From a virus, in the IMG/VR virus record IMGVR_UViG_3300028920_000029, positions 62,001 through 126,000 of that record: a stretch of 64,000 nucleotides of DNA; one strand, 5' to 3'. How positions within the stretch are numbered: the stretch's first letter is position 1; every line of letters starts with the position of its first letter. A model generated the notes under the pieces. It searched no databases. It was not told the origin of the DNA and was given only the letters and a program-made list of their open reading frames with translations. Shown one piece after another: positions 1 to 64,000 of this stretch. The position numbers were made by a program, and so were the translations under genes.

Positions 1-1
1 C

Positions 2-691
2 GCTGGGGTGGAGCAGAGGTTTGATAGCTTGACAGATAGGTTCCAACCTAAGGAACAGTATACAAGAAAGATATACCAGGTAGCAACTGGAGATGAGAAC
101 GTACTGCACGAACATATTGAAAGGCTTAGCAGGATGATAGAAGCCAGAGGCGAGCTTGTAACGCTTGTTAAACGTAAACTTGATGGTGAAAGATGTAACT
201 GCTATGATACAGTTATGGATGTTGTTAGGCGTAAGTATTGCTTGCAGTGTTATGGTACTAGGATAAAGAATGGTTATGAGCTATTTAATAATACTAATAG
301 AGATGATGGTAAGATATACATAGCGGCTCCGTTTGCTGAAGCTAGGATAGATTGGGAAGACCACGGACGAGTACAGACGGAGGAGCTAACTTATTGGACT
401 TTGCCGTATACCCCGTTAGAAAACGGAAGCACTACGTATTCTTACGACTGGTTAATAAGATATAATAATGATGGTACTGAGTTAGGAAGGTATTATATAC
501 ATAATGTTAAACCTTCTAGGAGTGTAGATAACTATGTTACGTATCAACACTTTACGGCTGCGTTAGCAACAAGACCTACTTACGATCATGAAGGAACTAT
601 GGTAAGGCGAGGCGATTTGATATATGAAGTGGATACTAGTACGTTAGATGTAGTTGAGGGAAACTTAGAAAAAGGAGCTGACGAACGATGA
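2..691 (+). CDS. Zn-knuckle virion protein, probable neck/connector (5' truncated)
   Basis: The reading frame is open to the left edge, so the true start is probably outside the window; an internal GTG at 8 has no visible Shine-Dalgarno. About a quarter of the way in lies CNCYD, then CLQCYGT about 15 residues later, a CxC...CxxCxGT zinc-knuckle arrangement that I know from head-tail joining or neck proteins of many myophages. The rest is mixed beta. It sits at the head side of the tail genes, which fits a connector or head-closure role. The role is inferred from motif and position, not from a full-length match. Confidence 0.55.
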   Translation, partial: AGVEQRFDSLTDRFQPKEQYTRKIYQVATGDENVLHEHIERLSRMIEARGELVTLVKRKLDGERCNCYDTVMDVVRRKYCLQCYGTRIKNGYELFNNTNRDDGKIYIAAPFAEARIDWEDHGRVQTEELTYWTLPYTPLENGSTTYSYDWLIRYNNDGTELGRYYIHNVKPSRSVDNYVTYQHFTAALATRPTYDHEGTMVRRGDLIYEVDTSTLDVVEGNLEKGADER

Positions 692-996
692 AATCAGTAG
701 TTAACTTATACAAGATAGCTAAGTGGGAAGCTGAGCATGAAGCTGCTCTTAAAGAAGATGCAATGAGAGAGAAGGGAGAACAAATAGAGGGAGGGCTTGC
801 CGATAATATGACATTGGAAGACATAGCTAATAGGCATGGAGTAAACATGGGTAAGATAGTGTCACAAATAAATAAAGGTATCCGTGTTGAGTATGAGCAC
901 ACGAATGATGCTAAACAAGCTATGGAGATAGCTAAGGATCATCTGGTTGAGGATTCAGAATACTACACAAAATTAGAAATGATAGAAAATCACTAA
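688..996 (+). CDS. DUF5661-like small protein with HTH-like segment
   Basis: 102 residues, overlapping the preceding stop by 4 bp, with the SD AAAGGAG upstream. The C-terminal half (VEYEHT...AKDHLVEDSEYYTKL) matches the pattern I know for DUF5661: an acidic-His segment, then IALDHL and a YYTKL end. Residues 36-65 (TLEDIANRHGVNMGKIVSQI) look like a helix-turn-helix. DUF5661 has no established function but is common in phages. The location inside the virion operon is notable. Family call moderately sure, function unknown. Confidence 0.6.
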   Translation: MKSVVNLYKIAKWEAEHEAALKEDAMREKGEQIEGGLADNMTLEDIANRHGVNMGKIVSQINKGIRVEYEHTNDAKQAMEIAKDHLVEDSEYYTKLEMIENH

Positions 997-1007
997 GGAG
1001 GTAACGT

Positions 1008-1334
1008 ATGAAAGACCATCAGTTTTACCAGAAGCACCAAGAAGTAGCAGATGCAGAGAATTTTAACTTTACTATTGACGGTACGACTACTATTCATCAC
1101 GATAAGAAAGCTGTTCTTATTGTTGGCGATGATTCGGATGTTGAAGTATGGGTAAGGGTTGGAGATTCCAGAGTTGATTGGACTACAATGACTGACTACG
1201 TTGATAGCGTAGGCTCTGGCGCAACAAAGCTTACATATGTAAACATACCGTTTCCATGTAGCTCGGTTACGTTGGCAGTTACTAATGATTCTGGTTCAGC
1301 AATTCAAGTATCATATTATGGGGGCTCTGCATAA
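1008..1334 (+). CDS. small beta-rich virion-operon protein, unknown
   Basis: 108 residues starting after a textbook AAGGAGGTAACGT site. The sequence alternates short hydrophobic strands with Gly/Ser/Asp turns and has almost no predicted helix after residue 15, suggesting an immunoglobulin-like or jelly-roll sandwich. No family recognised. Its position between connector-side genes and the sheath would fit a head decoration, neck or tail-terminator component. The stop TAA overlaps the ATG of the next gene (TAATG), implying coupled translation. Confidence 0.5.
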   Translation: MKDHQFYQKHQEVADAENFNFTIDGTTTIHHDKKAVLIVGDDSDVEVWVRVGDSRVDWTTMTDYVDSVGSGATKLTYVNIPFPCSSVTLAVTNDSGSAIQVSYYGGSA

Positions 1335-3355
1335 TGCTGCATTTGTTACGAAAGATTGCAGGTAAGAAAGCCAAGCCTACTGTAGAGGGGGAGATAGGAC
1401 TGTCAGAACTTAAGTCCAGATTTCAAAGTGGTAGGCTTTTAAACAAGGTTCTTCCGTTGATATCTTTTACGTACAAACCAGTTAGTGGTTCCAGCGAAAC
1501 ATACAATGCTGAGGATATTAAACTCTACTATGAACATAAATATGAAGGAGAGGACTACGCTTTATACAGTACACCTATAATGAGGCAGATGGTTATAGAT
1601 GTAATAGACGCTCACTTCTTAGAGATGTTAAATCTTCTAGGTACTATATCATCTGATGGGTCTATAATTCCTCCAGAGGATGATGCTATAGTAGCTGTTA
1701 CAGCTATGCTTGTTAGGAGATATATTGAAGAGGCTGATCGAGGTGGGTCACTTAACGTTAATATGTTAAACGATGTATTCGACCGAGACCACTATAAGCA
1801 GAAGGGAGTTACTGGTCCAAGGATGACGTTTAACAATAACACTACCAGCCAAAGCAGACTTATAGATCAGAACAGAGACAGGCTTAACTTCTTTTCACAG
1901 AACGTAGACATACGAAGACTTAATGAGATGACCAATCTTAAGCAGCTGGTTGAGTATTTCTTAGAGATCCAAGATAAGGATTCGGCTATTAAATTGGTGA
2001 CTGCTTTAGATTCTAAAGCTCCGTTATTGTGGCTCGATAGAACTAATAGGCCCAAGTTATCTTTGGCTTATATGCTTCCAGTTCTTCAGACCATTAAGTT
2101 AAAGGGTAAGAAACAAGATATGGGTATGGCTCTCATGTTAGCTACTCAGATGATATCCGAGGAGTTACTTCGTCAGGACGAGAGTGAACAGGAGAACCTA
2201 ATAGAAAAGTGGAACCAAGAGATTACAGATAAGCTATCAGCTATGCAGCAAGAAGAGGAGTTAGACGAAACTGATATAACTAACAAGAAGAATAGGGCGA
2301 TACAGAGTTGGGTAAACGATAGGCTGTCATCTCTTGGAGAATACTCAAAGAACTCAACAGCTATAATACAGGCATGGAATAAAAATCCAGGCCAGACTGA
2401 GCAAAGGTTTAGGACTGCGATAGCTATGGCTAAGAATATTCTAGCAGTTAAAAAGACTAAGAGTGTTGGGGCTGATGTAATACCTACTAAGTACACAAAG
2501 GATATTGGTACTAGTGATGAGCAGCAGATGGACATACCAGATAAAGGTACCATGGGACAGGCTATGGAAGACGCTGAATCTAAATATATAGAAGAGCTGG
2601 AATCTAAAGAGCAGTCTTTATATCTGCCAGCTATAATACATAGTACGGTATTAGGTATGAAACAAGTAGTCGGTCCTATAGTTGAGAAGAGATTAAAGGA
2701 AGTAGCGATCACTACTATAGAGAGCCCGCTACGAAAGTCCATAGAAAATAGCGTAAGAGAGATAGGAAAGTTTAAAGATAAAGAGGAGGGTGTAGGAAGA
2801 ACGGAAGAAGTATTTACTATGCAAAGACCTCACGAAGAATCTGTTGAGGTTCTTTCACAAGGCATAGTACAAGGAGTTATTACTGCGCTTAAAAACTCTA
2901 CACAGTATATAGATGATGTTGCGCAGAGTATGGATAGCTCATCAGAATCTCCGTTCGTAAGCTTTGGAGGTAAGGTAGTTAGAAGTATAGTCGAGCATCT
3001 TAAAGGTGAAGACGTATCTCCAAAAGCTATACCTAATATAATGAACATTTTAAACGACGTATTGTTAGCTCCCATAATTAAAGAGATGAGTAAGAAAGTA
3101 TTGTTATCAAGTGAGTACGCCATAGACTTAGCTAATGGAACTTTACAGGCGTTAAGAGACGAAGAGGGAGAAGCTTTACGCCAGATAATGAACTCAGGAG
3201 ATCCAGAGACAAAGAAAGCTTTGGGATCCAAATTGTCAAAGAAGATAGTGACAGCCTTATCAAGTGCTTTAACTACAGTGCTAAAGGAGAATCCACCAAA
3301 ACAATTGCTTGTGAAATTAAACGACGCCATACTACGAGTACTATTAAGCGATTAA
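1334..3355 (+). CDS. large helical virion-operon protein, unknown
   Basis: 673 residues, mostly predicted alpha-helix. The first fifteen residues are basic and amphipathic (MLHLLRKIAGKKAKP), resembling the N-terminus of the 1561-residue protein later in the operon (MLRLFRGLFKKAQ). No enzyme motif, zinc site or membrane segment is visible. Being long, helical and encoded with structural genes, it could be an internal head or ejected protein. That is inference only; I do not recognise the family. Confidence 0.5.
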   Translation: MLHLLRKIAGKKAKPTVEGEIGLSELKSRFQSGRLLNKVLPLISFTYKPVSGSSETYNAEDIKLYYEHKYEGEDYALYSTPIMRQMVIDVIDAHFLEMLNLLGTISSDGSIIPPEDDAIVAVTAMLVRRYIEEADRGGSLNVNMLNDVFDRDHYKQKGVTGPRMTFNNNTTSQSRLIDQNRDRLNFFSQNVDIRRLNEMTNLKQLVEYFLEIQDKDSAIKLVTALDSKAPLLWLDRTNRPKLSLAYMLPVLQTIKLKGKKQDMGMALMLATQMISEELLRQDESEQENLIEKWNQEITDKLSAMQQEEELDETDITNKKNRAIQSWVNDRLSSLGEYSKNSTAIIQAWNKNPGQTEQRFRTAIAMAKNILAVKKTKSVGADVIPTKYTKDIGTSDEQQMDIPDKGTMGQAMEDAESKYIEELESKEQSLYLPAIIHSTVLGMKQVVGPIVEKRLKEVAITTIESPLRKSIENSVREIGKFKDKEEGVGRTEEVFTMQRPHEESVEVLSQGIVQGVITALKNSTQYIDDVAQSMDSSSESPFVSFGGKVVRSIVEHLKGEDVSPKAIPNIMNILNDVLLAPIIKEMSKKVLLSSEYAIDLANGTLQALRDEEGEALRQIMNSGDPETKKALGSKLSKKIVTALSSALTTVLKENPPKQLLVKLNDAILRVLLSD

Positions 3356-3383
3356 AAATATTTTACCAAGGAGGTAAATACAT

Positions 3384-5180
3384 ATGGCTTATAAGTCACC
3401 AGGTATTTCGGTAACCAGCGAGTTTCAAAACATCGTTAATCCGAGTGTTGGAGGCGATTTAACATTAGGTATATTAGCTGGTGTTGATGTAACTAATGTA
3501 AATCTTAATCCAACCGCTACAGTGGAGTTCAGACGTGAAGGTCTTGAAGCTGACGCTAACGTAGACATCGGATGGTTCACTCGTGGAGACGAGTGGCTTG
3601 CTCAGGTTACTGATGCTAACAGGATAATATCCATGACTCAGAGTAGCACAACCTATAACACAGCTATTATAGGTACGGACGCTACAGGCGTTGAGGTTAT
3701 TACTATGACCAAAGACGCAACAGCAGACTCTACTGGAGCTGCTTCAAGTATTACGCCAGATGCTGACGGAGTAAAAGCGGTTTACTATTACAACATAGAG
3801 ACTGGATCTTTTACTTACTACACTCCTGACACAGACTTTACTTACTCTGTAGCGGGTACAACAGTAACTATATCGTGGGTTGATGGTGGTTCAGCGCCAG
3901 CTACTGATGCTACGTTCTACGTACTAGCAGAAGAAGTGTCTGCTGTGAACTCAGATACCGACGCTATACTCAGCATAATAAAGAGCCCTAGTAATTCAAC
4001 AGCTACTACTGGAGAAACCTATGTAGGTATAATGGTGTACTGGTTAGCTGGAGCAACAAACACTCCAGACGACAGCTCAGTCTACTACGCTAGCGTAAGG
4101 AAAGAGTTTACCAGCGCGCTTAACACCTACACAAGTTCATCAGAAGTACAGAAGGCTTTTGGTCCATTAGCAGATCCTACAGACCTTTCTGTAACTAATC
4201 CAGTTGCAGTAGCAGGACATCTTGCATTTGCTGAAGGATCAACAAGCATAATGATTGCTCCTTACAATCTTAACTCAGAATTAGCTTCAGCTACAACAGC
4301 TCTTGAAGCTCTAGCTGCTACAGATGAAGTTAACATTGTGGCCTCAACTTCAACAGATGAAGCTACAGGTACAGGAACAGTTAACGGTCTTCTGGTATCT
4401 CACGTTGAGAGTGCCAGCGGTCAGGTTTCAAAGAAGTACAGGATTGGTATTATCAATCCTTATCACGAAAACTTAGATACAGATTTATCAACAACAACAT
4501 TTGCAGAAGCATTAGCGGACTATGACACAATAACTGCTGCAATAGATTCAGAAAGGATGCTAGTAGTAGGTCCTCCGAAAGCAAAGATTAACCTGCCAGT
4601 ACCTCCAGACGGTGCGTCCAGAACGTACACATTTGGAGCTACAACAGCTAACGGTAACTACCTTGGAGTTATAGCAGGTGCTATGATGACAAGGGCTGGA
4701 GCAGATGTTGCAACCTCACTTCTAAGGAAAAGAACAAAGTCAGTTGCTAGTCTTTTACCTAAGTGGGATGACGTTAAGCTAGATAAGATAGCGTCAAAGG
4801 CAGTAACATTGTTTGCAAAGGTTAATGGACAGTGGGTAGTTCGTGATGATATCACTACTAGCAGGTCTAACTTGCTGATGAAATCAGAACCTACGATCAC
4901 TATGATTGCAGATAACATTGCCACGGCTTCTGAGTTAGTTCTTGAAAGAGGACTGATAGGAGGCAAGCTTAAGACTCCTGGAGTTTTAAATGTTATTAGA
5001 GATAGGCTTGGCGGAATGCTGACGAAGAAAGTTCAGGATGGTATCATTAGTAAGTACGGTACCCCTCAACTTGAAGTAGACTCAACAGACCCAAGAATGA
5101 TAAACGTTACTATTCCTATACAGCCGATGTTTACACTTAAGTATATCGATATTACTTTTAGCTACGTAGCTAAGCTGTAA
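3384..5180 (+). CDS. contractile tail sheath protein
   Basis: 598 residues. The N-terminus (MAYKSPGISVTSEF) and the C-terminal beta segment ending in PMFTLKYIDITFSYVAKL follow the myophage sheath pattern, in which terminal arms augment neighbouring subunits. The C-terminal half also has the typical helical segment with GMLTKKVQDGIISKYG. The middle is a large Thr/Ala-rich beta insertion, as expected for surface domains. The strong SD AAGGAGGTAAATACAT precedes the ATG. The tube gene lies two genes downstream, the usual order. The sheath polymerises round the tube and contracts on infection. Confidence 0.9.
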   Translation: MAYKSPGISVTSEFQNIVNPSVGGDLTLGILAGVDVTNVNLNPTATVEFRREGLEADANVDIGWFTRGDEWLAQVTDANRIISMTQSSTTYNTAIIGTDATGVEVITMTKDATADSTGAASSITPDADGVKAVYYYNIETGSFTYYTPDTDFTYSVAGTTVTISWVDGGSAPATDATFYVLAEEVSAVNSDTDAILSIIKSPSNSTATTGETYVGIMVYWLAGATNTPDDSSVYYASVRKEFTSALNTYTSSSEVQKAFGPLADPTDLSVTNPVAVAGHLAFAEGSTSIMIAPYNLNSELASATTALEALAATDEVNIVASTSTDEATGTGTVNGLLVSHVESASGQVSKKYRIGIINPYHENLDTDLSTTTFAEALADYDTITAAIDSERMLVVGPPKAKINLPVPPDGASRTYTFGATTANGNYLGVIAGAMMTRAGADVATSLLRKRTKSVASLLPKWDDVKLDKIASKAVTLFAKVNGQWVVRDDITTSRSNLLMKSEPTITMIADNIATASELVLERGLIGGKLKTPGVLNVIRDRLGGMLTKKVQDGIISKYGTPQLEVDSTDPRMINVTIPIQPMFTLKYIDITFSYVAKL

Positions 5181-5202
5181 GGTAGCTGAGGAGGAAAAGG
5201 CC

Positions 5203-5862
5203 ATGGGATACTTAACTAAAGTGTCTGTTAGTATTATAGATGGAACCATTGAGCCTTACGATATCGGTTTATCTAAACAAGCATCAGCTGGGAATTTTCA
5301 TGATACCGTTAGGATGTACATAGTTGCAGCGTCTGAGATTAATTACTCCGAAGAGTACTTTAAAAAGCTTGAAGAGGATTTAAAGCTTAGGCCTACGACT
5401 ATGTATCCTATGGTACAGAAAATTTATGACACGAAGAAAGACATTTTTTCCGACGCCGTGAGAGCAAGGTTTGAAGATCTGTTAAATAGGTATTCAACAT
5501 ATACTGACATAGATTCACCTATTCAGCAACAGTTGCGTAACCTAGTAGCGCTGACTACTAATAGTCTTCTTCGTAAATTCTCAACAGATGTAAAAGAGTT
5601 ATCACCTGAAGGATTAGAAGAAAAGCTTTCAACCCTCTACGACGTTCTTCAGGTTGCGCCAGATAATTGGGAAGCCCTATCGAACATATTCGCTGACGAG
5701 GATGTAGTAAGAGACTTACAGAATACGCTAAACATAGACGCGTTTCACTTTTTTAGCTACGTTAAGAAAGCTATATCATCTGCGTTAGCTAAAAAAACCT
5801 GGCCGAATTTAGAACTCGGTTCTTTAATAAATGAGAATACAGTTAATATAGGAGGTAACTAA
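5203..5862 (+). CDS. unknown protein between sheath and tube genes
   Basis: 219 residues. A short N-terminal beta region precedes a mostly helical body; no cysteine or enzyme motif is seen. It starts after GAGGAAAAGGCC and ends 2 bp before the tube gene, whose SD (GGAGGTAACTAAAC) lies inside its last codons. Its position suggests a tail completion, tail terminator or tube-associated role. I do not recognise the family. Confidence 0.5.
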   Translation: MGYLTKVSVSIIDGTIEPYDIGLSKQASAGNFHDTVRMYIVAASEINYSEEYFKKLEEDLKLRPTTMYPMVQKIYDTKKDIFSDAVRARFEDLLNRYSTYTDIDSPIQQQLRNLVALTTNSLLRKFSTDVKELSPEGLEEKLSTLYDVLQVAPDNWEALSNIFADEDVVRDLQNTLNIDAFHFFSYVKKAISSALAKKTWPNLELGSLINENTVNIGGN

Positions 5863-5864
5863 AC

Positions 5865-6422
5865 ATGCCTAGAAACTTACTTGGCCCTAGTGCGCCTAAT
5901 GTCAGAACTCAAACTACGTTTGGGTTACAAATAGTCATGATTGATGACGACAACAACGCGGTGCAGATAGGTACGGCAAAAGAAATAACACCAGTACACA
6001 CACGTAGTAACACCCCAGTAGGTGGTGTGGGTATTGGAGATAGAAGGATGGAGATCGTTCAAGGTCTCACATCTTATACTGTAGCCCTAAAGAAGTTTTC
6101 TTTATGGGGTAAAAGAATCCAGCAGGTATGTGGGTTTGATTCAGAGGTTAGAATGCTTGCAGAAATGCAGACACCATTTGATATCTATACATACCACTTA
6201 AACCCAGCTGGTACTACAGAGAAAGGACTTTTCATTAACGATGGAGAGGTAGCCGATTCTAACATAATAACTACAATCTACAGAGATTGTGTTATTAACA
6301 ACTGGAATAGGTCACAGGTTTATGCAGAGGATGTTACAATAGTTGACGAAGTAGACGTCGATGTAACAAGGATAGAGGGACCGCCTCCAGGAAACCTTCC
6401 GTTGCTTAACGAGATATTTTAA
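5865..6422 (+). CDS. tail tube protein
   Basis: 185 residues, beta-rich, with an N-terminal Gln/Thr strand, an EITPVHTRSNTPVGGVG loop and a later strand-rich core. The size and the position after the sheath and before the chaperone/tape-measure genes match a myophage tube protein, which stacks as hexameric rings through which DNA passes. The call rests on gene order, length and beta character; the sequence resemblance I can see is moderate. Confidence 0.75.
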   Translation: MPRNLLGPSAPNVRTQTTFGLQIVMIDDDNNAVQIGTAKEITPVHTRSNTPVGGVGIGDRRMEIVQGLTSYTVALKKFSLWGKRIQQVCGFDSEVRMLAEMQTPFDIYTYHLNPAGTTEKGLFINDGEVADSNIITTIYRDCVINNWNRSQVYAEDVTIVDEVDVDVTRIEGPPPGNLPLLNEIF

Positions 6423-6447
6423 TTAACACCTTGAAGGAGGTGCGCAA

Positions 6448-6849
6448 ATGAGCGCTATGCAAGAACTAAAAGACTTAGTGTTTAAAGGATTTTTGGAAAG
6501 AGAAGTTACGTTTGGTAAGATGAAGGTAACCTTACGTACCCTTACTATTGTTGAGGAGGGTGCAGTTCTTAGAGAAGCGGGACTAGATAACCCACCAACA
6601 AGTGCTGAGGAGAACTTAAGGTATACTGTTGTTCTTTTGCCAGCGGTTATTAGTAAACTCAATGATGAGGATACTACTTCTCCTGATAAGAAGGAACAGT
6701 TAAAGAAGATATTTTCCAGCGGTTACAATGCCGACATGATATCCTTCTTATTTCAGGAGTGGATTAAGCTGGAAGATGACAGAAAGAAAGCGAGTGATGA
6801 GTTAAAAAACTCGCAAGCGACCCCGAATCAAGAGCCCTCTGGGCAGTAA
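6448..6849 (+). CDS. tail assembly chaperone, short form (gpG-like)
   Basis: 133 residues, starting after GAAGGAGGTGCGCAA. It lies directly between tube and tape-measure genes, where tailed phages encode the chaperones that coat the tape measure. The N-terminus resembles the small acidic helical/beta chaperones. The ORF stops shortly after a slippery heptamer at 6804-6810, and the -1 frame is open from there to 7211. This is the two-product arrangement of lambda gpG/gpGT and P2 gpE/E'. Confidence 0.85.
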   Translation: MSAMQELKDLVFKGFLEREVTFGKMKVTLRTLTIVEEGAVLREAGLDNPPTSAEENLRYTVVLLPAVISKLNDEDTTSPDKKEQLKKIFSSGYNADMISFLFQEWIKLEDDRKKASDELKNSQATPNQEPSGQ

Positions 6850-7211
6850 TCAAAGCTGCGTCGGGAGTCGTTAGCGAGCAACGCTTTAGCGGCTTTGACA
6901 GAACCCCCAGTTGGGAACAGGTTCTGTGGACAAATCTTAACTTAATAGCTGATGAACAAGGAGTAGAGGTACTCCAGCAGGAGAACATAGCAGATACTCC
7001 AGACTTCTATATCTATGAGTTAAGTAAGATGATGCCTAAGGAAGAGGTAGCAAAGAAGTTTTTTGGTACTACAAAGGAAGATATAGATAGGATAGTTGAT
7101 AGGCATATGCAAGCCAAGCTACGGCTAAAGCATAAGGTTGAAGAGTCGGAAGCGGCTACGAAGAAACATAACAAAAACCCGACTAACGCTGACGGACTGG
7201 AGATAGTTTAA
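6448..7211 (+). CDS. tail assembly chaperone, -1 frameshift product (gpGT-like)
   Basis: Reading 121 codons in the first frame and slipping -1 at A AAA AAC gives a product of about 254 residues ending at 7211. The -1 frame has no stop from 6801 onward. It encodes a plausible acidic then helical, Lys-rich domain: WEQVLW..LNLIADEQGVEV and a C-terminal KFFGTTKEDIDRIVD segment. That segment resembles tape-measure-binding T domains, with aromatic residues near the junction. No ribosome binding site supports independent initiation at 7029. Its stop overlaps the tape-measure ATG (TAATG). Confidence 0.85.
6804..6869 (+). promoter_or_regulatory. programmed -1 frameshift signal: slippery heptamer and stem
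   Basis: AAAAAAC at 6804-6810 reads A AAA AAC in the zero frame, a canonical X XXY YYZ site. Eight bases downstream GACCCCGA (6819-6826) can pair with TCGGGAGTC (6861-6869) with one bulged base. An inner GCCC/GGGC hairpin (6834-6844) fills the loop. The heptamer is also nested in a short GAGTT/AACTC palindrome. Spacing and structure fit a stimulatory element. Confidence 0.8.
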
Positions 7212-8863
7212 TGGCGGATATAGATAAATTAAGAAGAGAGATATCGTCTATACGATCAGAGTTTAGAGAGATACTTACGATGATGAAGAGTGGTCAGGTT
7301 AGCGACCAGTTAGAACTTATTGGTGGCAAGCTTGACCACTTAGCTCAAAGTACTAAGCGCCTTAATGAGCTATCTAAAGAGACTGGTAAGATTGGTAAGG
7401 AAGCCAGTGACCTAAAAAAAGAGATAGCTAAAGAGGAACTTGATGTACAAAGAGCTATAGAGGAGGCATATAAATCTCAGACTAAAGAATTAGGTAAAAC
7501 AGTAATAGAGGCTAGGCACAGGGCTAGGATAGACAAAGAGCGAGCTGCGTTAGATGCTAAGGTACTTCAGAACAGGGGTAAGTATAGTAAAGAGGAAGTA
7601 GCTGGAGCAGAAGCTGGAACTCTAAAGCGTGGTAAAGAGTTAGGTAGTGCGATTACTGACGCCCTGAAGGATATAGGTTCCGCAGCAGGAGGAGGCACTA
7701 AGGGTGCTGCCTCCCTGTTAGGCGCTGGTTCTGCGGATATGATGTCTAAAGGTATAAGGACATTTAGTGCGGCACTAAAAGGTGTTGGAGGAGCTCTTGG
7801 AGCTACCACTGGAGTATTAGGTATACTAGGGGCTGTGACTTTACACGCCCTTAAAAAGAATGCGGAGTTAATGGCTGACAGGTTAAACGATGGTGCACTG
7901 GCTGTTAGGGCTATGGGTACCAAGGATATGATTAACGTAGGTCAGAATTATCAGAAGTGGGTATACTCGGCAGCACTACAACATGCTGCAGAAGTTGATG
8001 CTATAAAGGCTGTAGTTAATACTTTAGGTTCAAAGTATAAGTTTAATCTAGAAGACTTTATGAAGTCGAATGATGAACTAGGGTTTACCTTTGCAAACGT
8101 TAGGAGAACTGCGGCTGGTTTAGGTATGAAAGAAGAGGATGTCGCAGGTGTTCTTGACACTTTAGTAAATACATACAGGACTAATATATCAAGTGCGAAG
8201 GCACAGCAGCAAGCAGCTAAAGCTCTTAATACCATAACGGCGTATGCTATTAGGGCAGACAAAGAAGGCATAATGTCCAGGGGTCAGTTTACTAAACAGG
8301 TACAGGATGCCATACAGTCTACCAATCAGTACCATGTGAGCGCCAGTGGTGTAGCTAACTTAATGGATTCTTTTGCGAGGATTACAGGACGAAGCAGGGT
8401 AGCTCAGGATCAATTAGCTAACATGACATCTCAGGCTGTATCTGGTATGCGTGGTATGAATGACTCTTTGGCTCTTTTGGCTATGCCTGATAAAGGACTT
8501 GGTGCTTTATGGGAGTTCCCAACCTTAGATCCAGATGAGATGCAGCGAAGAGTTACTGGTATGTTTGGCGGTATGATGAAGATGACAGACGCTATGTCTT
8601 CGTCTGAGAAGGGATTGAAGTTATTGGTTAGCAGTGGTATAACAGGACTTAACAGAGATATATCCAGAAGGTTATTTATGGCAAGTGGAAGAGGAATAGG
8701 TGCTCAAGATGAGCGTACAGCTTTAGAAGAAACCAGAGCAGGTGTAGATGCTATGAAGGATCTGTACGGTATAACTGGTAAGATACTAAAATCTGTTGAA
8801 AGTATGAAGAAGTCTATAGATGTAGGGTTATCTAATGTAGTACAAAAAGTAGGTAATTGGTAA
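7211..8863 (+). CDS. tail tape measure protein
   Basis: 550 residues. Residues 1-120 are charged and strongly coiled-coil. A Gly/Ala-rich region and a hydrophobic stretch near residues 185-215 (GGALGATTGVLGILGAVTL) are typical of tape measures, which cross the membrane during ejection. The C-terminal half is helical. It follows the frameshifted chaperone as expected. It is short for the family and would suit a tail of modest length if the usual length relation holds. Confidence 0.85.
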   Translation: MADIDKLRREISSIRSEFREILTMMKSGQVSDQLELIGGKLDHLAQSTKRLNELSKETGKIGKEASDLKKEIAKEELDVQRAIEEAYKSQTKELGKTVIEARHRARIDKERAALDAKVLQNRGKYSKEEVAGAEAGTLKRGKELGSAITDALKDIGSAAGGGTKGAASLLGAGSADMMSKGIRTFSAALKGVGGALGATTGVLGILGAVTLHALKKNAELMADRLNDGALAVRAMGTKDMINVGQNYQKWVYSAALQHAAEVDAIKAVVNTLGSKYKFNLEDFMKSNDELGFTFANVRRTAAGLGMKEEDVAGVLDTLVNTYRTNISSAKAQQQAAKALNTITAYAIRADKEGIMSRGQFTKQVQDAIQSTNQYHVSASGVANLMDSFARITGRSRVAQDQLANMTSQAVSGMRGMNDSLALLAMPDKGLGALWEFPTLDPDEMQRRVTGMFGGMMKMTDAMSSSEKGLKLLVSSGITGLNRDISRRLFMASGRGIGAQDERTALEETRAGVDAMKDLYGITGKILKSVESMKKSIDVGLSNVVQKVGNW

Positions 8864-8875
8864 GGAGATGGCATA

Positions 8876-9826
8876 ATGGGAAACAATAATATAAATGCGG
8901 CAACTAAGTTTGGGTCAGATTTAGTTCCTACAGCGATGAACTCAGTGGCTGGGGTTACTCCAATAGCCAGTTCTATTATAGAAAACAACACTCACCAAGC
9001 GTTGTGGGAGAAGGCCAGGTTTAGTCAGGAGGCCATACTTCAGCACGCTATAGCTACCGCAGATATTACAGTTGAACATACAACTGAAGAGATTCTAGGC
9101 AAGTTTGACTTGCCTGTGCATTCAAGGTTAATTATGTTTAGGGCTAAAGATATGTCATTTGCCGATACAATATTTCCGTTTATAGTACTGCCAGTTAACC
9201 CAGATATGCTTAGGGTTGCTTACAAGAAACGTTCTGATATAGCTTATACTATAGGAGGATTTGTTGTACAGCACTGGCATGATGACGTTATAACTATAAC
9301 GGCTAGTGGATACTTCCCAACCTTTAGGAATAAAGCTAAGGTATTAACGTCAAGCTTTAGGGCGTTCATGTCTTTACTTAACTTATATAGAAGTATTGGA
9401 GGTACCAGTAACGTACCAGTTACGTTCCCGTCATCTCCGTCACTGCTGGATGACAAACTTAAAAAGCTAAAACCATCTACATCTGGGGAGGGTAAGGTTC
9501 CTACTGACCAGTACCCAGCTGTAGGTAACGGCCAGACTACAGTTACAAAAACTGATGGTAAAGAAACTGAAACGCAGTTAGTTACCAGAGCTACAGTTCA
9601 TAGCATACAGAATAGTATAGCAGAGCTACGATATCAATCAGATGTTTACAGGGGTATATTCACAGACTTCTCAATAGATGAGATGTATGAGCAGCCAAAC
9701 ACAATGAAGTATTCTTTTACGTTTAAAGCTATGGAAAAGATAGATGTGTTCTTTGGTAGCTTAGATGACAATACTTCTAATTACACAATGGGACCTAATA
9801 AAATACAGGGTCTTGACATAGGATAA
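8876..9826 (+). CDS. baseplate/tube-initiation protein (LysM-type or Dit-like class)
   Basis: 316 residues. The segment FPFIVLPVNPD...KKRSD then IGGFVVQHWHDDVITI and SGYFPTF follows the pattern of phage baseplate proteins that carry a PxNPD strand followed by a GG-F-V-x-x-W-x-D-D motif. In such proteins this forms the tube-initiator fold beneath the tube. The middle (about 195-230) is a Ser/Lys/Thr-rich linker. It lies between the tape measure and the hub. A LysM-like tail is not evident, so the subclass is uncertain. Confidence 0.65.
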   Translation: MGNNNINAATKFGSDLVPTAMNSVAGVTPIASSIIENNTHQALWEKARFSQEAILQHAIATADITVEHTTEEILGKFDLPVHSRLIMFRAKDMSFADTIFPFIVLPVNPDMLRVAYKKRSDIAYTIGGFVVQHWHDDVITITASGYFPTFRNKAKVLTSSFRAFMSLLNLYRSIGGTSNVPVTFPSSPSLLDDKLKKLKPSTSGEGKVPTDQYPAVGNGQTTVTKTDGKETETQLVTRATVHSIQNSIAELRYQSDVYRGIFTDFSIDEMYEQPNTMKYSFTFKAMEKIDVFFGSLDDNTSNYTMGPNKIQGLDIG

Positions 9827-9830
9827 TTAA

Positions 9831-12800
9831 ATGGCAACAAACTATATAGTTCAAAGCCCAAGAGTACTGCTGTTTAAGAACGGAAACAGAGTCGACATAG
9901 GATTAAGTAACAAGGACGCAACCGATAAGAATAGTTTCTTAGATAATATAAAACTGGAGTTAGATGAACATAGCTCTGGTAGATTAGAAAACTTTAACAT
10001 AAATGCCAATCTTGATACCGAACCAAATACTATGACACTAACCATAGCTATACCAATCCCAGAAGGAATTTATAGTGAAGGGTCTAATAGCTTTGCAGAT
10101 TCAAGATTTGTTGACTTTAAATCTCCTAACGTTTCGTGGAAACCTATGGATCATATAGAGCTATATGTTTCTGTATCTCCTGAGGTTGAGGAATTCTATA
10201 GGTTATTTGCTGGAGTAGTTACTGAAGTAAAGACAGACTTTAAAGGCTATGAGATGATGATAAGTTTATCATGCAAAGATATGTTCTATTGGTTAAGTAA
10301 GGCAAGAATAAACCCCAGGTGGTCAGCTACCGAAGCAGTGTTACGTGCTGGTAAAGTTGATAGCGACCAGCTTAAGAACATAGCATACAATACAAAATAT
10401 GTTGGGTACAGCTTTAAACAAATTATAGAAGCTATACTTTACAACGCTGCTAAAGATGGTAAGGTGGAAGACGAAACACAGTTTGTTGCGTTAGGTGAGA
10501 TAGATTTTGCTTCATGGATGCAACTAGCAGGAAGAGAAAGTCTTATAGGTGACGTCATAAAGGACGACCTGCTCGATCAGCAAGAGTATTATAGGCGTGC
10601 AGAGAAAAAGTATTTAGAAGAAGCCAGAAAGAATAATGTAAAGATAAGACCTGTAGATGATAGACGAATAAAAATTGACAGGCAGGGTATATCTAAGGTT
10701 GTCCACCAGGGTAAGGAGGCAGTATTTAGGGGTGCCATAAGTAAGGCGCAGGTACTTCAGGCTGCGGCCAGCAACCAAATTAACAGAAGGTTTGTGGCAC
10801 AGTATTGGGATACTCAATTTTTAGAATTCATAAGAAAGAACTACGTGAGTTATGGTAGAGAGTATGACTGGCTTACTCTTCCATTTCCGTTTAGTAATGG
10901 GGGAAACATTAACTTTATTGAAGGTACGTACTCTACAAGGTTAGAGCTTTTAAAAGAACTTACTACACTAACTATGTTTGAGATATATCAGAGTACCCAG
11001 GGATGGGTGTTCGTTAAACCTCCTATGTATAACATGCCGCCGTTAACAACTATAGATGCGGTTGAGTTAGAATCAACTGACAGATCGCTAGATATTAATA
11101 ATGTACTGACTTCAGTGTCCACTGAAGGAGCATTAGTAGCAGGTACTGGTGATGACGGAGTAGATACTCTTAGCGCACAAATGAAGGCTGTTCAGGTAGA
11201 AACAAACTTTCCGTTTATTCAGGGTACATACACGTGCCTATTCCCTAAAAACTTTGACGCTTCTTTAACTGGGGCACAGCAAAAGAACGTTAAGGATATA
11301 GATAGGTTTTCATGGGGAGCAAACATAGACAGCTTGAGTCCCAATAAAGGTGACGGAACTGATGGTGTTGTACAGCTGAATGCTTTTGAAACGTTCGTAC
11401 GCGAGCTAAAGAGATTAGGTAAAGGTAACGACAAAGATAAAACTGTATCAGAGTTAAGTGAAATATCTACAAACATTAAAGGTCAAGTTAGTTTAGTAGA
11501 CGTAAAGACTACAATCTCAACAGGTAAGGAAACTTCTTCTGGCTCAGAAAAGGAAGAGTATCTTATGTCTAAAGGATCACAACAGGTAGACTTTGCTAAA
11601 GTGGCGCAACTCCTAACGTTTGAATTGCTACGAAAGAATCTAACCAGGGATGTGTTAAATAGAGTATTAACTAACGAAGACACATACCTTATATTTTTTC
11701 AAGACTTAAGAGCCGCCGCAACGTCTTTTCTTAATAACGCCACTATGTCTGTTAGCGGTGACTTAGGTACCCATAATTCTAAACTATACGCCAGGAATGT
11801 ACTATCCTATATTACAGATCTTCAGTCAAGGTATGTAAACTTTATACAGGCTGCGGCTGCAGAACAAAACCTAGGAAAGGTAGTTGAGCAGGATATCTTA
11901 AATGGGTCTGGAAACTTTAAAGGTTTGTATGATCGTATGGCAGATATATTTTCTGGCTCCGTAGATACAACTGGAAGTATACTGTATGACCCAACTAATA
12001 TATCATTGTCAGGCGCACTAAGTACTACGGAGAGAAACACGTTACTGGATGATCCTGAAGGTAAGGACTTTTCTATTTATAAGTTTATTGCTGAAGCCAC
12101 GGGAAGTTTTTATAGTCGTAGATCTTTATTACGTGACAAGGACGGAAACCTAGTAAAGACTATAAATTATAAGCAACTTAAGTCTGAATTACAGAAAAGG
12201 AAATTGGCCGCTAATACAATTCCTATTGATAACAAGCCAAGTATTGTTGCGTCGGCTACGTGTACGTACAAACTGGATGATAGATTGAAGACAGTAGGAG
12301 ACTACAATGTTATGCAGCACGGGTTTAACAGCACCAAGATAACTAATAGAATGATAAGGACGCAGGAACAAACTACTGCGTTTGCTAAATATTTTATGTA
12401 TATAAATAACGCGTCCCTAGAAAAAACCAAGATGGTATTGAAAACATTAAGACCTGATGTAGTTTTAGGGTTTCCAATACTAAATAACTTGGACATGAAT
12501 GTTTATTATGTTAATGATATAAATTTCTCATTAACCGCTGGCAATGATTTTACCACAAACATTACAGGTATTGCCAGGCGCAGACCAGTATGGATAAACT
12601 CAGATGTTCCAGAGGGAAATCAAATATTTAACAACCCAGAATTAAAAGCTAAGGCGTTAATAAACCCTAAAGGTAACCCAGAATATTCTGATATACTTAA
12701 GTATGAATCAGAAGTAGCGGCTGAAATATCTGGTACTAATAAGAGTTCTGGAAAGTATAAACTATTGGGTTGGGAATACTACGGCCCAGACGAGTCAGAT

Positions 12801-13880
12801 TTAAAAGATGATGACGTAACTAATCTACAGTATGGAATATTCTTACCTCCGTTTGGCGGGGTTATTGATTCGATAGTATCTCAGGATTATACTCAGAAGG
12901 ATACTGGTGTATCTAATATTAAGGTTATAAAAATATCTGAGGATACTAGCGCGCAGGGTACTAAGTCGCGCTACAAGTTTGAAGTGTTAACAATAGATGC
13001 TACTGTAGATATACACGGGCAGTCAATAGAGTCTAAGAAGGCTGGTATGGTTACTCTTCCAAAGAATAACCTTGTAGCTCTTGAATCATCTCACTCCCTT
13101 AGTAGCGGACAGGTTCGTGTTGTAGACTTAAAAGGTGAAAAGGTAGGATTTTTTGAAACAAGAACTAAGGATTCATCCAGAAGGAGTATACCTCTTCCAG
13201 TTGGGTTGAGGCCTTCTACCCCGATTGATGTAATATTAAACGAACTTAAAACTGACGAGTTTAATTATACTAATTCTGGACCAGTAAATTTTACTACTAC
13301 AGCAAAAGATGTTAGAGTATTTGATGGTGAGATTAGTATGGGTCAGAACAGCGTTATGGTGTTTGTTTCTGATCTAAATTTTAGTCCACAAGTACAGGTT
13401 GGTAAACTTAATATACCTAATAAACCTAAAGACTTAGAGACTGTTGAAGGAGGAAATATTAAATTTGGTAACGTTAGTTGGGATTTAACTAAGGTATCCA
13501 TTATTCCAGAAACAGAACTTAGAGAGATACTTACGCAGGTATTGAGTAACTATACGGTTGGGTCATACAAAGATCTAGAGAAGTCATTACGGACACGAGT
13601 AAGTAAGAGTTATAAGAATGTTATAACAGAGACTCAGGTGGCCAAGCTTGTATCTTATCAACTACGTGGAGTAAGTTATCTTAGAAGTTTAGGTGTTCCT
13701 GGTGCAGGTATTAAAGATAAGAGAAGTGGTTCAGTATCTAGCGTTCCTAATGTTTCAGTACCTAGTAACACTATAACATCTTCTAATACGGGAGATGATA
13801 GTTCCAGCGCAGAAATAAAGGCTAACATCGTTAAGTCACAGAGTAAAGATAGCGACCCAGTAGTTAGAGGAGATAACTAA
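9831..13880 (+). CDS. baseplate hub protein (gp27/gpD-like), very large
   Basis: 1349 residues. The N-terminal 160 residues contain strands ending in YRLFAGVVTEVKTDF and ISLSCKDMFYWLSKARI, the pattern of gp27/gpD-type hub domains. The next gene encodes the spike, the standard pairing. The body is far longer than typical hubs (about 300-400 residues). It includes long helical insertions (about 215-330 and 530-720) and a C-terminal strand-rich and Ser/Asn-rich tail. No peptidoglycan hydrolase motif is obvious. The extra domains are unassigned. Confidence 0.75.
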   Translation: MATNYIVQSPRVLLFKNGNRVDIGLSNKDATDKNSFLDNIKLELDEHSSGRLENFNINANLDTEPNTMTLTIAIPIPEGIYSEGSNSFADSRFVDFKSPNVSWKPMDHIELYVSVSPEVEEFYRLFAGVVTEVKTDFKGYEMMISLSCKDMFYWLSKARINPRWSATEAVLRAGKVDSDQLKNIAYNTKYVGYSFKQIIEAILYNAAKDGKVEDETQFVALGEIDFASWMQLAGRESLIGDVIKDDLLDQQEYYRRAEKKYLEEARKNNVKIRPVDDRRIKIDRQGISKVVHQGKEAVFRGAISKAQVLQAAASNQINRRFVAQYWDTQFLEFIRKNYVSYGREYDWLTLPFPFSNGGNINFIEGTYSTRLELLKELTTLTMFEIYQSTQGWVFVKPPMYNMPPLTTIDAVELESTDRSLDINNVLTSVSTEGALVAGTGDDGVDTLSAQMKAVQVETNFPFIQGTYTCLFPKNFDASLTGAQQKNVKDIDRFSWGANIDSLSPNKGDGTDGVVQLNAFETFVRELKRLGKGNDKDKTVSELSEISTNIKGQVSLVDVKTTISTGKETSSGSEKEEYLMSKGSQQVDFAKVAQLLTFELLRKNLTRDVLNRVLTNEDTYLIFFQDLRAAATSFLNNATMSVSGDLGTHNSKLYARNVLSYITDLQSRYVNFIQAAAAEQNLGKVVEQDILNGSGNFKGLYDRMADIFSGSVDTTGSILYDPTNISLSGALSTTERNTLLDDPEGKDFSIYKFIAEATGSFYSRRSLLRDKDGNLVKTINYKQLKSELQKRKLAANTIPIDNKPSIVASATCTYKLDDRLKTVGDYNVMQHGFNSTKITNRMIRTQEQTTAFAKYFMYINNASLEKTKMVLKTLRPDVVLGFPILNNLDMNVYYVNDINFSLTAGNDFTTNITGIARRRPVWINSDVPEGNQIFNNPELKAKALINPKGNPEYSDILKYESEVAAEISGTNKSSGKYKLLGWEYYGPDESDLKDDDVTNLQYGIFLPPFGGVIDSIVSQDYTQKDTGVSNIKVIKISEDTSAQGTKSRYKFEVLTIDATVDIHGQSIESKKAGMVTLPKNNLVALESSHSLSSGQVRVVDLKGEKVGFFETRTKDSSRRSIPLPVGLRPSTPIDVILNELKTDEFNYTNSGPVNFTTTAKDVRVFDGEISMGQNSVMVFVSDLNFSPQVQVGKLNIPNKPKDLETVEGGNIKFGNVSWDLTKVSIIPETELREILTQVLSNYTVGSYKDLEKSLRTRVSKSYKNVITETQVAKLVSYQLRGVSYLRSLGVPGAGIKDKRSGSVSSVPNVSVPSNTITSSNTGDDSSSAEIKANIVKSQSKDSDPVVRGDN

Positions 13881-14782
13881 TGGCTGATATGAGAGCACGA
13901 CTACAAGGAGCCAAGAACAATTCTTGGATGACATCAGCGATATACCCCACGATAGGAGTAATAGATACTATTAATACTAACAACAACTCCGCAACTGTTA
14001 GGTCTACTAAGGGTGTTATAGAAAATGCTAGGCTTCCGTTGCCATACTATTCTACAGGTACTGGTATATTCTATACTCCAGTTAAGGGAGACTGTTGTAT
14101 GGTATCATATGAATCATCTGGTAAGCCGTTCATTACAGCGTTTTACCCTTTAAGGCCTGTGGATGAAAGCTCGGGAGTTAATAGGTTGTACCCTCCAGAG
14201 CATACATTAAAGATAAAGACTAAGGCTGGCGACGTAATAAACATGTCTGATAGTGAAGACGACGCCAGCATATCTATTAAGAGCCCGAAGGAAGTAGGTG
14301 TTAGGGTTAGGGATGAGAGTGACGCGGATAACGTAACTACTGTAGGTACCATGCTTTTGACTGATGATTCTAACGCTACAACATACTCCATTAGTGTAGG
14401 TAGAACAACAGTAGGAGCAATAAATGTTACACATAACGAGGAAGATAAAACGACTACTTTGTTCCTACAAGTAGGTAACCATACGTTAACTATGGAAGAT
14501 ATCGACGGAACTGGGAGCTTTAATTTGACTATAGGAGATTCAACTGTTATAATAGATAGTGGAGATATAAAACTAGACGCGGGAACCAATAACGTCGAAG
14601 TAAGCGGAGCAAGTATCAACCTCAATTCTACAGGGCTTGGGGGTAACGTAGTTACTATGCCCGCACTTAGACGTATATTAACACAGGGTAGCCTTAGCGG
14701 CGACGTAGCAAAGACTAACTTTTTAGCGGCGATAAGTGCTGCGGAACAGGAAGTTAACTCTGCTCCAGCAGTTAATATATAG
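13880..14782 (+). CDS. central spike / baseplate puncturing protein (gp5/gpV-like)
   Basis: 300 residues. Residues 20-95 resemble the OB-fold of gpV/gp5 spikes: IGVIDTINTNNNSATVRSTK, then PLPYYSTGTGIFYTPVKGD and VSYESSGKPFITAFYPL. From about 110 onward short alternating strands with repeated T-x-x-V-G and D-x-x-D patterns suggest a trimeric beta-helix. There is no lysozyme insertion as in T4 gp5. The gene overlaps the hub stop (TAATGG), consistent with coupled synthesis of partners. Confidence 0.8.
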   Translation: MADMRARLQGAKNNSWMTSAIYPTIGVIDTINTNNNSATVRSTKGVIENARLPLPYYSTGTGIFYTPVKGDCCMVSYESSGKPFITAFYPLRPVDESSGVNRLYPPEHTLKIKTKAGDVINMSDSEDDASISIKSPKEVGVRVRDESDADNVTTVGTMLLTDDSNATTYSISVGRTTVGAINVTHNEEDKTTTLFLQVGNHTLTMEDIDGTGSFNLTIGDSTVIIDSGDIKLDAGTNNVEVSGASINLNSTGLGGNVVTMPALRRILTQGSLSGDVAKTNFLAAISAAEQEVNSAPAVNI

Positions 14783-14792
14783 GAGGACATTG

Positions 14793-15758
14793 ATGAGCTT
14801 TGATCTCGATTACGTAATGGTAGATTGCGACCACAGGATACATGACATACTTATACAAGAAGCCGTAAGTCCAGAGATATTTGTGGCTGATGGTGCGTCA
14901 GTATGTGGTAGCTCGTTATGTGGTTCAACTGTTGATACCGTAGGTCAGGCATCCTATGCTACCTCTAATTTGTTTGGGACCAAAGGAACTTTTACTAAGC
15001 TTGGTAACGGTAACACCCAAGCTGTAATCGATATAGATATACAGCCAGCGTCTAACATAAGACTATTTGTAAGGAAGCCTGGGGAGTACCAAAGGTATGA
15101 AGTATTTCCTACTGGGTATACAGAGAGTCTTATCAACGCAGTTTATGGTGATGGACTTGTGTACGGTAATTTTATATATGACGCTCCTTCTCTTTATGAG
15201 GATGTTACCGAAAACACAGAGACACTTTGGGAAATGGATTATAGAAATAGTCAGCTAACTATATATAGATATGATAATATGTTTGACTGGTATATAGATT
15301 ACAACGTAGGGCTAACAGATTGTCCTTTCTGTAAGGGATCTGGAGTAGAGAATGATCTGGTTGTAAACAACATAGGAAGAATGTCCCTGGCTGTAGATAC
15401 GGACAAGCTGGTACAAACCGTAATGAAAGCCGTACTTACCGAGAAAGGAAAGAATCCATACAATCCTTCGTATGGTACTATGATAAAATCTTTGATAGGT
15501 CAGAAGTTTATTATGTCTGGGTTCTTATTAAGGCAGGAAATTATGGATCAGCTGGAGCAAATTAAGAAATTACAAAATGCAGTTATGCGAGCAGCTCCAG
15601 ATTTCTATTCACCATATGAGGTATTATATGATATAGTCGGAGCGCAGATCCTTCCGACGTCCGACCCGCGCCAGATAGATTTAAAGCTTGTGCTTAAGTC
15701 TCTGGCACTAGATAGGGTTGGAACAAAAACTATAAAGATATCTGCTGTAGGAGGTTAG
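14793..15758 (+). CDS. baseplate wedge protein, gp25-like domain with Zn knuckle
   Basis: 321 residues from the ATG behind TAGGAGGACATTG; an earlier in-frame ATG lies inside the spike gene and lacks a site. The C-terminal half carries the gp25/gpW signature (VMKAVLTEKGKNPYNPSYGT, then SLIGQK). An N-terminal 200-residue beta domain precedes it, and CPFCKG at about 175 gives half of a zinc knuckle, with CGSSLCGS near residue 35 as possible partner. gp25 joins wedge to sheath. The N-terminal extension is unusual. Confidence 0.8.
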   Translation: MSFDLDYVMVDCDHRIHDILIQEAVSPEIFVADGASVCGSSLCGSTVDTVGQASYATSNLFGTKGTFTKLGNGNTQAVIDIDIQPASNIRLFVRKPGEYQRYEVFPTGYTESLINAVYGDGLVYGNFIYDAPSLYEDVTENTETLWEMDYRNSQLTIYRYDNMFDWYIDYNVGLTDCPFCKGSGVENDLVVNNIGRMSLAVDTDKLVQTVMKAVLTEKGKNPYNPSYGTMIKSLIGQKFIMSGFLLRQEIMDQLEQIKKLQNAVMRAAPDFYSPYEVLYDIVGAQILPTSDPRQIDLKLVLKSLALDRVGTKTIKISAVGG

Positions 15759-15760
15759 TA

Positions 15761-17533
15761 ATGCCGATACTTAATACTAAGACAAAGGCTCAGCTAATAG
15801 AAGAGATAATCAATTTTATACGTAGTAGGTTTAGGAACATAGATATGTCTCCTGGCCAGGTAGCCAGAGATCTTCTGGTTGAAGCACCAGCAGAGTTTAT
15901 GTATGACAACTACGTACTGGTTAACTTCTTGAACGCTGCCATCAATCTTAACAACTTAGAAAGTTATATTCTTAATGAGGACCTTAGGGTTGAACTAGCT
16001 AATTTGTTAAGCGTTTCCATTTCTGATGTTGATAATATGATAACTGAGGTTTTAGTTTTGCACGGGGAGAACTATGGTATAATAAGAAAGGAAGCTACTA
16101 AGGCTTCTGGTACCTTAAGCTTTACTACGACAACACGTCCAACATCAGCAACGTCTATAGCTTCTGGAACAATATGTCAGATACCAGAATCAAACCTGAC
16201 GTTTAGTACTACTGCTGAAATAACAATACCAGCGAACCCAACGGCAGCATACTTTAACTTCGACAATAATGTGTGGGAGTTTAAGGTTCTCGCTTCTAGC
16301 GGCGGTGGTGGTTCAGTATACAACGTACCTCCGCACACAGTAACGGCTGTCCAGCCAGGACAAAGTGTAAGCTTTAACGTAACAAACTATAATTCTTTTA
16401 CGGGTGGTACAGACGTGGAGAGCAATGCATCACTCATCACAAGAATAAAGGAAGCGTTGGCAGGTAACTTCCACGGAACTGCAAGCGCAATACTTAGTAC
16501 AGTATTATCATATCCTTTTATAGATGCAGCAGAGTTAGCTTACCTACCCACAGATCCGTCAAAGGTTAGAGAGGGGTTAAGTCAGATAGATGTTTTTGTT
16601 AAGTCTGATGCTACTAACAGGACTACAGATACCGAATCTTCGTACGCGACTAATCCTATAGTATTGGGTAATACGTACGCTACGAGCGTATACTCAGTAC
16701 TAATATCTACTAACAGTTATACTATCTCGTCAGTATTTTATGATTTAGAGATTGGTGACTTAGGTACATCCTACGTTAGATTCTCTGACATATCAGAAAG
16801 TATAACAGCTACAAGGAGTGACAGTCTAGGTTCTGGAGAAGAGTACATATCTTTAAGTGGAGGAGATACACTGCAACTTATAAACTCTGGAGTAGAGATA
16901 GACTTTCCAGACCCATCTGCAGGTAATCCTATTAGTACTGATGGAAGGATAACAGTAACCCTTTATGATTCGGATGGTACCTCTACAGACGATACAGCTA
17001 ATTGGAGTTATACAGATAGTCCGTCTACAATAGAGAGATCATCTGCAGTTGCTTCAACTACAGTTAGGATTGCGGTTGGTGTAACTCCAGCTACTGGAGA
17101 CGCCGTAGATATAGATTACTTATATAACCAAGCTATAGTTGATGTAGTAAATTATTTAAACAGTGACGCCGTTGTATTTATGGGACAGGATATTCAGCTG
17201 TTTCCAGCCGAACAGTCATCTATCTATATAGATATGAGGGTACAGATAGAAACATCCTATAGCTCAGAAACTAAACGCTCCGAGATTACTACAGCAGTTA
17301 CTGAGTTTATTACTGGGTTAGGACTTGGATCTTCAATAAACAAATCAGATATACTTGATATAGTATTAGACATAGCGGGTGTAGTGGATGTAGACTTAGG
17401 TAACATGACACTTGGTATAGGTACTGAGGATAGCCCACCAGAAGTATCTGGTGATTTAACGCTTGATACAGACCAGTATCCTATAATGGGGTATTTAAAT
17501 TTAACATTAACGAACGCTAATATAAAAAACTGA
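15761..17533 (+). CDS. baseplate J-like wedge protein (gp6/gp47 family)
   Basis: 590 residues. The N-terminal helix (KAQLIEEIINFIRSRFRNI...SPGQVARDLLVEA), the SFTGGTDVESNASLITRIK motif and the NFHGTASAI segment are hallmarks of the baseplate J family. These proteins form the wedge core and iris. A central Thr/Ser-rich insertion (about 280-450) is longer than usual. It follows the gp25-like gene, as in P2-type phages. The SD is GTAGGAGGTTAGT. Confidence 0.9.
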   Translation: MPILNTKTKAQLIEEIINFIRSRFRNIDMSPGQVARDLLVEAPAEFMYDNYVLVNFLNAAINLNNLESYILNEDLRVELANLLSVSISDVDNMITEVLVLHGENYGIIRKEATKASGTLSFTTTTRPTSATSIASGTICQIPESNLTFSTTAEITIPANPTAAYFNFDNNVWEFKVLASSGGGGSVYNVPPHTVTAVQPGQSVSFNVTNYNSFTGGTDVESNASLITRIKEALAGNFHGTASAILSTVLSYPFIDAAELAYLPTDPSKVREGLSQIDVFVKSDATNRTTDTESSYATNPIVLGNTYATSVYSVLISTNSYTISSVFYDLEIGDLGTSYVRFSDISESITATRSDSLGSGEEYISLSGGDTLQLINSGVEIDFPDPSAGNPISTDGRITVTLYDSDGTSTDDTANWSYTDSPSTIERSSAVASTTVRIAVGVTPATGDAVDIDYLYNQAIVDVVNYLNSDAVVFMGQDIQLFPAEQSSIYIDMRVQIETSYSSETKRSEITTAVTEFITGLGLGSSINKSDILDIVLDIAGVVDVDLGNMTLGIGTEDSPPEVSGDLTLDTDQYPIMGYLNLTLTNANIKN

Positions 17534-17542
17534 GGTGGATAA

Positions 17543-19381
17543 ATGGCAGTAAGTCTGGGTACGGACAGGAAGATACCAGATTATCTTCTATCTAGAATAG
17601 ATGGAAGTACAAGAGATGTTATTTATAAGGCCGTAGAAGAGTGGGATAACATTGAAATACACGATAAGGTTATAGATATACTTAATGACCTATTTGTTTT
17701 AACGGCTAGTGATGATGGGCTTAAGATATGGGAAGCCTTTTATCGTAAGAAACCTTACTCTATGCCGCCTACTGAGTGGAGACAGCTAGTATATCTACTT
17801 AACACCACAGTTATCAACGGCCCCACGGTGTCAAATATTGAGGCTTTACTAGGGTTTTTTGATAGCGGAGCTACGTTAACTCTTGTAGAATCTTCGGTAA
17901 TATATAGTGAGGATACTGACTTTACTGACCTATCCTCAGAGACTACCATAGTCAGTGAGCAGTCTACTATATCATCAGACGCAACTGGCACGTGGGATGA
18001 TGAGTTCTTTTTACTTAGGGCTGATACAAAGATATATAAGATATCAGATTTCCAAGAGAGAATAGATGGGTATGCACAACTGTTGTTCGACCTATTAAAC
18101 AAGGTGCTTCCAGCTAATGTCCGTGTGGTTATAGAGGAGTTCGAGAGTCAGTTATCTTCTACTGATATAACTTCCGATACGGAGGCTTCTACTCCTCCTT
18201 CTGCTATATCAGATAACTATATGGTAGCTACGTTTCAGCTTCCGTGGTTATCTAGGGGCGGACTACCAATCTTTGCTTTGTATGATTGGGAAGCTCAAAC
18301 CTATATACAGGAGACTATTATAACTGTACCATCTGCTTCGGGCATGTCTTTACTCCAGGCAGACCTAATAAACAACAACGCTTTGCTTGCTTTATGGTAC
18401 AAAAAACTTGATGGTAAGTTAAGGATTTATTTGTATAATACATCTACAGGTTATCATGAAATACTTATGGATAACGTGCACGTGTATTCTATGAACGCAG
18501 CAGCACATGCTTGGTTAAAGCACGGGCTTGTACTACATGATGCGGCTACAGAAACTGTGAGAGTAGCGTTGTATAAACCTAAGAGTGTGTATGGTTCTGA
18601 CGGAACCGTAACAGCAGTAAAGAGTGGAGAGTATACTGGAGTTACATCACAGCTTAACTCAGGAGAAACCATTAAAGCGCTGGCTCCTAGGAAGTGGAAC
18701 CAGGGAACACAGGCTGAAACCGTAATGTTTGTTACGTCTTCGTCAAGAGTATTCAGTGCTACTCCATGGCCAGACCAGGTTAGCAGTCCCGCACCAACAT
18801 TAAAGTTTAATAATACTGATAGTACTACGGCGTTGTCGACACTAATAAACAGAGTACCTAAGTTCTTTGCACCTACGGATGATTGTTTGGTAGCAGTAAA
18901 TCCTTACTTTGGAAGCTACCCTAATAGAAATAGGATAGTTGTATTGTCTGAAACTGCTGGTACTATAAACCCAGCGCTGACGGTTGACGGGTTAGCTAAA
19001 GGTATAGATTTGCCGTTAGTATTTATGAAGGATCGAATGATAATACAGAGTGGTTACAGGAGCCCAGATGATATCCATGCTCCTAAGGTACCTTACAAGT
19101 CCAGCATACCATTTACATCGTTTGGTACAAAGATAGTAACATTGGATAAAGATTACTACTATCCAATTGAAGTAGCCAACTCATCTAAGAGTTTTGCTGT
19201 GGCAAATGGTACAGCGTCAGGACTTAGAGTTGCAATACATAGAAACTTTTTAACAGAGGTACTTAGAAAAGAAGGGGCCGACACTACTGACATGGATACC
19301 TATTCAGTAGAGACACGGCTGTTACCTCCACTGCTGCAGAGTAATGGAGCTGGTAACGTACTTAAAATATACAGAGTGTAA
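17543..19381 (+). CDS. tail protein I-like N-terminus with large C-terminal receptor/fibre-like domain
   Basis: 612 residues. The first 220 residues are helical and resemble the wedge protein that follows baseplate J, including a segment ending PANVRVVIEEFESQL. From residue 225 the sequence turns into repeated four-stranded beta segments (for example LPWLSRGGLPIFALYDWEAQ) that could form a propeller or fibre domain. It may attach to the baseplate and carry host recognition. The N-terminal assignment depends partly on gene order. Confidence 0.6.
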   Translation: MAVSLGTDRKIPDYLLSRIDGSTRDVIYKAVEEWDNIEIHDKVIDILNDLFVLTASDDGLKIWEAFYRKKPYSMPPTEWRQLVYLLNTTVINGPTVSNIEALLGFFDSGATLTLVESSVIYSEDTDFTDLSSETTIVSEQSTISSDATGTWDDEFFLLRADTKIYKISDFQERIDGYAQLLFDLLNKVLPANVRVVIEEFESQLSSTDITSDTEASTPPSAISDNYMVATFQLPWLSRGGLPIFALYDWEAQTYIQETIITVPSASGMSLLQADLINNNALLALWYKKLDGKLRIYLYNTSTGYHEILMDNVHVYSMNAAAHAWLKHGLVLHDAATETVRVALYKPKSVYGSDGTVTAVKSGEYTGVTSQLNSGETIKALAPRKWNQGTQAETVMFVTSSSRVFSATPWPDQVSSPAPTLKFNNTDSTTALSTLINRVPKFFAPTDDCLVAVNPYFGSYPNRNRIVVLSETAGTINPALTVDGLAKGIDLPLVFMKDRMIIQSGYRSPDDIHAPKVPYKSSIPFTSFGTKIVTLDKDYYYPIEVANSSKSFAVANGTASGLRVAIHRNFLTEVLRKEGADTTDMDTYSVETRLLPPLLQSNGAGNVLKIYRV

Positions 19382-19392
19382 GGAGGATTACT

Positions 19393-19557
19393 ATGAAGGT
19401 TAAAATTATTAAGGCCATTTACAAAGTGGTAAAGACGTACATACTTAAAGAAGCTAAGGCTACTGGTAACAAAGAGTTTGAAGATAAAGTTACTGCTGCC
19501 TTAGAAGTAATAGAAGACGTGTTTGATTCTATAGTGAAGAACACTAAGAAATCCTAA
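19393..19557 (+). CDS. 54-residue basic helical protein
   Basis: A small ORF behind AAGGAGGATTACT. The sequence is an amphipathic helix pair rich in Lys and Val/Ile (MKVKIIKAIYKVVKTYILKE at the start). It ends 10 bp before the next gene, whose own SD overlaps its stop. No family recognised. Its size and basic amphipathic character could suit a membrane-active or scaffold-like virion peptide, but that is a guess. Confidence 0.6.
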   Translation: MKVKIIKAIYKVVKTYILKEAKATGNKEFEDKVTAALEVIEDVFDSIVKNTKKS

Positions 19558-19567
19558 GGAGGTAAGT

Positions 19568-22500
19568 ATGCTTAGGTTGTTTAGAGGATTGTTTAAGAAA
19601 GCTCAGAGTAATGAAATACTGACAAAGCTTAAGGAGTTATCAGGTAAGTCTGATGGTATGCTGCCGTTAAAACTTATGGCTATTGTTATATCTAACGCGC
19701 AAAAGTCTTATGGTTTGAAGAACCCTCCAGCAGTTAACATAGGAATTATAGAGACCAGTGCTAACGTTGCGGGTGTTGGTGAAGAGTACAAGACTTTTGT
19801 AGAGGAACCTCTGAAAGATATTATATTAAAGATGAAAGACCCAACCAACTTAACGGACGAAAGCTATACTGAGTTTGCAGATACTATAGATAAGGTGTCC
19901 GAAGATTTTACTAATGTGTGGAAAGAGGTTAGAGAGTCAGCACCTGAAGCGGGCCCGACAAAGAAAAAGAAAAGCCCACCCAAAGAAAAGTCTGTTGTTC
20001 CAGATGACTTAATAAAAATACTCATAACCAAGGAATCTCTTGGTAAGCTGCAAGATGAATCTGTGGACGCTATGTACGAAGCCGTTCAGAATCTTCCTGC
20101 AGTTAAGACTATGTTGGCTAAAGTTAAGTCAGAAGGAGACTCCATTGATAAGTTATATAATACTTTTCAGCTAGCTGGTAAGGCAATGATAGATAACTTC
20201 TTTAAAGATTCTGCAGCTACATCACTGGCGTCGATTATAGGAGATAACAGAGATGAACTAACTGCTGAAATTAAAGAAGGTATGACTGGTGACAACGCCA
20301 AGTTTAGGACTGGAAGTCCAGAAATTATAAGGGAAATCACAAGGCCTTTGCTTGCGTCGTTGGTTGCAGAGTATTGTTTAGGTTCGTTCGACCAGCAGAT
20401 TAACACGCTTATAAATCCTTCTGGAGCTGAGGAAGGCGTAGATGATGAACGTATAACAGCCATTACTTCAGAGAATTCTGACCAATATATTACACAAATA
20501 CTTGACAGAGAACAGCAAAGTGTACGTGCGTTAAAGGAACAGCTTGCTATGTCTGAGGAATCGGATGCCCCCACGTTTTACTTTGCGTCTGCAGATAGAA
20601 TAATATTTACCACTGAGGGCCGCAAACTACTCTTAAGTATTTGGAAAGAAAGGATGTACGGAAGTACTGGTGAGGTAATAGTAGGTTTGTTCCAAAGTAG
20701 AGTGAGAAGAATACAGGAAGAAAGTACTGGTGAAGCACCTCAGGAAACCTCAGAAGAACAGTCAGGTTTAGAGAAGGGACTATTCGATAGGTTAGCTAAG
20801 AGTATAAGTATCATAAATGTTAAGCATGACTACGTAGCTCTCATTCCCTCGGAAGTAAAGATGGTTGAGTTCTTAGTTGGGTTAGGGTTAGGGGACTATA
20901 ATGTTCCTAAGTTTTCTATTGTAGCCTATAAAGAAGGTACTGGTGAGAGTCACTTTAAAGATATCGGTGTGCACAACGCTATAGTATTCTTAGGTTCTAA
21001 TGGAATACTGCCTAGAGTTGTTCCAGTAACTGCTTCAGCTAAGTGGGAGTACACAGTTAATGCTCCTATCAACTTGAGTATGGCGGCTAAGAGTAGTGCA
21101 GAACAGGGGTGGTTTTTTCTCCTACTGCAGTTTATAATGAACTCAAATTCAAAAGGATTGCATTGGCTACAGCAGGCTATAGCTTTGTGGGATGAAAGGT
21201 TTGAAGCCTACAGAGATGTTCCTGCTTCTAAGATGTTAGATATGGCAGACAAAACTCTAGGTACTGCCAAAGACATAATTAGTAGTGGTGGAGCTAAGGG
21301 AGGTCCTGGTGCTCCAGTGGGAGGAGATGTACCTCTGCCTACCCAGAAAGGTGTGCCGTTTGAGCCTTCACCGTTTACTGGTGAGGCAAGGTTTACCCTT
21401 AGGTCTTTAAAGAGACTAGCTGCGGAGGCCAAAGAAAAAACTAGAAACAAATACTATACCGCAGATGATATAGTTAGAGCCGTATGTACGGAGTTAAAGG
21501 CTAGTAAGAACAAAGCTATAGACGTAGATATAAGTTGGACGTACGATGATGGCAACATAGATTCTTTTGTGTTGTTCTCTGTCACATTACATAATGTTAA
21601 GTTTAATACTCCTCTACAGTATAAGTTCGACTTGGGAGATGATGACGTAAAGAAAGAGCTTCAAAACCCAAAGAAGTTATTATCTTTAGGAAGCTTAGAA
21701 AAGCATAGGATAGGTAACACGGATATGTTTCTTATAGAGAACTCAACCAGCTACGCTAGCAGAAGTATGACAAGTTACGCGTCAGTGTTGGTTCCGTTTA
21801 CTAAAGTATTTAAGCAGGTAGATGCGGAACTAGATCCTAGGGCGTTCATACCTAGACACGAAACTGAAGTAGTAAAGCTAAGTGCTGGGGCAGAAGTATA
21901 TGATAGAACCGACAAAGCTGTGGAGAAAGAAGAAACAGACAAGGTAGTATCCAGCGGTAGAGATTTAATGTCGCTGATAAACAATACATTAAACACCAGA
22001 CTTATAGTTCCTGGGTTTGATAAGTCGCTAAACAAAACGGTTAAGGACCTTAAAGAGTCTGACAACCTTGATCAGCTTGCTGGTAGTTTGGAGATGGAAC
22101 TAGTGTACGCTCCGCTTGTGCTACTTAAGAACAAGTTAGCCAAGAACTTACGCAACACTACACCAGAAATGCAGGCGAAGGTTACGGCGTATACTGTTCA
22201 GCTTCGTAAGTTTATAACTGAAGTAAGTGCGTTGGCTACTAAAACTACTGCGTGTATGTTTGACTACGACAAGTATAGTGATAAAGATATCAAAGCGCAG
22301 CACGATAGATATATAGGTAATACCTTTAACGAAGCTTTGGATGCTGTATCTGGACTTCAGTCCTCTTCGGCATCTATCATATCAGACACAGTAAATACTG
22401 ACCAGGTTACTTACACATATACTGGGACAGCAGAGAAAGATTCAACCGCGGTAAAGCAATCCAACTTAGTGAATAAAATACAAAGGAGTTCAGACTTCTT

Positions 22501-24253
22501 TAGAAATGCGTATGAGGTTAGCCAGGTTGAACTGGATAACCTACAAGCTAAGATACTATTGTCATTTAACAACGATTTAGTTGATGGCGTAACAAAATTA
22601 AAAAAGAAAATCATTGGTCCAGCACTTACTCCGCAGGATGTAGTGAGAAGTAAGAAGAAGTTTATTGAACTAAACAAGGAAGTGGAGAAGGCTAAGGAGT
22701 TAGTATACTCTACAGATGGTTTACCTATAGAAGCTTTAAAAGCTAAGTACGCTAGTCTAGCTAAGATGATAGGTACTATGGTTACTGTAGATCCAACAAC
22801 TGGAGAGACTACTAACCCAGCTGTCAAAGCCCTTAACAACCTAAACAACATAGCATCAAAAGATACTTCCAAAGTACAGGCTGCCTTCTTTGTTATGGAG
22901 CTTGACGATCTTGCTGAGAGGCTTAATGATTTAGAATCAGACGCGCCAATAGAAGCATACGATAAAGAGTTTAAGAGAATATATAACAGTATGAAGAATA
23001 CTACTGGTACTCCTCCGAAAGAATTAGTTGTTGATCAAAGTCAGCAGCGTTCAATAGAAGCACTACAAGGTATAGGAGATTCAATGGATGGCCTCATCTC
23101 AGCCACACAGTTTTATAATCCAGAAGGAATAAAGAGAACTCTAAACTACGCAGACAAAACTCTGGACATGAGCGCTGACATGGCAAAGCCTATAATAAAT
23201 GTTCCTAGGATACCAACTGCTGGTAGTAAAGATGTGTCTGAAGCTATGCAGAAGTATGCTACAGCTATGGAGTTTGCTAAACGAATACCTATGAAGGGAG
23301 AAATAATAGATACCGTTAAGGATCTGATAGCTCACGGTGTAGGTATAATAGTAAACGCTGTAGATGAAAGTGTAAATGAACCAGCGCTGCCAACTATGGA
23401 TAGGAGTAGAAAGGTGCAAGATAAGATGACATCATCAGATGTGTGGGCTAAGAACATAGCTGCCAAAGGTATATCAACCTGGGTAACTGAGATGAAAAAC
23501 TACTTACGTGAGAACATAGACGACATAGAGGACACTGTTGGACCTGAAGATATGGAAGCGTTTAAGTCTGTACTGTTGCTGAACTCAAACGTTCTTAAAC
23601 TATTAACTGACTTGGAGTTAGGTAATGCTACCGTATCCGACGTCGTACATAATAAAGATATAAACGACTTACTTGATTTGATATGGAATGAGAATACCAG
23701 GACCTCTGAGGTAGGTGAACAACAACATTCCGACTGGCGTAAGTATGTTAAGGAAACTGCCAAAGGAATAGAAGATAATAGAAAACGTCAAACTGAAGAG
23801 AAGGAAAATAGGATAGAAATGTTCAAACAATATAGGATGGAACAGTTAAAGAAGAAGTTTGCAGGTACTGGTATGGATACTGAGAGGTTCTTTAACGCTA
23901 CGTTATCTGATGCTATGTATAGGGAGCACGCATTTATGCTGTCGAAGGCGGACAAGTTTGGTATATCTTTAGACAAGTCGCTTCCTACAGAGCAGCTACA
24001 TAAGAATTATGCTACTGTTAAGGAGTTACTAGATAAGGAACCGTCGTACCAGACAAAGTTTGATATAGAAAAGGTTGTTCGTTCTTGGGTTAAAGATAAT
24101 CCAGGATTACCTTATAACGAAGCCGTATCAATGTTACAAAACATTTACGGGGTTGAACGGGGGTTCAGCCAAGAGCAATTTGCTAGGGTTAAAGATCCTA
24201 ATTGGTCCGTAAAGTATTTGGATTCTATGAAGGACCATCCTTATGCAAAGTAA
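19568..24253 (+). CDS. giant 1561-residue virion-operon protein, unknown
   Basis: Almost entirely predicted helix, with long charged coiled-coil runs (about 1230-1480) and a Gly/Pro-rich hinge near 575-600 (GGAKGGPGAPVGGDVPLP). It starts with a short basic amphipathic segment like the 673-residue protein of the same operon. No polymerase, protease or peptidoglycan motif is visible. A single uninterrupted ORF behind AAGGAGGTAAGT shows it is maintained. It may be an ejected inner-virion or long fibre-like protein; function unknown. Confidence 0.6.
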   Translation: MLRLFRGLFKKAQSNEILTKLKELSGKSDGMLPLKLMAIVISNAQKSYGLKNPPAVNIGIIETSANVAGVGEEYKTFVEEPLKDIILKMKDPTNLTDESYTEFADTIDKVSEDFTNVWKEVRESAPEAGPTKKKKSPPKEKSVVPDDLIKILITKESLGKLQDESVDAMYEAVQNLPAVKTMLAKVKSEGDSIDKLYNTFQLAGKAMIDNFFKDSAATSLASIIGDNRDELTAEIKEGMTGDNAKFRTGSPEIIREITRPLLASLVAEYCLGSFDQQINTLINPSGAEEGVDDERITAITSENSDQYITQILDREQQSVRALKEQLAMSEESDAPTFYFASADRIIFTTEGRKLLLSIWKERMYGSTGEVIVGLFQSRVRRIQEESTGEAPQETSEEQSGLEKGLFDRLAKSISIINVKHDYVALIPSEVKMVEFLVGLGLGDYNVPKFSIVAYKEGTGESHFKDIGVHNAIVFLGSNGILPRVVPVTASAKWEYTVNAPINLSMAAKSSAEQGWFFLLLQFIMNSNSKGLHWLQQAIALWDERFEAYRDVPASKMLDMADKTLGTAKDIISSGGAKGGPGAPVGGDVPLPTQKGVPFEPSPFTGEARFTLRSLKRLAAEAKEKTRNKYYTADDIVRAVCTELKASKNKAIDVDISWTYDDGNIDSFVLFSVTLHNVKFNTPLQYKFDLGDDDVKKELQNPKKLLSLGSLEKHRIGNTDMFLIENSTSYASRSMTSYASVLVPFTKVFKQVDAELDPRAFIPRHETEVVKLSAGAEVYDRTDKAVEKEETDKVVSSGRDLMSLINNTLNTRLIVPGFDKSLNKTVKDLKESDNLDQLAGSLEMELVYAPLVLLKNKLAKNLRNTTPEMQAKVTAYTVQLRKFITEVSALATKTTACMFDYDKYSDKDIKAQHDRYIGNTFNEALDAVSGLQSSSASIISDTVNTDQVTYTYTGTAEKDSTAVKQSNLVNKIQRSSDFFRNAYEVSQVELDNLQAKILLSFNNDLVDGVTKLKKKIIGPALTPQDVVRSKKKFIELNKEVEKAKELVYSTDGLPIEALKAKYASLAKMIGTMVTVDPTTGETTNPAVKALNNLNNIASKDTSKVQAAFFVMELDDLAERLNDLESDAPIEAYDKEFKRIYNSMKNTTGTPPKELVVDQSQQRSIEALQGIGDSMDGLISATQFYNPEGIKRTLNYADKTLDMSADMAKPIINVPRIPTAGSKDVSEAMQKYATAMEFAKRIPMKGEIIDTVKDLIAHGVGIIVNAVDESVNEPALPTMDRSRKVQDKMTSSDVWAKNIAAKGISTWVTEMKNYLRENIDDIEDTVGPEDMEAFKSVLLLNSNVLKLLTDLELGNATVSDVVHNKDINDLLDLIWNENTRTSEVGEQQHSDWRKYVKETAKGIEDNRKRQTEEKENRIEMFKQYRMEQLKKKFAGTGMDTERFFNATLSDAMYREHAFMLSKADKFGISLDKSLPTEQLHKNYATVKELLDKEPSYQTKFDIEKVVRSWVKDNPGLPYNEAVSMLQNIYGVERGFSQEQFARVKDPNWSVKYLDSMKDHPYAK

Positions 24254-24274
24254 ACTAACTGGGAGGGTAAGTAA

Positions 24275-24754
24275 ATGACTGAAGAACAGAAAGACGCTAA
24301 AGATATAGTAACTCTTCAGGAGTACATAGATACTCTAGTTGAGTTAAGGGTTACGTTGGGAACCATTAGTGAACTAATGGATAAGATATCTGTATCCGAG
24401 GAGAAACAGGCTGAGTCTATGAACGCTCTGGCTTCTGAAATGAAGTCCATCAAAGATAAGATAGCTAATATAGAACTTAAGATACTGTTAGCTAACGCCA
24501 ACGGAATAAAGAAACCCAACGGTAATGGTAATGGTAATGGTAATGGAAATAGTAAGAACGGAAAGAATGGTAAGAAAATCACAGAGTTGGATGAGGTTAA
24601 TAGGAAAATGATGTATGAGCTGGTCGGTAAGTTCTTTGTGAATAACTGGAAGTTCTTTCTTGTCATTGTTGTATTAGCTATAATAGGATTGACTGCGCTA
24701 AACATAGACATCCCATCTACATTAGGGTTGAAGCACGGACCTCCAACTCCTTAG
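24275..24754 (+). CDS. coiled-coil protein with NG-repeat linker and C-terminal transmembrane helix
   Basis: 159 residues. Residues 5-75 form a heptad-like coiled coil. Residues 86-104 are an Asn-Gly repeat linker encoded by a GGTAAT repeat. Residues 124-143 are one hydrophobic helix (FFLVIVVLAIIGLTALNI). It is the last plus-strand gene. Membrane anchoring with an extended coiled coil suggests a lysis accessory or superinfection protein, but no holin signature is present. Its stop overlaps the convergent gene's stop. Confidence 0.6.
   Translation: MTEEQKDAKDIVTLQEYIDTLVELRVTLGTISELMDKISVSEEKQAESMNALASEMKSIKDKIANIELKILLANANGIKKPNGNGNGNGNGNSKNGKNGKKITELDEVNRKMMYELVGKFFVNNWKFFLVIVVLAIIGLTALNIDIPSTLGLKHGPPTP
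24521..24550 (+). repeat. in-frame GGTAAT microsatellite
   Basis: Four exact GGTAAT hexamers followed by GGAAAT encode the Asn-Gly linker of the membrane-anchored protein. Copy number is likely to vary by slippage without breaking frame. Confidence 0.85.
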
Positions 24755-25215
24755 TCTTCAGTAGTTGGATCCATTACAGGTATAACTAGCTCTGAGATAT
24801 ACATTGGATTGAGTAGTGACTGAGTTAGTACCAGTTTGTAATCGTCTTTAGCGGCTGGATTCTGCTTGAGGTTTCCCTTATAGCGCTTAACATAGTATCG
24901 TTTACCAGATTTCTCGTATATGTTTATGACCTTATTCTTAATATTTGATACCAGAAACGTAGTAAACTTAGTATTTTTTGTACTGTCATACTTTACTATG
25001 GACGTAAAGATTACTGGCATCAACTCCTGTCTATAGTCATCTTTATCCCAGCAAGCTATGTACGCCTTACAGTATTTTCTTATACAGCTATCAACTATAG
25101 GTAGTATCGTCTTAACGAACTTATGGAACTCTAAGTTGTTTACTACGATACGCTTAGTAGTATCCAACATTATATCAAACGTACTGCTTCCAATGGCTAT
25201 GCGCTTTACTTGCAT
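24751..25215 (-). CDS. sigma-70 region 2-like protein
   Basis: 154 residues. Residues 57-101 (DKDDYRQELMPVIF, then SIVKYDSTKNTKFTTFL and SNIKNKVINIYEK) follow the sigma-70 region 2 pattern: an acidic-Leu-x-Q-E helix, a hydrophobic-x-K(Y/F)D turn and a xFxTFxxxxIxNxI helix. Region 2 binds core RNA polymerase and the -10 element. No region 4 HTH is evident; the tail is short and basic. It could be a divergent late-gene sigma or an ECF-like fragment. It is the distal gene of the minus operon, converging on the virion genes. Confidence 0.6.
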   Translation of the reverse strand: MQVKRIAIGSSTFDIMLDTTKRIVVNNLEFHKFVKTILPIVDSCIRKYCKAYIACWDKDDYRQELMPVIFTSIVKYDSTKNTKFTTFLVSNIKNKVINIYEKSGKRYYVKRYKGNLKQNPAAKDDYKLVLTQSLLNPMYISELVIPVMDPTTED

Positions 25216-25241
25216 ATGGTCTCCTAGTTGTTAAGTATTAA

Positions 25242-25484
25242 CTACACTTCCCAATCAAACAGTAAAAATATTAAACACATAAATGACCCAGTAAAACCTA
25301 CGAGGGCTGTCGCGAATGTTATCATAGTCCATACGTACGTAAGGGTTCGTGCTATAAAAGTTATGTCGTGGGGTAACTTATGTACGGAAGGTATAAGCTC
25401 TAACGCATATGACCCAACTACTGCCAACACAAATAACAATCCTAAGGTCGCAAATTTTTTCCCAACAAATTTTAGTATTTTCAT
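25242..25484 (-). CDS. small membrane protein, two transmembrane helices
   Basis: 80 residues. Hydrophobic helices occupy about 10-30 and 48-75, separated by a polar loop. The N-terminus is positively charged (MKILKFVGKKF), suggesting both ends in the cytoplasm. The ATG overlaps the preceding stop by 4 bp (ATGA). It could be a holin-size protein, but nothing identifies it as such; neighbours are secreted and unknown proteins. Confidence 0.6.
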   Translation of the reverse strand: MKILKFVGKKFATLGLLFVLAVVGSYALELIPSVHKLPHDITFIARTLTYVWTMITFATALVGFTGSFMCLIFLLFDWEV

Positions 25485-25747
25485 TTCACCTCTCCTTTAT
25501 CTGAACTTGTGCAGTCATTACTTTCCTTATTGTAAAACTCATCCTTACACTTACTTGCAATCTTTAAATCCATATGTGCCAGTAGTTCAACAATAAGTGT
25601 AGCCTGTGAGTAAATGGGCAACTGCGCCCTAAGGTTGTCATCTTTAAGAATTGTAGTAACTGCTGACCGCTTTGCTGAGCGTATCCCGTCTTCAATGCCA
25701 TCTTCATAATACCTTTGGTTAATTTCATCTTGTGTCATTTCTTTCAT
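25481..25747 (-). CDS. unknown 88-residue soluble protein
   Basis: Acidic N-terminal helix (MTQDEINQRYYEDGIEDGI) followed by a Lys-rich helix and a Ser/Asp tail. The only cysteines (CKDEF...CTSS) do not make a clear metal site. Start and stop overlap both neighbours by 4 bp, so it is part of a coupled cluster of four genes. No family recognised. Confidence 0.6.
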   Translation of the reverse strand: MKEMTQDEINQRYYEDGIEDGIRSAKRSAVTTILKDDNLRAQLPIYSQATLIVELLAHMDLKIASKCKDEFYNKESNDCTSSDKGEVK

Positions 25748-25998
25748 TTCAACACCTCCTTTTTTATGTCTTTACCAGCGCCCTTTAGTATCTTAATGAG
25801 CCTCTTGTACTTCTTATCCCACACCTTTAATTCTTTCTCCAGCTTCTTAATCTCCTCATCGCAGTCGACACTGATGTAAACAGTTACTACTTGAACCTCG
25901 CTAACTGTAGATCCGATAGCTTGCGGTGTGACAACCTGTACTGCCATAACAGACAACGGTAATACTAACAACAGTAGTACTAATGTTAGTTGTTTCAT
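25744..25998 (-). CDS. secreted coiled-coil protein with signal peptide
   Basis: 84 residues. Residues 1-19 are a classic signal peptide (MKQLTLVLLLLVLPLSVMA) with a likely cleavage after AxA-like VMA. Residues 20-45 are strand-forming. The rest is a Lys/Glu coiled coil with one Cys. Export points to an envelope role, for example spanin-like or exclusion, but no lipobox or spanin feature is present. Start overlaps its neighbour by 4 bp. Confidence 0.65.
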   Translation of the reverse strand: MKQLTLVLLLLVLPLSVMAVQVVTPQAIGSTVSEVQVVTVYISVDCDEEIKKLEKELKVWDKKYKRLIKILKGAGKDIKKEVLK

Positions 25999-26288
25999 TG
26001 GTCTATCCTCCCTTCGTATTCTTTGTATTCTAATAAGTAACTCTTGTTATTACAAGAAGAACATGTAGCTATCAATTGTTCTGGTCGCTCCTCTCCATAC
26101 ACATATCCCCAATCGTTGTGCCAGCAAGTATTACATCTGTACAACCACTTGTATATGTTAGTCTTACCAGGAACAGTTTGTGTTCCTAATGGATAAACGT
26201 TTCGTTCTTTACTGTACGGAGGCTCCCCGAATACCTTACGAACTTTATGGCTAAACGATTCGCAGGCTTCTATGTCGTCCCAGCTCAC
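25995..26288 (-). CDS. zinc-ribbon protein
   Basis: Residues LYRCNTCWHNDW and IATCSSCNNKSY give a CxxC...CxxC zinc ribbon in the C-terminal half. The chosen GTG start overlaps the upstream stop by 4 bp (GTGA). An upstream in-frame GTG at 26330 would add 14 residues inside the neighbouring gene, and neither start has a convincing SD. Zinc ribbons usually bind nucleic acid or protein. No closer match seen. Confidence 0.55.
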   Translation of the reverse strand: MSWDDIEACESFSHKVRKVFGEPPYSKERNVYPLGTQTVPGKTNIYKWLYRCNTCWHNDWGYVYGEERPEQLIATCSSCNNKSYLLEYKEYEGRIDQ

Positions 26289-26692
26289 GGCAAACTGCTG
26301 ATGGCTTTGCGTTGCTTGGCTTTCCACCACTCCCGTTTGTAGGCTTTAATCTTTTCTTTGTTCTTTGTATAGTAATCATTTTGATACTTGGCTATCTTCT
26401 CTTTGTTCTTTTTCGTGTAACGCTTGTACCATTTAGTAGCTTGGTCCTTGTTCTTTTCATAGTACTCCCTGCGGTTCTTTCTACCTTCTGGTGTTCTTCT
26501 CTTAGCCAAGAGTTCTTCTTTGTGAGCCTCATAATACTTTTTTCTGTAGCCCGTCACTTTATCTTTATTGTTGCGAGCGTACTTCTTTGCGTAGTCATTA
26601 AGTTTCTCTTTGTTCTTTTCGTAGTACTTTTTCTTAGCCTGCCTGAAATTATCTTTGTGACTTTCGTAGTATTTTTTGTCGTAAGTGGTCAT
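26285..26692 (-). CDS. Lys/Tyr/Glu-rich repeat protein
   Basis: 135 residues built almost entirely of imperfect 10-13 residue repeats of the form KKYYEKNKEK (for example YDKKYYESHKDN, KKYYEKNKEKL, RKKYYEAHKEE, NDYYTKNKEK). Strongly basic and predicted as one long helix. Similar repeats occur in phage and bacterial proteins, sometimes fused to HNH domains, but no nuclease motif is present here. A nucleic-acid-binding rod is plausible. Start follows GGAGGTATGTG and shares a base with the preceding stop. Confidence 0.6.
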   Translation of the reverse strand: MTTYDKKYYESHKDNFRQAKKKYYEKNKEKLNDYAKKYARNNKDKVTGYRKKYYEAHKEELLAKRRTPEGRKNRREYYEKNKDQATKWYKRYTKKNKEKIAKYQNDYYTKNKEKIKAYKREWWKAKQRKAISSLP

Positions 26693-27348
26693 CACATACC
26701 TCCTATTCCAAGCTGAATAATAAAATAGATGGCAAGTGCTGCGAGTAACGCCACACCCAGCTTTAGTATATAAGGTACGGCTACTATCCCAAACCTAATA
26801 ACATTTACTCTGAACTCAACGGTTCTCATTCTTTTATTAACTTCATCGTAAGTCTTTACCCGCTTGTTGTATTCGGACTTTCCCTTCTTAAGTATTCCCT
26901 TTAAGGCCTTAACAAGTAGTTTATCCTTTGAAGTTTTTACAAGGTTACTCATCTCTTTATGTGCTCCGTAAGCGAGTACTGCAAAGGAAGCTGAGTTATT
27001 CATCGCTCCGATATACATCTGCTCTAACTCACTAAAGTTGCAAGCCTTAATGAGTGTCCTGACTGCCTCCCTATTTAGTTTGTCCACTACCGAGTACTTG
27101 CATATGTCTGCCGCCACGTTCAAAGCTATAAGGAGCGCCAGAGACCTCTGGTTAAACGTTAAACCAGGACCGTGGCTAAGAGATTTTAGTCTCTTTAGTC
27201 CCTTACCTATCTTTCCTATACTCATATCAAATATAGCCTCGTCAAGCCCTATGTTCTTAAAGTGGAGTGCGTCTTCATTTCCAGCTGCAAAGAGCTGCTC
27301 GTTAATCTTTTCCTTAACAATTTTCTGTTCTTTACTAGTTGTTAACAT
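26692..27348 (-). CDS. helical protein with C-terminal transmembrane helix
   Basis: 218 residues from the ATG behind GGAGGTGAGGCAG. Mostly helical; residues 190-215 are hydrophobic (VPYILKLGVALLAALAIYFIIQLG) and would anchor it in the membrane with the bulk in the cytoplasm. A central helix pair (SLALLIALNVAADI and NSASFAVLAYGAH) is also rather hydrophobic. No family recognised. Confidence 0.6.
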   Translation of the reverse strand: MLTTSKEQKIVKEKINEQLFAAGNEDALHFKNIGLDEAIFDMSIGKIGKGLKRLKSLSHGPGLTFNQRSLALLIALNVAADICKYSVVDKLNREAVRTLIKACNFSELEQMYIGAMNNSASFAVLAYGAHKEMSNLVKTSKDKLLVKALKGILKKGKSEYNKRVKTYDEVNKRMRTVEFRVNVIRFGIVAVPYILKLGVALLAALAIYFIIQLGIGGM

Positions 27349-27360
27349 CTGCCTCACCTC

Positions 27361-27798
27361 CTATACGTAGTCTGCGGCGTTCGGTATTTTAGTATCCATA
27401 TCCGCTACATTTTTAAAATGATAATGCATTCTAATCGAAAAGTCAATAGCATCTTTTATTCTACCAAGAACGGACTGAAGTTTTGCGGCCTCGTCCAACA
27501 GCTTGTTGTACTCCTCATCTTTTTTAGAAGTTGATTCTCTAACAACCTGCGTTCCTATGGTGTCGTTAATAACTGTAGCGTATCTTTGCTTGGCTTCACG
27601 CTCTGCTTCAGTAGCTGAGTAGTCTAGTAATGCTTTCCAGTTGGCAAGGTTATCAGCTACGACAGCACCTTCCCTGCTTAACTCTCTTGCGTAAGTACCG
27701 CTCTGTCCACCCGCCGTACACTTCGCCTTGAACGAAGAAAACTCTGACAAGTCAACATCATCAATCGTAATTTTTTTAACAGTAAACTTAGTTCCCAT
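27361..27798 (-). CDS. unknown soluble protein, beta N-terminus and helical C-terminus
   Basis: 145 residues. The first 30 residues are strand-forming (FTVKKITIDDVDL). Residues 40-120 form amphipathic helices with Glu/Lys/Arg heptads. Strong SD AGGAGGTAACA. It is followed by the membrane-anchored protein 4 bp after its stop. Nothing diagnostic of function is visible. Confidence 0.55.
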   Translation of the reverse strand: MGTKFTVKKITIDDVDLSEFSSFKAKCTAGGQSGTYARELSREGAVVADNLANWKALLDYSATEAEREAKQRYATVINDTIGTQVVRESTSKKDEEYNKLLDEAAKLQSVLGRIKDAIDFSIRMHYHFKNVADMDTKIPNAADYV

Positions 27799-27807
27799 TG
27801 TTACCTC

Positions 27808-28152
27808 CTACTTTTTTCCTAAGATTTTATACAACTCTTCATACATAGGTATATCTTTTTTATCCCACCCGTAATACTTTTGTCTTCTATCTTTTGAATG
27901 AACCATATAAAACTTACACTGTTGTCTGTGCCAGAATAAAAAGTATGAAGCTCTATGGTCAATATAAAATCCTAAGTACAACCAGGTATCATTTATAGTT
28001 ATCGGTAGTGCTGCGGATGGATTAGCTGTGTCCTTTGAGGAGCTCGATCCTACCGCACTACCAACAGCTAAACCAACGGCAAAGTTAGCACTAACCTGTG
28101 TAGGTAATGTAACAACTAACAAAATCAATAATACTAATGATAATCTTTTCAT
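27808..28152 (-). CDS. exported protein with signal peptide and Gly-zipper segment
   Basis: 114 residues. Residues 1-22 (MKRLSLVLLILLVVTLPTQV, then SANF) form a signal peptide. A Gly/Ala/Ser zipper follows (VGLAVGSAVGSSSS). The remainder is Tyr/Trp/Lys-rich, with FYIDHRASYFLFWHRQQCKF and a KDRRQKYYGWDKKD segment. It is the second secreted protein of this cluster. Envelope interaction or exclusion is a reasonable guess, not shown. Confidence 0.6.
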   Translation of the reverse strand: MKRLSLVLLILLVVTLPTQVSANFAVGLAVGSAVGSSSSKDTANPSAALPITINDTWLYLGFYIDHRASYFLFWHRQQCKFYMVHSKDRRQKYYGWDKKDIPMYEELYKILGKK

Positions 28153-28164
28153 CTCTTTACCTCC

Positions 28165-28671
28165 TTAGAATTTTACGCTAGGACCCATTGGTGGGCCCGA
28201 TAAAGCGCATGTAAACGAAAGATGTATATTATCTTTTGCTCCGTCTGGTCTTTCAGTTAGAGCACAGAACTTAAACTCCTTATGACTGTTGTTTGTTCTT
28301 GAAGTTAATATGCTTCCCGATAATATAACTGGAGTAAATTTGGCTGTGCGCATCCAAGTCACAATCCTGTCTACTATCTCAAGCGGACTCAATTTAAGTT
28401 TTGTGCCGTCGATGGTGCACTCTGCGGTGTCTATTTCATTCATGGTTACTAAACAAACAGCATACGCTAGCATCGCCCACATCACCCAGTTTGCATCTGA
28501 CTCCCACTTAGGATTATTCTTTGCAGTATCAATAAGGTAGTCCATAATATTGACAAAAGACTCCTTACGCTCTGCGTCCCACGCACTAACTATGTCTGGT
28601 ATGTACTTTTCAAATCTCATACTTAATACTTGAGCAGCGAATAGATGACCAGTATGTTTTATTTTACCCAT
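28165..28671 (-). CDS. unknown protein with possible ferredoxin-like C-terminal half
   Basis: 168 residues, starting at the ATG behind AGGTGTAAC; an upstream in-frame start would run into the neighbouring gene. The N-terminal half is helical and rather aromatic. The second half reads strand (AECTIDGTKLKL), helix starting SPLEIVDRIVTWMR, strand (PVILSGSIL), strand (FKFCAL), which resembles the recurrent strand-S/T-helix-strand module seen in many genes of this window. Function unknown. Confidence 0.5.
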   Translation of the reverse strand: MGKIKHTGHLFAAQVLSMRFEKYIPDIVSAWDAERKESFVNIMDYLIDTAKNNPKWESDANWVMWAMLAYAVCLVTMNEIDTAECTIDGTKLKLSPLEIVDRIVTWMRTAKFTPVILSGSILTSRTNNSHKEFKFCALTERPDGAKDNIHLSFTCALSGPPMGPSVKF

Positions 28672-28672
28672 G

Positions 28673-29161
28673 TTACACCTCGCAAACTTTGATGTCCGCG
28701 ACAAGGCTTATGTTATTCTTCTTCTTTAATGCGTTGTGTATATACATAAGAGCCTCATCCTTGGATATTCTAGATAAAAGGTATGGAGTATTTCTTGACA
28801 CCAGCTTAGGACTTACTACTATATCATCACCAGGAGAAAACCTTAATGTAAATGCCTTTCTATTCTTGTCCTTCATACTTAACGCAATAGATATGACATC
28901 TAAATAGGTGTAAGCTGTGTGTGTCTTACTACTATTTAGTACGTCCACCGCTTTCTTCACTCCACTGAACAAAGCGTAAGCAGAAGAATACTTAGACCTA
29001 AGTATCTTTGTACTGCACCTGAAGTATCCTTCCGACATCTCTAAGAAGTAAAAGATAGGTGGCCAGTTCTTGCTGGTATACACGCTATTCTTTATCGTGG
29101 ATACCACAAACTTCTCTAGGGTAAGTATGCTTTTAACTTTAACTCTAACTTTAACACCCAT
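28673..29161 (-). CDS. unknown protein, candidate member of the beta-alpha-beta small-protein group
   Basis: 162 residues behind GAGGAGGAAAAGCT. It starts with a basic strand (VKVRVKVKSIL). The C-terminus reads ISKDEALMYIHNALKKKNNI then SLVADIKV, i.e. a helix beginning S-x-D/E-E followed by an edge strand. That matches the second half of the recurrent module. Neighbouring genes of similar size share the trait. No known family. Confidence 0.5.
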   Translation of the reverse strand: MGVKVRVKVKSILTLEKFVVSTIKNSVYTSKNWPPIFYFLEMSEGYFRCSTKILRSKYSSAYALFSGVKKAVDVLNSSKTHTAYTYLDVISIALSMKDKNRKAFTLRFSPGDDIVVSPKLVSRNTPYLLSRISKDEALMYIHNALKKKNNISLVADIKVCEV

Positions 29162-29176
29162 AGCTTTTCCTCCTCG

Positions 29177-29713
29177 CTACTTTAACAGCTTTAGTATTAT
29201 GTTCTCTTCTTTTCTGTTATGCAATACTTTATAACATTCCTGTGGCGCAATGTCAATAATAAATTTATCTGTTTTAATACTCGCTTTTATTGCATGGTCG
29301 TATAATTCTCTGTCTGTTTTTTCTTTACCGTAAAATCTTCGTACCCACAAGGGAGCCGTAACCATATACAGTTTACCATTTACATATTGCTGATGCACTA
29401 CGGTCGCCCTAACCCTCCTATTATTTGCTGTAAATATGTACAGGAATGGAAGACCAGACGTGAAACCATTAGGTAGTTTCTTAGCAGATGAAATAGATTT
29501 AAAGTTATTCCTAAAGGTTTCAAACTTATCGTAGTCCAACTTAAGTTTCTTTAGGCACAGCCCCCACTTGCGGATACGATGTTTCTTTGCTTCTTTTATC
29601 TTATCACTTAAAGCAAACTTAGTCTTCTTCTCTATACTTGAGTAGTCTGCTAGCTTGTCTGCTGTTATAGTAATCTCAATGTCATACTTCGATTGTACAA
29701 AATTAAATGCCAT
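29177..29713 (-). CDS. unknown basic protein
   Basis: 178 residues from the ATG that overlaps the preceding stop by 11 bp; two earlier ATGs in frame lie inside that gene. It begins with strands (FVQSKYDIEITITADKL) followed by a Lys-rich helix. A C-terminal half follows with VRATVVHQQYVNGKLYMV strands and a terminal helix. Net positive. Not recognised. Confidence 0.5.
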   Translation of the reverse strand: MAFNFVQSKYDIEITITADKLADYSSIEKKTKFALSDKIKEAKKHRIRKWGLCLKKLKLDYDKFETFRNNFKSISSAKKLPNGFTSGLPFLYIFTANNRRVRATVVHQQYVNGKLYMVTAPLWVRRFYGKEKTDRELYDHAIKASIKTDKFIIDIAPQECYKVLHNRKEENIILKLLK

Positions 29714-30008
29714 CGGGTAACTCCGATACATACAGAACAAACCCAGTTGCGAATGCCCATATAACTAAGAATATCAGGTAGTGAACTATACAGTTCCTTA
29801 TTACCTGAGCCCTGGGAATGAGCGCATTCTGCAGTGCGTCTGGAACGAGGATGAAGATGTGGCAGAAGGTAAAGAATATCGCAAACAGAACCATGCCAAA
29901 CACCGCTCCGTTTGCGTCTGCACAAGCTACCCCGAACTCCAGTATACCCATCAGAATATCAAGCACCCACCTGATGCCATTAAATATAGACTCGTATATG
30001 CTATTCAT
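29703..30008 (-). CDS. small membrane protein, about three transmembrane helices
   Basis: 101 residues from the ATG behind GAGGAGAGGATAACG; the longer ORF upstream overlaps another gene and lacks a site. Hydrophobic helices lie near 14-35, 42-62 and 76-97 (for example VFGMVLFAIFFTFCHIFILV). Holin-like in size and topology, but unlinked to any endolysin here, so function is left open. Confidence 0.55.
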   Translation of the reverse strand: MNSIYESIFNGIRWVLDILMGILEFGVACADANGAVFGMVLFAIFFTFCHIFILVPDALQNALIPRAQVIRNCIVHYLIFLVIWAFATGFVLYVSELPDGI

Positions 30009-30237
30009 CGTTATCCTCTCCTCTCTTTTTTGGAGGTACAACTTCTGCGTCCACTGTATCAAAGCAATAGATTGGGTCAAACAACTCCGTGTTAACAACC
30101 TTCCTAACCATTACAGCACAGTCGTTAGGCTTATCAGTTTTGCCATACAACACACCGTCTTTATCTTTGAGCGCGCTTACATTATGGTGTGCCACTACGG
30201 CGTACTCGTCGGGAATATTAAACTTTACTTTCTTCAT
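30001..30237 (-). CDS. unknown 78-residue acidic-tailed protein
   Basis: Strand-rich (VKFNIPDEYAVVAHHNV, CAVMVRKVV) with a charged tail KKRGEDNDE. Its 3' end overlaps the start of the membrane-protein gene by 8 bp. The gene is preceded by a structured intergenic element (30267-30323). No family recognised. Confidence 0.55.
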   Translation of the reverse strand: MKKVKFNIPDEYAVVAHHNVSALKDKDGVLYGKTDKPNDCAVMVRKVVNTELFDPIYCFDTVDAEVVPPKKRGEDNDE

Positions 30238-30266
30238 GTTACACCTCCTAAGTTTTTATGAGTCCA

Positions 30267-30323
30267 GGTCGGGGGCAGGACGTACTACAGCGAGGGAGTT
30301 CACTTCGCCTGCCCTCTTCGACC
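30267..30323 (-). ncRNA. structured intergenic RNA element
   Basis: On the minus strand GGTCG-AAGA-GGGCAGG (30308-30323) can pair with CCTGCCC-C-CGACC (30267-30279). The long loop contains a GCGA/TCGC inner hairpin. The element lies in the 97-bp gap upstream of the 78-residue gene. No uridine run follows, so a simple intrinsic terminator is unlikely; a processing site, RNA stabiliser or leader switch is possible. Confidence 0.45.
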
Positions 30324-30334
30324 CTATCGTAATA

Positions 30335-30661
30335 CTATCCGCGCTGAAGTTTCTTTATGCGCGTGATTTCTTTGTCGATCTTACCAGTAGCTCTTGTATA
30401 CTTCTTCCTTAACTGTTTCTTCTGAAGAAGTAACTGCTCAATCACAAGACTGAACGCCGTCTTGGTGTCTGGATCCCAGCCTATGTCGTTTGATATCTCT
30501 TTCTTCTTTCTTCTGTACCACTTTCTGCTTACCTTGGACTGGTATGCTTTCTTGCATGTCGGGCACAGCTCCCTAAGTGTCGGCACTGTCTTTCCTTTCT
30601 TTCTTGCAACTGCAATACAGCTTGAGCAAAGGTCTTTCTCTTTCAGGTTTTTACTGGCCAT
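30335..30661 (-). CDS. zinc-finger protein with basic helical tail
   Basis: 108 residues. CSSC at 12-15 and CPTC at 33-36 make a CxxC...CxxC finger. It is followed by a very basic region (VSRKWYRRKKKEI) and a coiled-coil end (LLLQKKQLRKKY). This composition fits a nucleic-acid-binding protein. Strong SD TAGGAGGTTCCACG. The fold resembles phage recombination-endonuclease-like ribbons only superficially; no catalytic residues are seen. Confidence 0.6.
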   Translation of the reverse strand: MASKNLKEKDLCSSCIAVARKKGKTVPTLRELCPTCKKAYQSKVSRKWYRRKKKEISNDIGWDPDTKTAFSLVIEQLLLQKKQLRKKYTRATGKIDKEITRIKKLQRG

Positions 30662-30672
30662 CGTGGAACCTC

Positions 30673-31188
30673 CTAAGGTTTTAGTTGTAACGCTACATCC
30701 AAAGTTAAAAATGGATAATGCCGTCTTTCTTTTCTAACTTTTTCTAATACTTGCTCTGCAACACTTTTATCCTCACGTCCGTTAGTTTCTTTTGGAATTT
30801 CCATGTCTATTTTTTTACATTCATATATGTTCGAACCCTCCTTTCCGTCCCCGTGACATACATCATAAAACGTTACGTCTTTCAAGGAGAAATATTTAGA
30901 TTTTATATTTAGTATGTTATTAAGTAATGCTATGATTGTAGTATCCAATAGTTCGGTAACATCTAACGTTGCGTATAGTACAATACGCGAGTTCTTAATG
31001 CTTGACCTGTAAACACTAAAGTTATTTAACTCCGTATGTTCTTCTTGCAGCGATTTTAACAGTGCGTCTTCACATCTTGGGAATACTGCTGAATTCTCAT
31101 TAAACGTTCTGTAGCGAGTCATGTCAAGTTTTGTATCTGAAGCTTCGATAGCCTCAACTAACTTAAAAACATCTGATAGTTTACTCAT
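30673..31188 (-). CDS. predicted ferredoxin-like-fold protein of the recurrent small-protein group
   Basis: 171 residues. After a helical N-terminus the order reads strand (RIVLYATLDV), helix beginning with LDTTIIALLNNIL, strand (DVTFYDVCH), strand (YECKKIDMEI), helix (VAEQVLEKVRKER) and strand (FLTLDVALQL). This is a beta-alpha-beta-beta-alpha-beta layout with the T-T at the first helix start seen repeatedly in this window. SD is weak (CCAGAAG), and the start overlaps the upstream micro-gene by 8 bp, suggesting coupling. Confidence 0.5.
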   Translation of the reverse strand: MSKLSDVFKLVEAIEASDTKLDMTRYRTFNENSAVFPRCEDALLKSLQEEHTELNNFSVYRSSIKNSRIVLYATLDVTELLDTTIIALLNNILNIKSKYFSLKDVTFYDVCHGDGKEGSNIYECKKIDMEIPKETNGREDKSVAEQVLEKVRKERRHYPFLTLDVALQLKP

Positions 31189-31303
31189 CTTCTGGACACT
31201 CAGTTAGTTGGTCTATGTATTCCTCAGCTACCTCACACCAGTAACCACCAACTTCGTCATGGTCACACGCAGAACACTCATCGTTTATTAACGGACAATA
31301 CAT
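31181..31303 (-). CDS. 40-residue cysteine-rich microprotein
   Basis: Short ORF behind GGGAGGTAAACAAA. Five cysteines (MYCPLINDECSACDHD, then WCEVAEE and a CPEDE end) and a His could bind one zinc. It overlaps the next gene by 8 bp. Acidic overall. The compact spacing and perfect SD support translation. Confidence 0.55.
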   Translation of the reverse strand: MYCPLINDECSACDHDEVGGYWCEVAEEYIDQLTECPEDE

Positions 31304-31308
31304 TTTGT

Positions 31309-31479
31309 TTACCTCCCTAATATTGTTAAGGTTTCATCCTTAACGCAGTCTTCGTATCCAACTCTCGGACCACTTACGTACTTAATCTGTACCCACTCTC
31401 CAGCGAACGCAAGTACTTCTGCTTGCCACCCAAACTTATTTATTACTGTGTCCCCTAGCATTGCCCATGATCCGTCCAT
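31309..31479 (-). CDS. 56-residue SH3-like barrel candidate
   Basis: ORF behind GAGGTAAAGTG. The sequence reads as five short strands (GDTVINKF, WQAEVLAFAG, EWVQIKYV, VGYEDCV, ETLTIL), a pattern typical of small SH3 or KOW-like barrels. Its terminal codons GGG AGG TAA form the SD of the next microgene. Function unknown. Confidence 0.55.
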   Translation of the reverse strand: MDGSWAMLGDTVINKFGWQAEVLAFAGEWVQIKYVSGPRVGYEDCVKDETLTILGR

Positions 31480-31491
31480 CACTTTACCTCC

Positions 31492-31866
31492 TCAAAATGG
31501 TATGATGTATACTCTCAATTTAGATTTTATAAAACGTACTATACACTCTTCAGACCTAGACTCAGTATCAAATCTTGAGTTGTTTAGCGATACTACCACA
31601 TTATATATCCCACTAATAGACTTAATAAACGACTTGATATACTCTATTATTTTTAGGGAGGTCGATACATGTAACTCCCTAAACGTTATAGATATAGAAA
31701 CAAACTCGTATATCGTATCCTCCTTACTATACAATTTAACTTTTACATTTGGATGTCCCTTAAATTTTGTAGCAATATACTTACATAATATATAGTCTTT
31801 ACCTCTGGTAGTATGTAAGTATTCTCTATCAACATCCTTAACTCTTAGCTTTGGCAATCTTTGCAC
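31492..31866 (-). CDS. predicted ferredoxin-like-fold protein of the recurrent small-protein group
   Basis: 124 residues with a GTG start behind GAGGAG. Strand (FVSISITFREL), helix starting with STSLKIIEYIKSFI, strand (YNVVVSLN), then RSEECIVRFIKS helix and a final strand (KLRVYIIPF). This closely follows the strand-S/T-x-S/T-helix-strand...helix-strand order shared by many genes here. No known family name. Confidence 0.5.
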   Translation of the reverse strand: MQRLPKLRVKDVDREYLHTTRGKDYILCKYIATKFKGHPNVKVKLYSKEDTIYEFVSISITFRELHVSTSLKIIEYIKSFIKSISGIYNVVVSLNNSRFDTESRSEECIVRFIKSKLRVYIIPF

Positions 31867-31870
31867 CTCA

Positions 31871-31906
31871 CTACACTCCTCTGCTAAACAATCCTAGTGG
31901 CTTCAT
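31871..31906 (-). CDS. 11-codon micro-ORF, possible coupling peptide
   Basis: ATG with GGAGGTAAAGAA upstream, overlapping the preceding stop by 4 bp, encoding MKPLGLFSRGV. It ends 5 bp before the next gene's GTG. It may only serve to carry ribosomes across the junction. Confidence 0.3.
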   Translation of the reverse strand: MKPLGLFSRGV

Positions 31907-32130
31907 TTCTTTACCTCCTTTGTTTCTATAGGCCTTAACAAATGGTTAACGAATTTTCTCGTACTATTTACTCTTTTCTTGTAGTCCTGTATCAGTCTGT
32001 GTTGCACATCTACTGCTTGTTGTAGCGCACTGTAGTTCTTTTCTACAAGTTTTGGATTATTCTTTATCATTTTACGCACTTCAATCCATGAGTATCTTTT
32101 AAAGTGCGGTGCTGTTTTGCTGCGTGCCAT
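31903..32130 (-). CDS. small basic helical protein
   Basis: 75 residues, rich in Lys/Arg and Gln, with helices near 15-35 and 38-60 (YSALQQAVDVQHRLIQDYKK). The ATG sits behind GGAGGATATGTG and shares a base with the ligase stop, so it is likely made together with the ligase. DNA binding is possible from charge alone. Not recognised. Confidence 0.55.
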   Translation of the reverse strand: MARSKTAPHFKRYSWIEVRKMIKNNPKLVEKNYSALQQAVDVQHRLIQDYKKRVNSTRKFVNHLLRPIETKEVKK

Positions 32131-33254
32131 CACATATCCTCCTTTGATCTAAACCCTTTGAGTACAGGGAATCTTGGTATTCCATCTGGTGACTTCTCTT
32201 GATACTTAACCGTAGCAAGTTTTCCAAGGTAGTTATTTTTTTCCACCCAAATTTTAGCCTTCTCTTTGTCAGTCATTGCTGGTCTAGCCTCAAAGGTTTT
32301 AGCGTCACCGTTAACTATTACCTCGCACACCGCAGCTCCAAGCTTACCCTCATCGTGCTTCTCACTAGTCCACCCGACTACCTTAAACTCCTCATCCTTA
32401 AAGGACTTAACCTTTAAGATATCCATCGACCTTTTATGTGTATAGTGCCCAGCTCCTAACCTGATGATAGCTCCTTCGTATCCTTCCTCTACATATTTCT
32501 TGTGGTATTCATCTACCTGGTTGGGAGATATGACCTCATCCTTTACCACCTTAACAGCTTTGTTAGGCTTAATTGACCTAAGGTGATTTCTCCTGTAGCT
32601 CCAATTCTCTTTGTTAAGTACGTCAAATATGTGGTACTGCATAGTCTTTGCCAGCGCAGTATCAACGTTCTTGTTGCTCCTTATTATAGTCTGCATCTCG
32701 TTGAACGTCTTGCCTTCGGCAAACAACTCTCCATCCACCCACTCAATATCTCCACGTAACTTAGCGCACGCCCCCTTAACTTCCTCTCCTATAAAACTTA
32801 GGTGCGCTATCTCTTTCCTGCTGCGGGAGTAGAGTTTGCCAGTCCTTACATTACACAACGCCCTGTTTCCGTCAAGCTTTGGCTGTACATAAATCTCTGT
32901 GCAAGCGTCCACTCTCTTTTTATACTTATCATAAGTGTTACAAAGCATAGGTTGTGGTATGTCGTAGTGAGTTTCCTGTGCTGTCTCGCTGGTTGTCTCC
33001 AGCTTTCCAGATATTATCTTGTAGTCCTTGTCCAGTTTCTTCCTTGCTTTTACTTCTGCTTCAAATACTGCCTGCTCCTCTGGAGTAGTGGCGTTAGCTC
33101 TGCCCTCGTTCTTACCTTTGGTATACTTAACCACCTTGGTTTGTTTCTTACCATCTTTGTATCCCCACTCGTAAGTTACGGTAGTGCCGTCAATGGTTGC
33201 TTTCCAGATGGCAGGCTTGCCGCTCTCATTCTTTTCAAGAAGTATAGTTTTCAT
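32130..33254 (-). CDS. ATP-dependent DNA ligase
   Basis: About 374 residues. Nucleotidyltransferase motif I is KLDGNR (Lys near 126, the adenylation site). WVDGELFAEG, EGAIIRLG and ILKVKSF correspond to motifs III/IV and V. The first 80 residues resemble a WGR-like domain (TYEWGYKDGKKQTKVVKY), as in some other phage ligases. The C-terminal OB domain is compact. It seals nicks in phage DNA replication or repair. Start: ATG behind GGGGGTG; a GTG two codons earlier overlaps the upstream stop and is an alternative. Confidence 0.92.
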   Translation of the reverse strand: MKTILLEKNESGKPAIWKATIDGTTVTYEWGYKDGKKQTKVVKYTKGKNEGRANATTPEEQAVFEAEVKARKKLDKDYKIISGKLETTSETAQETHYDIPQPMLCNTYDKYKKRVDACTEIYVQPKLDGNRALCNVRTGKLYSRSRKEIAHLSFIGEEVKGACAKLRGDIEWVDGELFAEGKTFNEMQTIIRSNKNVDTALAKTMQYHIFDVLNKENWSYRRNHLRSIKPNKAVKVVKDEVISPNQVDEYHKKYVEEGYEGAIIRLGAGHYTHKRSMDILKVKSFKDEEFKVVGWTSEKHDEGKLGAAVCEVIVNGDAKTFEARPAMTDKEKAKIWVEKNNYLGKLATVKYQEKSPDGIPRFPVLKGFRSKEDM

Positions 33255-33256
33255 CG

Positions 33257-33805
33257 TCACACCCCCGCCTTAGTAGATGCGCCAAATCTAAGAAATTTGT
33301 ATTTCCTAGTAGTAACCCAGTCTTTATCTGTGCCATCTAAAATCCTAAGTAATCTTAAGGGTTCTATTACAAGGCTAAGTTTAGCGCTAGCCACGCAGCT
33401 ATCTGTAATAAAGGAATACCTAGCTAAACGTTTGTCGGAATCCATGCAAGATAAATCGTGAAAGCGTGTGACAAGTTCTAACTTATCTTTGTTTGTTAAT
33501 TTGTAACTAATTTCTCCATCAAACATATTGGTAAATAAAAAGTCTACTATCTTTTCGATAGTTGATATACCAAGACCCTTTAAGTCTATACGTATATACA
33601 AGCTGGCATTTATAGAATTGAGTTTGGTTACCGTCGCCTTCTTAAAAATGGGGTAAGTTTCTACTAGCTTTTCAAACATAAACTTAGGAACTTTCTTGGT
33701 GAACTTCGGCTTTAGCTCAACGGCTGAGCGTGTGTTCGCTTTAAATAGTATGTTAATTAGTACCACAATCGCTATTACTAGTACAATATTAAATACAATA
33801 GTCAT
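33257..33805 (-). CDS. membrane-anchored protein with strand-S/T-helix module
   Basis: 182 residues. Residues 3-21 are one transmembrane helix (IVFNIVLVIAIVVLINILF). The soluble part includes a strand (ASLYIRIDLKGLG), then a helix starting ISTIEKIVDFLF and a strand (EISYKL), echoing the recurrent module of this window. A C-terminal basic strand region follows. SD AGGAGGTAAAGAA. Immediately upstream of the ligase gene; no known family. Confidence 0.55.
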   Translation of the reverse strand: MTIVFNIVLVIAIVVLINILFKANTRSAVELKPKFTKKVPKFMFEKLVETYPIFKKATVTKLNSINASLYIRIDLKGLGISTIEKIVDFLFTNMFDGEISYKLTNKDKLELVTRFHDLSCMDSDKRLARYSFITDSCVASAKLSLVIEPLRLLRILDGTDKDWVTTRKYKFLRFGASTKAGV

Positions 33806-33816
33806 TTCTTTACCTC

Positions 33817-34116
33817 CTAATGATACGTTATTTTTTTCTTCTCGTCGTCAGGTTTATCTTCCTCTTCCAAGTTGTCAGTAGCTCCCCTTCTTAACTTGGC
33901 TATCTCATCTTTAACGCTAACACCTAAGGACTCTTTAAGTATTCTTTCTCCTACTGCTGAGGTAAGCGCTACCACATCCTGTGGAGTACCTATGATAAGC
34001 TCACTAACTTGACCGTCCTTATCATCTTTAATGATACACACTACGGATACTCCGTCAGTTTCCTTGACCTTATCATACAGCTCCTGTGCTTTCAGCTGGA
34101 TAGATTTAGCTACCAT
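33817..34116 (-). CDS. unknown small acidic-tailed protein
   Basis: 99 residues: helix, strand (GVSVVCIIKD), strand (VSELIIGTPQ), helix (DVVALTSAVGERILKESLG), then a charged tail (EEEDKPDDEKKK). The order is roughly alpha-beta-beta-alpha. SD CAGGAGGTAAGTA. It abuts the upstream gene by one base. Not recognised. Confidence 0.5.
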   Translation of the reverse strand: MVAKSIQLKAQELYDKVKETDGVSVVCIIKDDKDGQVSELIIGTPQDVVALTSAVGERILKESLGVSVKDEIAKLRRGATDNLEEEDKPDDEKKKITYH

Positions 34117-34556
34117 TACTTACCTCCTGAAATGTGTTTGAGCCTGACACCTATTGCTGAGAACCACGCACCGATACCATACTCCAGCAAAATTTTTCCC
34201 AGTGGTTTTTCAAGCTTCTCTTTTTCTTTTATCATTTCCTCTTTAGCTTTGATAATACTCTGCGCCCTGTCAATGTGAGCCTCAGTTATGTATTGCCTCT
34301 TCTTTAACTCCCTTAATATCTTTGGCTTGTTGGACTGAAGTAGCTGGGCAATAGTATACCACTCCTCGTGGTGCATCTCTACTGTCCTCTCCTCCCAGCC
34401 ATCGTGATAAGACTGAACTAAGTCTGCTACTCTCACCACCCTGCGCTCATCCTTATCCCAGAAGTATGTTTCAGTACCCTCGTCATTCACACCGCAGGGT
34501 AACTCCTTTAACTTCCTCCAGTGTTTTGGTATATCACCTACTCCTTTATACATCAT
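34116..34556 (-). CDS. unknown protein with central coiled coil
   Basis: 146 residues from the ATG behind GAGGTGGTACCT. An N-terminal Trp/Asp/Glu-rich domain (TETYFWDKDERRVVRVAD) precedes a charged helix of about 50 residues (AQSIIKAKEEMIKEKEKLEK). It closes with an amphipathic helix (ILLEYGIGAWFSAIGVRLK). No motif that names a function. Confidence 0.5.
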   Translation of the reverse strand: MMYKGVGDIPKHWRKLKELPCGVNDEGTETYFWDKDERRVVRVADLVQSYHDGWEERTVEMHHEEWYTIAQLLQSNKPKILRELKKRQYITEAHIDRAQSIIKAKEEMIKEKEKLEKPLGKILLEYGIGAWFSAIGVRLKHISGGK

Positions 34557-34574
34557 AGGTACCACCTCATTTCT

Positions 34575-34892
34575 TTAGAAGTGTGGGTCCCAGTATGCTC
34601 TGCGATGCCCAAGTCCTATACTTGCACCGCTCTTCATACCACTACCCTGTTCTATCCAACGTCCGTTCTTTCTTAACGTGTATGTCCTAACCCTTCCGTT
34701 TGGATTTGGTGAGTACTCATAAGTTTTATTCTCACTCTGTCCATTCTTGTCGGTTCTTTTGTAGTTATCATCTCTAACTCTTATAAGTTTCTTATTGGTG
34801 GACACGAAAACAACGGTGGCTGGGTAACAGTCAGAACCCGCTCCCCACGTTGCTCCCATCCCCAGCTCTGGTATTACTGGTGTCTTATTCAT
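34575..34892 (-). CDS. small beta-rich protein, first gene after a promoter
   Basis: 105 residues from the ATG behind AAGGAGGCACGGT. A Gly-rich start (MGATWGAGSDCYPATVVFV) and strands with basic residues suggest a compact barrel. A very good sigma70-type promoter lies directly upstream, so this gene probably opens a transcription unit that includes the ligase. No family recognised. Confidence 0.6.
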   Translation of the reverse strand: MNKTPVIPELGMGATWGAGSDCYPATVVFVSTNKKLIRVRDDNYKRTDKNGQSENKTYEYSPNPNGRVRTYTLRKNGRWIEQGSGMKSGASIGLGHRRAYWDPHF

Positions 34893-34911
34893 ACCGTGCC
34901 TCCTTAGTATA

Positions 34912-34939
34912 ATTATACTTACTTTATTCAAAATGTCAA
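34912..34939 (-). promoter_or_regulatory. sigma70-type promoter
   Basis: TTGACA, 16-bp spacer, TATAAT on the minus strand, 19 bp upstream of the start codon. Both hexamers are perfect. The spacer begins TTTTGA, as in two other promoters of this window. Confidence 0.85.
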
Positions 34940-34996
34940 GAAGTATTTTTAAGATGGTCTATCTCTTGCACTAGCGTATCAATGGTTGCATACCAG

Positions 34997-35218
34997 TTAC
35001 TCCCAAGAAAGTATTGTTTTACACTTAGGACAGGAGAAACTATCTTCTGGTTGCGTAGGCATATTAGGAGTATCAATCTCAATGTTACCGTAATCCACAT
35101 CAGCTATGCCTTCCTCACCGAGCGTAACAAACTCCTCTTTTACCTTACCAGTTTCATACTCCCACTCTCTCTTAACGTCTAGGTAGTCTATCTTTTTACC
35201 ACAAAATGGACATATCAT
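34997..35218 (-). CDS. zinc-ribbon microprotein
   Basis: 73 residues from the ATG behind GGAGGTGTAAT. CPFC at the N-terminus and CPKC near the C-terminus form a split ribbon with an acidic middle (EEGIADVDYGNIEIDTPN). Such ribbons are typical of small nucleic-acid or RNA-polymerase-interacting proteins. Next to other cysteine-pair microproteins. Confidence 0.6.
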   Translation of the reverse strand: MICPFCGKKIDYLDVKREWEYETGKVKEEFVTLGEEGIADVDYGNIEIDTPNMPTQPEDSFSCPKCKTILSWE

Positions 35219-35219
35219 A

Positions 35220-35444
35220 TTACACCTCCAACAGTGTGACATCATCACAGTTATCTTTTAGGATAATAAACACATCATTCCACGCAGTAATTTTTTGCTT
35301 AACGTGTTTAATAGCGCAAGGGATACATACGTAATAAGGTTTAATTTTCATTACCTTTTCACCCTTGTGCATCTCACGTTTACATCTAGCGCAAGGCATC
35401 GGTGTGCTAGTATTGACTACTGTTACCGAGTAGTCGTCAGTCAT
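35220..35444 (-). CDS. CxxC...CxxCAxK microprotein (paralogue family)
   Basis: 74 residues. CARC, a spacer of about 20 residues with a Lys-rich turn (MHKGEKVMKI), then CIPCAIKHVKQKI. Four other genes here share this pattern: CxxC, strand-like spacer, C-[IV]-x-C-A-[IT]-K, then an amphipathic helix. Probably one zinc ion per chain. Function unknown; the family is named here only by its motif. Confidence 0.65.
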   Translation of the reverse strand: MTDDYSVTVVNTSTPMPCARCKREMHKGEKVMKIKPYYVCIPCAIKHVKQKITAWNDVFIILKDNCDDVTLLEV

Positions 35445-35647
35445 TTCTGTACCTCCTTAGCATAGTCAATCATTTGTTTTAGGTCTTGAATTTCTTCTTC
35501 CATCCTTTTAATACCACAGGGTATACACAAGGTATGTGCAACCATAGTAGTATCATCCAGTATCCTATAGTCACCCAGCTCTATCCTCTTGTGGCACTTA
35601 TCACATGTCTTAACATAGGCGTGGTTTAGCAGTACTGATATACTCAC
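35441..35647 (-). CDS. CxxC...CxxCGxK microprotein (paralogue family)
   Basis: 68 residues with a GTG start behind GGAGGTGCGTCC; the longer ORF would overlap the previous gene by over 60 bp. CDKC at 17 and CIPCGIKRMEEEIQDLK at 45 repeat the zinc/helix pattern of its neighbours. Four-base overlaps on both sides (GTGA and ATGA type) show a coupled cluster. Confidence 0.6.
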   Translation of the reverse strand: MSISVLLNHAYVKTCDKCHKRIELGDYRILDDTTMVAHTLCIPCGIKRMEEEIQDLKQMIDYAKEVQK

Positions 35648-35802
35648 GGACGCACCTCCACTCGTTTCTTTATACCACACTTTAAGTCCAGCACCCACTT
35701 CTTCCTCCCGCATTTATCACACACGTAAACCTTATACCAGTTGTGGTTAACGTAGTCCTCCACGTATCTATCATACTTCCACTTATGTTTACACTTCCCC
35801 AT
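35644..35802 (-). CDS. 52-residue basic zinc-binding microprotein
   Basis: Short ORF behind AAAGGAGAGTGAATAGAT. It has MGKCKHKWKYD at the start and CDKCGRKKW near residue 29. Cys and His residues (C4, H6, C29, C32) could make a zinc site. Very basic, so nucleic-acid binding is plausible. The stop overlaps the next gene's GTG by 4 bp. Confidence 0.55.
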   Translation of the reverse strand: MGKCKHKWKYDRYVEDYVNHNWYKVYVCDKCGRKKWVLDLKCGIKKRVEVRP

Positions 35803-35808
35803 ATCTAT

Positions 35809-35937
35809 TCACTCTCCTTTAAACTTTAAAAATGCTTTTAATATTGCTTCAACTAATATAATTAGTATATTTGATTTATGCCATTCTTCTGCATACTCTT
35901 CCATTGGATATTCTTCCAATTTATTTGAAGGATACAT
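35809..35937 (-). CDS. 42-residue microprotein with hydrophobic helix
   Basis: Acidic N-terminus (LEEYPMEEYAEEW) then a hydrophobic helix (NILIILVEAILKAFLKF). The SD AAAGGAAAGTGAATAGAT is nearly the same as that of the next gene. Its own last codons, AAA GGA GAG TGA, form the next SD. Possibly a peripheral membrane peptide. Confidence 0.55.
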   Translation of the reverse strand: MYPSNKLEEYPMEEYAEEWHKSNILIILVEAILKAFLKFKGE

Positions 35938-35939
35938 AT

Positions 35940-36431
35940 CTATTCACTTTCCTTTAAAAGTTGTATTATCTTTTTTACTTGTTTTTTTCTTGTTAACCTG
36001 TATGCCGACCTGTTTGCCGACTCGTATGCCGACCAGCCTGCCGAACTGTATGCCGACCTGTTTGCCGAATAGTCTGCCGACCTATATGCCAAATAACGTG
36101 CCGACTCGCTTGCCAACCAGTCTGCTTCCTCTAATTCTTTTTTAGTCGCTGTTTTAAATATGTAATACTTCTCTATTACATCTATATAATGTTTTATTTC
36201 TTTATTCTTTGTTTTACATTGTCTTGCACACCATATTGCAAATATACGCCTGTCTAAATTACTTCCTAAGTTAGCAAATAGCCAAACCTTATCTTCATTA
36301 CTTAATTTATCTGCTTTATATTCCATACATTCAAGTAATGTCATTTTAGTATTCTCTGTTATTCCTTTTATTTCTGTAGGGTCATAACAGGGGTTTAATT
36401 TTCTAATTTGTTTTATGGTTATCTTTTTCAT
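35940..36431 (-). CDS. Ala/Ser tetrapeptide-repeat protein, Imm-like phage family
   Basis: 163 residues. Residues 40-105 (DKVWLFANLGSNLDRRIFAI, then WCARQCK) resemble the N-terminal part of the putative-immunity-type proteins common in phage and bacterial genomes. Residues 108-145 are seven or more S-A-x-x repeats (SADY, SANR, SAYS, SAGW, SAYE). They are coded by a 12-bp repeat and form an Ala-faced helix. The C-terminus LLKESE recurs in a second, truncated copy at the right edge. Function not established. Confidence 0.6.
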   Translation of the reverse strand: MKKITIKQIRKLNPCYDPTEIKGITENTKMTLLECMEYKADKLSNEDKVWLFANLGSNLDRRIFAIWCARQCKTKNKEIKHYIDVIEKYYIFKTATKKELEEADWLASESARYLAYRSADYSANRSAYSSAGWSAYESANRSAYRLTRKKQVKKIIQLLKESE

Positions 36432-36432
36432 A

Positions 36433-36882
36433 TTACACCTCCTTAACAGTATATAGTTCTACTTCAAGCTTAGCGTCAGAGTGTTTAGTATTATTTATTA
36501 AAAACTCAGCTAACTTTTCACGGTGTGTTTCCCACCGTATAGGAGTACTTCCCATAAATACGTAGTACTCACCGCAACTCAACCTTAGGTGGTTGAGCGA
36601 TTTAGGGTCAACACCCTTAGTCAATTGCATAACAGAGTCCATTATGGACAGGATAGTCTGCACAGAAAACCTGCTGACATCCATCGAACCGACTATAATA
36701 TAGAACTTAAGAGACTGGTTACTTGTAGGTTTCCTTCGGTACCACTTAACAGAAGGAGTCGTAAAGCATTCAGGCAACCACTCCATCATAACTTTATCAC
36801 GCTCATTAAACTTACGGATACGTTTACTGCCATCGGAGTAGAACTTATGGTACGCACTCTCAGATAGTTTGGTCAAACCCAT
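36433..36882 (-). CDS. predicted ferredoxin-like-fold protein of the recurrent small-protein group
   Basis: 149 residues. A basic N-terminal domain, then strand (KFYIIVGSMDV), helix beginning FSVQTILSIMDSVM, strands (LRLSCG, YYVFMG), helix HREKLAEFLINN and strand (KLEVELYTV). The last part is very like the TxDExxxWLLxN...strand end of the GxSxTA proteins near 58-63 kb. SD GAGGAGGTGACTA. Function unknown. Confidence 0.5.
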   Translation of the reverse strand: MGLTKLSESAYHKFYSDGSKRIRKFNERDKVMMEWLPECFTTPSVKWYRRKPTSNQSLKFYIIVGSMDVSRFSVQTILSIMDSVMQLTKGVDPKSLNHLRLSCGEYYVFMGSTPIRWETHREKLAEFLINNTKHSDAKLEVELYTVKEV

Positions 36883-36885
36883 TAG

Positions 36886-37119
36886 TCACCTCCTCAGACT
36901 TTCTTCTACCTTTTCGTCGTACACATACCCTTTGGGAGTCTTGCGTACCACGTTGTAGTTATCCGCACCGAGTCCAGCGTTCAGTCCTTTGAGAAAGGCA
37001 TCACGCTCCTTGCTAGTTTTGTACTTAAACTCAGTCAGCTGACACTCAGCTACAGGCTCTCCCTGTTCCAGCTTAAAGCTCACATCACTTTGTCCTACCA
37101 CTACCTTAAGTGTTCTCAT
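36886..37119 (-). CDS. unknown 77-residue protein
   Basis: ATG behind GGAGGTGGTTGAT; a GTG three codons earlier is too close to the SD. Strands at both ends (TLKVVVGQSDVSFKL, YNVVRKTPKGYVYDEK) flank a helix (SKERDAFLKGLNAGLG), giving a beta-beta-alpha-beta order. No family recognised. Confidence 0.55.
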   Translation of the reverse strand: MRTLKVVVGQSDVSFKLEQGEPVAECQLTEFKYKTSKERDAFLKGLNAGLGADNYNVVRKTPKGYVYDEKVEESLRR

Positions 37120-37132
37120 ATCAACCACCTCC

Positions 37133-37381
37133 CTATCCTTTTAGTAGAACGTCAGAATACCCCAAGGCTTTAAGTAGCGCCTTAAGTTCGTCCATCCTGT
37201 TTAGTATTTCTTTAGTAGCACACGCAACACATCGCACTTCCCTATCCGAGTCAGGTTCCTCAACCCCATCATCATTAAAGAACGAGGTAGTAACATACTC
37301 AACCAATCTAATTTCTCCAGCCCCAATATCTTTATTACAATAATTGCATCGCTCATTAAAAGGTTCTTTAATTACTTCCAT
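37133..37381 (-). CDS. CxxC...CxxCAxK microprotein (paralogue family)
   Basis: 82 residues. CNYC at 12, a 30-residue acidic strand spacer, CVACATKEILNRMDELKALL. Same zinc and helix pattern as the neighbours at 35.2-35.6 and 38.1-38.5 kb but with a longer spacer. Start ATG lies inside the end of the preceding gene behind GGAGGTGGTTGGTG. Confidence 0.6.
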   Translation of the reverse strand: MEVIKEPFNERCNYCNKDIGAGEIRLVEYVTTSFFNDDGVEEPDSDREVRCVACATKEILNRMDELKALLKALGYSDVLLKG

Positions 37382-37769
37382 CACCAACCACCTCCAAAGG
37401 TTTAAGGTTCATTATGTCCCTAAAGCATTTCTCTGAGGAATATAATGTGGTATGGAAAGACCACTCGCCTTTAAACTTTACACGCTTTCCATACGGTTCG
37501 GTAGTGTTTTCTTCTACCCAATCGTTAACAGAATACACACTCATTATCGGTACTATCTCTGTCTTTTCAATAGCCACATAAACGTTACGACTATGTATCG
37601 CAAAGGAAATAAGCGCTATGCCAACTACCAACGTAATTATCCCACCTACTATATGGCGGTCATAACTTTCCGACAGAACAACAACCCCACATAATACGCA
37701 CAGCCCACCGCATAGTATTCCCAGCGTAAGAAATAAAACAGCCAAAAACTGAGCATTTGATAATTCCAT
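37368..37769 (-). CDS. membrane protein with two N-terminal transmembrane helices
   Basis: 133 residues. Hydrophobic helices at about 8-32 (FLAVLFLTLGILCGGLCVLC) and 38-58 (IVGGIITLVVGIALISFAI), followed by a 70-residue soluble strand-rich tail. The short loop between the helices predicts a hairpin with a cytoplasmic tail. No known family. Confidence 0.6.
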   Translation of the reverse strand: MELSNAQFLAVLFLTLGILCGGLCVLCGVVVLSESYDRHIVGGIITLVVGIALISFAIHSRNVYVAIEKTEIVPIMSVYSVNDWVEENTTEPYGKRVKFKGEWSFHTTLYSSEKCFRDIMNLKPLEVVGDGSN

Positions 37770-37770
37770 A

Positions 37771-37998
37771 CTACACCTCCTCCAACACTTTAATTACTTC
37801 CCACTCTACTCCGTCAAGAGTAAACTTCATGCCGACCTTCCACGTTACCGAGCCATACTCCTCAACCCCCACATCTATATTAAACTCTCTTTCCTCCCGC
37901 CTAACATAACCCATAGTAGTATCTGTATAACCATTGGTATCATCCACCACCGTGACTGACCGTTGCTCTGATAAATCCCTTGCTATAAATCTAGCCAT
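37771..37998 (-). CDS. small strand-rich protein behind a promoter
   Basis: 75 residues from the ATG behind GGAGGTGTAGTT. Strands (ARFIARDL, SVTVVDD, EREFNIDVG) and a WKVGMKFTLDGVEWEVIKVL end suggest a PH- or SH3-like barrel. The terminal motif KFTLDGVEWEVIKV resembles small phage DNA-mimic or regulatory barrels only in a general way. A sigma70 promoter lies 50 bp upstream, making this a likely operon start. Confidence 0.6.
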   Translation of the reverse strand: MARFIARDLSEQRSVTVVDDTNGYTDTTMGYVRREEREFNIDVGVEEYGSVTWKVGMKFTLDGVEWEVIKVLEEV

Positions 37999-38047
37999 AA
38001 CTACACCTCCAAAGTAAACTTTTTTCACGACTAAAATCCTTATACAA

Positions 38048-38075
38048 AGTATACTATATATAATCAAAAAGTCAA
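38048..38075 (-). promoter_or_regulatory. sigma70-type promoter
   Basis: TTGACT, 16-bp spacer starting TTTTGA, TATACT on the minus strand, upstream of the 75-residue gene. Same architecture as the promoters near 34.9 and 53.6 kb. Confidence 0.8.
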
Positions 38076-38080
38076 TCCCA

Positions 38081-38293
38081 TCACAAAAGTATATCGATAG
38101 ATGCTTTCTGTAAACTTTTTAAGTCATACTCAGCCTCCTCTTTCCAATGAGATAGTTCCTTAATAGCACAGGGTATACAGTAGATAGAGTTATTAAGGTG
38201 GACATACTTATGGTTAACACCTATCTCACCCCCGCACGAATTACACCATATAGGTATGGAGTTACTAACGTTATTGTATATAGTTATAGACAT
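38081..38293 (-). CDS. CxxC...CxxCAxK microprotein (paralogue family)
   Basis: 70 residues from the ATG behind GGAGGTGTTTGAT. CNSCGGEIG, a 20-residue spacer (HKYVHLNNSIY), CIPCAIKELSHWKEE, ending SIDILL. The end and the CIPCAIK motif match the adjacent gene (AIDIIL), pointing to tandem duplication. Confidence 0.65.
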   Translation of the reverse strand: MSITIYNNVSNSIPIWCNSCGGEIGVNHKYVHLNNSIYCIPCAIKELSHWKEEAEYDLKSLQKASIDILL

Positions 38294-38306
38294 ATCAAAC
38301 ACCTCC

Positions 38307-38546
38307 TTATAGTATGATGTCTATTGCTATAGTCTCCAGTTCATTTAGAGTTAGTTGTGTACGAAGAAGAGAGTAACTAGCGGGGTTCTTTGATTTTAAG
38401 TAGGCTATCCGTTCTCTTGATTGCTTAATAGCACAACGAATACACAGGGTATCTCCTATATTTATGACTACAGGATTACCTTTATGTATCTTTGTTTTAC
38501 ATAGTTTACAAGTTTCTTCCACGTTTGAGTGTGTTAGTATATACAT
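38307..38546 (-). CDS. CxxC...CxxCAxK microprotein (paralogue family)
   Basis: 79 residues. CKLCKTKIHKGNPV, a spacer, CIRCAIKQSRERIAYLK, and a C-terminus AIDIIL like its neighbour. The gene begins next to the non-coding hairpin region, which separates it from the following gene cluster. Likely zinc binding; role unknown. Confidence 0.65.
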   Translation of the reverse strand: MYILTHSNVEETCKLCKTKIHKGNPVVINIGDTLCIRCAIKQSRERIAYLKSKNPASYSLLRTQLTLNELETIAIDIIL

Positions 38547-38590
38547 AATAGTATCTCCTTTCCAAAGGGTATAGGGTATAACACAGGGGT

Positions 38591-38630
38591 ATTAAGGCTT
38601 AAGGAGGTCGTAGACCCGAGTGATTAAGGC
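38591..38630. repeat. 40-bp direct repeat, copy 1
   Basis: Starts ATTAAGGCTTAAGGAGGTCG and is repeated without mismatch 64 bp further on. The core contains an AAGGAGGT that is not followed by a gene on the plus strand. Confidence 0.9.
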
Positions 38631-38654
38631 GTACCCTATGATTTCATAGGGGGA

Positions 38655-38694
38655 ATTAAGGCTTAAGGAGGTCGTAGACCCGAGTGATTAAGGC
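38655..38694. repeat. 40-bp direct repeat, copy 2
   Basis: Identical to copy 1. A perfect 8-bp-stem hairpin (38634-38651) lies between the two copies. Confidence 0.9.
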
Positions 38695-38767
38695 TTAAGT
38701 ATAGCCCCCACCGTACTCAAGGAACCTTAAGGCACCTACTTCTTGCGCCTACCTACTTTTCGGGGGA

Positions 38768-38787
38768 CTCCGATGATATCATCGGAG
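38768..38787. repeat. 20-bp perfect palindrome
   Basis: CTCCGATGATATCATCGGAG. Its right part, with the following GGA, recurs as a 21-bp identical segment at 38833-38853, so the palindrome is duplicated. Confidence 0.9.
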
Positions 38788-38855
38788 GGACTAAGGGACT
38801 CGGGTGCATAGCACCTATTCGGGTGGCTCCGCCCGATGATATCATCGGAGGGACG

Positions 38856-38873
38856 CCGTTGCGTACGCAACGG
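38856..38873. repeat. 18-bp perfect palindrome
   Basis: CCGTTGCGTACGCAACGG, adjacent to the end of the next minus-strand gene. It could act as a strong RNA hairpin or a dimer-binding DNA site. Confidence 0.85.
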
Positions 38874-38876
38874 GGA

Positions 38877-39233
38877 CTAGATAAAGTATACTATATCATC
38901 TTCTAACCTTAAAGCATCAATCCTTAAAGCATCAATCCTTAAATATTCTATACCCAGTTCCGCCCGATACTTCAATGTTTCGCATCGTTGGGTTACTATA
39001 CACCTTACATAATTGGCCAGCATCTTTACTAAGGCCCTCTTGGTAGTTAGGTATTTAACGCTACTCAGGTCCAGCTCCCAACACCAGTAGGGGAAGGGTC
39101 GTGAGCCCCAGTCCCTAGCAAACTTAGGGTCCTTCTCAATATTAAAGGGACCGTCTACTCTACTCTGTAGGGTCTTAGGCAGGTCTTTATACTTACCATT
39201 TAGGTGCGTACGTGTATTATATACTCTCTTCAT
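38877..39233 (-). CDS. small-protein family with GP...YWxWE...LTT-helix motif
   Basis: 118 residues. SRVDGPFNI, then YWCWELDLSSVKYLTTKRAL and MLANYVRCIV. This parallels the next gene (GRLSGPW, YYWEFNYKDLHTTTVIAILR), so the two are paralogues. The C-terminus has a duplicated IDALR pentapeptide coded by an exact 15-bp tandem repeat, then DDIVYFI. SD AGGAGGTAACTAAAA. Function unknown. Confidence 0.55.
   Translation of the reverse strand: MKRVYNTRTHLNGKYKDLPKTLQSRVDGPFNIEKDPKFARDWGSRPFPYWCWELDLSSVKYLTTKRALVKMLANYVRCIVTQRCETLKYRAELGIEYLRIDALRIDALRLEDDIVYFI
38907..38936 (-). repeat. 15-bp exact tandem repeat inside a gene
   Basis: CCTTAAAGCATCAAT occurs twice head to tail (plus-strand orientation), adding one IDALR pentapeptide to the encoded protein. 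A third, degenerate copy follows. Confidence 0.85.
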
Positions 39234-39246
39234 TTTTAGTTACCTC

Positions 39247-39573
39247 CTACCCTATGTAAAGTGTATCATCTTTAAGTAACGTGTCAATAATATCCTCAGG
39301 GTTATGGTCGTATAAACTATCCAGCCTGTTGTTTTTTAAAGTACCAAACATTATGTCGGGGTTGGTTTGATAAAGCTTCCTAAGTATAGCTATGACTGTA
39401 GTAGTGTGCAGGTCCTTATAGTTAAATTCCCAGTAGTACAGGCTGTATGGAGCCTTATATACAGCTTCCCATGGGCCGCTTAGTCTGCCTTTAAAGTCTA
39501 TCTTCTTGAGGCTATCCTGTATATCTTTAGCTCTTACCTCTTTAACAGTAATGTTAAAAGGTACTCTCTTCAT
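39247..39573 (-). CDS. small-protein family with GP...YYWE...TTT-helix motif
   Basis: 108 residues. FKGRLSGPWEAV, then YYWEFNYKDL (strand), HTTTVIAILRKLYQ (helix with T-T-T cap), strand (DIMFGTL), helix (PEDIIDTLLKDD) and end strand TLYIG. This is the clearest member of the 38.9-41.0 kb family and also fits the wider beta-alpha-beta-beta-alpha-beta pattern. Unknown function. Confidence 0.55.
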   Translation of the reverse strand: MKRVPFNITVKEVRAKDIQDSLKKIDFKGRLSGPWEAVYKAPYSLYYWEFNYKDLHTTTVIAILRKLYQTNPDIMFGTLKNNRLDSLYDHNPEDIIDTLLKDDTLYIG

Positions 39574-39584
39574 GAGGTCCTCCT

Positions 39585-40037
39585 TTAAAAGTAAGGGAAT
39601 AAGTAGACTGGACCGTTGTTATCCAAGACCCTTACTACCTCTTCTTCGTTTGGATACATATACATGGTGGAGCCGTATACCTCGGGTCCTAGCGGCCTGA
39701 TTATCTCATAACTTGTGGCTACACACGTGGTGACTTCCTCGGGTGATTCTCTGAAGGGCCGTATGTCATATATGTACTTACAAAGCTTCCTAAGTATAGC
39801 CAGCTTGGTATAAGTAGTTAAGCTAGGCCCCTTGAACCTAAAGGAAGCACCCTTGAGGCCTGCGTAAACTAGTTTTTTGCGGTGGCGCAGCTCCACCTTG
39901 TCCATGTCAAAGTACTTTACGTCTGCGTACTCGCTATCCTTAAAACACTCCTCTAAATACTCGCCTATTACTATGTACGCCCTGCTCATTTTTTTATGCT
40001 TTTTCAGTAGGTATGGGTCCAGCTCTGGTAGTTTCAT
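39585..40037 (-). CDS. small-protein family with SLTTYTKLAILRKL motif
   Basis: 150 residues. Strand (GASFRFKGPSL), helix TTYTKLAILRKLCKYIYD, strands (TCVATSYEI, STMYMYP), helix (NEEEVVRVLDNN) and a strand PVYLFPYF, the same order as its neighbours. The start uses the leader GGGGAGGTATACTTAGG, found identically at 40251-40272. Function unknown. Confidence 0.55.
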   Translation of the reverse strand: MKLPELDPYLLKKHKKMSRAYIVIGEYLEECFKDSEYADVKYFDMDKVELRHRKKLVYAGLKGASFRFKGPSLTTYTKLAILRKLCKYIYDIRPFRESPEEVTTCVATSYEIIRPLGPEVYGSTMYMYPNEEEVVRVLDNNGPVYLFPYF

Positions 40038-40054
40038 CCTAAGTATACCTCCCC
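40033..40054 (-). repeat. 22-bp leader repeat, copy 1
   Basis: Contains the SD and ATG of the 150-residue gene. It also encodes the C-terminal GEVYLG and stop of the gene before it. Identical to 40251-40272. Confidence 0.85.
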
Positions 40055-40420
40055 ATCAGTATCCGACACATACCAGTAGGATTTTACGTGTTTATCAGCA
40101 TAGGCTTCCGCTTCTTTTACTGAGTTAAAGAGTAGCTTCTTCCCCCCTCTTTTCAGCACATCCCCACCTGTGATGCTGTCGGTGTTCTCATCTTCCGTGT
40201 ACCAGTTAATAACATACTGCTTTTTAACGGCTTTCTTCCTCGTCTTCGTCTTCATCCTAAGTATACCTCCCCTTCCTTTAGTAGACACAGGGTATGGCAT
40301 GCGTATGTTAGTGCTACTCCGCGCAAAATACGGCCCATGGATCCTACCCTTAAACATCGTTGGCGGGGTGAATTCTTCACGCATTCTTTCTTCTATGTCT
40401 AAGGGCTTAAAGTCACTCAT
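40034..40420 (-). CDS. possible fused small protein; internal start at 40255
   Basis: 128 residues as one ORF. The N-terminus (MFKGRIHGPYFARSS) resembles the FKGRxxGP family. The ORF then runs through an internal copy of the 22-bp leader (40251-40272), which carries a perfect SD and ATG. An independent 73-residue protein from 40255 (MKTKTRKKAVKKQY onward, ending DTDGEVYLG) is therefore equally likely. The arrangement suggests recombination between duplicated leaders that truncated a family member. Confidence 0.5.
   Translation of the reverse strand: MSDFKPLDIEERMREEFTPPTMFKGRIHGPYFARSSTNIRMPYPVSTKGRGGILRMKTKTRKKAVKKQYVINWYTEDENTDSITGGDVLKRGGKKLLFNSVKEAEAYADKHVKSYWYVSDTDGEVYLG
40251..40272 (-). 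repeat. 22-bp leader repeat, copy 2
   Basis: Same sequence as 40033-40054, here inside an ORF and positioned as SD plus ATG for the 73-residue downstream part. In another frame it would encode the same GEVYLG-stop end. Confidence 0.85.
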
Positions 40421-41015
40421 CTTTCTTCTTCTTTTCTTGCAGGTGCAGCAGGTAGTTTACATAATCATGGACGTTTACTGGCCTATGTATCCTCTCCAGC
40501 TTGTGCATCGCGGTATTAGCTAGGTGTTCCTTAAAGAAAGGCTGCTTTAATAGCTCTACCTGGAACTTAGTTAGGTGCTTTAACGTGCGGTCGATGGCCT
40601 TTATTAACCACGCGTCCAGCCTGTTTCCCTTTAAAGTGATTATCTTTGCTGTACCCGCATACTGTATTAGATACTCCTTAGGAGTAGAGTAGTATAAGCT
40701 CCTTATTTTACGGTAGGTCATCCAGCATAGCTTGCCTCCTGGAGAGTAAAAGGGTATCGCTATAGATGTGTTGCCAGTACCCATGCCCTCATCTTTTAGG
40801 GAGCTCCACCTTAACATCTTTTTTACCACCGCTAGCTTGAACGTATCAGTAGTCATCTTGGACCACTTAGTCTCTATAAACACCGCCATGTTTGCCGCAG
40901 GCCGATCTCTATACGAAGACGTGTCGTCGTCGGTCCACCAATAACTAAACAACTTCTGCAGTTTCTTAAGCTGATCCTCTTCCTTTTTGGTTAGTACCGT
41001 GGATTGTTTACTCAT
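40413..41015 (-). CDS. 200-residue protein with TTDTFKLAVVKKM motif
   Basis: Acidic/Trp-rich N-terminus (FSYWWTDDDTSSYRDRP), strand (MAVFIETKW), helix starting MTTDTFKLAVVKKMLRW, strand (SIAIPFY), then a strand region and a long helical C-terminus. The motif places it with the three upstream family members. SD GGAGGTAACTAGAC is identical to that of the 53-residue gene at 41.7 kb. Ends 8 bp inside the next gene. Confidence 0.55.
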   Translation of the reverse strand: MSKQSTVLTKKEEDQLKKLQKLFSYWWTDDDTSSYRDRPAANMAVFIETKWSKMTTDTFKLAVVKKMLRWSSLKDEGMGTGNTSIAIPFYSPGGKLCWMTYRKIRSLYYSTPKEYLIQYAGTAKIITLKGNRLDAWLIKAIDRTLKHLTKFQVELLKQPFFKEHLANTAMHKLERIHRPVNVHDYVNYLLHLQEKKKKDE

Positions 41016-41039
41016 GTCTAGTTACCTCCTTTGTTTCGT

Positions 41040-41600
41040 CTAGCAAAACTTGAACGTTATCTTACGGTCCTTGGCCCTGGCAAACCTGAGCAGTTCCCTT
41101 AAGGCCGAGTCCTTTAGTGTGTCATTTGAGTCCTGATATGATCCATACACCCGCGTGCATATATACTTTCCTGGTCTCGTTAGTGCTTCTCTAGTTAACG
41201 TTATACTATACAGGTTAACTAAAGAATTCTTTCTCTTCCCCTCCCACGTCTGCTTGGTGTCTCTTATTACATTAAGCAGCACACCCCGAAGCGCGGCAGC
41301 AGTTTGTAACTTACCATCTGGCAGCGTAACTTCAGTGCACATCTCGTATTCGTTAATTAACATAGTATCATTATGCGAAACGTTGGCGCCTACAGGTAAA
41401 AAAGTATTGTCTACTATCTTCTTAATGTCTTCCTTGTTTGCAGCTATACTTCTTGAGCGATCAGCTTTCTCCTTTCTATTCCTAAAGTAGCTGTGTAGTT
41501 CTAACCTCCACTTGTTTATGGTATCGGTTAGTGCCATAACCAATACCACATAGCCCACAATGTATATAGCAATTTTTCCTATCGACTCCAAGAGTTCCAT
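41040..41600 (-). CDS. membrane-anchored member of the beta-alpha-beta small-protein group
   Basis: 186 residues. One transmembrane helix at 8-25 (KIAIYIVGYVVLVMAL). The soluble part reads strand (MCTEVTLPDGKLQ), helix beginning TAAALRGVLLNVI, strands (LVNLYSITL, YICTRVYGS), helix (KDSALRELLRFARAK) and strand (RKITFKFC). This matches the beta-alpha-beta-beta-alpha-beta layout. SD GGGAGGTATACA. Function unknown. Confidence 0.55.
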   Translation of the reverse strand: MELLESIGKIAIYIVGYVVLVMALTDTINKWRLELHSYFRNRKEKADRSRSIAANKEDIKKIVDNTFLPVGANVSHNDTMLINEYEMCTEVTLPDGKLQTAAALRGVLLNVIRDTKQTWEGKRKNSLVNLYSITLTREALTRPGKYICTRVYGSYQDSNDTLKDSALRELLRFARAKDRKITFKFC

Positions 41601-41688
41601 TGTATACCTCCCTAGTTATAGTATCGTTCCATTAGTAGTTATCGTGTATTTGTATCACATGATGAAACTATTTAGTATACTAACCTAG

Positions 41689-41850
41689 TTATCCTCCCAG
41701 TCTTCCCAGTATGATCTTACCTTTATGACAGTTAGGACAAACTGATCCCACGCAGCTGTTGCAATAGTGACTCCCGCAAGTACTGCATGTTTTCATGGGC
41801 TGCCCCTTACTAATGGTCCTTCCGCATCTGTCGCATGTTTGTGTCTCCAT
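41689..41850 (-). CDS. 53-residue double zinc-ribbon/RING-like microprotein
   Basis: Four cysteine pairs: CDRC, CSTC, CNSC and CPNC, with a His between the second and third (SHYC). Eight cysteines suggest two zinc ions in a cross-brace or tandem ribbons. A Gly/Arg tail follows. The SD GGAGGTAACTAGAC is ideal. It could be a ubiquitin-like-independent RING scaffold or RNA-binding ribbon; not assigned. Confidence 0.6.
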   Translation of the reverse strand: METQTCDRCGRTISKGQPMKTCSTCGSHYCNSCVGSVCPNCHKGKIILGRLGG

Positions 41851-41889
41851 GTCTAGTTACCTCCTTAGTTAGTTATATGGTCTAGTTAT

Positions 41890-42084
41890 CTATTCTTCCA
41901 GCAATACATCTACAAACTCAATATCTGATGGATAAAAATACTCATATTCCTCTTCGTATTCCTCTCCTAACTCCACCTTTACTAACCCTCCTAATTCACA
42001 GTCAACTACCTTAAAGACCTGCCCCTCGTAGTCTGTCCAGCCACCAGGCATAGAACCTTTAAGGACCCTAACATACTTAGCCAT
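41890..42084 (-). CDS. 64-residue small barrel protein
   Basis: Strands KYVRVLKGS, GQVFKVVD, GLVKVELG, EYEYFYP and IEFVDVLL with an acidic EEEYEEEYEY-like segment suggest a five-stranded SH3/KOW barrel. It lies next to the GP88-like gene. Function unknown. Confidence 0.55.
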   Translation of the reverse strand: MAKYVRVLKGSMPGGWTDYEGQVFKVVDCELGGLVKVELGEEYEEEYEYFYPSDIEFVDVLLEE

Positions 42085-42104
42085 TATACGTTCCTAGTTA
42101 TCTT

Positions 42105-42788
42105 CTAGTGCTGCTTAAAGTATACGTTATCGTCTTTGTCGTTCCAGCATGTGAGACAGAGTCTCCCACAATAGTGGTGCTCGCCTCCCACATCCTTGCT
42201 TAACGGGCACATCTTAAAGTCCTTGTCCATGTTACCAGGGACCTTAGGTATCTTCACCGCTGCAGGAGGAGGCACTGGCTGCTCTACCTTAGTCATAACG
42301 TATGTCTTAGGAGTGTTAGGGATCTTTGGCACGTCCAGGTTGGACTCGTCGTAGCTCTGTTTTAGGTTAAGGTTCTTGGGCTTGGCGCTGAAGTCAAACA
42401 TGTGACTCTTAGTAAACGCCAGGAACGTAACTCCAGGGTACTCGGACATGAACTTGAGCGCGGCGTCTACGTAATCCTGCCAAAAGAAGTCCCCGCTTTC
42501 GTGGAACCTCACCTTGTCTACTCCATAGTCCTTGATCAGCGCGTCCATCTCTACGCGCAGCTCTTTCCAGAAGGACTCTGGGTTAGACGTTAGCTCGTTG
42601 TAAATCCTCTGTCTCTTCTCTCTTGCTGACCTGTAGCATATCTCTGCTTTATTTGCGTAGCACAGCTTTGAGCACAGTGGGCTCCTGCCTGGGCACGTAG
42701 TAATAGTAGGCAGGTTAAGGATAGGGATCTTCTTGTCTAACTTCCTGTTGAATCCAAAGCTAAACAACTTCGGTTTGATCTTAGCCAT
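42105..42788 (-). CDS. GP88-like cysteine-rich phage protein
   Basis: 227 residues. CPGRSPLCSKLCYANK followed by ICYRSAREKRQRIYNE, VRFHESGDFFWQDYVDAA and VTFLAFTKS reproduces the pattern of the phage gene-product-88 family. A second cluster at the C-terminus (CPLSK...HYCGRLCLTCW) is ferredoxin- or radical-SAM-accessory-like. The barrel-like HESGDF strand and Cys clusters suggest an iron-sulfur protein; biochemical role not established. A Pro-rich linker lies at about 160-190. Confidence 0.7.
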   Translation of the reverse strand: MAKIKPKLFSFGFNRKLDKKIPILNLPTITTCPGRSPLCSKLCYANKAEICYRSAREKRQRIYNELTSNPESFWKELRVEMDALIKDYGVDKVRFHESGDFFWQDYVDAALKFMSEYPGVTFLAFTKSHMFDFSAKPKNLNLKQSYDESNLDVPKIPNTPKTYVMTKVEQPVPPPAAVKIPKVPGNMDKDFKMCPLSKDVGGEHHYCGRLCLTCWNDKDDNVYFKQH

Positions 42789-42800
42789 GTCTACACCTCC

Positions 42801-43625
42801 TTAGAATTGGTCGTAATACTCATCTCTTTCCACACAGTTCATGTTAGGAACATGATCATTGTACCCCAATAGAGTAAGTTCCTTAGCTTTAATAGGGTTA
42901 AAGATATAGTCTTTTACTTCTACGTACTTTGGATCTACGCCGAATTTAATACCTTTAGTATTCTTAAAGAGCTTAGCTGTTACTGCGCCCAGAGTCTTAT
43001 CATATTTCAGCACCAACTTGTGTGGATTGCGGTCATCCCAAAACTTTGTCTTCTTATCCTTTGCCACAAACAGTCGCAGTTGGTTATCCTCCATGGAATA
43101 ACGGTCTACGATAGCAGAGTCCCGAGATACTACTACTGAGTCGTACGACTGCTTGGCGATCCTGTTCCAAACCGTTACTACGGTAGGAAGCTTAGAGTTA
43201 CTGCCGTTTAGCTTAGGCTTACCGAGTATCCTTCCGTCCTCTGCAGACCCTGCAAGTAAAAGAATGTTATTCTTCTGCGCTTTCTCTCTCTTCTTTGCCA
43301 AGATACTGTTGAGTACCTCAGGCACATCAAGTGACTCCAGGATCTTAGGCGCTTTTGAGATACATCTCTTAAGCTGTTTCTTATCGTGATACGCCTCCAC
43401 AAACTCAGTAAACTTATCCTTATGGGTCGACGCCAGCCAGATGAGCATTCCTGCAGTGGCTTCAGTCGACAACCAACACAGTCTTTCGTTTTTGTTCATC
43501 ATCTTAGCCAGCAGGACAGGGTCAGTGTCGCTGCCCAGCATACCTAAGAAGATTTGGTCAGGGACATAATAATAACCATCACTATCCTTCGTATCCATTA
43601 ACCTTTCTATTGATGATACGCGCAT
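42801..43625 (-). CDS. LGPDTDP-family protein, paralogue 1
   Basis: 274 residues. The N-terminus reads VSSIERLMDTKD and FLGMLGSDTDPVLLAKMM, then helix WLASTHKDKFTEFVEAYHDK. Its middle has WNRIAKQSY, shared with the next gene (WNRIAKKKY), so these two are close paralogues. The C-terminal half is strand-rich. No known family. Together with two more copies it surrounds the MoxR/VWA region. Confidence 0.6.
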   Translation of the reverse strand: MRVSSIERLMDTKDSDGYYYVPDQIFLGMLGSDTDPVLLAKMMNKNERLCWLSTEATAGMLIWLASTHKDKFTEFVEAYHDKKQLKRCISKAPKILESLDVPEVLNSILAKKREKAQKNNILLLAGSAEDGRILGKPKLNGSNSKLPTVVTVWNRIAKQSYDSVVVSRDSAIVDRYSMEDNQLRLFVAKDKKTKFWDDRNPHKLVLKYDKTLGAVTAKLFKNTKGIKFGVDPKYVEVKDYIFNPIKAKELTLLGYNDHVPNMNCVERDEYYDQF

Positions 43626-43627
43626 AA

Positions 43628-44461
43628 CTACACCTCCTTATTCTTATTATACTTATTCTTAAGATGTCTTTTAAGAGAGTCTAAAGTTTTAAACTTGGTA
43701 CTTCCCTTAACTGTGTCACTATTGTTGTAGTACTCAAGTATTACTACCTCTTCACAATCTATGGGAGGTAACGTTACTTTGGAGTCAACTAGTTTACAAC
43801 TCCCATTAGTAGTAGTAGTTATTTGGTGCAGTTTCGCAGATAACTTTTTAGTTGCGGGGTCAAAGTTAAGCTCCAGCGCTCCATTATTAGATGTATTGTA
43901 GAAGTATCTGCCTCCTAATAGTAGCAACTTACCTACTTCAACACCTTTGTATTGGCTAGAAGACTCAACACAATGGAGTGCTTCATCCAGGATTGCTGTA
44001 CCATACTTCTTCTTAGCTATCCTATTCCACGTAGCTTCCATTTTTTTCACAGTATCTATTGTTGAGGTAAACTTTGGAGTACCAAAAGTCATTTTAGCAT
44101 CTGTGGAAGCCGTTAACACCAGTAGATTCATGTGTTTGAAGACCTCTTTCTCTGCCCTGAGTGCTGCGTTCACTGCCTCATTAACTCCAAGCTCCTTAAA
44201 AACCCCTGAACCATAGCGTAAAGTGTTCTTTAGCTGGCGTTTATCAGGGAAAGCAGCTACGTATTCACCGAGTTTATCCTTGTGATTCAATGCTACCCAC
44301 AGTAAACTGGCAGAAAGTACCTCAGTTTTCAGCCACTTCCTTTCCGATAGCATAGATGCAAGGGCTAGTGGGTCAGTATCTGGTCCAAGCATCGACAAAA
44401 TGAACGACTCGTAACCCAATTCCTTACTGTTCATTACCTTTTCAATCGATGAAGCGTACAT
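43628..44461 (-). CDS. LGPDTDP-family protein, paralogue 2
   Basis: 277 residues: ASSIEKVMNSKE, FILSMLGPDTDPLALASML, WVALNHKDKLGEYVAAFPDK, WNRIAKKKYGTAIL. Tandem with paralogue 1, separated by 2 bp. The N-terminal 110 residues look like a helical repeat bundle and the rest a beta domain. A terminal KTLDSLKRHLKNKY helix resembles the second helix of the small-protein module. Function unknown. Confidence 0.6.
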   Translation of the reverse strand: MYASSIEKVMNSKELGYESFILSMLGPDTDPLALASMLSERKWLKTEVLSASLLWVALNHKDKLGEYVAAFPDKRQLKNTLRYGSGVFKELGVNEAVNAALRAEKEVFKHMNLLVLTASTDAKMTFGTPKFTSTIDTVKKMEATWNRIAKKKYGTAILDEALHCVESSSQYKGVEVGKLLLLGGRYFYNTSNNGALELNFDPATKKLSAKLHQITTTTNGSCKLVDSKVTLPPIDCEEVVILEYYNNSDTVKGSTKFKTLDSLKRHLKNKYNKNKEV

Positions 44462-44472
44462 ATCACACCTCC

Positions 44473-45066
44473 TTATTTAAAGTTATAGTCTACAGTTACA
44501 TCAACGTAGAAAGTATACTTCTTTTTATCTTTGTTGTTAATTATCATCTTTACTTCCCGCTCTGTTAATCCTCTGGAGTGCCAATTAAATGAGGCTCTCT
44601 CACCATTCTCACGTTTAACCTCACCATTGATACTCACAATAGGCTTAGTTACTGGTACTGTACCGTCATCATCATCTTCTCCATCGAACTCTTCGTTAAT
44701 TTTTGCAAGGGTATCAAAGACTTTAACAATAGTAGACGCCCCATACTTCCACAAATCAAGCTTTAAGTGGTAGTAAGAGAGGTCAAAGTCCTTTTCTGCG
44801 CATTCAAAGTATCTAAACACAGGATTGTCCTCCAAAAACATCTCAAAATTCAGTTTACCGATTAGATTTTCGAGGTTTTCCACGTCTGTAGAATTATTCA
44901 TACCTGCCAAACCTCTCTCTTTTACCTCATTTAACAGCTGAAGATGAAGTTTTCTGGAGGTAACTGGTATCTTATTGGAGTTCCAGTTATGTATTTGTGT
45001 ATCTTTTACAGGAATTTCGTACTTTTCTTCACCATTTTCCTTAACAACTATAGAAAATCCCATCAT
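44473..45066 (-). CDS. predicted ferredoxin-like-fold protein of the recurrent small-protein group
   Basis: 197 residues. Strand (YHLKLDLWKYG), helix starting ASTIVKVFDTLAKI, strand (PIVSINGEVK), strand (ASFNWHSR), helix LTEREVKMIINNKD and strand (YTFYVDVTVDYNF). The layout and the T-x-x-E-helix end agree with the other group members. A separate N-terminal region (about 90 residues) precedes it. The ATG overlaps the previous stop. Confidence 0.5.
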   Translation of the reverse strand: MMGFSIVVKENGEEKYEIPVKDTQIHNWNSNKIPVTSRKLHLQLLNEVKERGLAGMNNSTDVENLENLIGKLNFEMFLEDNPVFRYFECAEKDFDLSYYHLKLDLWKYGASTIVKVFDTLAKINEEFDGEDDDDGTVPVTKPIVSINGEVKRENGERASFNWHSRGLTEREVKMIINNKDKKKYTFYVDVTVDYNFK

Positions 45067-45254
45067 TTTTCCTCCTTTATAGCTAAAAATCCCCTGACTT
45101 TACTCTTACCTTTCTTAATTCCACCTCTTTTCATAGCTATTTTCATGGCTTCAGCGGCATTTTTAGCATAGATTATATGCTTTTGCTCGTCATATCTGCC
45201 TGCTCCCACGTGTCCTGCGGGTAAAAGGCATACAAATTTCTTTAGTTTCTGCAT
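45063..45254 (-). CDS. unknown 63-residue basic protein
   Basis: ATG behind GGAGCATATC. Strand (KFVCLLPAG), strand (KHIIYAKN), helix AAEAMKIAMKRGG and a basic end strand (KVRGFLAI). A small alpha/beta domain resembling the end of the 73-residue protein at 40.0 kb. A structured intergenic element precedes it. Confidence 0.5.
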   Translation of the reverse strand: MQKLKKFVCLLPAGHVGAGRYDEQKHIIYAKNAAEAMKIAMKRGGIKKGKSKVRGFLAIKEEK

Positions 45255-45283
45255 GATATGCTCCGTCCACAACGCGTTTCCCT

Positions 45284-45356
45284 GGAACTCCTGATGTGTA
45301 AGGGCAGTACCGTTCCACGATACGGCACCACCCTTACAACTATACCCTGGAATTCC
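45284..45356 (-). ncRNA. 73-nt structured element, tRNA-sized but not a canonical tRNA
   Basis: On the minus strand GGAATTC at the 5' end pairs with GAGTTCC at the 3' end. Inside, GTAAGGG pairs with CCCTTAC and GTGCCGT with ACGGTAC (one G-U) across a symmetric TG/TG internal loop, leaving an 8-nt apical loop. There is no GTTCRA loop, D-arm or normal anticodon arm. No U-run follows. Possibly a regulatory leader or small RNA. Confidence 0.45.
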
Positions 45357-45361
45357 CGCGA

Positions 45362-45670
45362 TTACTTATCGGAAACGACCCTGTACTGCTCGCCGCGGAC
45401 TTTCATTGACACCAATCCCTCTGTTGATATCATTCGGAACGCTTTCTTTTGCATATCGTACACCGTAATAAGCCCATGGTCCTCTGGATTGTACGGCATA
45501 CCAGTTCCGTTGACACCTTTCTTCACTCCCTTACGGCAAATCATCCTGCGGAATGGCCTGTTGCCATGCTCATCTTCAGTCCTCTTCCTGAAGATAGCCT
45601 TAAAAACTGTACCCTCCGCTGCCTCGATAATCTTCTTAGCATCCTCGTGTGTTACAACCTTGCTAATCAT
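45362..45670 (-). CDS. SH3 beta-barrel fold-containing phage protein
   Basis: 102 residues. FRRMICRKGVKKGVNGTG, then MPYNPEDHGLITVYDMQKKA, FRMIS and a strand EQYRVVSDK. The order C-x-x-GVKKG, Y-x-P, GL-x-x-V-x-D, YR-x-x agrees with a small SH3-barrel protein seen in many large phages; exact role unknown. Good SD GGAGGTGGTAAT. Confidence 0.65.
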   Translation of the reverse strand: MISKVVTHEDAKKIIEAAEGTVFKAIFRKRTEDEHGNRPFRRMICRKGVKKGVNGTGMPYNPEDHGLITVYDMQKKAFRMISTEGLVSMKVRGEQYRVVSDK

Positions 45671-45695
45671 ATTACCACCTCCTTAAGTTTTAGTC

Positions 45696-46646
45696 CTAAC
45701 CCAAGAGTACCTTGAGTTCAGGGTCCTGCGATACGTCACATAGCTTAGTAACTACCTTGTCTAACTTGTATTCCTTAGCTTTATCCATAACAAACGCTTT
45801 GGCTGCGGCGACTACTATGTTCTTAGCCGACTCAGGCATATCATAGAACTGCCACCTATTGCTTCCTGGAGCGGGTGTTAGTGGTGAATATCTATAATCC
45901 TCTACCCTAAAGGTTGTTTCTACTTCTTTATTCCCATTTATAGGAGTCATAAGCAGTTCTAAATCTACTTTGCAGCCTCCAACTTTGTCTATCCACTCTC
46001 TTTCTGTTGCGGTCATCCTCTTTTTAAGATACTTTTTGAGCTGAGACTTAGTAACCGTCAGAGTATAAACGTGGTTTATATAGGTACTAAGCTTATCGTC
46101 GTTGATATACCATACAGTATCAGAGATTCGTATGTTACGTATAGTATGTGACATATGTGACAGGTATCTTTTGTAATTTAATCTTATGGATTCGTCACGT
46201 TTAGCTGACTCAATATGGTTTAACTCTTTCACTATAGCAGAGAACGTTCCTTGTTGGAGGTTAACAACAAACACTTTTCCGTCTGCGTTAAACCTCCTGA
46301 CTATCGTAGGCTTAATGTCGTTGTCCACCTTACTTGTAAGTATCTTAGAACCTTTTTCTGCAATAAAATCTGAGGCGTTCTCCACGCTCCACTTTAGCCC
46401 GTCAATAACATTGAGGTCTTCCACACCCTCCAAAACTTCCTGCACCTTATCCTCGTGGTTCACTAGGATATATTTGAAGACTGCCTGAAGAACATCATCT
46501 CTTCCAACTTCCTCACCATTGTAGTCCTTAAGGATAGCCTGGAAAAGAACTACTGGGTCAGTAGTTGGTCCCATAACACAGAGTAAATCGGTAGTAGATG
46601 ATATGGTTCCTTTCTCTATCATTCTAACTAGGGTACTTGAGTGCAT
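45696..46646 (-). CDS. LGPDTDP-family protein, paralogue 3
   Basis: 316 residues from the ATG behind GAGGTGATTTTA. HSSTLVRMIEKG and LLCVMGPTTDPVVLFQAIL, then YILVNHEDKVQEVLEGVEDL match the N-terminal domain of the other copies. The C-terminal two thirds are divergent, with strand (VYTLTV) and helix (TKSQLKKYLKKRM) segments. The leader is the same as that of the preceding gene. Function unknown. Confidence 0.6.
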   Translation of the reverse strand: MHSSTLVRMIEKGTISSTTDLLCVMGPTTDPVVLFQAILKDYNGEEVGRDDVLQAVFKYILVNHEDKVQEVLEGVEDLNVIDGLKWSVENASDFIAEKGSKILTSKVDNDIKPTIVRRFNADGKVFVVNLQQGTFSAIVKELNHIESAKRDESIRLNYKRYLSHMSHTIRNIRISDTVWYINDDKLSTYINHVYTLTVTKSQLKKYLKKRMTATEREWIDKVGGCKVDLELLMTPINGNKEVETTFRVEDYRYSPLTPAPGSNRWQFYDMPESAKNIVVAAAKAFVMDKAKEYKLDKVVTKLCDVSQDPELKVLLG

Positions 46647-46651
46647 TAAAA

Positions 46652-46876
46652 TCACCTCCTCTTTTTCTTTTTACTATAGATACTTACTAGTTTGTTAAGT
46701 GCTTTATCATCCTTAGCTAACTTCCTGCACCATCGTCTAACGTTAGCTCTAACTAATTCTTCAGGCCATAGCTTATCTGGTAGTAGCTCACCTACTGTAA
46801 TCTGCTTTCGCTTCACCCCACATTTAATACACTTAAAGTAGTGGGCACTGTAAGGATAGAACTTATGTTCACACAT
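46652..46876 (-). CDS. zinc-binding basic microprotein
   Basis: 74 residues from the ATG behind GGAGGTGATTTTA. MCEHKFYPYSAHYFKCIKCG supplies a Cys/His then CxxC site, followed by a helical, strongly basic region ending KKKKRR. Likely nucleic-acid binding. The ORF extended upstream has no site and crosses hairpins. Confidence 0.6.
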   Translation of the reverse strand: MCEHKFYPYSAHYFKCIKCGVKRKQITVGELLPDKLWPEELVRANVRRWCRKLAKDDKALNKLVSIYSKKKKRR

Positions 46877-46890
46877 TAAAATCACCTCCG

Positions 46891-46986
46891 TTTTATGTAG
46901 TGGAACAACAACGCAGTTATAAAACCTCACGTATGGGGACTTGAAAACCCCCTCATCTGTGGTCTTGTTTCAACAAGCGAAACAAC
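46891..46986 (-). other. three consecutive hairpins in an intergenic gap
   Basis: The 113-bp gap contains TTGTTTC/GAAACAA (46966-46986, 7-nt loop), GGGG/CCCC (46936-46952) and GTTTTAT/ATAAAAC (46891-46926). Minus-strand transcripts would pass them in that order before the SD of the 74-residue gene. No clear U-tract; a tRNA was considered and rejected. Confidence 0.4.
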
Positions 46987-46989
46987 TAC

Positions 46990-47211
46990 TCAAACTCCAT
47001 CGTCCTCCCCTTTCTTCCACTTACTAAGCAACTCGTAGATATCATTGTAGGCTTTCAGCTTACCTTGCAGCACCTCGTCTGACGGATTGTTCTTGATGCG
47101 TTCTTCAGTTCTTTTTACCCAGTGTTCTGTCAGACGAAACAAGTCATCAATACAGGCATAAGATTTGTTTCCATCGAAGATTGCTTCAACGTCAATGTGT
47201 TTGTCACTCAT
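46990..47211 (-). CDS. unknown 73-residue helical protein
   Basis: Acidic start (HIDVEAIFDGNKS) then a long helix pair (HWVKRTEERIKN, KLKAYNDIYELLSKW). SD AAGGAGGTGGGAAG. It overlaps the upstream gene by 8 bp. Its helical-hairpin character would suit a small partner or chaperone, which is a guess. Confidence 0.55.
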   Translation of the reverse strand: MSDKHIDVEAIFDGNKSYACIDDLFRLTEHWVKRTEERIKNNPSDEVLQGKLKAYNDIYELLSKWKKGEDDGV

Positions 47212-47704
47212 CTTCCCACCTCCTTACTTTGTTCCTAGTAAATCTAGATGGCTTCGATGTATTGTAGAAACTTACATCATACGGGTTAGCATTAAGTAGC
47301 AGCTGGTACCTTAAGGTAACTGAATGTATACCCTCGATGTTAACACAATCTGCTGCGTCATCAAACTGGTCCGCTGGATATCCTATTTCACCATTGACGT
47401 AAAAAGGATGTGGCGGCAGGTCTACTATGACATCCACCTCCTTCCCGTCTGCTAGAGGAACAGCAATCAAGTGAGCCTCGATAGCAGTATGTTTCTTCAT
47501 CAAGGCGTGAAAGGTTTTACCTAGTAAGTCAGATGGACTAAAGGTAACTGAGATTCCTACCCCAGTGTTGGTTGTGATGCAGGACTCAACGTCTATGTCT
47601 AACTTACACGACTTAGGTATCCTTAGGATGTTATCTTTGATGTGCTCCCAGGTTTCCTCAAGTATGTAAATCTCGTTTACGTTAAATCTACGAGCGTGGT
47701 TCAT
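47204..47704 (-). CDS. unknown 166-residue protein with strand-helix module
   Basis: Strand (GVGISVTFSPSD), helix LLGKTFHALMKKHT, strand (AHLIAVPLADG, EVDVIVDLP) and a later strand (HSVTLRYQLLL). It partly fits the recurrent group, with an insertion in place of the second helix. It overlaps the start of the next LGPDTDP gene's end by 17 bp. Function unknown. Confidence 0.5.
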   Translation of the reverse strand: MNHARRFNVNEIYILEETWEHIKDNILRIPKSCKLDIDVESCITTNTGVGISVTFSPSDLLGKTFHALMKKHTAIEAHLIAVPLADGKEVDVIVDLPPHPFYVNGEIGYPADQFDDAADCVNIEGIHSVTLRYQLLLNANPYDVSFYNTSKPSRFTRNKVRRWEDE

Positions 47705-48722
47705 CAGATGTCACCTCCTCCTTTTTATTTCCTTTAAGTAACTCGTACAGCTCAGTAGAAGTTAGCTCTTTTATCTCTATTTTATCCTGGAAAGCTCCTG
47801 CCAGTTTCTGAGTTACCTTAGCTTCCACTGCCTCCTTAATTCGTTCACCGAACACAGAGCGCACCTCACCCTTAGTGGTGCACTTGGTATAGGATTCGAA
47901 GTTAGTATTTGTTTTGTATCTCTTTGTTATTCTTCCTTCGTTAGTCAGGATAAACTCTACCATACAGTTTATAGTTTCTATCCTAGCTAGTTTCTTTTTT
48001 GTCTTGTATCCCTTTAGATGATAAGGAAAAAGATCTTTGATGTCTTCCATCTTAAGATTAAAACTCAGTCTCGGAAGCTCATACTCTTCAACATGAAAAC
48101 CCTCCTCAACCAACAAACTCTTTATGGGCTGAAACATAAATGAATCTGAGATGTCATCAGTTACCTCTACCCTTTCACAGCTATAGCCACCTGTATCTGG
48201 CTCACCAAAAGGTTTAACTAACGATACAACACCGCCATTTGGGTACGTAAGGTATGAGTTTCTTACCCTAGCATTAAACTGAAGTATTGAGTTGTCGTTC
48301 GTCTTAAGTAACTCTCTCATGCGGCCTATCAAACGGCTTGATATCAAATGTATCCCATCTCCGAGTGCTTCCTTAAGGTTAGGAGTAAGTTCTTCGATCC
48401 TTTCTTTGAACCTTTCGCAAACCTTTTTAGAAATGTAAGTGTCATCATCTTTGACCATTGAGTATAACTCAGACAGCTGAGTGATACTTGTGATCTTTTG
48501 AGTTAGCACTTCGAACATGTCTGACTGGTAAACAACCGAGTACTTTAGCATTGCTGAAACAAAGTGTGTGGCACCACTAGGTTTTGAGGTTCCAACCTCA
48601 GGATTAACTAGGTAGTCATACAGCATCTCTAAGTCTGTATCAGGTCCCAGTAGCAAGACAAAGTCGACAAGACTTAACGCCTTATCTGTCTCAAAGAACC
48701 TGACAATACTAGACGTCTTCAT
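47688..48722 (-). CDS. LGPDTDP-family protein, paralogue 4
   Basis: 344 residues: TSSIVRFFETDK and FVLLLGPDTDLEMLYDYLV at the N-terminus, then helical YSVVYQSDMFEVLTQKI. The C-terminal region contains strands (INCMVEFILTNEG), a helix (GEVRSVFGERIKEA) and a charged tail. The most divergent of the four copies. It lies next to the VWA gene cluster. Confidence 0.6.
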   Translation of the reverse strand: MKTSSIVRFFETDKALSLVDFVLLLGPDTDLEMLYDYLVNPEVGTSKPSGATHFVSAMLKYSVVYQSDMFEVLTQKITSITQLSELYSMVKDDDTYISKKVCERFKERIEELTPNLKEALGDGIHLISSRLIGRMRELLKTNDNSILQFNARVRNSYLTYPNGGVVSLVKPFGEPDTGGYSCERVEVTDDISDSFMFQPIKSLLVEEGFHVEEYELPRLSFNLKMEDIKDLFPYHLKGYKTKKKLARIETINCMVEFILTNEGRITKRYKTNTNFESYTKCTTKGEVRSVFGERIKEAVEAKVTQKLAGAFQDKIEIKELTSTELYELLKGNKKEEVTSDEPRS

Positions 48723-48728
48723 CTAACA

Positions 48729-48902
48729 TCACCTCCATGTCAGTATTTTGTATGTGGTTTTTGAATCCTTGATTGCATCACCTCTAAACTCACCTCGGGT
48801 ATCGATGATGGCGAACTTGGTAGAGTTAAACAAGCTGCCCTGAATAAATAAACCCTGAGCTTTCAGCTGCTTAACGTTGTAGCTGTTACCTATGACTATC
48901 AT
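48729..48902 (-). CDS. 57-residue microprotein
   Basis: ORF behind AAGGAGGTGCAGT, overlapping the preceding stop by 4 bp (ATGA). MIVIGNSYNVKQLKAQGLFI suggests a short strand and helix, followed by KFAIIDTRGEFRGD. Its stop TGG AGG TGA provides the SD of paralogue 4. No family recognised. Confidence 0.55.
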   Translation of the reverse strand: MIVIGNSYNVKQLKAQGLFIQGSLFNSTKFAIIDTRGEFRGDAIKDSKTTYKILTWR

Positions 48903-49222
48903 ACTGCACCTCCTTCCTCAAACTTTACTGCCTCAACAGTTCCGTGCTTGTCGTGGATTACTGAGTAAAGACTGTCATAGTCGTAGAGATACTCAATGTA
49001 TACACAATCCTCTTTCTTAAACATGTCAAGGATTTGTTCTGCCACTTTCTTAAGCAGCGTCCTGGAGTATGCTGTTGGAATGTGTATGGATACTGAGTAG
49101 TCTGCAGTGACTGTACAACTTTCAGTGCTGTAGTCAATAGCAATGTCGTCAGTTTTAACCTTAATGAGTGGAGCGATGGCGTCTTTCAACACCACCTGCT
49201 CCGAGTGAGAATGTCTAGTCAT
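48899..49222 (-). CDS. small protein with strand-helix-strand module, coupled to VWA gene
   Basis: 107 residues from the ATG behind GGAGGAGTGGTAACA. Strand (DIAIDYSTES), strand (DYSVSIHIPTA), helix YSRTLLKKVAEQILDMF, strand (CVYIEYLYD) and an acidic end. It fits the first half of the recurrent fold. It overlaps the VWA gene's 3' end by 8 bp, so it could be co-translated with the VWA protein. Confidence 0.5.
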   Translation of the reverse strand: MTRHSHSEQVVLKDAIAPLIKVKTDDIAIDYSTESCTVTADYSVSIHIPTAYSRTLLKKVAEQILDMFKKEDCVYIEYLYDYDSLYSVIHDKHGTVEAVKFEEGGAV

Positions 49223-50474
49223 TGTTACCACTCCTCCCTTCGATGTCGGAAGAGATGTTAATGTTGATGTACGGATTGACTGCTCCTTTGTAGTGCACCT
49301 CTTCGTTGGTAGTCATGATAACCGTACGGCTTCTAACTGGTCCAACTTCCAATGGAGGTATCTCACCATCAGTTAAGACTACAAAGTTACATCTCGCTCC
49401 GATAGTTTCTTTCTCGTGCTCTGCGAACTTAGCCATTGCTGGGTTCAAATCTGTACCACCCCAGCCTGGGATAGTCTTTGGTATTGAGTCACCTTTAGAC
49501 AGCGTATGTGTAATTCCTGTATCGAAGAAGTACACTTTCTCTATCTCAGGCAACGCCAGAAGATACCCTGCAAAGTCCTCGATGTAATCAAAGCATGAAC
49601 CAGATACATCAACAGCGGCCCACACTTTAATCTTCTCGCTTCTTTTCCTTGGGAATATACAACCAGGAATATGTATCCTCCTGTGCCCTCGGGAAAAGTC
49701 TGGCTTATCTCTGTGGATAATCTTATCCAGTATCTGTTCGAACGGAAAGGACTTCTTAACTACTTTCATTAAGTCCTGAACAAACCCTCCAGCCTTAGAA
49801 CCGTACGCTCCATTCTTAGCAGCTCTTACGATGTCATTGATATGCTCCTTAACATCGTCATCCAGTTCATCAGCATTAAAGTGAGGGTCATGCTCGTCTA
49901 TCCTGTCTCCGTCCAAAGCTACAATTAGAGACCCTTTATCTTTCTCTTCCTGTTCCTTAAGAAGTAATGAGTATACTTCCTCAGAAGTTATCTCGTTTTC
50001 CTGCATACCCATCTCGTTGAGGTCAATTAACTTCTCTTCCTCAAGCTTCTGTAAGGACAGTCCAATCTCGTGTCCGTCTTCAGCTTTAGGCATACTAACA
50101 TAGCTCCCGTAACTTCTGTTGATAAGAGAATTGAGTACGGAATCTGTAGCAACATTCCATACTTTGCGGTCCTCTATTCTCTTACACCTTATCAGATGTC
50201 CCAACAGAATGTGAGCTCCCTCATGCATCAGGATATACATCTGTTCCTTGATGGGAAACTCATTGAGATACTTAATGTTAACATGAAGTAAGAGCTTCTT
50301 GTTCCTGTCAAGACTGACTGCTGCCAGTCCTGCCGTTCCAGATATGTCCCTTACTGGCATCAGTAAGAACATGTCCAGGAAGAACCTGAGCTCAGGCTGC
50401 GTAGCGAACTGCTCGAAAGGCAACTGCGATCTGAGTTTATCAGACCCAGTAACTACGTCTTTAAATCCTGCCAT
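49215..50474 (-). CDS. VWA protein with N-terminal metallopeptidase-like domain (DUF2201/VWA-like)
   Basis: 419 residues. HEGAHILLGH at 84-93 is an HExxH zinc motif as in the DUF2201 N-terminal domain. From about 285 a VWA domain starts with a full MIDAS: DVSGS, then GGTD and LTDGE. An acidic linker (about 140-215) separates them. In bacteria such proteins partner a MoxR AAA+ ATPase, and one is encoded two genes upstream in the same operon. It probably forms a metal-dependent adaptor for that ATPase. Confidence 0.85.
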   Translation of the reverse strand: MAGFKDVVTGSDKLRSQLPFEQFATQPELRFFLDMFLLMPVRDISGTAGLAAVSLDRNKKLLLHVNIKYLNEFPIKEQMYILMHEGAHILLGHLIRCKRIEDRKVWNVATDSVLNSLINRSYGSYVSMPKAEDGHEIGLSLQKLEEEKLIDLNEMGMQENEITSEEVYSLLLKEQEEKDKGSLIVALDGDRIDEHDPHFNADELDDDVKEHINDIVRAAKNGAYGSKAGGFVQDLMKVVKKSFPFEQILDKIIHRDKPDFSRGHRRIHIPGCIFPRKRSEKIKVWAAVDVSGSCFDYIEDFAGYLLALPEIEKVYFFDTGITHTLSKGDSIPKTIPGWGGTDLNPAMAKFAEHEKETIGARCNFVVLTDGEIPPLEVGPVRSRTVIMTTNEEVHYKGAVNPYININISSDIEGRSGNND

Positions 50475-50488
50475 AAAACCTCACCTCC

Positions 50489-51040
50489 TCAGTAGTTTTT
50501 TAACTCTGGAAAAATTATGTCAAACCTGGTGTGAATGTATCTGTTCTTCGCGGCGCCTATCTTTAATGCTAAGTCATCTAAAGGGGCATACTCAAATCCT
50601 TTAGATTCATACTCCTCCGTAGTTGCATGCCACTCCCATAACTCTGATGCATTAGATACATCTCTGCTGCTTCTAGGTCTTGGGCAGTTAAAGTGTACTC
50701 CGCATTCCTCACCCATGATAGTTTGTTTACCACTCATGTCAAGCTCAACATTAGTGATTGAATTATGCATTGATGCTAACTTACTGCAGTCAATCATGTA
50801 CTGTCGAGCTTTCTTCATTGTAGCGATAACAAACGTTGTTGTAGCCTCATCAGGAATACTGAAACATGCAGATACATCTGGACTACGTTCTCCGTGGCAG
50901 TGTTCATTCCAGTAAGGTTTTTCAAGCATCACCAATCCTTTAAACTTCTTACTCAAAGCATTAAGGTACAGCCTTGAGTAGTGGTTGAAGATGCGGGAGT
51001 GCCAGTATTCCCTGGCACTCCCCGTTTTTCTGAGAAACAT
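50489..51040 (-). CDS. unknown protein between MoxR and VWA genes
   Basis: 183 residues. Strand (VSACFSIPDEA), helix TTTFVIATMKKARQYM, strand (SITNVELDMSG), then a Cys/Arg-rich region (CGVHFNCPRPRSSRD). The T-T-T helix start resembles the recurrent small-protein module. The chosen ATG follows the MoxR stop by 2 bp with only a weak SD, so translation may be coupled. A start at the internal MLEKPYW is possible. Confidence 0.5.
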   Translation of the reverse strand: MFLRKTGSAREYWHSRIFNHYSRLYLNALSKKFKGLVMLEKPYWNEHCHGERSPDVSACFSIPDEATTTFVIATMKKARQYMIDCSKLASMHNSITNVELDMSGKQTIMGEECGVHFNCPRPRSSRDVSNASELWEWHATTEEYESKGFEYAPLDDLALKIGAAKNRYIHTRFDIIFPELKNY

Positions 51041-51042
51041 GA

Positions 51043-52158
51043 TTATTTATCTTTCTTCGGTGTCTTCCCAAGCCTCTGCTTGAGCAGGTCATCGAAGTAA
51101 GTTCCGATAGGCTTACCTTTAGCAGTCAGTGATTCATACAGGAATGGATCACCATCACCAACTAAAGTAAGGAACTTAGTAATAGTATCTGCTTCAGTCT
51201 CGGCATCGACCAGCTTGTCGATAAACTTCTGCAGTACCTCTTTCCTTTTCTTCTCAACCTTGTATTCCTTTTCAGTAAACACTATACCCGCTACTTCTTC
51301 AAGAGCAAAGGACCTCTTGAGGGCTTTAGCTTTACCATACTTGGACCACGCGGCTGCAACACAGTTCAGCAGTCCTCTGGCGTCTATAATGGAATCCTGT
51401 ACGAACTCCATTAACTTAACGACAGTGCTGGCAGACAGGATACCTTTGGCAAGGTCAGCGAATTCTTTCATGTCGACATCCTTGGTCAGGTCCAGCTTAA
51501 GCTGCTTGCATGTGTCATCTAACTGTGACCACGATCTTGGACATGTCCACGGTTCAAACGGGCTGTCCTTGGACGGTCCAGTAACAAGAGCTTTCATTCC
51601 TATAGCCTTAACAAAGGCACCTATCTCTTTGATAGGCTTCTGGAAGTCAAGCCACTTGTCAACTCTTGGCGGCTGCATCATGTAGACATAACCTCTTCCG
51701 CCAGTAAGCGCTGATGTAATTATCTTGGCGAAAGTACCGTCTTCACCACCCATGTTACCTGAGATAACAAACTGTGTCTTCTCAGGCAGCTTGATGTTAT
51801 CCAGGTTTTTACCCAGGACTATATCAAGCACAGCACCCTGAACGTCCTCTGTTGCCAGAGTAAACTCGTCAAAGTGAACTACGACATTACCTTTGGAGTC
51901 TATGACTTTCTTCCAAAAGCTTGGCGCTTTCCACTCAACATAGTCTCCCTCAGGCGAAGGAATACCTTTGATGTCATAGGCTTCAAGCCTGCCCAGTGAC
52001 AACGTAATGTACTCCCTGCCCGCTGCGATAGCTCCGTCGTGGATTGAAACGGTTTTTCCTACTCCAGGATCACCTAAGATGATCAGGGTTTTCGGATTAG
52101 CCATCTCGCTAAACCTCTTGATAAGACTTACACACTCATTCGCAGCAATTGCACGCAT
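51043..52158 (-). CDS. MoxR-family AAA+ ATPase
   Basis: 371 residues from the ATG behind AGGAGGTGGTTTTG. Walker A is GDPGVGKT (29-36), Walker B is VVVHFDEF (92-99), and sensor-1-like VISGNMGG follows. The C-terminal helical lid extends to a Lys-rich end. MoxR ATPases act with VWA proteins to remodel targets (for example RavA-ViaA, CoxD-CoxE). The VWA gene lies downstream, separated by one small gene. Substrate unknown. Confidence 0.88.
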   Translation of the reverse strand: MRAIAANECVSLIKRFSEMANPKTLIILGDPGVGKTVSIHDGAIAAGREYITLSLGRLEAYDIKGIPSPEGDYVEWKAPSFWKKVIDSKGNVVVHFDEFTLATEDVQGAVLDIVLGKNLDNIKLPEKTQFVISGNMGGEDGTFAKIITSALTGGRGYVYMMQPPRVDKWLDFQKPIKEIGAFVKAIGMKALVTGPSKDSPFEPWTCPRSWSQLDDTCKQLKLDLTKDVDMKEFADLAKGILSASTVVKLMEFVQDSIIDARGLLNCVAAAWSKYGKAKALKRSFALEEVAGIVFTEKEYKVEKKRKEVLQKFIDKLVDAETEADTITKFLTLVGDGDPFLYESLTAKGKPIGTYFDDLLKQRLGKTPKKDK

Positions 52159-52181
52159 CAAAACCACCTCCTAAAAGTTTT

Positions 52182-52337
52182 TTACTTCTGTTTTGCTAGG
52201 GGAACTTTTTTAATTCTGGCGTCAGGATAAGCTCCCCTGCATTCGTTCTTAATCCTAAGCGCTTCGACGTGCCCGTACTTAATGGCAATCGTCATGTTTT
52301 TCGATGGAGAATACACGATGTACATAAAGTTCTCCAT
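52182..52337 (-). CDS. 51-residue alpha/beta microprotein
   Basis: ATG behind AGGAGGTGTTGCC; the longer ORF lacks a site. MENFMYIVYSPSKNMTIAIK (strands), helix (HVEALRIKNECRG), strand (ARIKKVPLA). A beta-beta-alpha-beta layout resembling half of the recurrent fold. No known family. Confidence 0.55.
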   Translation of the reverse strand: MENFMYIVYSPSKNMTIAIKYGHVEALRIKNECRGAYPDARIKKVPLAKQK

Positions 52338-52348
52338 GGCAACACCTC

Positions 52349-52684
52349 CTAGGCAAACTCTATTCGTACTGAAGTAACTCCCCATGTGTCCATGTCGTTC
52401 ACTAAATCTTCTTCCTTAAGAGGTTCTTCAGACGAACAAAAGTACCGTGACATCACTGACCCATCCTTAAGTAATTTAACCTTAAGGCTTTGTTCCTTGT
52501 CAGTCTCCTTAACCGACGCAAAGAACTTTCTGAACAGGGTTGTTAGAATGGTTGGTGATGGGTCACTGTGGAAGTCTACCTCTATCACCCTGTCTCCAGT
52601 CCTTTGCAGGTCACAATGCTGAGCACGGTTAAAAACTTTAATCGCTTCGTAATACTTTGAGAGGTCTGTGTAATCTTCACTCAA
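52349..52684 (-). CDS. predicted ferredoxin-like-fold protein of the recurrent small-protein group
   Basis: 111 residues with a TTG start behind GGAGGTGCTATT, overlapping the preceding stop. Strand (RVIEVDFHSDP), helix SPTILTTLFRKFFASV, strand (SLKVKLLKDG), strand (VMSRYFCSS), helix (KEEDLVNDMDTWG), strand (TSVRIEFA). This is one of the cleanest beta-alpha-beta-beta-alpha-beta patterns here. No known family. Confidence 0.55.
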   Translation of the reverse strand: MSEDYTDLSKYYEAIKVFNRAQHCDLQRTGDRVIEVDFHSDPSPTILTTLFRKFFASVKETDKEQSLKVKLLKDGSVMSRYFCSSEEPLKEEDLVNDMDTWGVTSVRIEFA

Positions 52685-52944
52685 AATAGCACCTCCATTT
52701 TTTGCAGAAAAAGTTTGACAACTTCTTTGGTAGGCTTATCAAAGATATAGGTGTCTCTGTTTTCATCCATTAACTTATCCGCATACTCTCCCAAACGCCT
52801 ACCGTTACACGTAACCTCTTCCCACACCAAAATGTCGTGGTTAGCATAACGTAACACCAGTTCCAGCCACGTATGGAATAACATATGTTTCTGTTTTTCC
52901 ACTAATTTCCGTCGTAGCCTTTGTTTATACTGGCGGTTATTCAT
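52681..52944 (-). CDS. unknown 87-residue basic helical protein
   Basis: A basic start (NNRQYKQRLRRKLVEKQK) and aromatic helix (MLFHTWLELVLRY), then an acidic region and a C-terminal helix (EVVKLFLQKMEV). It overlaps both neighbours by 4-8 bp. The SD lies within the upstream gene (CTGGAGATG). Not recognised. Confidence 0.5.
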   Translation of the reverse strand: MNNRQYKQRLRRKLVEKQKHMLFHTWLELVLRYANHDILVWEEVTCNGRRLGEYADKLMDENRDTYIFDKPTKEVVKLFLQKMEVLF

Positions 52945-53362
52945 CTCCAGGCTCCTCTAACTTAACATAGATTTCGCCTGCTCTGCCGTGTAAGTAGACG
53001 CCTTTCTTTCCAGCCTGTGTAAGCTCTGGAATATCCAGCTCACCTGACTTAGCAACTTTAGGAATTGAAGCGACTTCACTTTCTATTTCTTTTAGGCGCT
53101 TAGCTTTAATTCCAGCTAACGCCTGGTCGAAATCAGAGGAAGGTATAACTCTTACCTTAGACTCTGGTACATCTGCTTCTACTTCTTCGGGTGAGGCTTT
53201 AGCTAATACAGAGATAGCTGAGTCAATCTGATTAGCCTCCTCAACCAGGACTTTCTGTGCTTCCTTTTTACTTACCTGAGCAGCGCCAATGATATCGGCT
53301 TTGGTCTTACTCAGGGCAGTAATAACAGAAGAGTAACTTGGAACGTCCTTTTTCTTACCCAT
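52937..53362 (-). CDS. unknown helical protein with beta C-terminus
   Basis: 141 residues. Long helices (about 10-60 and 78-105) rich in Ala/Lys/Glu precede KKGVYLHGRAGEIYVKLEEP, which reads as a beta hairpin. SD AAGGAGGTGAAGTTAC. It is the second gene after the promoter near 53.6 kb. No family recognised. Confidence 0.55.
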   Translation of the reverse strand: MGKKKDVPSYSSVITALSKTKADIIGAAQVSKKEAQKVLVEEANQIDSAISVLAKASPEEVEADVPESKVRVIPSSDFDQALAGIKAKRLKEIESEVASIPKVAKSGELDIPELTQAGKKGVYLHGRAGEIYVKLEEPGDE

Positions 53363-53378
53363 GTAACTTCACCTCCTT

Positions 53379-53585
53379 TTATTCACTCCAATAGATTTCA
53401 AATCCTAACAGTTCCAAATTAAACCATTTCCTTCCATCGCTTGAATCTGCATGTATTCCAAACAGAGCTACTTCAAACAACTCGATACATATCGCAAGGT
53501 TGAAGCATCTGTTGAGAATGTTAACATACGCTTCAAATCCTCCACGTATATTAAAGTTCTTCCAAGTACTACTAATCGTAAACAT
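53379..53585 (-). CDS. unknown 68-residue protein, first gene behind a promoter
   Basis: Strand (MFTISSTWKNFNI), helix (FEAYVNILNRCFNLA), strand (ELFEVALFGIHA), strand (FNLELLGFEIYW). The gene has a good SD (AAGGAGGTGATACT) and a promoter immediately upstream, so it probably opens the transcription unit that includes MoxR and VWA. Function unknown. Confidence 0.6.
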   Translation of the reverse strand: MFTISSTWKNFNIRGGFEAYVNILNRCFNLAICIELFEVALFGIHADSSDGRKWFNLELLGFEIYWSE

Positions 53586-53606
53586 AGTATCACCTCCTTA
53601 ATAAAA

Positions 53607-53634
53607 GTATACCCTAGATTGTCAAAAAGTCAAG
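53607..53634 (-). promoter_or_regulatory. sigma70-type promoter
   Basis: TTGACT, 16-bp spacer starting TTTTGA, TATACT on the minus strand, followed by a strong SD and ATG about 20 bp later. It would drive the MoxR/VWA/LGPDTDP unit. Confidence 0.82.
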
Positions 53635-53636
53635 GG

Positions 53637-53807
53637 CTAGTTCAATACAAAATGCAGCTGATGTTCTTTAATTACTAAGTAGTTATAGTATTTCCTGACG
53701 TCCTTTCCTTTCTCTATGGGGATATTGTTGAGCTTATCCACCAGCACCTGAGACCTGTCTACATCGGCAGGCTCAGCGTGTACTACATATATCGTATCGT
53801 TATCCAT
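53637..53807 (-). CDS. 56-residue alpha/beta microprotein
   Basis: ATG behind GGGGGTGCAATC. MDNDTIYVVHAEPADVDRSQ gives a strand and loop, then a helix (VLVDKLNNIPIEKG) and strands (NYLVIKEHQLHFVL). Its end lies 3 bp from the -35 box of the promoter. Not recognised. Confidence 0.5.
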   Translation of the reverse strand: MDNDTIYVVHAEPADVDRSQVLVDKLNNIPIEKGKDVRKYYNYLVIKEHQLHFVLN

Positions 53808-53875
53808 GATTGCACCCCCGAGGGGAAATAGGTGACGCATCCCTTTCGGTTAACATCGCCACCTTTTCAAGAGGT

Positions 53876-54085
53876 TTATTTCCTCTTGGTGTACTGCGGT
53901 AAAGCGTTGAGTGAAGCCTTTGTAATGTAGTGGTTAGGTATCTTGGCGTAGTTACCTTTCTTACCCACTATCATCACGTCCTTACGTGTACGTGATACAT
54001 ACGTAAGTGAGGTACCTTTCGGTATACGTATGTTGGTCGGCCTGGTCGTAAAGTCTTTGTCTAATACTATCTTGTAATGTCTCAT
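53876..54085 (-). CDS. unknown 69-residue basic beta protein
   Basis: Strands (HYKIVLDKDF, TSLTYVSRTRKDVMIVGKKG, YAKIPNHYI) with basic loops suggest a small barrel. The ATG sits behind GGAGAGTGAGTAAC; the SD is part of the preceding gene's final codons. No known family. Confidence 0.55.
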   Translation of the reverse strand: MRHYKIVLDKDFTTRPTNIRIPKGTSLTYVSRTRKDVMIVGKKGNYAKIPNHYITKASLNALPQYTKRK

Positions 54086-54086
54086 G

Positions 54087-54290
54087 TTACTCACTCTCCT
54101 TGTGTTTAGATTTAATGACTAACAACAATATTTCATCTCTTAATGCTTGTTCACTACCAAACACATTATTTCTACATACTTCCTCTATATCCTGTATGAT
54201 CTTGTTTGCTTTTAATAATTCTGTTCTACCTTTTTTGTTTTCTTCTATTACATTTAACACTTCTTTTGCACAAACTTTACATATATCCAT
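54087..54290 (-). CDS. unknown helical microprotein with CxxC start
   Basis: 67 residues: MDICKVCAKEVLNVIEENKK, then Lys/Glu helices and the C-terminus SKHKESE. The KESE end is encoded by the next gene's SD, a recurring feature in this window. The single N-terminal CxxC could pair with a partner or bind metal as a dimer. Confidence 0.55.
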   Translation of the reverse strand: MDICKVCAKEVLNVIEENKKGRTELLKANKIIQDIEEVCRNNVFGSEQALRDEILLLVIKSKHKESE

Positions 54291-54291
54291 A

Positions 54292-54384
54292 TCACTCACC
54301 TCCTTCACTCCCTATAAGATAACCCACTAAATAAGAAACTACAACTGATAATACAAAAACTAATGAACCTAATATATCTTCCAT
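54292..54384 (-). CDS. 30-residue single-pass membrane microprotein
   Basis: MEDILGSLVFVLSVVVSYLV and a short Gly-rich tail form one transmembrane helix with an acidic N-terminus. Perfect SD AAGGAGGTGAGTAAT; the terminal GGA GGT GAG TGA forms the SD of the next gene. Too short for an assignment. Confidence 0.5.
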   Translation of the reverse strand: MEDILGSLVFVLSVVVSYLVGYLIGSEGGE

Positions 54385-54397
54385 ATTACTCACCTCC

Positions 54398-54739
54398 TTA
54401 TTCGTTTGGCGTGACGTAAGGAACTACTCCGCCACCTGTGAAATAATATTCATACCAGAGATCCCCATCGGTAAAGGATAGGTTGCCTACTGATACGTGT
54501 GGAGCAATGGCGGCGAACAGTCTGTCCTGCCTTGCGTCCCTGCCGCCCAGGAACTCAATGGTACCTCTGGTAATGGTGAAACCAAAGAGCCTCAAAGCGT
54601 GGTCTAAGTTCCTGGCGCACAGTATGCGCTGCCCCTTATCCCATGCCTTGCCGTACTTGACGTTACCTTTCAACGCCTCAAACGCAGCTTTCTCGTTCTC
54701 AATCTTAAGCTTGGATTTAAAACACCCGTGTCTGCTCAT
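54398..54739 (-). CDS. unknown 113-residue protein
   Basis: Basic helical start (FKSKLKIENEKAAFEALKGN), then RILCARNLDHALRLFGFTI and alpha/beta segments (GTIEFLGGRDARQDRLFAAI, GNLSFTDGDLWYEYYF). The last part resembles a small nucleotide-modifying or binding fold only vaguely. No motif is diagnostic. SD AAGGAGGTGAATTAGT. Confidence 0.5.
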   Translation of the reverse strand: MSRHGCFKSKLKIENEKAAFEALKGNVKYGKAWDKGQRILCARNLDHALRLFGFTITRGTIEFLGGRDARQDRLFAAIAPHVSVGNLSFTDGDLWYEYYFTGGGVVPYVTPNE

Positions 54740-54740
54740 A

Positions 54741-54968
54741 CTAATTCACCTCCTTAGAAGATTTAAGTTTTCCCACTAAAATTTGTAGTTCTTTTTCTTT
54801 TTTTGCATTGAGTTCACGAATTTTGTCGTAATATGCTTCTCTGCATTCTCTACACCAATGTTTTACGCCCTTTATGTTTTGTTCACAAAGCATAATCCCT
54901 TTTGTGCTTCCTTCTTCCGAGAAAAATACATCTTGAGTTTTGCATAAATCACATGTATAGTTTTTCAC
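54741..54968 (-). CDS. zinc-ribbon microprotein with coiled-coil tail
   Basis: 75 residues from a GTG behind GGAGGTATGAC. CDLC near the start and CRECREAYYDK in the middle, plus an extra Cys (MLCEQN), resemble HNH-associated or recombination-nuclease ribbons (WCRECxxAYY) without the nuclease residues. A Lys/Glu helix follows. Possibly nucleic-acid binding. Confidence 0.55.
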   Translation of the reverse strand: MKNYTCDLCKTQDVFFSEEGSTKGIMLCEQNIKGVKHWCRECREAYYDKIRELNAKKEKELQILVGKLKSSKEVN

Positions 54969-54969
54969 G

Positions 54970-55110
54970 TCATACCTCCTTAGAAGATTTAAATCCGTAG
55001 TCCTTTACCTCTACCTTTGGTTTCCTGGCTATCGCTACCACCTTAACCGTCAAACCAATTAAGGCGTTAGCTCCCATACCTGCCAGAAACCAAGCAAACC
55101 AGTTAGTCAT
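54970..55110 (-). CDS. 46-residue membrane microprotein
   Basis: ORF behind GGAGGTGATGTA. MTNWFAWFLAGMGANALIGL and TVKVVAIAR form one hydrophobic helix, followed by a basic tail (KPKVEVKDYGFKSS). Its last codons AAG GAG GTA TGA supply the next SD. Function unknown. Confidence 0.5.
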   Translation of the reverse strand: MTNWFAWFLAGMGANALIGLTVKVVAIARKPKVEVKDYGFKSSKEV

Positions 55111-55147
55111 TACATCACCTCCTTATTTTTTATTCCTATGAGTGCGA

Positions 55148-55163
55148 GGGGGCCGAAGCCCCC
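55148..55163 (-). terminator. GC hairpin with TTCG tetraloop after a coiled-coil gene
   Basis: GGGGGC-TTCG-GCCCCC on the minus strand, 5 bp after the stop of the 236-residue gene. Very stable cUUCGg loop. It lacks a following U-run, so it may act as a 3'-end stabiliser or partial terminator. Confidence 0.55.
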
Positions 55164-55168
55164 AAGTA

Positions 55169-55879
55169 TTACTTACCGTCAGTTAACAGCTTAGATTTTT
55201 CGCTTACTTCTTTACTTGCCTGGTCAAGAATACCAAGAACTTTCTTACCCTGTTCAGACGCCATAAGGGCTTTCTTGGTGAGATTAGTTTTCATCTTCTT
55301 GATCTGTGCAGGCAGCTCCTCAATCCTGTTACCGATATCCATAATCTTCTTGGATATCTCATTCTGCTGTTTCTTGTATTTGTTGAGCTCTTTGAGCTGT
55401 TTCTTGATGAGCGCAGGAGAAACATCAAGGTCAACCTTAAGGTTATTCTCCCTGATGTTATCATTCCCGTCGTATCTGGTAATCATTCTGGTTCTTTTGT
55501 TCTGTACGTTGAAGTAAACCTGAACCTCACCGACAACGTTTGTAAAGTCTGCGCCGACACCATGACGGTCTACCTTACCGAGTGCGCAGTGTGCATCACA
55601 AAAGTAATACAAGGGAGTAGCCGCACCACCGAGGATTGCGCTGATGTTGGAGATAATAGGCTTGCATACTGTGTTAGCCCATTTCGTTACCTCTTCCTTG
55701 TGCTTTGCCTTAACAGCTTTAACCACCTCACGTAAGTCTGCGTTTTCCTTCTTGGCGGCCGCATACTCAGCGGCAAGCTCTTCTCTGACTTGGTCTTCGT
55801 ACACCTCAACCAGTTCGTGCTTACTGACTTTCATTTCTACAAGCTCAGTAAGGTCCGTGCCGAGAACTTTCTCACTCAT
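55169..55879 (-). CDS. coiled-coil protein, likely abundant
   Basis: 236 residues. Coiled coils at about 20-65 and 158-232 flank a central strand region (VVGEVQVYFNVQNKRTRMI). Cys/His residues (YFCDAHCALGK) in the centre could bind metal. Its codons and a terminal TTCG hairpin suggest strong expression. No family recognised; a scaffold or filament-forming role is possible. Confidence 0.55.
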   Translation of the reverse strand: MSEKVLGTDLTELVEMKVSKHELVEVYEDQVREELAAEYAAAKKENADLREVVKAVKAKHKEEVTKWANTVCKPIISNISAILGGAATPLYYFCDAHCALGKVDRHGVGADFTNVVGEVQVYFNVQNKRTRMITRYDGNDNIRENNLKVDLDVSPALIKKQLKELNKYKKQQNEISKKIMDIGNRIEELPAQIKKMKTNLTKKALMASEQGKKVLGILDQASKEVSEKSKLLTDGK

Positions 55880-55906
55880 AACTTCACCTCCATAATAAGA
55901 TTGGTG

Positions 55907-56074
55907 TTAGTCTTCTTCCCATTCGTCCTTTGTTTCCTCCTCGCCGTTAACTCCTACCTCCGTAGCGATGTAGTTCCATAATGCTTTGCCTTCGTACTGG
56001 CTTTCGGGGAATGATCCGTATGCCTCGTCATACTCCCTGCATATCTGTTTAACTTTCTCTATAGGCACTTCCAT
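55907..56074 (-). CDS. 55-residue acidic microprotein
   Basis: ORF behind GGAGGTATTAAG. Helical MEVPIEKVKQICREYDEAYG and an acidic tail (GEEETKDEWEED). Highly negative; could mimic nucleic acid, but that is speculation. Good SD and compact spacing support it. Confidence 0.5.
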   Translation of the reverse strand: MEVPIEKVKQICREYDEAYGSFPESQYEGKALWNYIATEVGVNGEEETKDEWEED

Positions 56075-56075
56075 C

Positions 56076-56243
56076 TTAATACCTCCAGACGTCTATGATG
56101 CCCCGCACTGCTATATAGTAACAGGGCACACAGACCAGCAGTCGTATGAGTATCCCCATACCTATCTTCTTCATTGATACCCAAAGCCCCATGGTACAAG
56201 CGAACAGGGCTATCAGTAAGAACGTTACTACTAATGGATTCAT
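56076..56243 (-). CDS. small two-helix membrane protein, tandem copy 2
   Basis: 55 residues from the ATG behind GGGGGTGAGTACT. MNPLVVTFLLIALFACTMGL then ILIRLLVCVPCYYIAVRG. Start, leader and first helix parallel the adjacent gene (MNPIVMTVLLGCAL), so the pair is a tandem duplication. Function unknown. Confidence 0.6.
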   Translation of the reverse strand: MNPLVVTFLLIALFACTMGLWVSMKKIGMGILIRLLVCVPCYYIAVRGIIDVWRY

Positions 56244-56248
56244 AGTAC

Positions 56249-56422
56249 TCACCCCCAAAGTAGGATTATGCTCCTGCCTAAGATAAAGAAGGCAAGGTAA
56301 CATGCAATTCTATACATAGTTCTTTCAAGTACATCATCAACTTTAGTTTCTGTTAACCACATCAAGCACACAACCACTGCCAAAGCACAACCCAGTAACA
56401 CTGTCATAACGATTGGATTCAT
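56249..56422 (-). CDS. small two-helix membrane protein, tandem copy 1
   Basis: 57 residues from the ATG behind GGAGGTGAGTACT. MNPIVMTVLLGCALAVVVCL, a short charged loop (TETKVDDVLERT), and a second helix (IACYLAFFILGRSIILLW). It lies downstream of a micro-ORF and hairpin. Function unknown. Confidence 0.6.
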   Translation of the reverse strand: MNPIVMTVLLGCALAVVVCLMWLTETKVDDVLERTMYRIACYLAFFILGRSIILLWG

Positions 56423-56452
56423 AGTACTCACCTCCTATTAGTTTATAAGTCC

Positions 56453-56472
56453 GAGGGAGCCTAAGCTCCCTC
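56453..56472 (-). promoter_or_regulatory. leader hairpin between micro-ORF and membrane gene
   Basis: GAGGGAGC-TTAG-GCTCCCTC, a perfect 8-bp stem and 4-nt loop, beginning 4 bp after the micro-ORF stop. No U-run follows. It could be an attenuator or translational barrier controlled by ribosomes on the micro-ORF. Confidence 0.55.
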
Positions 56473-56475
56473 ATA

Positions 56476-56499
56476 CTACCAAAGGCTAGACATCTTCAT
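56476..56499 (-). CDS. 7-residue leader micro-ORF
   Basis: ATG behind the perfect site AAGGAGGTGTTACT encodes MKMSSLW and stops at TAG just before the hairpin. The strong SD in front of such a short ORF, right after a long non-coding region, suggests a leader peptide. Confidence 0.45.
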   Translation of the reverse strand: MKMSSLW

Positions 56500-57158
56500 A
56501 GTAACACCTCCTTAGTATTATTTTATTTATTATTTATTTTATTGTCGAGCACAAGAATATTGTAGAGTACTACAGTACTAGGGGGTATACCTATGCTCGG
56601 TGCCCCCAGGGTGAAAATCACCTTCTCTCCCGATACCTAGGCTTCTAGGCTTCTAGGCTTCTAGGCTTCTAGACTTCTAATACTCCCGATACCTAGGCTT
56701 CTAGGCTTCTAGGCTTCTAGACTTCTAATACTCCCGATACCTAGGCTTCTAGGCTTCTAGGCTTCTAGACTTCTAGACTTCTAATACTCCCGATACCTAG
56801 GCTTCTAGTACTCTCGATACCTAGGCTTCTAGGCTTCTAGTACTCTCGATACCTAGGCTTCTAGGCTTCTAGTACTCTCGATACCTAGGCTTCTAGGCTT
56901 CTAGTACTCCCGATACCTAGGCTTCTAGGCTTCTAGTACTCCCGATACCTAGGCTTCTAGACTACCCGTTGGATACCCAACGCGCGGACTTAAGGTACCC
57001 CTCTTTCCCTATGGATATATCTTGGGTCCCCAGAAGGACTAAAAAATTTCCCTGGTATTTTTTGGGGATTGCTTGACAATATAAGGTATAATTTGGATAA
57101 ATAAGGCTATCTGGGATGTTACCTCTATTTAGGAGGCGATCGTTGATTCTAGGGGGTG
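56500..57158. other. 655-bp non-coding region with octamer array
   Basis: No gene-size ORF. From left to right it holds an A/T-rich segment that could be a minus-strand promoter or UP region (56520-56545) and a GGTGA/TCACC hairpin near 56610. The octamer array (56631-56966) follows. Then come a CGTTGG/CCAACG hairpin (56968-56983), an AAAAAA/TTTTTT stem (57038-57062) and a TTGACA/TATAAT pair with an 8-bp gap (57073-57092, plus strand). Confidence 0.6.
56631..56966. repeat. tandem array of 42 octamers in nine higher-order units
   Basis: The whole 336 bp is in register with a period of eight. Each unit opens with CGATACCT, continues with one to four AGGCTTCT (sometimes AGACTTCT) and closes with AATACTCC, AGTACTCT or AGTACTCC. 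Unit lengths are 56, 48, 56, 24, 32, 32, 32, 32 and 24 bp. CCTAGG palindromes recur at each unit start. No coding potential; no CRISPR-like unique spacers. Confidence 0.95.
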
Positions 57159-57599
57159 TTACGGCTTAAATGGGGCTATTCTGAACAGCTTATGGACTAT
57201 ACTAAATATAGTACGTACTAGGTTACTAAGTAAGCGGTGTGATTTAAGTACTATACCATACCACCATGGGAATAACAAAAGACCTTTGGCTACGGGGTAA
57301 ACATAAGAATGATAGGTTTCTACTCTTGGTTTATATCTTTTATAAACCTTAACTAATCTATATAACTCACTCTCTGGAATCCTACCATTTTGGAAGTCTG
57401 AGCACCCCCAATCTCTTATATTGGAGAATATATACTCAATACATGTAACTGTATACCTCTTGTATATTATCTTTATAGGAGTGGCCGTGTGATGCCTGTG
57501 TATTACGTTATTTTCTTCCAGCCACTTCTTTAGTACTGTCATTATAGTTACGTTGTGGCACTTCCTTATTTTCTTCCAATCCTTAACTAGGTCCATCAT
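57159..57599 (-). CDS. DLVKDW/YKKYKP family protein, copy 1
   Basis: 146 residues; ATG overlaps the previous stop by 4 bp. The first residues MMDLVKDWKKIRKCHNVTIM are encoded by DNA identical to the neighbour over 40 bp. The middle holds ESELYRLVKVYKRYKP, and the C-terminus is aromatic/basic with an amphipathic or membrane-associated helix (GLLLFPWWYGIVL). Function unknown. Confidence 0.6.
   Translation of the reverse strand: MMDLVKDWKKIRKCHNVTIMTVLKKWLEENNVIHRHHTATPIKIIYKRYTVTCIEYIFSNIRDWGCSDFQNGRIPESELYRLVKVYKRYKPRVETYHSYVYPVAKGLLLFPWWYGIVLKSHRLLSNLVRTIFSIVHKLFRIAPFKP
57557..57596 (-). repeat. 40-bp identical gene-start repeat, copy 1
   Basis: Starts GGCACTTCCTTATTTTCTTC on the plus strand and encodes the N-terminus of a DLVKDW protein. 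It is identical to 58000-58039. A recent duplication or gene conversion is likely. Confidence 0.9.
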
Positions 57600-58039
57600 T
57601 TCTTGTTTTCCTGAAACCATATGAAAGCCGTGCTGGTAAACAATCTTATCAGTCCTACAAGCGCACGCGCATACCACGGTATAACCGATATCCAAATAAC
57701 TGTTTCTGTAATAGCTGTGACTTTTGGTTTATACTTTTTATAAGCTGTGGCTACCTGCCACCAAACATCGTCCTCGACATCTCTCATGCTCATATCTATT
57801 CTATTTTGTCTGTTAAACAAATTATAGCGTGCTCGGTCGTAGTCTATGAATATATTGTTGTAACTCGTGCGCCTTCGAAAAAGTGTTAGGATTTCACATC
57901 TCCAGGGGGTTAATTTGCTGCAATATTCCACCTGATGATACTGCCTAATCCCAATTCTAAGTATACTCTTTCGTAATATTGTTATGATCGTTACTATATG
58001 GCACTTCCTTATTTTCTTCCAATCCTTAACTAGGTCCAT
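57596..58039 (-). CDS. DLVKDW/YKKYKP family protein, copy 2
   Basis: 147 residues: MDLVKDWKKIRKCHIVTIIT, a strand region, then WWQVATAYKKYKPKVTAITE and a hydrophobic C-terminal segment (VIWISVIPWYARALVGLIRL). Directly preceded by a GxSxTA protein, as are two other copies. SD AAGGAAGGAACCT. Function unknown; possibly membrane-associated. Confidence 0.6.
   Translation of the reverse strand: MDLVKDWKKIRKCHIVTIITILRKSILRIGIRQYHQVEYCSKLTPWRCEILTLFRRRTSYNNIFIDYDRARYNLFNRQNRIDMSMRDVEDDVWWQVATAYKKYKPKVTAITETVIWISVIPWYARALVGLIRLFTSTAFIWFQENKK
58000..58039 (-). repeat. 40-bp identical gene-start repeat, copy 2
   Basis: Same sequence as 57557-57596. The copies then diverge sharply, which suggests selection or conversion limited to the start region. 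Confidence 0.9.
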
Positions 58040-58065
58040 AGGTTCCTTCCTTTCTTAGTATCGGC

Positions 58066-58425
58066 TTAAACTGGGATGCCGTGGAGGACTCTCCAAAAGG
58101 TATCGTCTTTATTGCTAGTAGTTACTGAGGTTAGGATAAAGGGCCTTCCATAGTTATTTAATAACCACTCTCTTACCTCGTCTCTAGTTGTGCAGGCTAT
58201 TTCAGCCCTATAGTTATTGCGTATATAATTAAGATGATAATGTAGATATTTTTCGTCTACAACAGTAATGTATGTGGTATCATAGTCCACCAGATTGTGC
58301 AGCAAGACTTCTAAAGCGGTCACCGATACCCCTTTCTTTGGATATATACAGGCTGTCCAGGTCCCTAACGGAATCGCCTTAAATAGCCCAAAGTCTTTTT
58401 CCTTTATTGGGTTCTTGGTTTTCAT
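58066..58425 (-). CDS. GxSxTA/LLxNPG family protein
   Basis: 119 residues from the ATG 11 bp after GGAGAG; a GTG start overlapping the previous stop is possible. Strand (WTACIYPKKG), helix VSVTALEVLLHNLVD, strand (YITVVDE), Tyr/Arg segment, helix TRDEVREWLLNNYG and strand (PFILTSV). The motif set is shared with four genes at 61.7-63.7 kb. Predicted ferredoxin-like. Followed by DLVKDW copy 2. Confidence 0.6.
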   Translation of the reverse strand: MKTKNPIKEKDFGLFKAIPLGTWTACIYPKKGVSVTALEVLLHNLVDYDTTYITVVDEKYLHYHLNYIRNNYRAEIACTTRDEVREWLLNNYGRPFILTSVTTSNKDDTFWRVLHGIPV

Positions 58426-58433
58426 GGGCCTAC

Positions 58434-58712
58434 TCACTCTCCCTGTGATTTGATAATATCTTTTATTTCAATTAATGCTTCCTGTTGAATTATCTCTACT
58501 GTTCCAGTATGTTGGTCTATTGTATCACACATAAACTGACACTTTCTTAATGCCTCTTTTATATCCTCAATAACCTTGCCTCGCTGAGATGCTAACTTTA
58601 TTAAATATCTTAATGACATATCACTTCCACAATCCTCACACTCATATACAGGAATAGTAACCACTGCGCCTTCATAATATTTCATTTTACCATTACATTT
58701 AGGACACTTCAT
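58434..58712 (-). CDS. zinc-ribbon protein with helical tail
   Basis: 92 residues. MKCPKCNGKMKYYEG and YECEDCGSDM form a classical CPxC...CxxC ribbon, followed by amphipathic helices with two more Cys (CQFMC). It ends SQGE encoded by GGA GAG TGA, the next gene's SD. Ribbon proteins of this kind are often transcription or RNA factors. Confidence 0.65.
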   Translation of the reverse strand: MKCPKCNGKMKYYEGAVVTIPVYECEDCGSDMSLRYLIKLASQRGKVIEDIKEALRKCQFMCDTIDQHTGTVEIIQQEALIEIKDIIKSQGE

Positions 58713-58786
58713 TTTACTCCTCCTTTATTTTTTTTAATACGGCCACGACCCCGAACTCGACCACGACCACGCCATTGACCTACCAT
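58709..58786 (-). CDS. 25-residue RG-repeat micro-ORF (overlaps another micro-ORF)
   Basis: Encodes MVGQWRGRGRVRGRGRIKKN and a short basic end. Its TGA overlaps the next gene's ATG by 4 bp. It has no good SD. It overlaps, in a different frame, a 23-codon ORF at 58734-58805 that has one. The Arg-Gly repeats would bind nucleic acid if made. Confidence 0.35.
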   Translation of the reverse strand: MVGQWRGRGRVRGRGRIKKNKGGVK

Positions 58787-58805
58787 AAATATTTAAATAT
58801 ATCAT
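58734..58805 (-). CDS. 23-residue micro-ORF with strong SD
   Basis: ATG behind GGAGGAGTGAA, encoding MIYLNIYGRSMAWSWSSSGS and ending WPY. The Trp/Ser repeat comes from the same GGTCGT-type DNA repeat that gives Arg-Gly in the overlapping frame. One of the two frames is probably incidental. Confidence 0.35.
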   Translation of the reverse strand: MIYLNIYGRSMAWSWSSSGSWPY

Positions 58806-58806
58806 T

Positions 58807-59097
58807 TCACTCCTCCTTATTCCTGATAGGACACGTGTCATAATTACACTTATGCCCGTCATTATCTTTATGCTTACATATTACATTTTCAGGCATTCCA
58901 CTTGTGTCTATTACATATTTTCTATGTTGACAATTCTTTTGCCAGTTCTCCCACATATCCTTACTCCCCTGTTCGTATGCCTTATTCTTTTCTGCTTCCA
59001 TTTCTTCTTCAATACTTTCTGCCTCATCAAAACTTCCTGCATACTTTAATCGCCTTTTACAATTTTCTATTTCTTCTTTTATTTCTTTTTTATCCAT
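58807..59097 (-). CDS. helical protein with C-terminal Cys/His zinc site
   Basis: 96 residues from the ATG behind GGAGAGTGAGTGAT. Acidic/basic helices (KKEIKEEIENCKRRLKYAGS, EEEMEAEKNKAYEQG) then CQHRKYVI, CKHKDNDGHKC and CPIRNKE, a Cys/His-rich metal site. Common phage zinc proteins show this CxHx...C-x-P pattern. Function unknown. Confidence 0.6.
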   Translation of the reverse strand: MDKKEIKEEIENCKRRLKYAGSFDEAESIEEEMEAEKNKAYEQGSKDMWENWQKNCQHRKYVIDTSGMPENVICKHKDNDGHKCNYDTCPIRNKEE

Positions 59098-59102
59098 ATC
59101 AC

Positions 59103-59312
59103 TCACTCTCCTTTATTGTTAGGTTTAAATTGTCTGCAATACTTACCGCCCTCTAAAACTCTCCCCATTTGAGGTATTGGAGCCTTACACCCAAAAGTCT
59201 TTCTCGTGCCAGCCGCGATCCTTAATCCTGACGCCTTAAAAGCTTTGGACGCCTCGTTAGTAATCGTATACCTCCCTCTATAAAAGTATCTGCACTTTGC
59301 GCACCTGCTCAT
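59103..59312 (-). CDS. small Cys-rich basic protein
   Basis: 69 residues: CAKCRYFYRGRY near the start, CKAP in the middle and GKYCRQFKPNNKGE at the end. Spaced cysteines CxxCxYF...C...YCxxFK resemble small phage proteins with one zinc. The NKGE end arises from the next SD. Confidence 0.6.
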   Translation of the reverse strand: MSRCAKCRYFYRGRYTITNEASKAFKASGLRIAAGTRKTFGCKAPIPQMGRVLEGGKYCRQFKPNNKGE

Positions 59313-59587
59313 TTTTTAACTCCCTCATCTATTAAAGTCGCACCTAGGGCCGCTAAAACAAAAAACGGTCCGAAACCTATTACTACCATACCTACCAAAC
59401 TTCCAAATACTTTTGTAATATACCAAAATTGGGCGAAAAAATTGCACGGGTTTTCTGGCTGCTCTATAGCCATAATCGGCGCTTGGTGGTTACTGTTATA
59501 ACACTCCATGGCTGTCGCAAAACTTATTACGTATACTATACCCAGTATACAAACTAAAACTCCTAAAACAATCTTTGTTATATTCAT
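59309..59587 (-). CDS. membrane protein with two transmembrane helices
   Basis: 92 residues. Helix at 4-26 (KIVLGVLVCILGIVYVISFA), a 30-residue polar loop with two Cys (ECYNSNHQAP...PENPCNFF), and helix at 62-85 (GSLVGMVVIGFGPFFVLAAL). The loop cysteines could form a disulfide outside the cytoplasm. Function unknown. Confidence 0.6.
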   Translation of the reverse strand: MNITKIVLGVLVCILGIVYVISFATAMECYNSNHQAPIMAIEQPENPCNFFAQFWYITKVFGSLVGMVVIGFGPFFVLAALGATLIDEGVKK

Positions 59588-59668
59588 ATCTTCTCCTTTA
59601 GTTTAAGTGACACGTCTCAACCTACAGCACGTGGAGCAGTCGAACGCGACCATGTTTAACGAGGTCAA

Positions 59669-60415
59669 TCACTCCCCGCCACGTTTACGGTGGGAAATCC
59701 CACACGTGGCACTTTTAGTTTTTTCTTCCCGCAAAGCCTTAGTACAATGATGCTGCAAGTTTGACGGAGACACGTTGTATATAACACTTAACTCCGCCCA
59801 CGTTAATTTCTTTCGCAGCATCATTATATTTTTCGTGTCTTCCATCGATATTTTTGGTATACGTTTTACTCCGTAATCGCGCAAAGCCTGTCTTACCCGC
59901 TGCTCCGACCTAGATAGCTTATCCGCCGTTTCTCTTATAGATAGCCCCGCATTGTGTGCTCTTAAAATCTCTTTATCTATTTCCTTTCCTTGCTCCACTT
60001 TTATGTTCTTTTGTACAGAATAGTGCGTTCTGTGTGTCCACGATACTACGGATTCTGGAAGCCTTAGCTTTTTGCCTATCTCCTTAAATGATATGTTATT
60101 CTTTCTATAGGTGTCTATTACCTCCGCTCTTTTACTAAGCGACGAGGTTTTCTCTATGGAAGATTTGTACCATAAAGTAGCTGCGGCTTTGGGACCGTAT
60201 TTGTTAAGTAATGTTTTGTATTTCGGTTTTTCTTTAGCGATGTATCTTAGCAACTCCTTAAGGTATTCTTTGTTTTTACTAGGCTTCGCTTTAACGAAGT
60301 GTACCTTCATTGTTGACCTACACGTTTTAGTTTTTTCTTCTGCAGCTCTATGGGTACTACCATTAGCCAACAACGTCACCCATCTATCTAAAAGTCTTTC
60401 CCTGTGTTTAGTCAT
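59669..60415 (-). CDS. multi-helix-turn-helix DNA-binding protein
   Basis: 248 residues. Three HTH motifs are visible at about 107-130 (ISFKEIGKKLRLPESVVSW), 157-182 (LSIRETADKLSRSEQRVRQA) and 203-226 (LTWAELSVIYNVSPSNLQHH). A fourth is possible at 20-40. The arrangement resembles transposase or sigma-like HTH arrays but without a catalytic domain. It could be a repressor or late regulator. SD AGGTAGGGGTT. Confidence 0.7.
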   Translation of the reverse strand: MTKHRERLLDRWVTLLANGSTHRAAEEKTKTCRSTMKVHFVKAKPSKNKEYLKELLRYIAKEKPKYKTLLNKYGPKAAATLWYKSSIEKTSSLSKRAEVIDTYRKNNISFKEIGKKLRLPESVVSWTHRTHYSVQKNIKVEQGKEIDKEILRAHNAGLSIRETADKLSRSEQRVRQALRDYGVKRIPKISMEDTKNIMMLRKKLTWAELSVIYNVSPSNLQHHCTKALREEKTKSATCGISHRKRGGE

Positions 60416-60420
60416 AACCC

Positions 60421-60753
60421 CTACCTCTGTTGAGGAGATATAGCAAACGTTGCCACGTCCCCTTGTATACTATTACTTACCCTTGTTTTTTCTCCGTGAG
60501 ATATCTTTGCTTTTCTCTCTATACTCTCCACTATCTTTACCCACGTACTAATATGCTTTACGGAATCTTTCGGTTGTATGAGTATTTTAAACCCTAATGT
60601 GTACGCGTCTGCTTGGTACGCTAAAGACGTAATAAACTCTTTTAAAGGTATTAAAGTTATTACGTCATGTATTACTCCTATGTTAATAAATACCTTACAA
60701 TCTCCTTCCTCTAACCTGGATAAGTAATCATATAACCCTTCTTCCGTTAACAT
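60421..60753 (-). CDS. unknown 110-residue alpha/beta protein
   Basis: Helix (EEGLYDYLSRLEEG), strand (CKVFINIGV), strand (DVITLIPL), helix (KEFITSLAYQADAY), strand (GFKILIQPK), helix (WVKIVESIERKAK). Part of the order matches the recurrent small-protein fold. SD AAGGAGAAGTGAA, which overlaps the end of the frameshifted gene. Not recognised. Confidence 0.5.
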   Translation of the reverse strand: MLTEEGLYDYLSRLEEGDCKVFINIGVIHDVITLIPLKEFITSLAYQADAYTLGFKILIQPKDSVKHISTWVKIVESIERKAKISHGEKTRVSNSIQGDVATFAISPQQR

Positions 60754-60754
60754 T

Positions 60755-60921
60755 TCACTTCTCCTTTGGTAATATAAATGTTGGAAGGCCTTCCTTTTTT
60801 AAACGAATTTCTATTTGCTTCCATTGGTCTTTCACCTTTTGTATATCTTCTGGCCCATCACCATCGTATATAGGTAATTTTCATCACACTCAGACCATTC
60901 ATAAAACTTAAGTTCTCTCAT
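60755..60921 (-). pseudogene. frameshifted small gene (about 55 codons)
   Basis: From the ATG, MRELKFYEWSECDENYLY is read in one frame and would stop at 60832. Shifting by -1 near 60868 continues without interruption as YDGDGPEDIQKVKDQWKQIE and ends EGLPTFILPKEK at 60755. Composition and the perfect SD for the next gene at the end show both parts belong together. Either a one-base deletion, a sequence error, or an unusual frameshift at TATATA. No canonical slippery heptamer. Confidence 0.7.
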
Positions 60922-60924
60922 AGT

Positions 60925-61032
60925 TCACTCTCCCTTGTTTATTAAACATTCTATTAGTGCTACTATTAATGCTACTATTAGTAAAGTTGCGAAAACTGCT
61001 AGTCCTGCTGCTATATGGCAATCACCTTCCAT
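60925..61032 (-). CDS. 35-residue membrane microprotein with repeated LIVA
   Basis: ORF behind AAGGAGGAGTGATAACA. MEGDCHIAAGLAVFATLLIV then ALIVALIECL make one transmembrane helix; the LIVA part is coded by a short TACTATTA-type repeat. Ends NKGE encoded by the next SD. Function unknown. Confidence 0.55.
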   Translation of the reverse strand: MEGDCHIAAGLAVFATLLIVALIVALIECLINKGE

Positions 61033-61047
61033 TGTTATCACTCCTCC

Positions 61048-61260
61048 TTATCTGTACTTGGATATAATCTTAAACACTGCTTTGTTAAACTCTTCTGATG
61101 TCATACTTAAATTGGGTTCTTGATATAGTTCCTCAATCTCTTTAATAACTTTAGATAGCCTTGCTTTGTATCTTTTCTTACACTTATCCCAACCCTCTTT
61201 ATACCCATCTTTATAACTGTCACCTTCTTCAAATATTACTCCTGAAATTTCCTTAGTCAT
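61048..61260 (-). CDS. unknown 70-residue helical protein
   Basis: Starts with a strand (EISGVIFEEGDSYKDGYKEG), then a basic helix (WDKCKKRYKARLSKVIKEI) and a C-terminal helix (SEEFNKAVFKIISKY). SD AAAGGAGGAGTA. No family recognised. Confidence 0.55.
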   Translation of the reverse strand: MTKEISGVIFEEGDSYKDGYKEGWDKCKKRYKARLSKVIKEIEELYQEPNLSMTSEEFNKAVFKIISKYR

Positions 61261-61288
61261 TACTCCTCCTTTTCTACCCCACTGTATC

Positions 61289-61750
61289 CTATGTGTCGTC
61301 TTTTGGATCCTTTGGGTTTACTGGTCTCCAAGAAAAGAACCTATCCCATATTCTAATATACATATCTATAAAGAAGTTTGTCGGTTGACCTACTAGGTCG
61401 AAGGTTTCTATGTACTTGGTAGGTGAATACCTGGTTATTGGTCTTTTCTTCTTATAGGTTTTTGCAACAGTATACCAAGCTAACTCAGGTATTTCTCCCG
61501 CTCTGGACGTAGGATACGACCAAATTTTATTAAATCTGTAATTTACTTGTAGCGCTATTCCTCGGTTTTTGTTGCTTAACGTTTCTAAAAACAGTATCTG
61601 TATAGTGGGTCCGAACTTTAGTGTACACGATATTTTTCTGTAGCCATTTGTGTCCTTAGCATGTAGCCATCTCTTTAAAAGCGCCATAACAGTAATAGTG
61701 CTCATCTTCCTTATCCTCTTCCAATCTTTAACTAAGTCTATTCCTGCCAT
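61289..61750 (-). CDS. DLVKDW/YKKYKP family protein, copy 3
   Basis: 153 residues: MAGIDLVKDWKRIRKMSTIT at the start, ALLKRWL, strand-rich middle, LAWYTVAKTYKKKRPITRY, then aromatic/hydrophobic segments. It overlaps the preceding GxSxTA gene by 13 bp, repeating the pairing seen near 58 kb. SD AAAGGAAGTGTTTCC. Function unknown. Confidence 0.6.
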   Translation of the reverse strand: MAGIDLVKDWKRIRKMSTITVMALLKRWLHAKDTNGYRKISCTLKFGPTIQILFLETLSNKNRGIALQVNYRFNKIWSYPTSRAGEIPELAWYTVAKTYKKKRPITRYSPTKYIETFDLVGQPTNFFIDMYIRIWDRFFSWRPVNPKDPKDDT

Positions 61751-62085
61751 GGAAACACTTCCTTTCTCTCACACAGGTCTAAGTATGACTTCAGTAAATC
61801 GATATTCCACACACACGCATGTATTTCTTTACCTGGGTTCTTAAGTATGTATGATGCTATGCTATCCCTAGTATTGTACTCGGTTAGGTTCCCATCCCCG
61901 TTTATATTATATAACTGTGCTCCTGAAAAAACTTTTAATATATTAGCCGCTATAGCAGTGGCTGATAAGCCTTTCTTAGGAATTATTACCATGCGCTCGT
62001 CTAATCCAGCCTCCAAATAAAAAAACTTGTGCTCATACTTGCAGCTAGTATGCCTATTAAATATGTCCCTCCAACTATTGTTCAT
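61738..62085 (-). CDS. GxSxTA/LLxNPG family protein
   Basis: 115 residues. Strand (ERMVIIPKKG), helix LSATAIAANILKVF, strand (AQLYNINGDG), helix TRDSIASYILKNPG, strand (EIHACVWNID). Overlaps its upstream neighbour by 11 bp and its downstream DLVKDW partner by 13 bp, so the three are probably co-translated. Function unknown. Confidence 0.6.
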   Translation of the reverse strand: MNNSWRDIFNRHTSCKYEHKFFYLEAGLDERMVIIPKKGLSATAIAANILKVFSGAQLYNINGDGNLTEYNTRDSIASYILKNPGKEIHACVWNIDLLKSYLDLCERKEVFPWQE

Positions 62086-62593
62086 CGTTATTCCCCTTAG
62101 GCTCTCGCGGCCAAAGACCGAGTTTAGTTTTTATCACATACCATACCCGCATTATTGCTATCCGTATCTTAACGACTATCCCCATAAACATAAGTATTGG
62201 ATACGTTTTAAATTGGGCTATAGTTAGTGTTATTATCCTGCCGCTGCCATCGTTATGCGTTAGAATATTATTCTTTTCGATACGCATCGTCGGCTTATAC
62301 TTTTTATACCTTAAGGCCATAGTATATAAATCTTCCTCCGTCGATTCTTCTGACGGTACCGCCATGCGTCCTCCGCTAAAGTCATACCACGATGTTGTAA
62401 CGTATACACTACCGTCATCCCGCAAACTAAAGAATAGGGTAGTTCTTTTTACTTTAAATGGCTTCTCAAGTTCTGCTACTGTTATTTGGTAATATATAAT
62501 ATTATCGGACTTCTTTACCCACCGAAGCATTAGCTTCATTATAGTTATAACGCTGTATTTTTTAATTATGTTGTAATCTTTTATTAAGTCCAT
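62075..62593 (-). CDS. DLVKDW/YKKYKP family protein, copy 4
   Basis: 172 residues: MDLIKDYNIIKKYSVITIMK, then LMLRWVKKSD, strands (TTLFFSLRDDGSVYVTTS), EEDLYTMALRYKKYKPTMRI and a hydrophobic basic C-terminal part (ILMFMGIVVKIRIAIMRVW). The most divergent copy. It abuts the upstream GxSxTA gene. Function unknown. Confidence 0.6.
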   Translation of the reverse strand: MDLIKDYNIIKKYSVITIMKLMLRWVKKSDNIIYYQITVAELEKPFKVKRTTLFFSLRDDGSVYVTTSWYDFSGGRMAVPSEESTEEDLYTMALRYKKYKPTMRIEKNNILTHNDGSGRIITLTIAQFKTYPILMFMGIVVKIRIAIMRVWYVIKTKLGLWPREPKGNNDEQ

Positions 62594-62929
62594 TTATTCC
62601 TCACTAACAATTTTTGCGAAGAAAGGCTCCCCTGGATTATCTAGTAGCCACTCCTTAAACTCATCTTCGCTAGTAAAATACTCTTCATCTTTCGCCCCTT
62701 TGATGGCGGCGCTCTTTATTATAAAAATTTGGTGTGGGTGCGACTTCTTTATATCGGCCACCGCAGCCGTTATGCTTACGCCTTCCTTTATAGTAAATTT
62801 TACTATGGAGGCAAATGTGCCATTACCATACTTAGCCGTCAGTATATTTGCCCTTCCTTCTCCCAGGTACTCCATAGTGTGATATCTATAGGCTAATATC
62901 TTCCTGGCAAACTTAAAGTTTAAGGCCAC
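62594..62929 (-). CDS. GxSxTA/LLxNPG family protein
   Basis: 111 residues, GTG start behind AAGGAGGTAAAG. Strand (ASIVKFTIKEG), helix VSITAAVADIKKSH, strand (QIFIIKSAAI), strand (EEYFTS), helix EDEFKEWLLDNPG, strand (PFFAKIVSEE). The best example of the family and of the predicted beta-alpha-beta-beta-alpha-beta fold. Function unknown. Confidence 0.62.
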   Translation of the reverse strand: MALNFKFARKILAYRYHTMEYLGEGRANILTAKYGNGTFASIVKFTIKEGVSITAAVADIKKSHPHQIFIIKSAAIKGAKDEEYFTSEDEFKEWLLDNPGEPFFAKIVSEE

Positions 62930-62939
62930 CTTTACCTCC

Positions 62940-63233
62940 TTATTTTATATCCAAATAGTTTTCACTAAAACGGCTACTAACGGCTATTCTAAATGTTGGG
63001 GGCTTTTTGTTTCGATCTTTATAATGTATATACCACCTACAAAATACATCTGGTGTACGGAATTGACTGGTATCTTTATAAGGCATCCAAAAATTATATC
63101 GCTTATCAAGATACTTAAGTAGCGCAGTTATACTAACCGTTGGCTTTGGGGTTACCTCATATATACTGTTGACTGTTGACGGTCCACCTCCCCTAAAATC
63201 AACTGTACAAATAATATTATCTTCTTCTATCAT
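62940..63233 (-). CDS. GxSxTA/LLxNPG family protein (divergent)
   Basis: 97 residues. Strand (IYEVTPKPT), helix VSITALLKYLDKRYN, aromatic strand (FWMPYKD), helix (TPDVFCRWYIHYKDR), strand (TFRIAVSS). The SITA helix start is kept while the NPG turn is replaced by a Lys/Pro loop. ATG overlaps the upstream stop by 4 bp. Confidence 0.58.
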   Translation of the reverse strand: MIEEDNIICTVDFRGGGPSTVNSIYEVTPKPTVSITALLKYLDKRYNFWMPYKDTSQFRTPDVFCRWYIHYKDRNKKPPTFRIAVSSRFSENYLDIK

Positions 63234-63430
63234 CTTTGAGCCTTATTCTTTGGCCATCGGTTAGGTTTTTCGTCTTGGTTAATTTCTACTGACGGACCTG
63301 GTATACCATCCTCAACTTTTACGTGAACGGGGCACCCAAAATGCCAATACACCTTAACGGGCCTTGTTGGATCCTGAACCCAATAGCCTCCAGGATACTC
63401 TTCTTCTATACTTTTAGGTAGCTTACTCAT
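63230..63430 (-). CDS. unknown 66-residue Pro/Trp-rich protein
   Basis: EEEYPGGYWVQDPTRPVKVY, WHFGCPVHVKVEDG, then a basic end NRWPKNKAQR. Short strands with prolines suggest a small WW-like or extended domain. Four-base overlaps on both sides place it in the same co-translated cluster as the GxSxTA genes. Confidence 0.55.
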   Translation of the reverse strand: MSKLPKSIEEEYPGGYWVQDPTRPVKVYWHFGCPVHVKVEDGIPGPSVEINQDEKPNRWPKNKAQR

Positions 63431-63735
63431 TGTTTCCTCCTAGGTATTGCTTGATTAGGTTGAATAGTAAAGTTTCCTCCAGAAGCACAAAGATCTTTTA
63501 CGGTAGTGACTCTAAATTCTTTACCAGGGTTATCCAGTAGCCAGCGCTTAAACGTATTTGGGTTGGGTTTTAACACTAACCTACCCTCAATCGACTCAGC
63601 AAACGTCTTGTTTAATTCCGCTAATACTGCGGTTGCCGACGGGGTTCCTAGTGGTGTTATTTTCCACCTACGCTCACCAAGCCAACTGCCCACACCGTCG
63701 TCTGTTATTTCCTCAGTCTTAAATATTTTACTCAC
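63427..63735 (-). CDS. GxSxTA/LLxNPG family protein
   Basis: 102 residues from the GTG behind GAAGGTGTGTTCA (GTG AGT AAA). Strand (RRWKITPLG), helix PSATAVLAELNKTF, strand (RLVLKPN), helix TFKRWLLDNPG, strand (EFRVTTV), then a Cys/Ser tail. It overlaps the preceding gene by 8 bp. A GTG three codons earlier is possible. Function unknown. Confidence 0.6.
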   Translation of the reverse strand: MSKIFKTEEITDDGVGSWLGERRWKITPLGTPSATAVLAELNKTFAESIEGRLVLKPNPNTFKRWLLDNPGKEFRVTTVKDLCASGGNFTIQPNQAIPRRKQ

Positions 63736-63904
63736 TGAACACACCTTCCGACTCTATTGGTTCTATGATAGATAGCTGACTTATTTTGTTCTCCAGATTT
63801 TCTACCCTATCCTCAAGTCGCTTAAACTTATCAGTTGTAACTACCATAAACGCTATCATCACTGCCATAAACAGCGTTATCACAACGGACTCAACCTTAT
63901 CCAT
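63728..63904 (-). CDS. small single-pass membrane coiled-coil protein
   Basis: 58 residues from the ATG behind GGAGAGTGAGTAAT. Helix MDKVESVVITLFMAVMIAFM enters the membrane. Residues 26-46 form a heptad coiled coil (KFKRLEDRVENLENKIS). The layout resembles small phage Rz-like or haemolysin-XhlA-type proteins, but nothing confirms it. Confidence 0.55.
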   Translation of the reverse strand: MDKVESVVITLFMAVMIAFMVVTTDKFKRLEDRVENLENKISQLSIIEPIESEGVFSE

Positions 63905-63905
63905 A

Positions 63906-64000
63906 TTACTCACTCTCCTTTAATATTTTAATACCATATTTTAATATCTTTAACCTCATTTTATTTTTTGCATAAGCAGCATCATAAGCAGCATCATAAG
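63906..64000 (-). CDS. Ala-rich repeat protein, 3' end only (runs off the right edge)
   Basis: Open to the window edge. The visible C-terminus is AYDAAYDAAYAKNKMRLK, then a Lys/Ile helix ending ILKESE. Its 12-bp tandem repeat and KESE end match the Ala/Ser tetrapeptide-repeat protein at 35.9-36.4 kb, so it is probably a second member of that Imm-like family. Confidence 0.6.
   Translation of the reverse strand, partial: YDAAYDAAYAKNKMRLKILKYGIKILKESE

Follow-up and report, generated by a model that had tools for sequence, protein, structure and literature searches.

Sigma-70 regions 2 and 4 encoded by two distant genes of one phage: a possible split sigma factor

Two genes of one virus record (G000), separated by 76 kb and lying on different arms and strands, were found to encode sigma-70 region 2 and sigma-70 region 4, respectively, each without the other; both genes and their neighbourhoods were kept in a second lineage. 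The two products are proposed as the two parts of a split sigma factor, which would redirect the host polymerase, a reading to which, judging from sequence, we assign a probability of about 0.6. Their partnership is suggested by co-occurrence in two lineages, and the polymerase used would be that of the host. From the position of the genes a role in late transcription also appears plausible, and this is held with less confidence than the split factor itself. The region-2 gene lies in the window, by which is meant the whole stretch of 64,000 nucleotides analysed, corresponding to positions 62001-126000 of the 173,362-base record. Coordinates of the features are listed in Table 1.

Table 1. Features of the two sigma-like genes and of the virion run (window positions, except for the region-4 gene, which is given in positions of the record)
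Feature	Position	Strand	Remarks
Region-2 half of proposed split sigma factor	24751..25215	-	ATG start, 154 aa; homologue in G005
Sigma-70 region 2 match, residues 45-103	24907..25083	-	Pfam PF04542
D59-D60-x-x-Q63-E64	25024..25041	-	Four residues invariant between two phages (alignment)
Predicted N-terminal beta-hairpin, residues 2-18	25162..25212	-	Ahead of region 2; from the model; matching segment in G005 homologue
Ribosome-binding site AGGAG	25221..25225	-	5 nt before ATG; read by eye
Region-4 half of proposed split sigma factor	G000:C1:10585-10995	+	136 aa (P0004); outside the window, beside RecA and TOPRIM genes
Final gene of plus-strand virion run, convergent	24275..24754	+	4-nt overlap with region-2 gene stop
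1561-aa protein beside region-2 gene	19568..24253	+	Place held in G005 by 1293-aa protein
Baseplate protein	14736-15758	+	Profile match, virion run
Baseplate protein	15761-17533	+	Profile match, virion run
Tail protein	17543-19381	+	Profile match, virion run

The region-2 protein and its relatives

A preliminary description of the window had called a divergent sigma region 2-like protein, lacking region 4, at the end of a minus-strand operon and convergent with the virion genes. The coordinates, start codon and length of this open reading frame proved exact, and the gene closes the minus-strand run, with its stop overlapping the final plus-strand virion gene. Matching of the product to sigma profiles, which had been proposed as a check, succeeded in both Pfam and PHROGs. 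PF04542 (Sigma70_r2) matched with E 2.5e-5 and 24.4 bits, the curated cut-off being 24 bits, and PHROG 351, annotated as RNA polymerase sigma factor, matched residues 31-112 with E 1.4e-7. Region 4 was absent from the Pfam matches even at E <= 10, and at that threshold no convincing match other than Sigma70_r2 was obtained. The gene, with its region-4-less product, is confirmed as an observation. The residues noted earlier were found as D59-D60-Y-R-Q63-E64-L, K75-Y76-D77, F84-T-T-F, N91 and N94, the D-x-x-Q-E pattern among them being that of the part of sigma region 2.2 that binds core. Residues 30-102 were also matched by PHROG 3741 (E 0.001), a functionally uncharacterised phage family that may itself represent region 2.

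No relative emerged when IMG/VR was pattern-scanned with just the window protein or with its 1561-aa neighbour. A scan of the same database with the capsid protein (stretch L004) detected 9 loci with 58-74% identity and was the route to record G005 (149,961 bases), the only capsid-related record of the nine longer than 54 kb and the only one in which a homologue of the window protein was found (E 1.8e-7). Among isolates, the closest capsids were those of Bacillus phage G (37.6%), followed by Virus Rctr197k and mycobacterial and gordonial phages. Searching 50,697 phage records by tblastn with the window protein gave a single weak match (E 8e-3), which was rejected as a probable bacterial contaminant because its locus appears to carry a sigma-like ORF and housekeeping genes of bacterial aspect. 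Matches in vB_PpuM-Lauda (E 0.006 and 0.03), located within 824- and 933-residue frames, were set aside as weak.

The window protein and the G005 homologue share 26% identity (pairwise BLASTP E 7e-10), with D59, D60, Q63, E64, Y76, D77, F84 and N94 common to both, and the alignment extends to an N-terminal stretch outside region 2. By itself, the G005 homologue matched region 2 with 25.6 bits, also over the cut-off of 24. Its gene, on the minus strand, occupies the same end of the virion run as in the window and converges with the gene for the 1293-aa protein, which shows weak similarity to the 1561-aa protein of the window (E 1e-6 over about 190 aa). A short contig, G010, bears the same region-2 gene and was counted together with G005. 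In G005, the long frame of the region-2 gene is overlapped at its start by a 395-aa ORF (L015:1898-3085) that, read by eye, resembles a TnpB-type transposon protein.

The structure of the window protein was predicted by AlphaFold from a two-row alignment, and the best of five models was used (mean pLDDT 75.2, with about 82-93 over residues 1-40 and 61-100); pLDDT of the other four ranged from 63.8 down to 41.7. The model consists of an N-terminal hairpin and helices at residues 27-48, 58-75 and 84-102, so that the region 2 helices, the presence of which had been named as a structural check, are there in the predicted fold. In a Foldseek search of the PDB, none of the 122 matches found at E <= 10 reached E <= 0.001, but the best 50 of the 122 were all titled sigma factors or RNA polymerase complexes. 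With VIA-align, sigma domain 2 chains came at the top (best 8i24_F, Z 7.2, rmsd 3.2, 92 aligned), and 49 of the 50 matches listed were titled sigma factor or RNA polymerase, the exception being a designed epitope scaffold. The Z values are below 8, under the level that the tool deems safe alone; the weight of the fold comparison lies in the uniformity of the match list. Structures of T4 gp55 were not among the VIA-align matches listed, which excludes nothing.

The small margins over the Pfam cut-off (0.4 bits for the window protein and 1.6 bits for the G005 homologue), together with the low Z values and weak Foldseek E-values, are what would be seen if a three-helix protein resembled region 2 by coincidence. 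This explanation is very improbable: the homologue in G005 matches region 2 independently, two profile libraries agree, the fold-comparison list is almost uniformly sigma, and the protein is linked to the sigma-like gp300 of phage G (see below). Taken together, the two proteins, the two libraries and the fold make the call firmer than the margins alone, and the window protein very probably carries a genuine sigma region 2.

A separate region-4 gene

Searching the whole record with Sigma70_r4 (PF04545) gave five matches, of which one, at 10744-10887 on the plus strand, was over the cut-off and four were dropped as below it; the record has exactly one region-2 match. The protein encoded at the retained site, P0004, scored 31.6 bits with PF08281 (Sigma70_r4_2; curated cut-off 25.7 bits) and 25.7 bits with PF04545 (curated cut-off 24.1 bits), and Pfam detected no region 2 in it at E <= 1. 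In a profile comparison with the region-4 half, the best matches were solved sigma region 4 domains, with SigW first (E 0.005). Region 4 alone is a less specific sign, since helix-turn-helix models of this region also match archaeal control genomes. PHROG 351 matched the record at two places, its positions 506-588 falling on the window gene and 627-731 on the region-4 gene; in G005 this family had no match at E <= 1.

The region-4 protein was present in two of the 14 records searched (G005 and G002), and a partial copy was found in a third contig, L055. The G005 copy is 43% identical to P0004 (E 2e-35) and was over both cut-offs, with 26.8 bits for PF08281 and 29.7 bits for PF04545. RecA, TOPRIM and the region-4 half follow in the same order in G000, G005 and L055, RecA and TOPRIM being identified by profile in the record of the window and by resemblance in the other two. 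Since G002, G005 and L055 are close to one another (L055 88%), the independent lineages number two, and the records with both halves likewise represent two independent lineages. The region-4 half gave no matches in phages, and none of the 202 pattern matches that it gave, used with its alignment, in genomes of bacteria and archaea proved to be a relative. A model of its G005 version was poor (mean pLDDT 50.9) and unfit for structure search. A free-standing protein in a 197-aa frame (L042:1195-1788) of LR745208.1, a 485-kb metagenomic phage whose capsid protein is related, matches sigma region 4 but not region 2.

The two genes could be independent of each other, with the region-2 protein an appropriator that alters or blocks the host RNA polymerase and the region-4 protein a DNA-binding regulator of the replication genes. 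Their distance and placement on opposite arms and strands would fit this, as would the location of the region-4 gene amid replication genes. However, the two proteins match non-overlapping parts of a single PHROG sigma family (351), and every region-2 record with enough sequence, namely G000 and G005, also has the region-4 half. We regard independence as unlikely. A split factor predicts the pattern observed, that is, one region-2 gene and one region-4 gene, mutually exclusive, in two lineages.

As a split sigma factor, the two proteins might work as follows. The region-2 half would dock on the clamp helices of the host RNA polymerase and melt a -10-like element, and the region-4 half would hold the beta flap and a -35-like element. 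Jointly, they would displace the host sigma and direct transcription of the late (virion) genes. No RNA polymerase beta domain was found by one profile search of the record, which is perhaps incomplete, and this result fits use of the host polymerase. It is conceivable, and suggested here only tentatively, that the arrangement acts as an AND gate in which late transcription begins only once both genome arms have been expressed; the region-4 half would be made with the replication genes of one arm, and the region-2 half from the opposite arm, at its far end.

Comparison with known sigma factors

A two-protein sigma factor is described for Bacillus subtilis, in which SigO and RsoA carry sigma-4 and sigma-2, respectively, both being required, as a natural AND gate (PMC8103513, PMC10028694). 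The domain order given in PMC10141391 differs from that in these two papers, which are followed here. Judged by these domain descriptions, SigO-RsoA has the same two-protein sigma-2/sigma-4 plan as that proposed for the phage. The rsoA gene is described as sitting with sigO in the operon yvrI-yvrHa, so that these are host genes of one neighbourhood, whereas here the genes belong to a phage and the halves are far apart.

The preliminary description had likened the window protein to T4 gp55, which is described as a protein with homology to sigma region 2 and a C-terminal clamp-binding motif, with gp33 placed on the beta flap (PMC2988020, PMC7892883). From these accounts, gp55/gp33/gp45 has the same general plan, a late sigma with region 2 only plus a second protein at the beta flap. 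Accordingly, the window protein might act alone as a gp55-like late sigma, assisted by a clamp and a coactivator resembling gp33, in which case the region-4 gene would be an unrelated regulator. Its chain without region 4, its similar size (154 aa versus 185 aa for gp55) and the convergence of its gene with the virion genes agree with this, and gp55 itself scores just 13.1 bits with Sigma70_r2, so that divergence is not unusual. By this score, the window protein resembles ordinary sigma factors more than gp55 does.

Nevertheless, kinship with gp55 found no support in sequence comparison (BLASTP E 1.7; hhalign probability 1%), and a match of T4 to PHROG 351 was left out as it is not at gene 55. 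The last residues of the window protein are unlike the gp55 tail, no gp55-like clamp-binding C terminus being visible when compared by eye with the gp55 motif only. Neither a bacterial- nor a T4-type sliding clamp was matched in the perhaps incomplete record by one search each with PF02768 and PF02916, which a divergent clamp could escape. In addition, a conserved region-4 protein exists in the record. Of the earlier description, region 2 without region 4 stands; a relationship to gp55 or a clear gp55-type mechanism is not supported, and the comparison is valid as an analogy only. We consider a solo gp55-like sigma quite unlikely and prefer a split sigma factor as the model because of the separate, conserved region-4 gene. 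A true sigma region 4 is present in the proposed partner, whereas the accounts of gp33 cited above (PMC2988020, PMC7892883) do not describe one.

The closest region-2 segment found in an isolated phage was that of Bacillus phage G gp300 (pairwise E 2e-6, hhalign 94%). This protein differs in being one chain of 275 aa that spans positions 477-712 of PHROG 351, i.e. both parts unsplit, and fission of such a chain is therefore possible as an origin of the halves; the region-4 halves showed no significant similarity to gp300. The late sigma of phage SPO1, gp34, is described as requiring a small accessory protein, gp33 (PMC3601020), but its single chain combines region 2 (23.8 bits) with a weak region 4 (13.4 bits, which is under the cut-off), and gene 34 adjoins gene 33, unlike the halves here. 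The SPO1 gene 33 profile (Phage_Gene33) had no match in one search of the record, which is perhaps incomplete. phiKZ gp68 and AR9 gp226 are described as sigma-like promoter subunits of the phage non-virion RNA polymerase with equivalents of regions 2 and 4 (PMC7618050); by that account they are single chains within a phage polymerase, of which the beta domain was not found here.

In the literature covered, mostly open access, no phage sigma whose regions 2 and 4 are encoded by different genes was recognised. If the reading is correct, the pair would be a naturally occurring phage analogue of the two-subunit sigma factor known from bacteria and would add a third route to late commitment, besides gp55-gp33-clamp of T4 and the single-chain phage sigmas. 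It would also bear on the origin of gp55-like factors, as a case in which region 4 is detached yet still sigma-like, and would offer a testable two-component switch.

Late promoter search and other genes

An unbiased motif search of 11 gaps gave scores within those of shuffled sequences at all three widths: 34.3 versus a shuffle maximum of 35.6 at width 12, 47.8 versus 48.2 at 16, and 57.5 versus 61.9 at 20. The T4-type late promoter TATAAATA did not occur in the late gaps examined, and sigma-70-like promoters in two stretches were at shuffle level (49 versus a mean of 51.6, and 53 versus 50.0). ACTTATA was found directly after a hairpin in 7 of 63 cases, compared with 73 of 1500 positions taken at random and 31 of 637 cases for ten control 7-mers; as the pattern was picked after looking, the enrichment is suggestive only.

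The decoration/capsid gene pair is preceded by an inverted repeat (AAAGnC...GnCTTT), a TATA-like run and a ribosome-binding site (L004:8850-8891). By eye, the inverted-repeat block recurs with changed bases ahead of the corresponding gene in most relatives that were compared (L006-L013). This block may serve as a promoter or operator, or form an RNA hairpin.

Several other genes were observed. The product of 24275-24754 contains a GN repeat run and a hydrophobic, membrane-like segment, and the ORF at 26285-26695 on the minus strand consists mostly of repeats resembling KKYYEKNKEK. The protein encoded at 42105-42788 matches Pfam Gene product 88 strongly (98 bits) and also falls in PHROG 1392, a family of unknown function. 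Outside the window, the phage encodes a GroEL-like chaperonin (L003:14740-16374, positions 160740-162374 of the record; E 1e-162).

Follow-up and report, generated by a model that had tools for sequence, protein, structure and literature searches.

A 330-bp spacer between two small genes of a large tailed phage was found to contain a ladder of hairpins and perfect palindromes laid out at a regular step of about 32 bp. By analogy with other hairpin-bearing spacers of the same phage group, we tentatively interpret this spacer as a part of a polycistronic early mRNA that folds between two cistrons and may protect the message or direct its processing. The spacer is well defined, and among hairpin-rich intercistronic spacers it is unusually regular; it comes from a lineage of large phages that had not been sampled before. 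Alone it changes no general picture, and its regular 32-bp step provides a simple means of telling an RNA element from a DNA site.

Genomic setting and anatomy of the spacer

The window, meaning the whole 64,000-nt stretch of DNA that was analyzed, comprises bases 62001-126000 of a 173,362-bp IMG/VR virus record (G000); positions are those of the window unless given as genome positions. The record is classed as linear, yet its ends (1-141 and 173222-173362) overlap over 141 bp with one mismatch, and the genome is thus circular or circularly permuted and essentially complete. It encodes a terminase, portal, major head protein, baseplate, family-A DNA polymerase, DnaB-like helicase, SbcCD-like proteins, an anaerobic ribonucleotide reductase and GroEL. 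Genes lie on the + strand from about 1.15 to 86.7 kb and on the - strand in the remainder, GC skew tracks this strand split, and 5.9% of the DNA is outside ORFs. The spacer sits in the - strand arm, amid small genes without family matches. By eye, the small proteins encoded in 38877-40420 have a common C-terminal ending (DDIVYFI, DDTLYIG, DGEVYLG) and an inner G-P motif, which suggests that they are a diverged tandem family. A 12-bp tandem repeat, ACCTGTATGCCG, was also seen in this part of the window, at 35996-36105 inside the ORF 35940-36431.

The genes that flank the spacer are on the same strand, with promoter-like sites before the gene pair and after it (Table 1) and no terminator between them: no terminator-like site, defined as a G+C-rich stem followed by a T run, occurs in the spacer, and the sole such site within 37000-41000 is at 37447-37464, outside it. 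There is no promoter in the spacer, and a promoter-like site at a suitable place is absent from either strand. The presence of ATATAGTATACTTT both at 38896 and at the real-looking promoter at 38075 raised the possibility of a promoter at the head of the ladder, with TATACT at 38890-38885 (-); this promoter was rejected, as its -35 element is poor and it is Val-Tyr coding DNA near a C-terminus, a motif also present in neighboring proteins. The spacer has a G+C content of 0.51, compared to about 0.40 for the genome. It contains no ORF of at least 60 aa and stop codons are frequent in all six frames, so coding potential was rejected; tRNA-like content was likewise rejected, and no Rfam family matched the spacer at its gathering score.

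Table 1. Positions of the spacer, its hairpins and repeats, and the adjoining genes and promoter-like sites.
Feature	Position	Strand	Remarks
Non-coding intercistronic spacer with hairpin ladder	38547..38876	-	- strand transcription expected from gene orientation
32-bp-period array	38591..38699	.	ATTAAGGC heads four units
Small hairpin CCTTT-CC-AAAGG	38557..38568	.	Overlaps Shine-Dalgarno of downstream gene
Small hairpin GGTC-GTA-GACC, unit 1	38606..38616	.	Center 38611
Hairpin CCCTATGA-TT-TCATAGGG, unit 2	38634..38651	.	Center 38642.5
Small hairpin GGTC-GTA-GACC, unit 3	38670..38680	.	Center 38675
GGGAC, five copies	38764..38877 (38764, 38787, 38795, 38850, 38873)	+	Between or beside palindromes; GUCCC in expected transcript
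20-bp perfect palindrome CTCCGATGATATCATCGGAG	38768..38787	.	Center 38777.5
Hairpin GGTGC-ATA-GCACC	38803..38815	.	Center 38809
16-bp perfect palindrome CCGATGATATCATCGG	38833..38848	.	Center 38840.5; in second copy of 22-bp segment 38770-38791
18-bp perfect palindrome CCGTTGCGTACGCAACGG	38856..38873	.	Center 38864.5; end 3 nt from stop codon of upstream gene
Upstream gene, 118 aa	38877..39233	-	Without family match
Downstream gene, 79 aa, small CxxC protein	38307..38546	-	Paralogue of 35441-35713 and 35220-35444
Second downstream gene, 73 aa, small CxxC protein	38081..38302	-	
Promoter-like TTGACA-16-TACACT	39260..39287	-	Ahead of 118-aa gene
Promoter-like TTGACT-16-TATACT	38048..38075	-	Downstream of both small CxxC genes

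The hairpins fall into two groups. In the first, the octamer ATTAAGGC recurs at 38591, 38623, 38655 and 38687, which are exact 32-bp steps. Units 1 and 3 of this array are identical across all 32 bp, unit 2 has the common head and a different hairpin insert, and unit 4 keeps the head with the hairpin absent at the threshold used. A 40-bp exact direct repeat (38591-38630 and 38655-38694), which widens to 48 bp at 96% identity (38586-38633 and 38650-38697), flanks the unit-2 hairpin, and the hairpin centers in this group are 31.5 and 32.5 bp apart. Past a gap, the three dyad centers of the second group (38777.5, 38809 and 38840.5) are spaced at exactly 31.5 bp. The 20-bp and 16-bp palindrome cores of this group lie within a 22-bp segment that occurs twice in identical form (38770-38791 and 38833-38854). 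Both palindromes have the pattern CCnATGATwTCATnGG in common with the unit-2 hairpin, with one pair altered on both sides; as a single two-sided change among duplicates within one genome, this is weak evidence and could come from template switching.

A preliminary description of this DNA had reported a gene-free segment with raised G+C between same-strand gene clusters, containing a 40-bp exact direct repeat around a hairpin, a duplicated palindrome, an 18-bp palindrome and further small hairpins, all of which were found again here. The 20- and 16-bp cores it gave for the duplicated palindrome also stand, while the identical segment, put at 21 bp, is 22 bp long. What it had missed was the order in the spacer, that is, the exact 32-bp period, the 31.5-bp dyad spacing and the fivefold GGGAC.

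These features are far from what shuffled sequence yields. When the spacer was shuffled 5000 times with dinucleotides preserved, no shuffle contained three perfect palindromes of at least 16 bp (33 contained at least one), and the longest direct repeat among the shuffles was 15 bp. RNA folding of the spacer gave z scores of -4.1 for the - strand and -4.5 for the + strand, and none of 100 shuffles was as stable. Because palindromes fold equally well on both strands, the fold gives no pointer to a - strand RNA, and the contribution of G-U pairs to the choice of strand, judged by eye, is too slight to use. Genome-wide, only genome 0.8-1.15 kb is denser in hairpins than the spacer, and the five GGGAC copies, which fall within about 115 bp of the + strand, are the densest cluster of that motif. 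No further copy of the spacer repeats was found elsewhere in the genome.

Hairpin-bearing spacers in the phage and its relatives

Searches of IMG/VR found no relative of either protein flanking the spacer, nor of the DNA polymerase of this phage. Nine relatives of the capsid protein were found, the best at 74% identity, and one of them is encoded on a syntenic record of 150 kb (G005), which is the closest long relative and has a capsid protein 70% identical to that of the phage. The gene order of G005 matches across most of the genome, but not at the spacer region. G005 was also the only relative in the ATPase alignment, and the alignment of the protein encoded at 42105-42788 contained G005 and otherwise only distant relatives. 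Searches with the spacer DNA gave no match in the records of eight relatives, in phages or in plasmids, and exact spacer probes found no copy in IMG/VR or in GTDB genomes.

Although the spacer has no match in these records, hairpins outside genes are common in the group. In the phage itself, 16 of the 28 strong hairpins lie in the small fraction of DNA outside ORFs, four of them in the spacer, and several closely follow stop codons, including those at 8017-8042 (stop at 8007) and 52806 (capsid gene stop at 52796). A row of hairpins stands after the major capsid gene, ahead of the next gene, in several relatives (L005:12797-13016, L013:5187-5366, L015:5062-5245 and L025:2882-3055). Automatic alignment was poor in the variable stems of these capsid-gene spacers, and stem arms were therefore set by hand for pair counts between two of the records: one hairpin kept 11 of its 11 pairs, five of which had changed on both sides, and a second hairpin in the same two records kept seven of seven, with two changed on both sides. 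The phage's own capsid-gene spacer has a hairpin row at the same place, unrelated in appearance (z = -3.9). Comparison with the relatives shows that selection acts on pairing in spacers of this kind at a second locus, the one after the capsid gene. Structured spacers are therefore a recurrent trait of the lineage, and this raises, without proving, the RNA reading of the spacer at 38547-38876.

Structured leaders of another kind were found in G005, where ten near-identical hairpins (GCCTATG, 12-15 nt, CATAGGC) stand directly ahead of the Shine-Dalgarno sequences of small genes in the same arm (L020:16568-19916 and L021:767-1737 (-)). Weaker members exist, in one of which both partners of a pair have changed, and CCCC/GGGG in the leader permits an alternative hairpin. 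The spacer includes a CCTATG...CATAGG hairpin that was tried as a homologue of this ten-copy leader; a covariance model of the leader (R1) gave it no support, scoring the spacer hairpin at 3.5 bits, and the best hit of the model in the phage genome (E = 0.72) was not at the spacer.

Two other non-coding features of the phage were observed. In the gap at window positions 56432-57158 the 8-bp unit CTAGGCTT forms an array that shows higher-order periods of 32, 56, 64 and 96 bp and is broken by inserts resembling CCCGATAC; near the right end of the gap is a good sigma-70-like promoter sequence, CTTGACAATATAAGGTATAATTT, on the + strand and pointing against the local genes. An array of 26 tRNA genes outside the window encloses the gene of a full-length class A RNase P RNA at L007:5308-5604 (-), equivalent to genome 129308-129604 (RF00010, 112.1 bits where the gathering score is 100). 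A literature search returned no report of a phage carrying tRNAs plus its own RNase P RNA, and a phage that brings both would be worth separate study.

Candidate roles of the ladder

The spacer lies between co-directional genes, is non-coding and folds more stably than its shuffles, as would be expected of a structured mRNA spacer. From the orientation of the genes we infer that transcription would start ahead of the 118-aa gene (promoter-like site at 39287) and continue through the ladder into the two CxxC genes. In the cell, the spacer RNA would then fold as a row of hairpins, the first of them a few nucleotides past the upstream stop codon, and these hairpins may protect the upstream message against 3'-to-5' decay or direct its processing. 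Either effect could uncouple the amounts of upstream and downstream message. The ladder itself may have lengthened as a unit of about 32 bp was duplicated locally. Of the three readings offered in the preliminary description, namely a multi-hairpin RNA, a second origin and a recombination site, the multi-hairpin RNA is the best supported, by an analogy that draws on the same-strand genes, the lack of a terminator and the hairpin spacers of the group with their compensatory changes at another locus. The three large dyads that have no loop of their own count against an RNA, and a DNA site would fit the 31.5-bp spacing, or three helical turns, no less well.

The main rival, possible though doubtful in our judgment, is a site acting as DNA, a rank that it owes to the three-turn spacing and the loopless large dyads. 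In this reading, dyads arrayed along a single helical face would let a dimeric phage or host protein repress, loop or organize the DNA. The regularity of the ladder speaks for it: centers in the second group are separated by three turns of 10.5 bp, those in the first by nearly the same distance, the octamer keeps its exact step, and two 16-bp dyads are identical with a third related to them through the CCnATGATwTCATnGG pattern. The dyads within each group, however, are not all alike in sequence (GGTGCATAGCACC is different, as is the 18-bp palindrome), there is no promoter at the place to control, and no binding protein is known. A helically phased site, in which unlike dyads at three-turn (31.5-32 bp) steps would build a nucleoprotein ladder along one face of the early-arm DNA for a secondary origin, DNA anchoring or partition, would be an array of a kind not described before and seems unlikely. 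Rather doubtful, too, is a neutral or nearly neutral origin, by which a 32-bp unit was duplicated in tandem in a tolerant spacer and its palindromes were perfected by template switching. The repeats are local, absent from the rest of the genome and without a copy in any relative searched, and the duplication appears recent because units 1 and 3 are identical, all of which would fit such a history; it accords poorly with tight packing of the genes in this genome, with the presence of several unlike palindromes instead of one duplicated unit, and with a regular spacing that is kept by unlike hairpins.

A second replication origin of iterons and dyads would account for the non-coding DNA and for four fixed-period octamers accompanied by dyads, which resemble iteron origins. 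We consider it quite unlikely because the spacer is G+C-rich, shows no skew change and is outclassed as a candidate by genome 779-1151. No skew extremum, divergent gene pair or A+T-rich unwinding stretch was found at the spacer; GC skew does not change sign there, and at 1-kb resolution its extremes fall at about 86 kb and 172 kb of the genome. The region at genome 779-1151 (L003:779-1151), outside the window, separates divergent genes and has a palindrome ladder, with stems of 10-16 bp, that is stronger than any other in the genome. It lies close to the minimum of cumulative GC skew, is bordered by replication genes that encode the polymerase, single-strand-binding protein and helicase, and is a candidate for the main origin. 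The row of hairpins with a repeated GGGAC/GUCCC linker motif might also belong to a small RNA that is transcribed independently, from a promoter of its own, and serves for instance as a protein sponge, but this is very unlikely given the lack of a suitably placed promoter-like site on either strand, where TATACT at 38890-38885 (-) has only a poor -35, and of an Rfam match. The direct and inverted repeats would suit a site-specific recombination site or a small mobile palindromic element, and this last reading we regard as highly improbable: neither the phage genome nor, for exact probes, IMG/VR or GTDB genomes hold another copy, no plasmid or phage matched, and family searches recognized no recombinase or transposase among the neighboring genes.

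Comparison with known systems

A close counterpart to the spacer, read as an intercistronic RNA element, is the capsid-gene hairpin ladder of the same phage group, where a row of hairpins likewise begins just past a stop codon and the genes on either side share a strand. The capsid-gene ladder has compensatory changes across genomes, whereas the spacer at 38547-38876 has its 32-bp duplication period and no relatives that could be found. Iteron origins with dyads, such as lambda ori, have four short direct repeats at a fixed step. The spacer is like them in having four short direct repeats at a fixed step along with dyads, and differs in its 32-bp step with unlike inserts, its high G+C, the lack of an adjacent gene recognized as an initiator and the absence of a skew change.

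In T4, gene leaders show that a hairpin ahead of the start codon can control a phage message, acting as single defined operators (PMC3014915), whereas the spacer has many hairpins and no known ligand. REP and BIME units are short, palindromic, clustered and mostly downstream of coding regions, where they plausibly act as RNA in message stabilization; REPs are high-copy elements spread over many loci, and a GTAG or CGTC tag is present on most of them (PMC3733652). The units of the spacer are similarly palindromic and extragenic, lying between co-directional genes and downstream of a coding region. They differ in being confined to one locus and in having no consistent tag, since CGTC stands beside one of the identical palindromes and AGTC beside the other, with GTAG occurring only within a small hairpin. 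Because it lacks both dispersed copies and a consistent tag, the spacer is not a member of the REP/BIME class, and we file it among the structured intercistronic spacers, as one with an unusually regular period.
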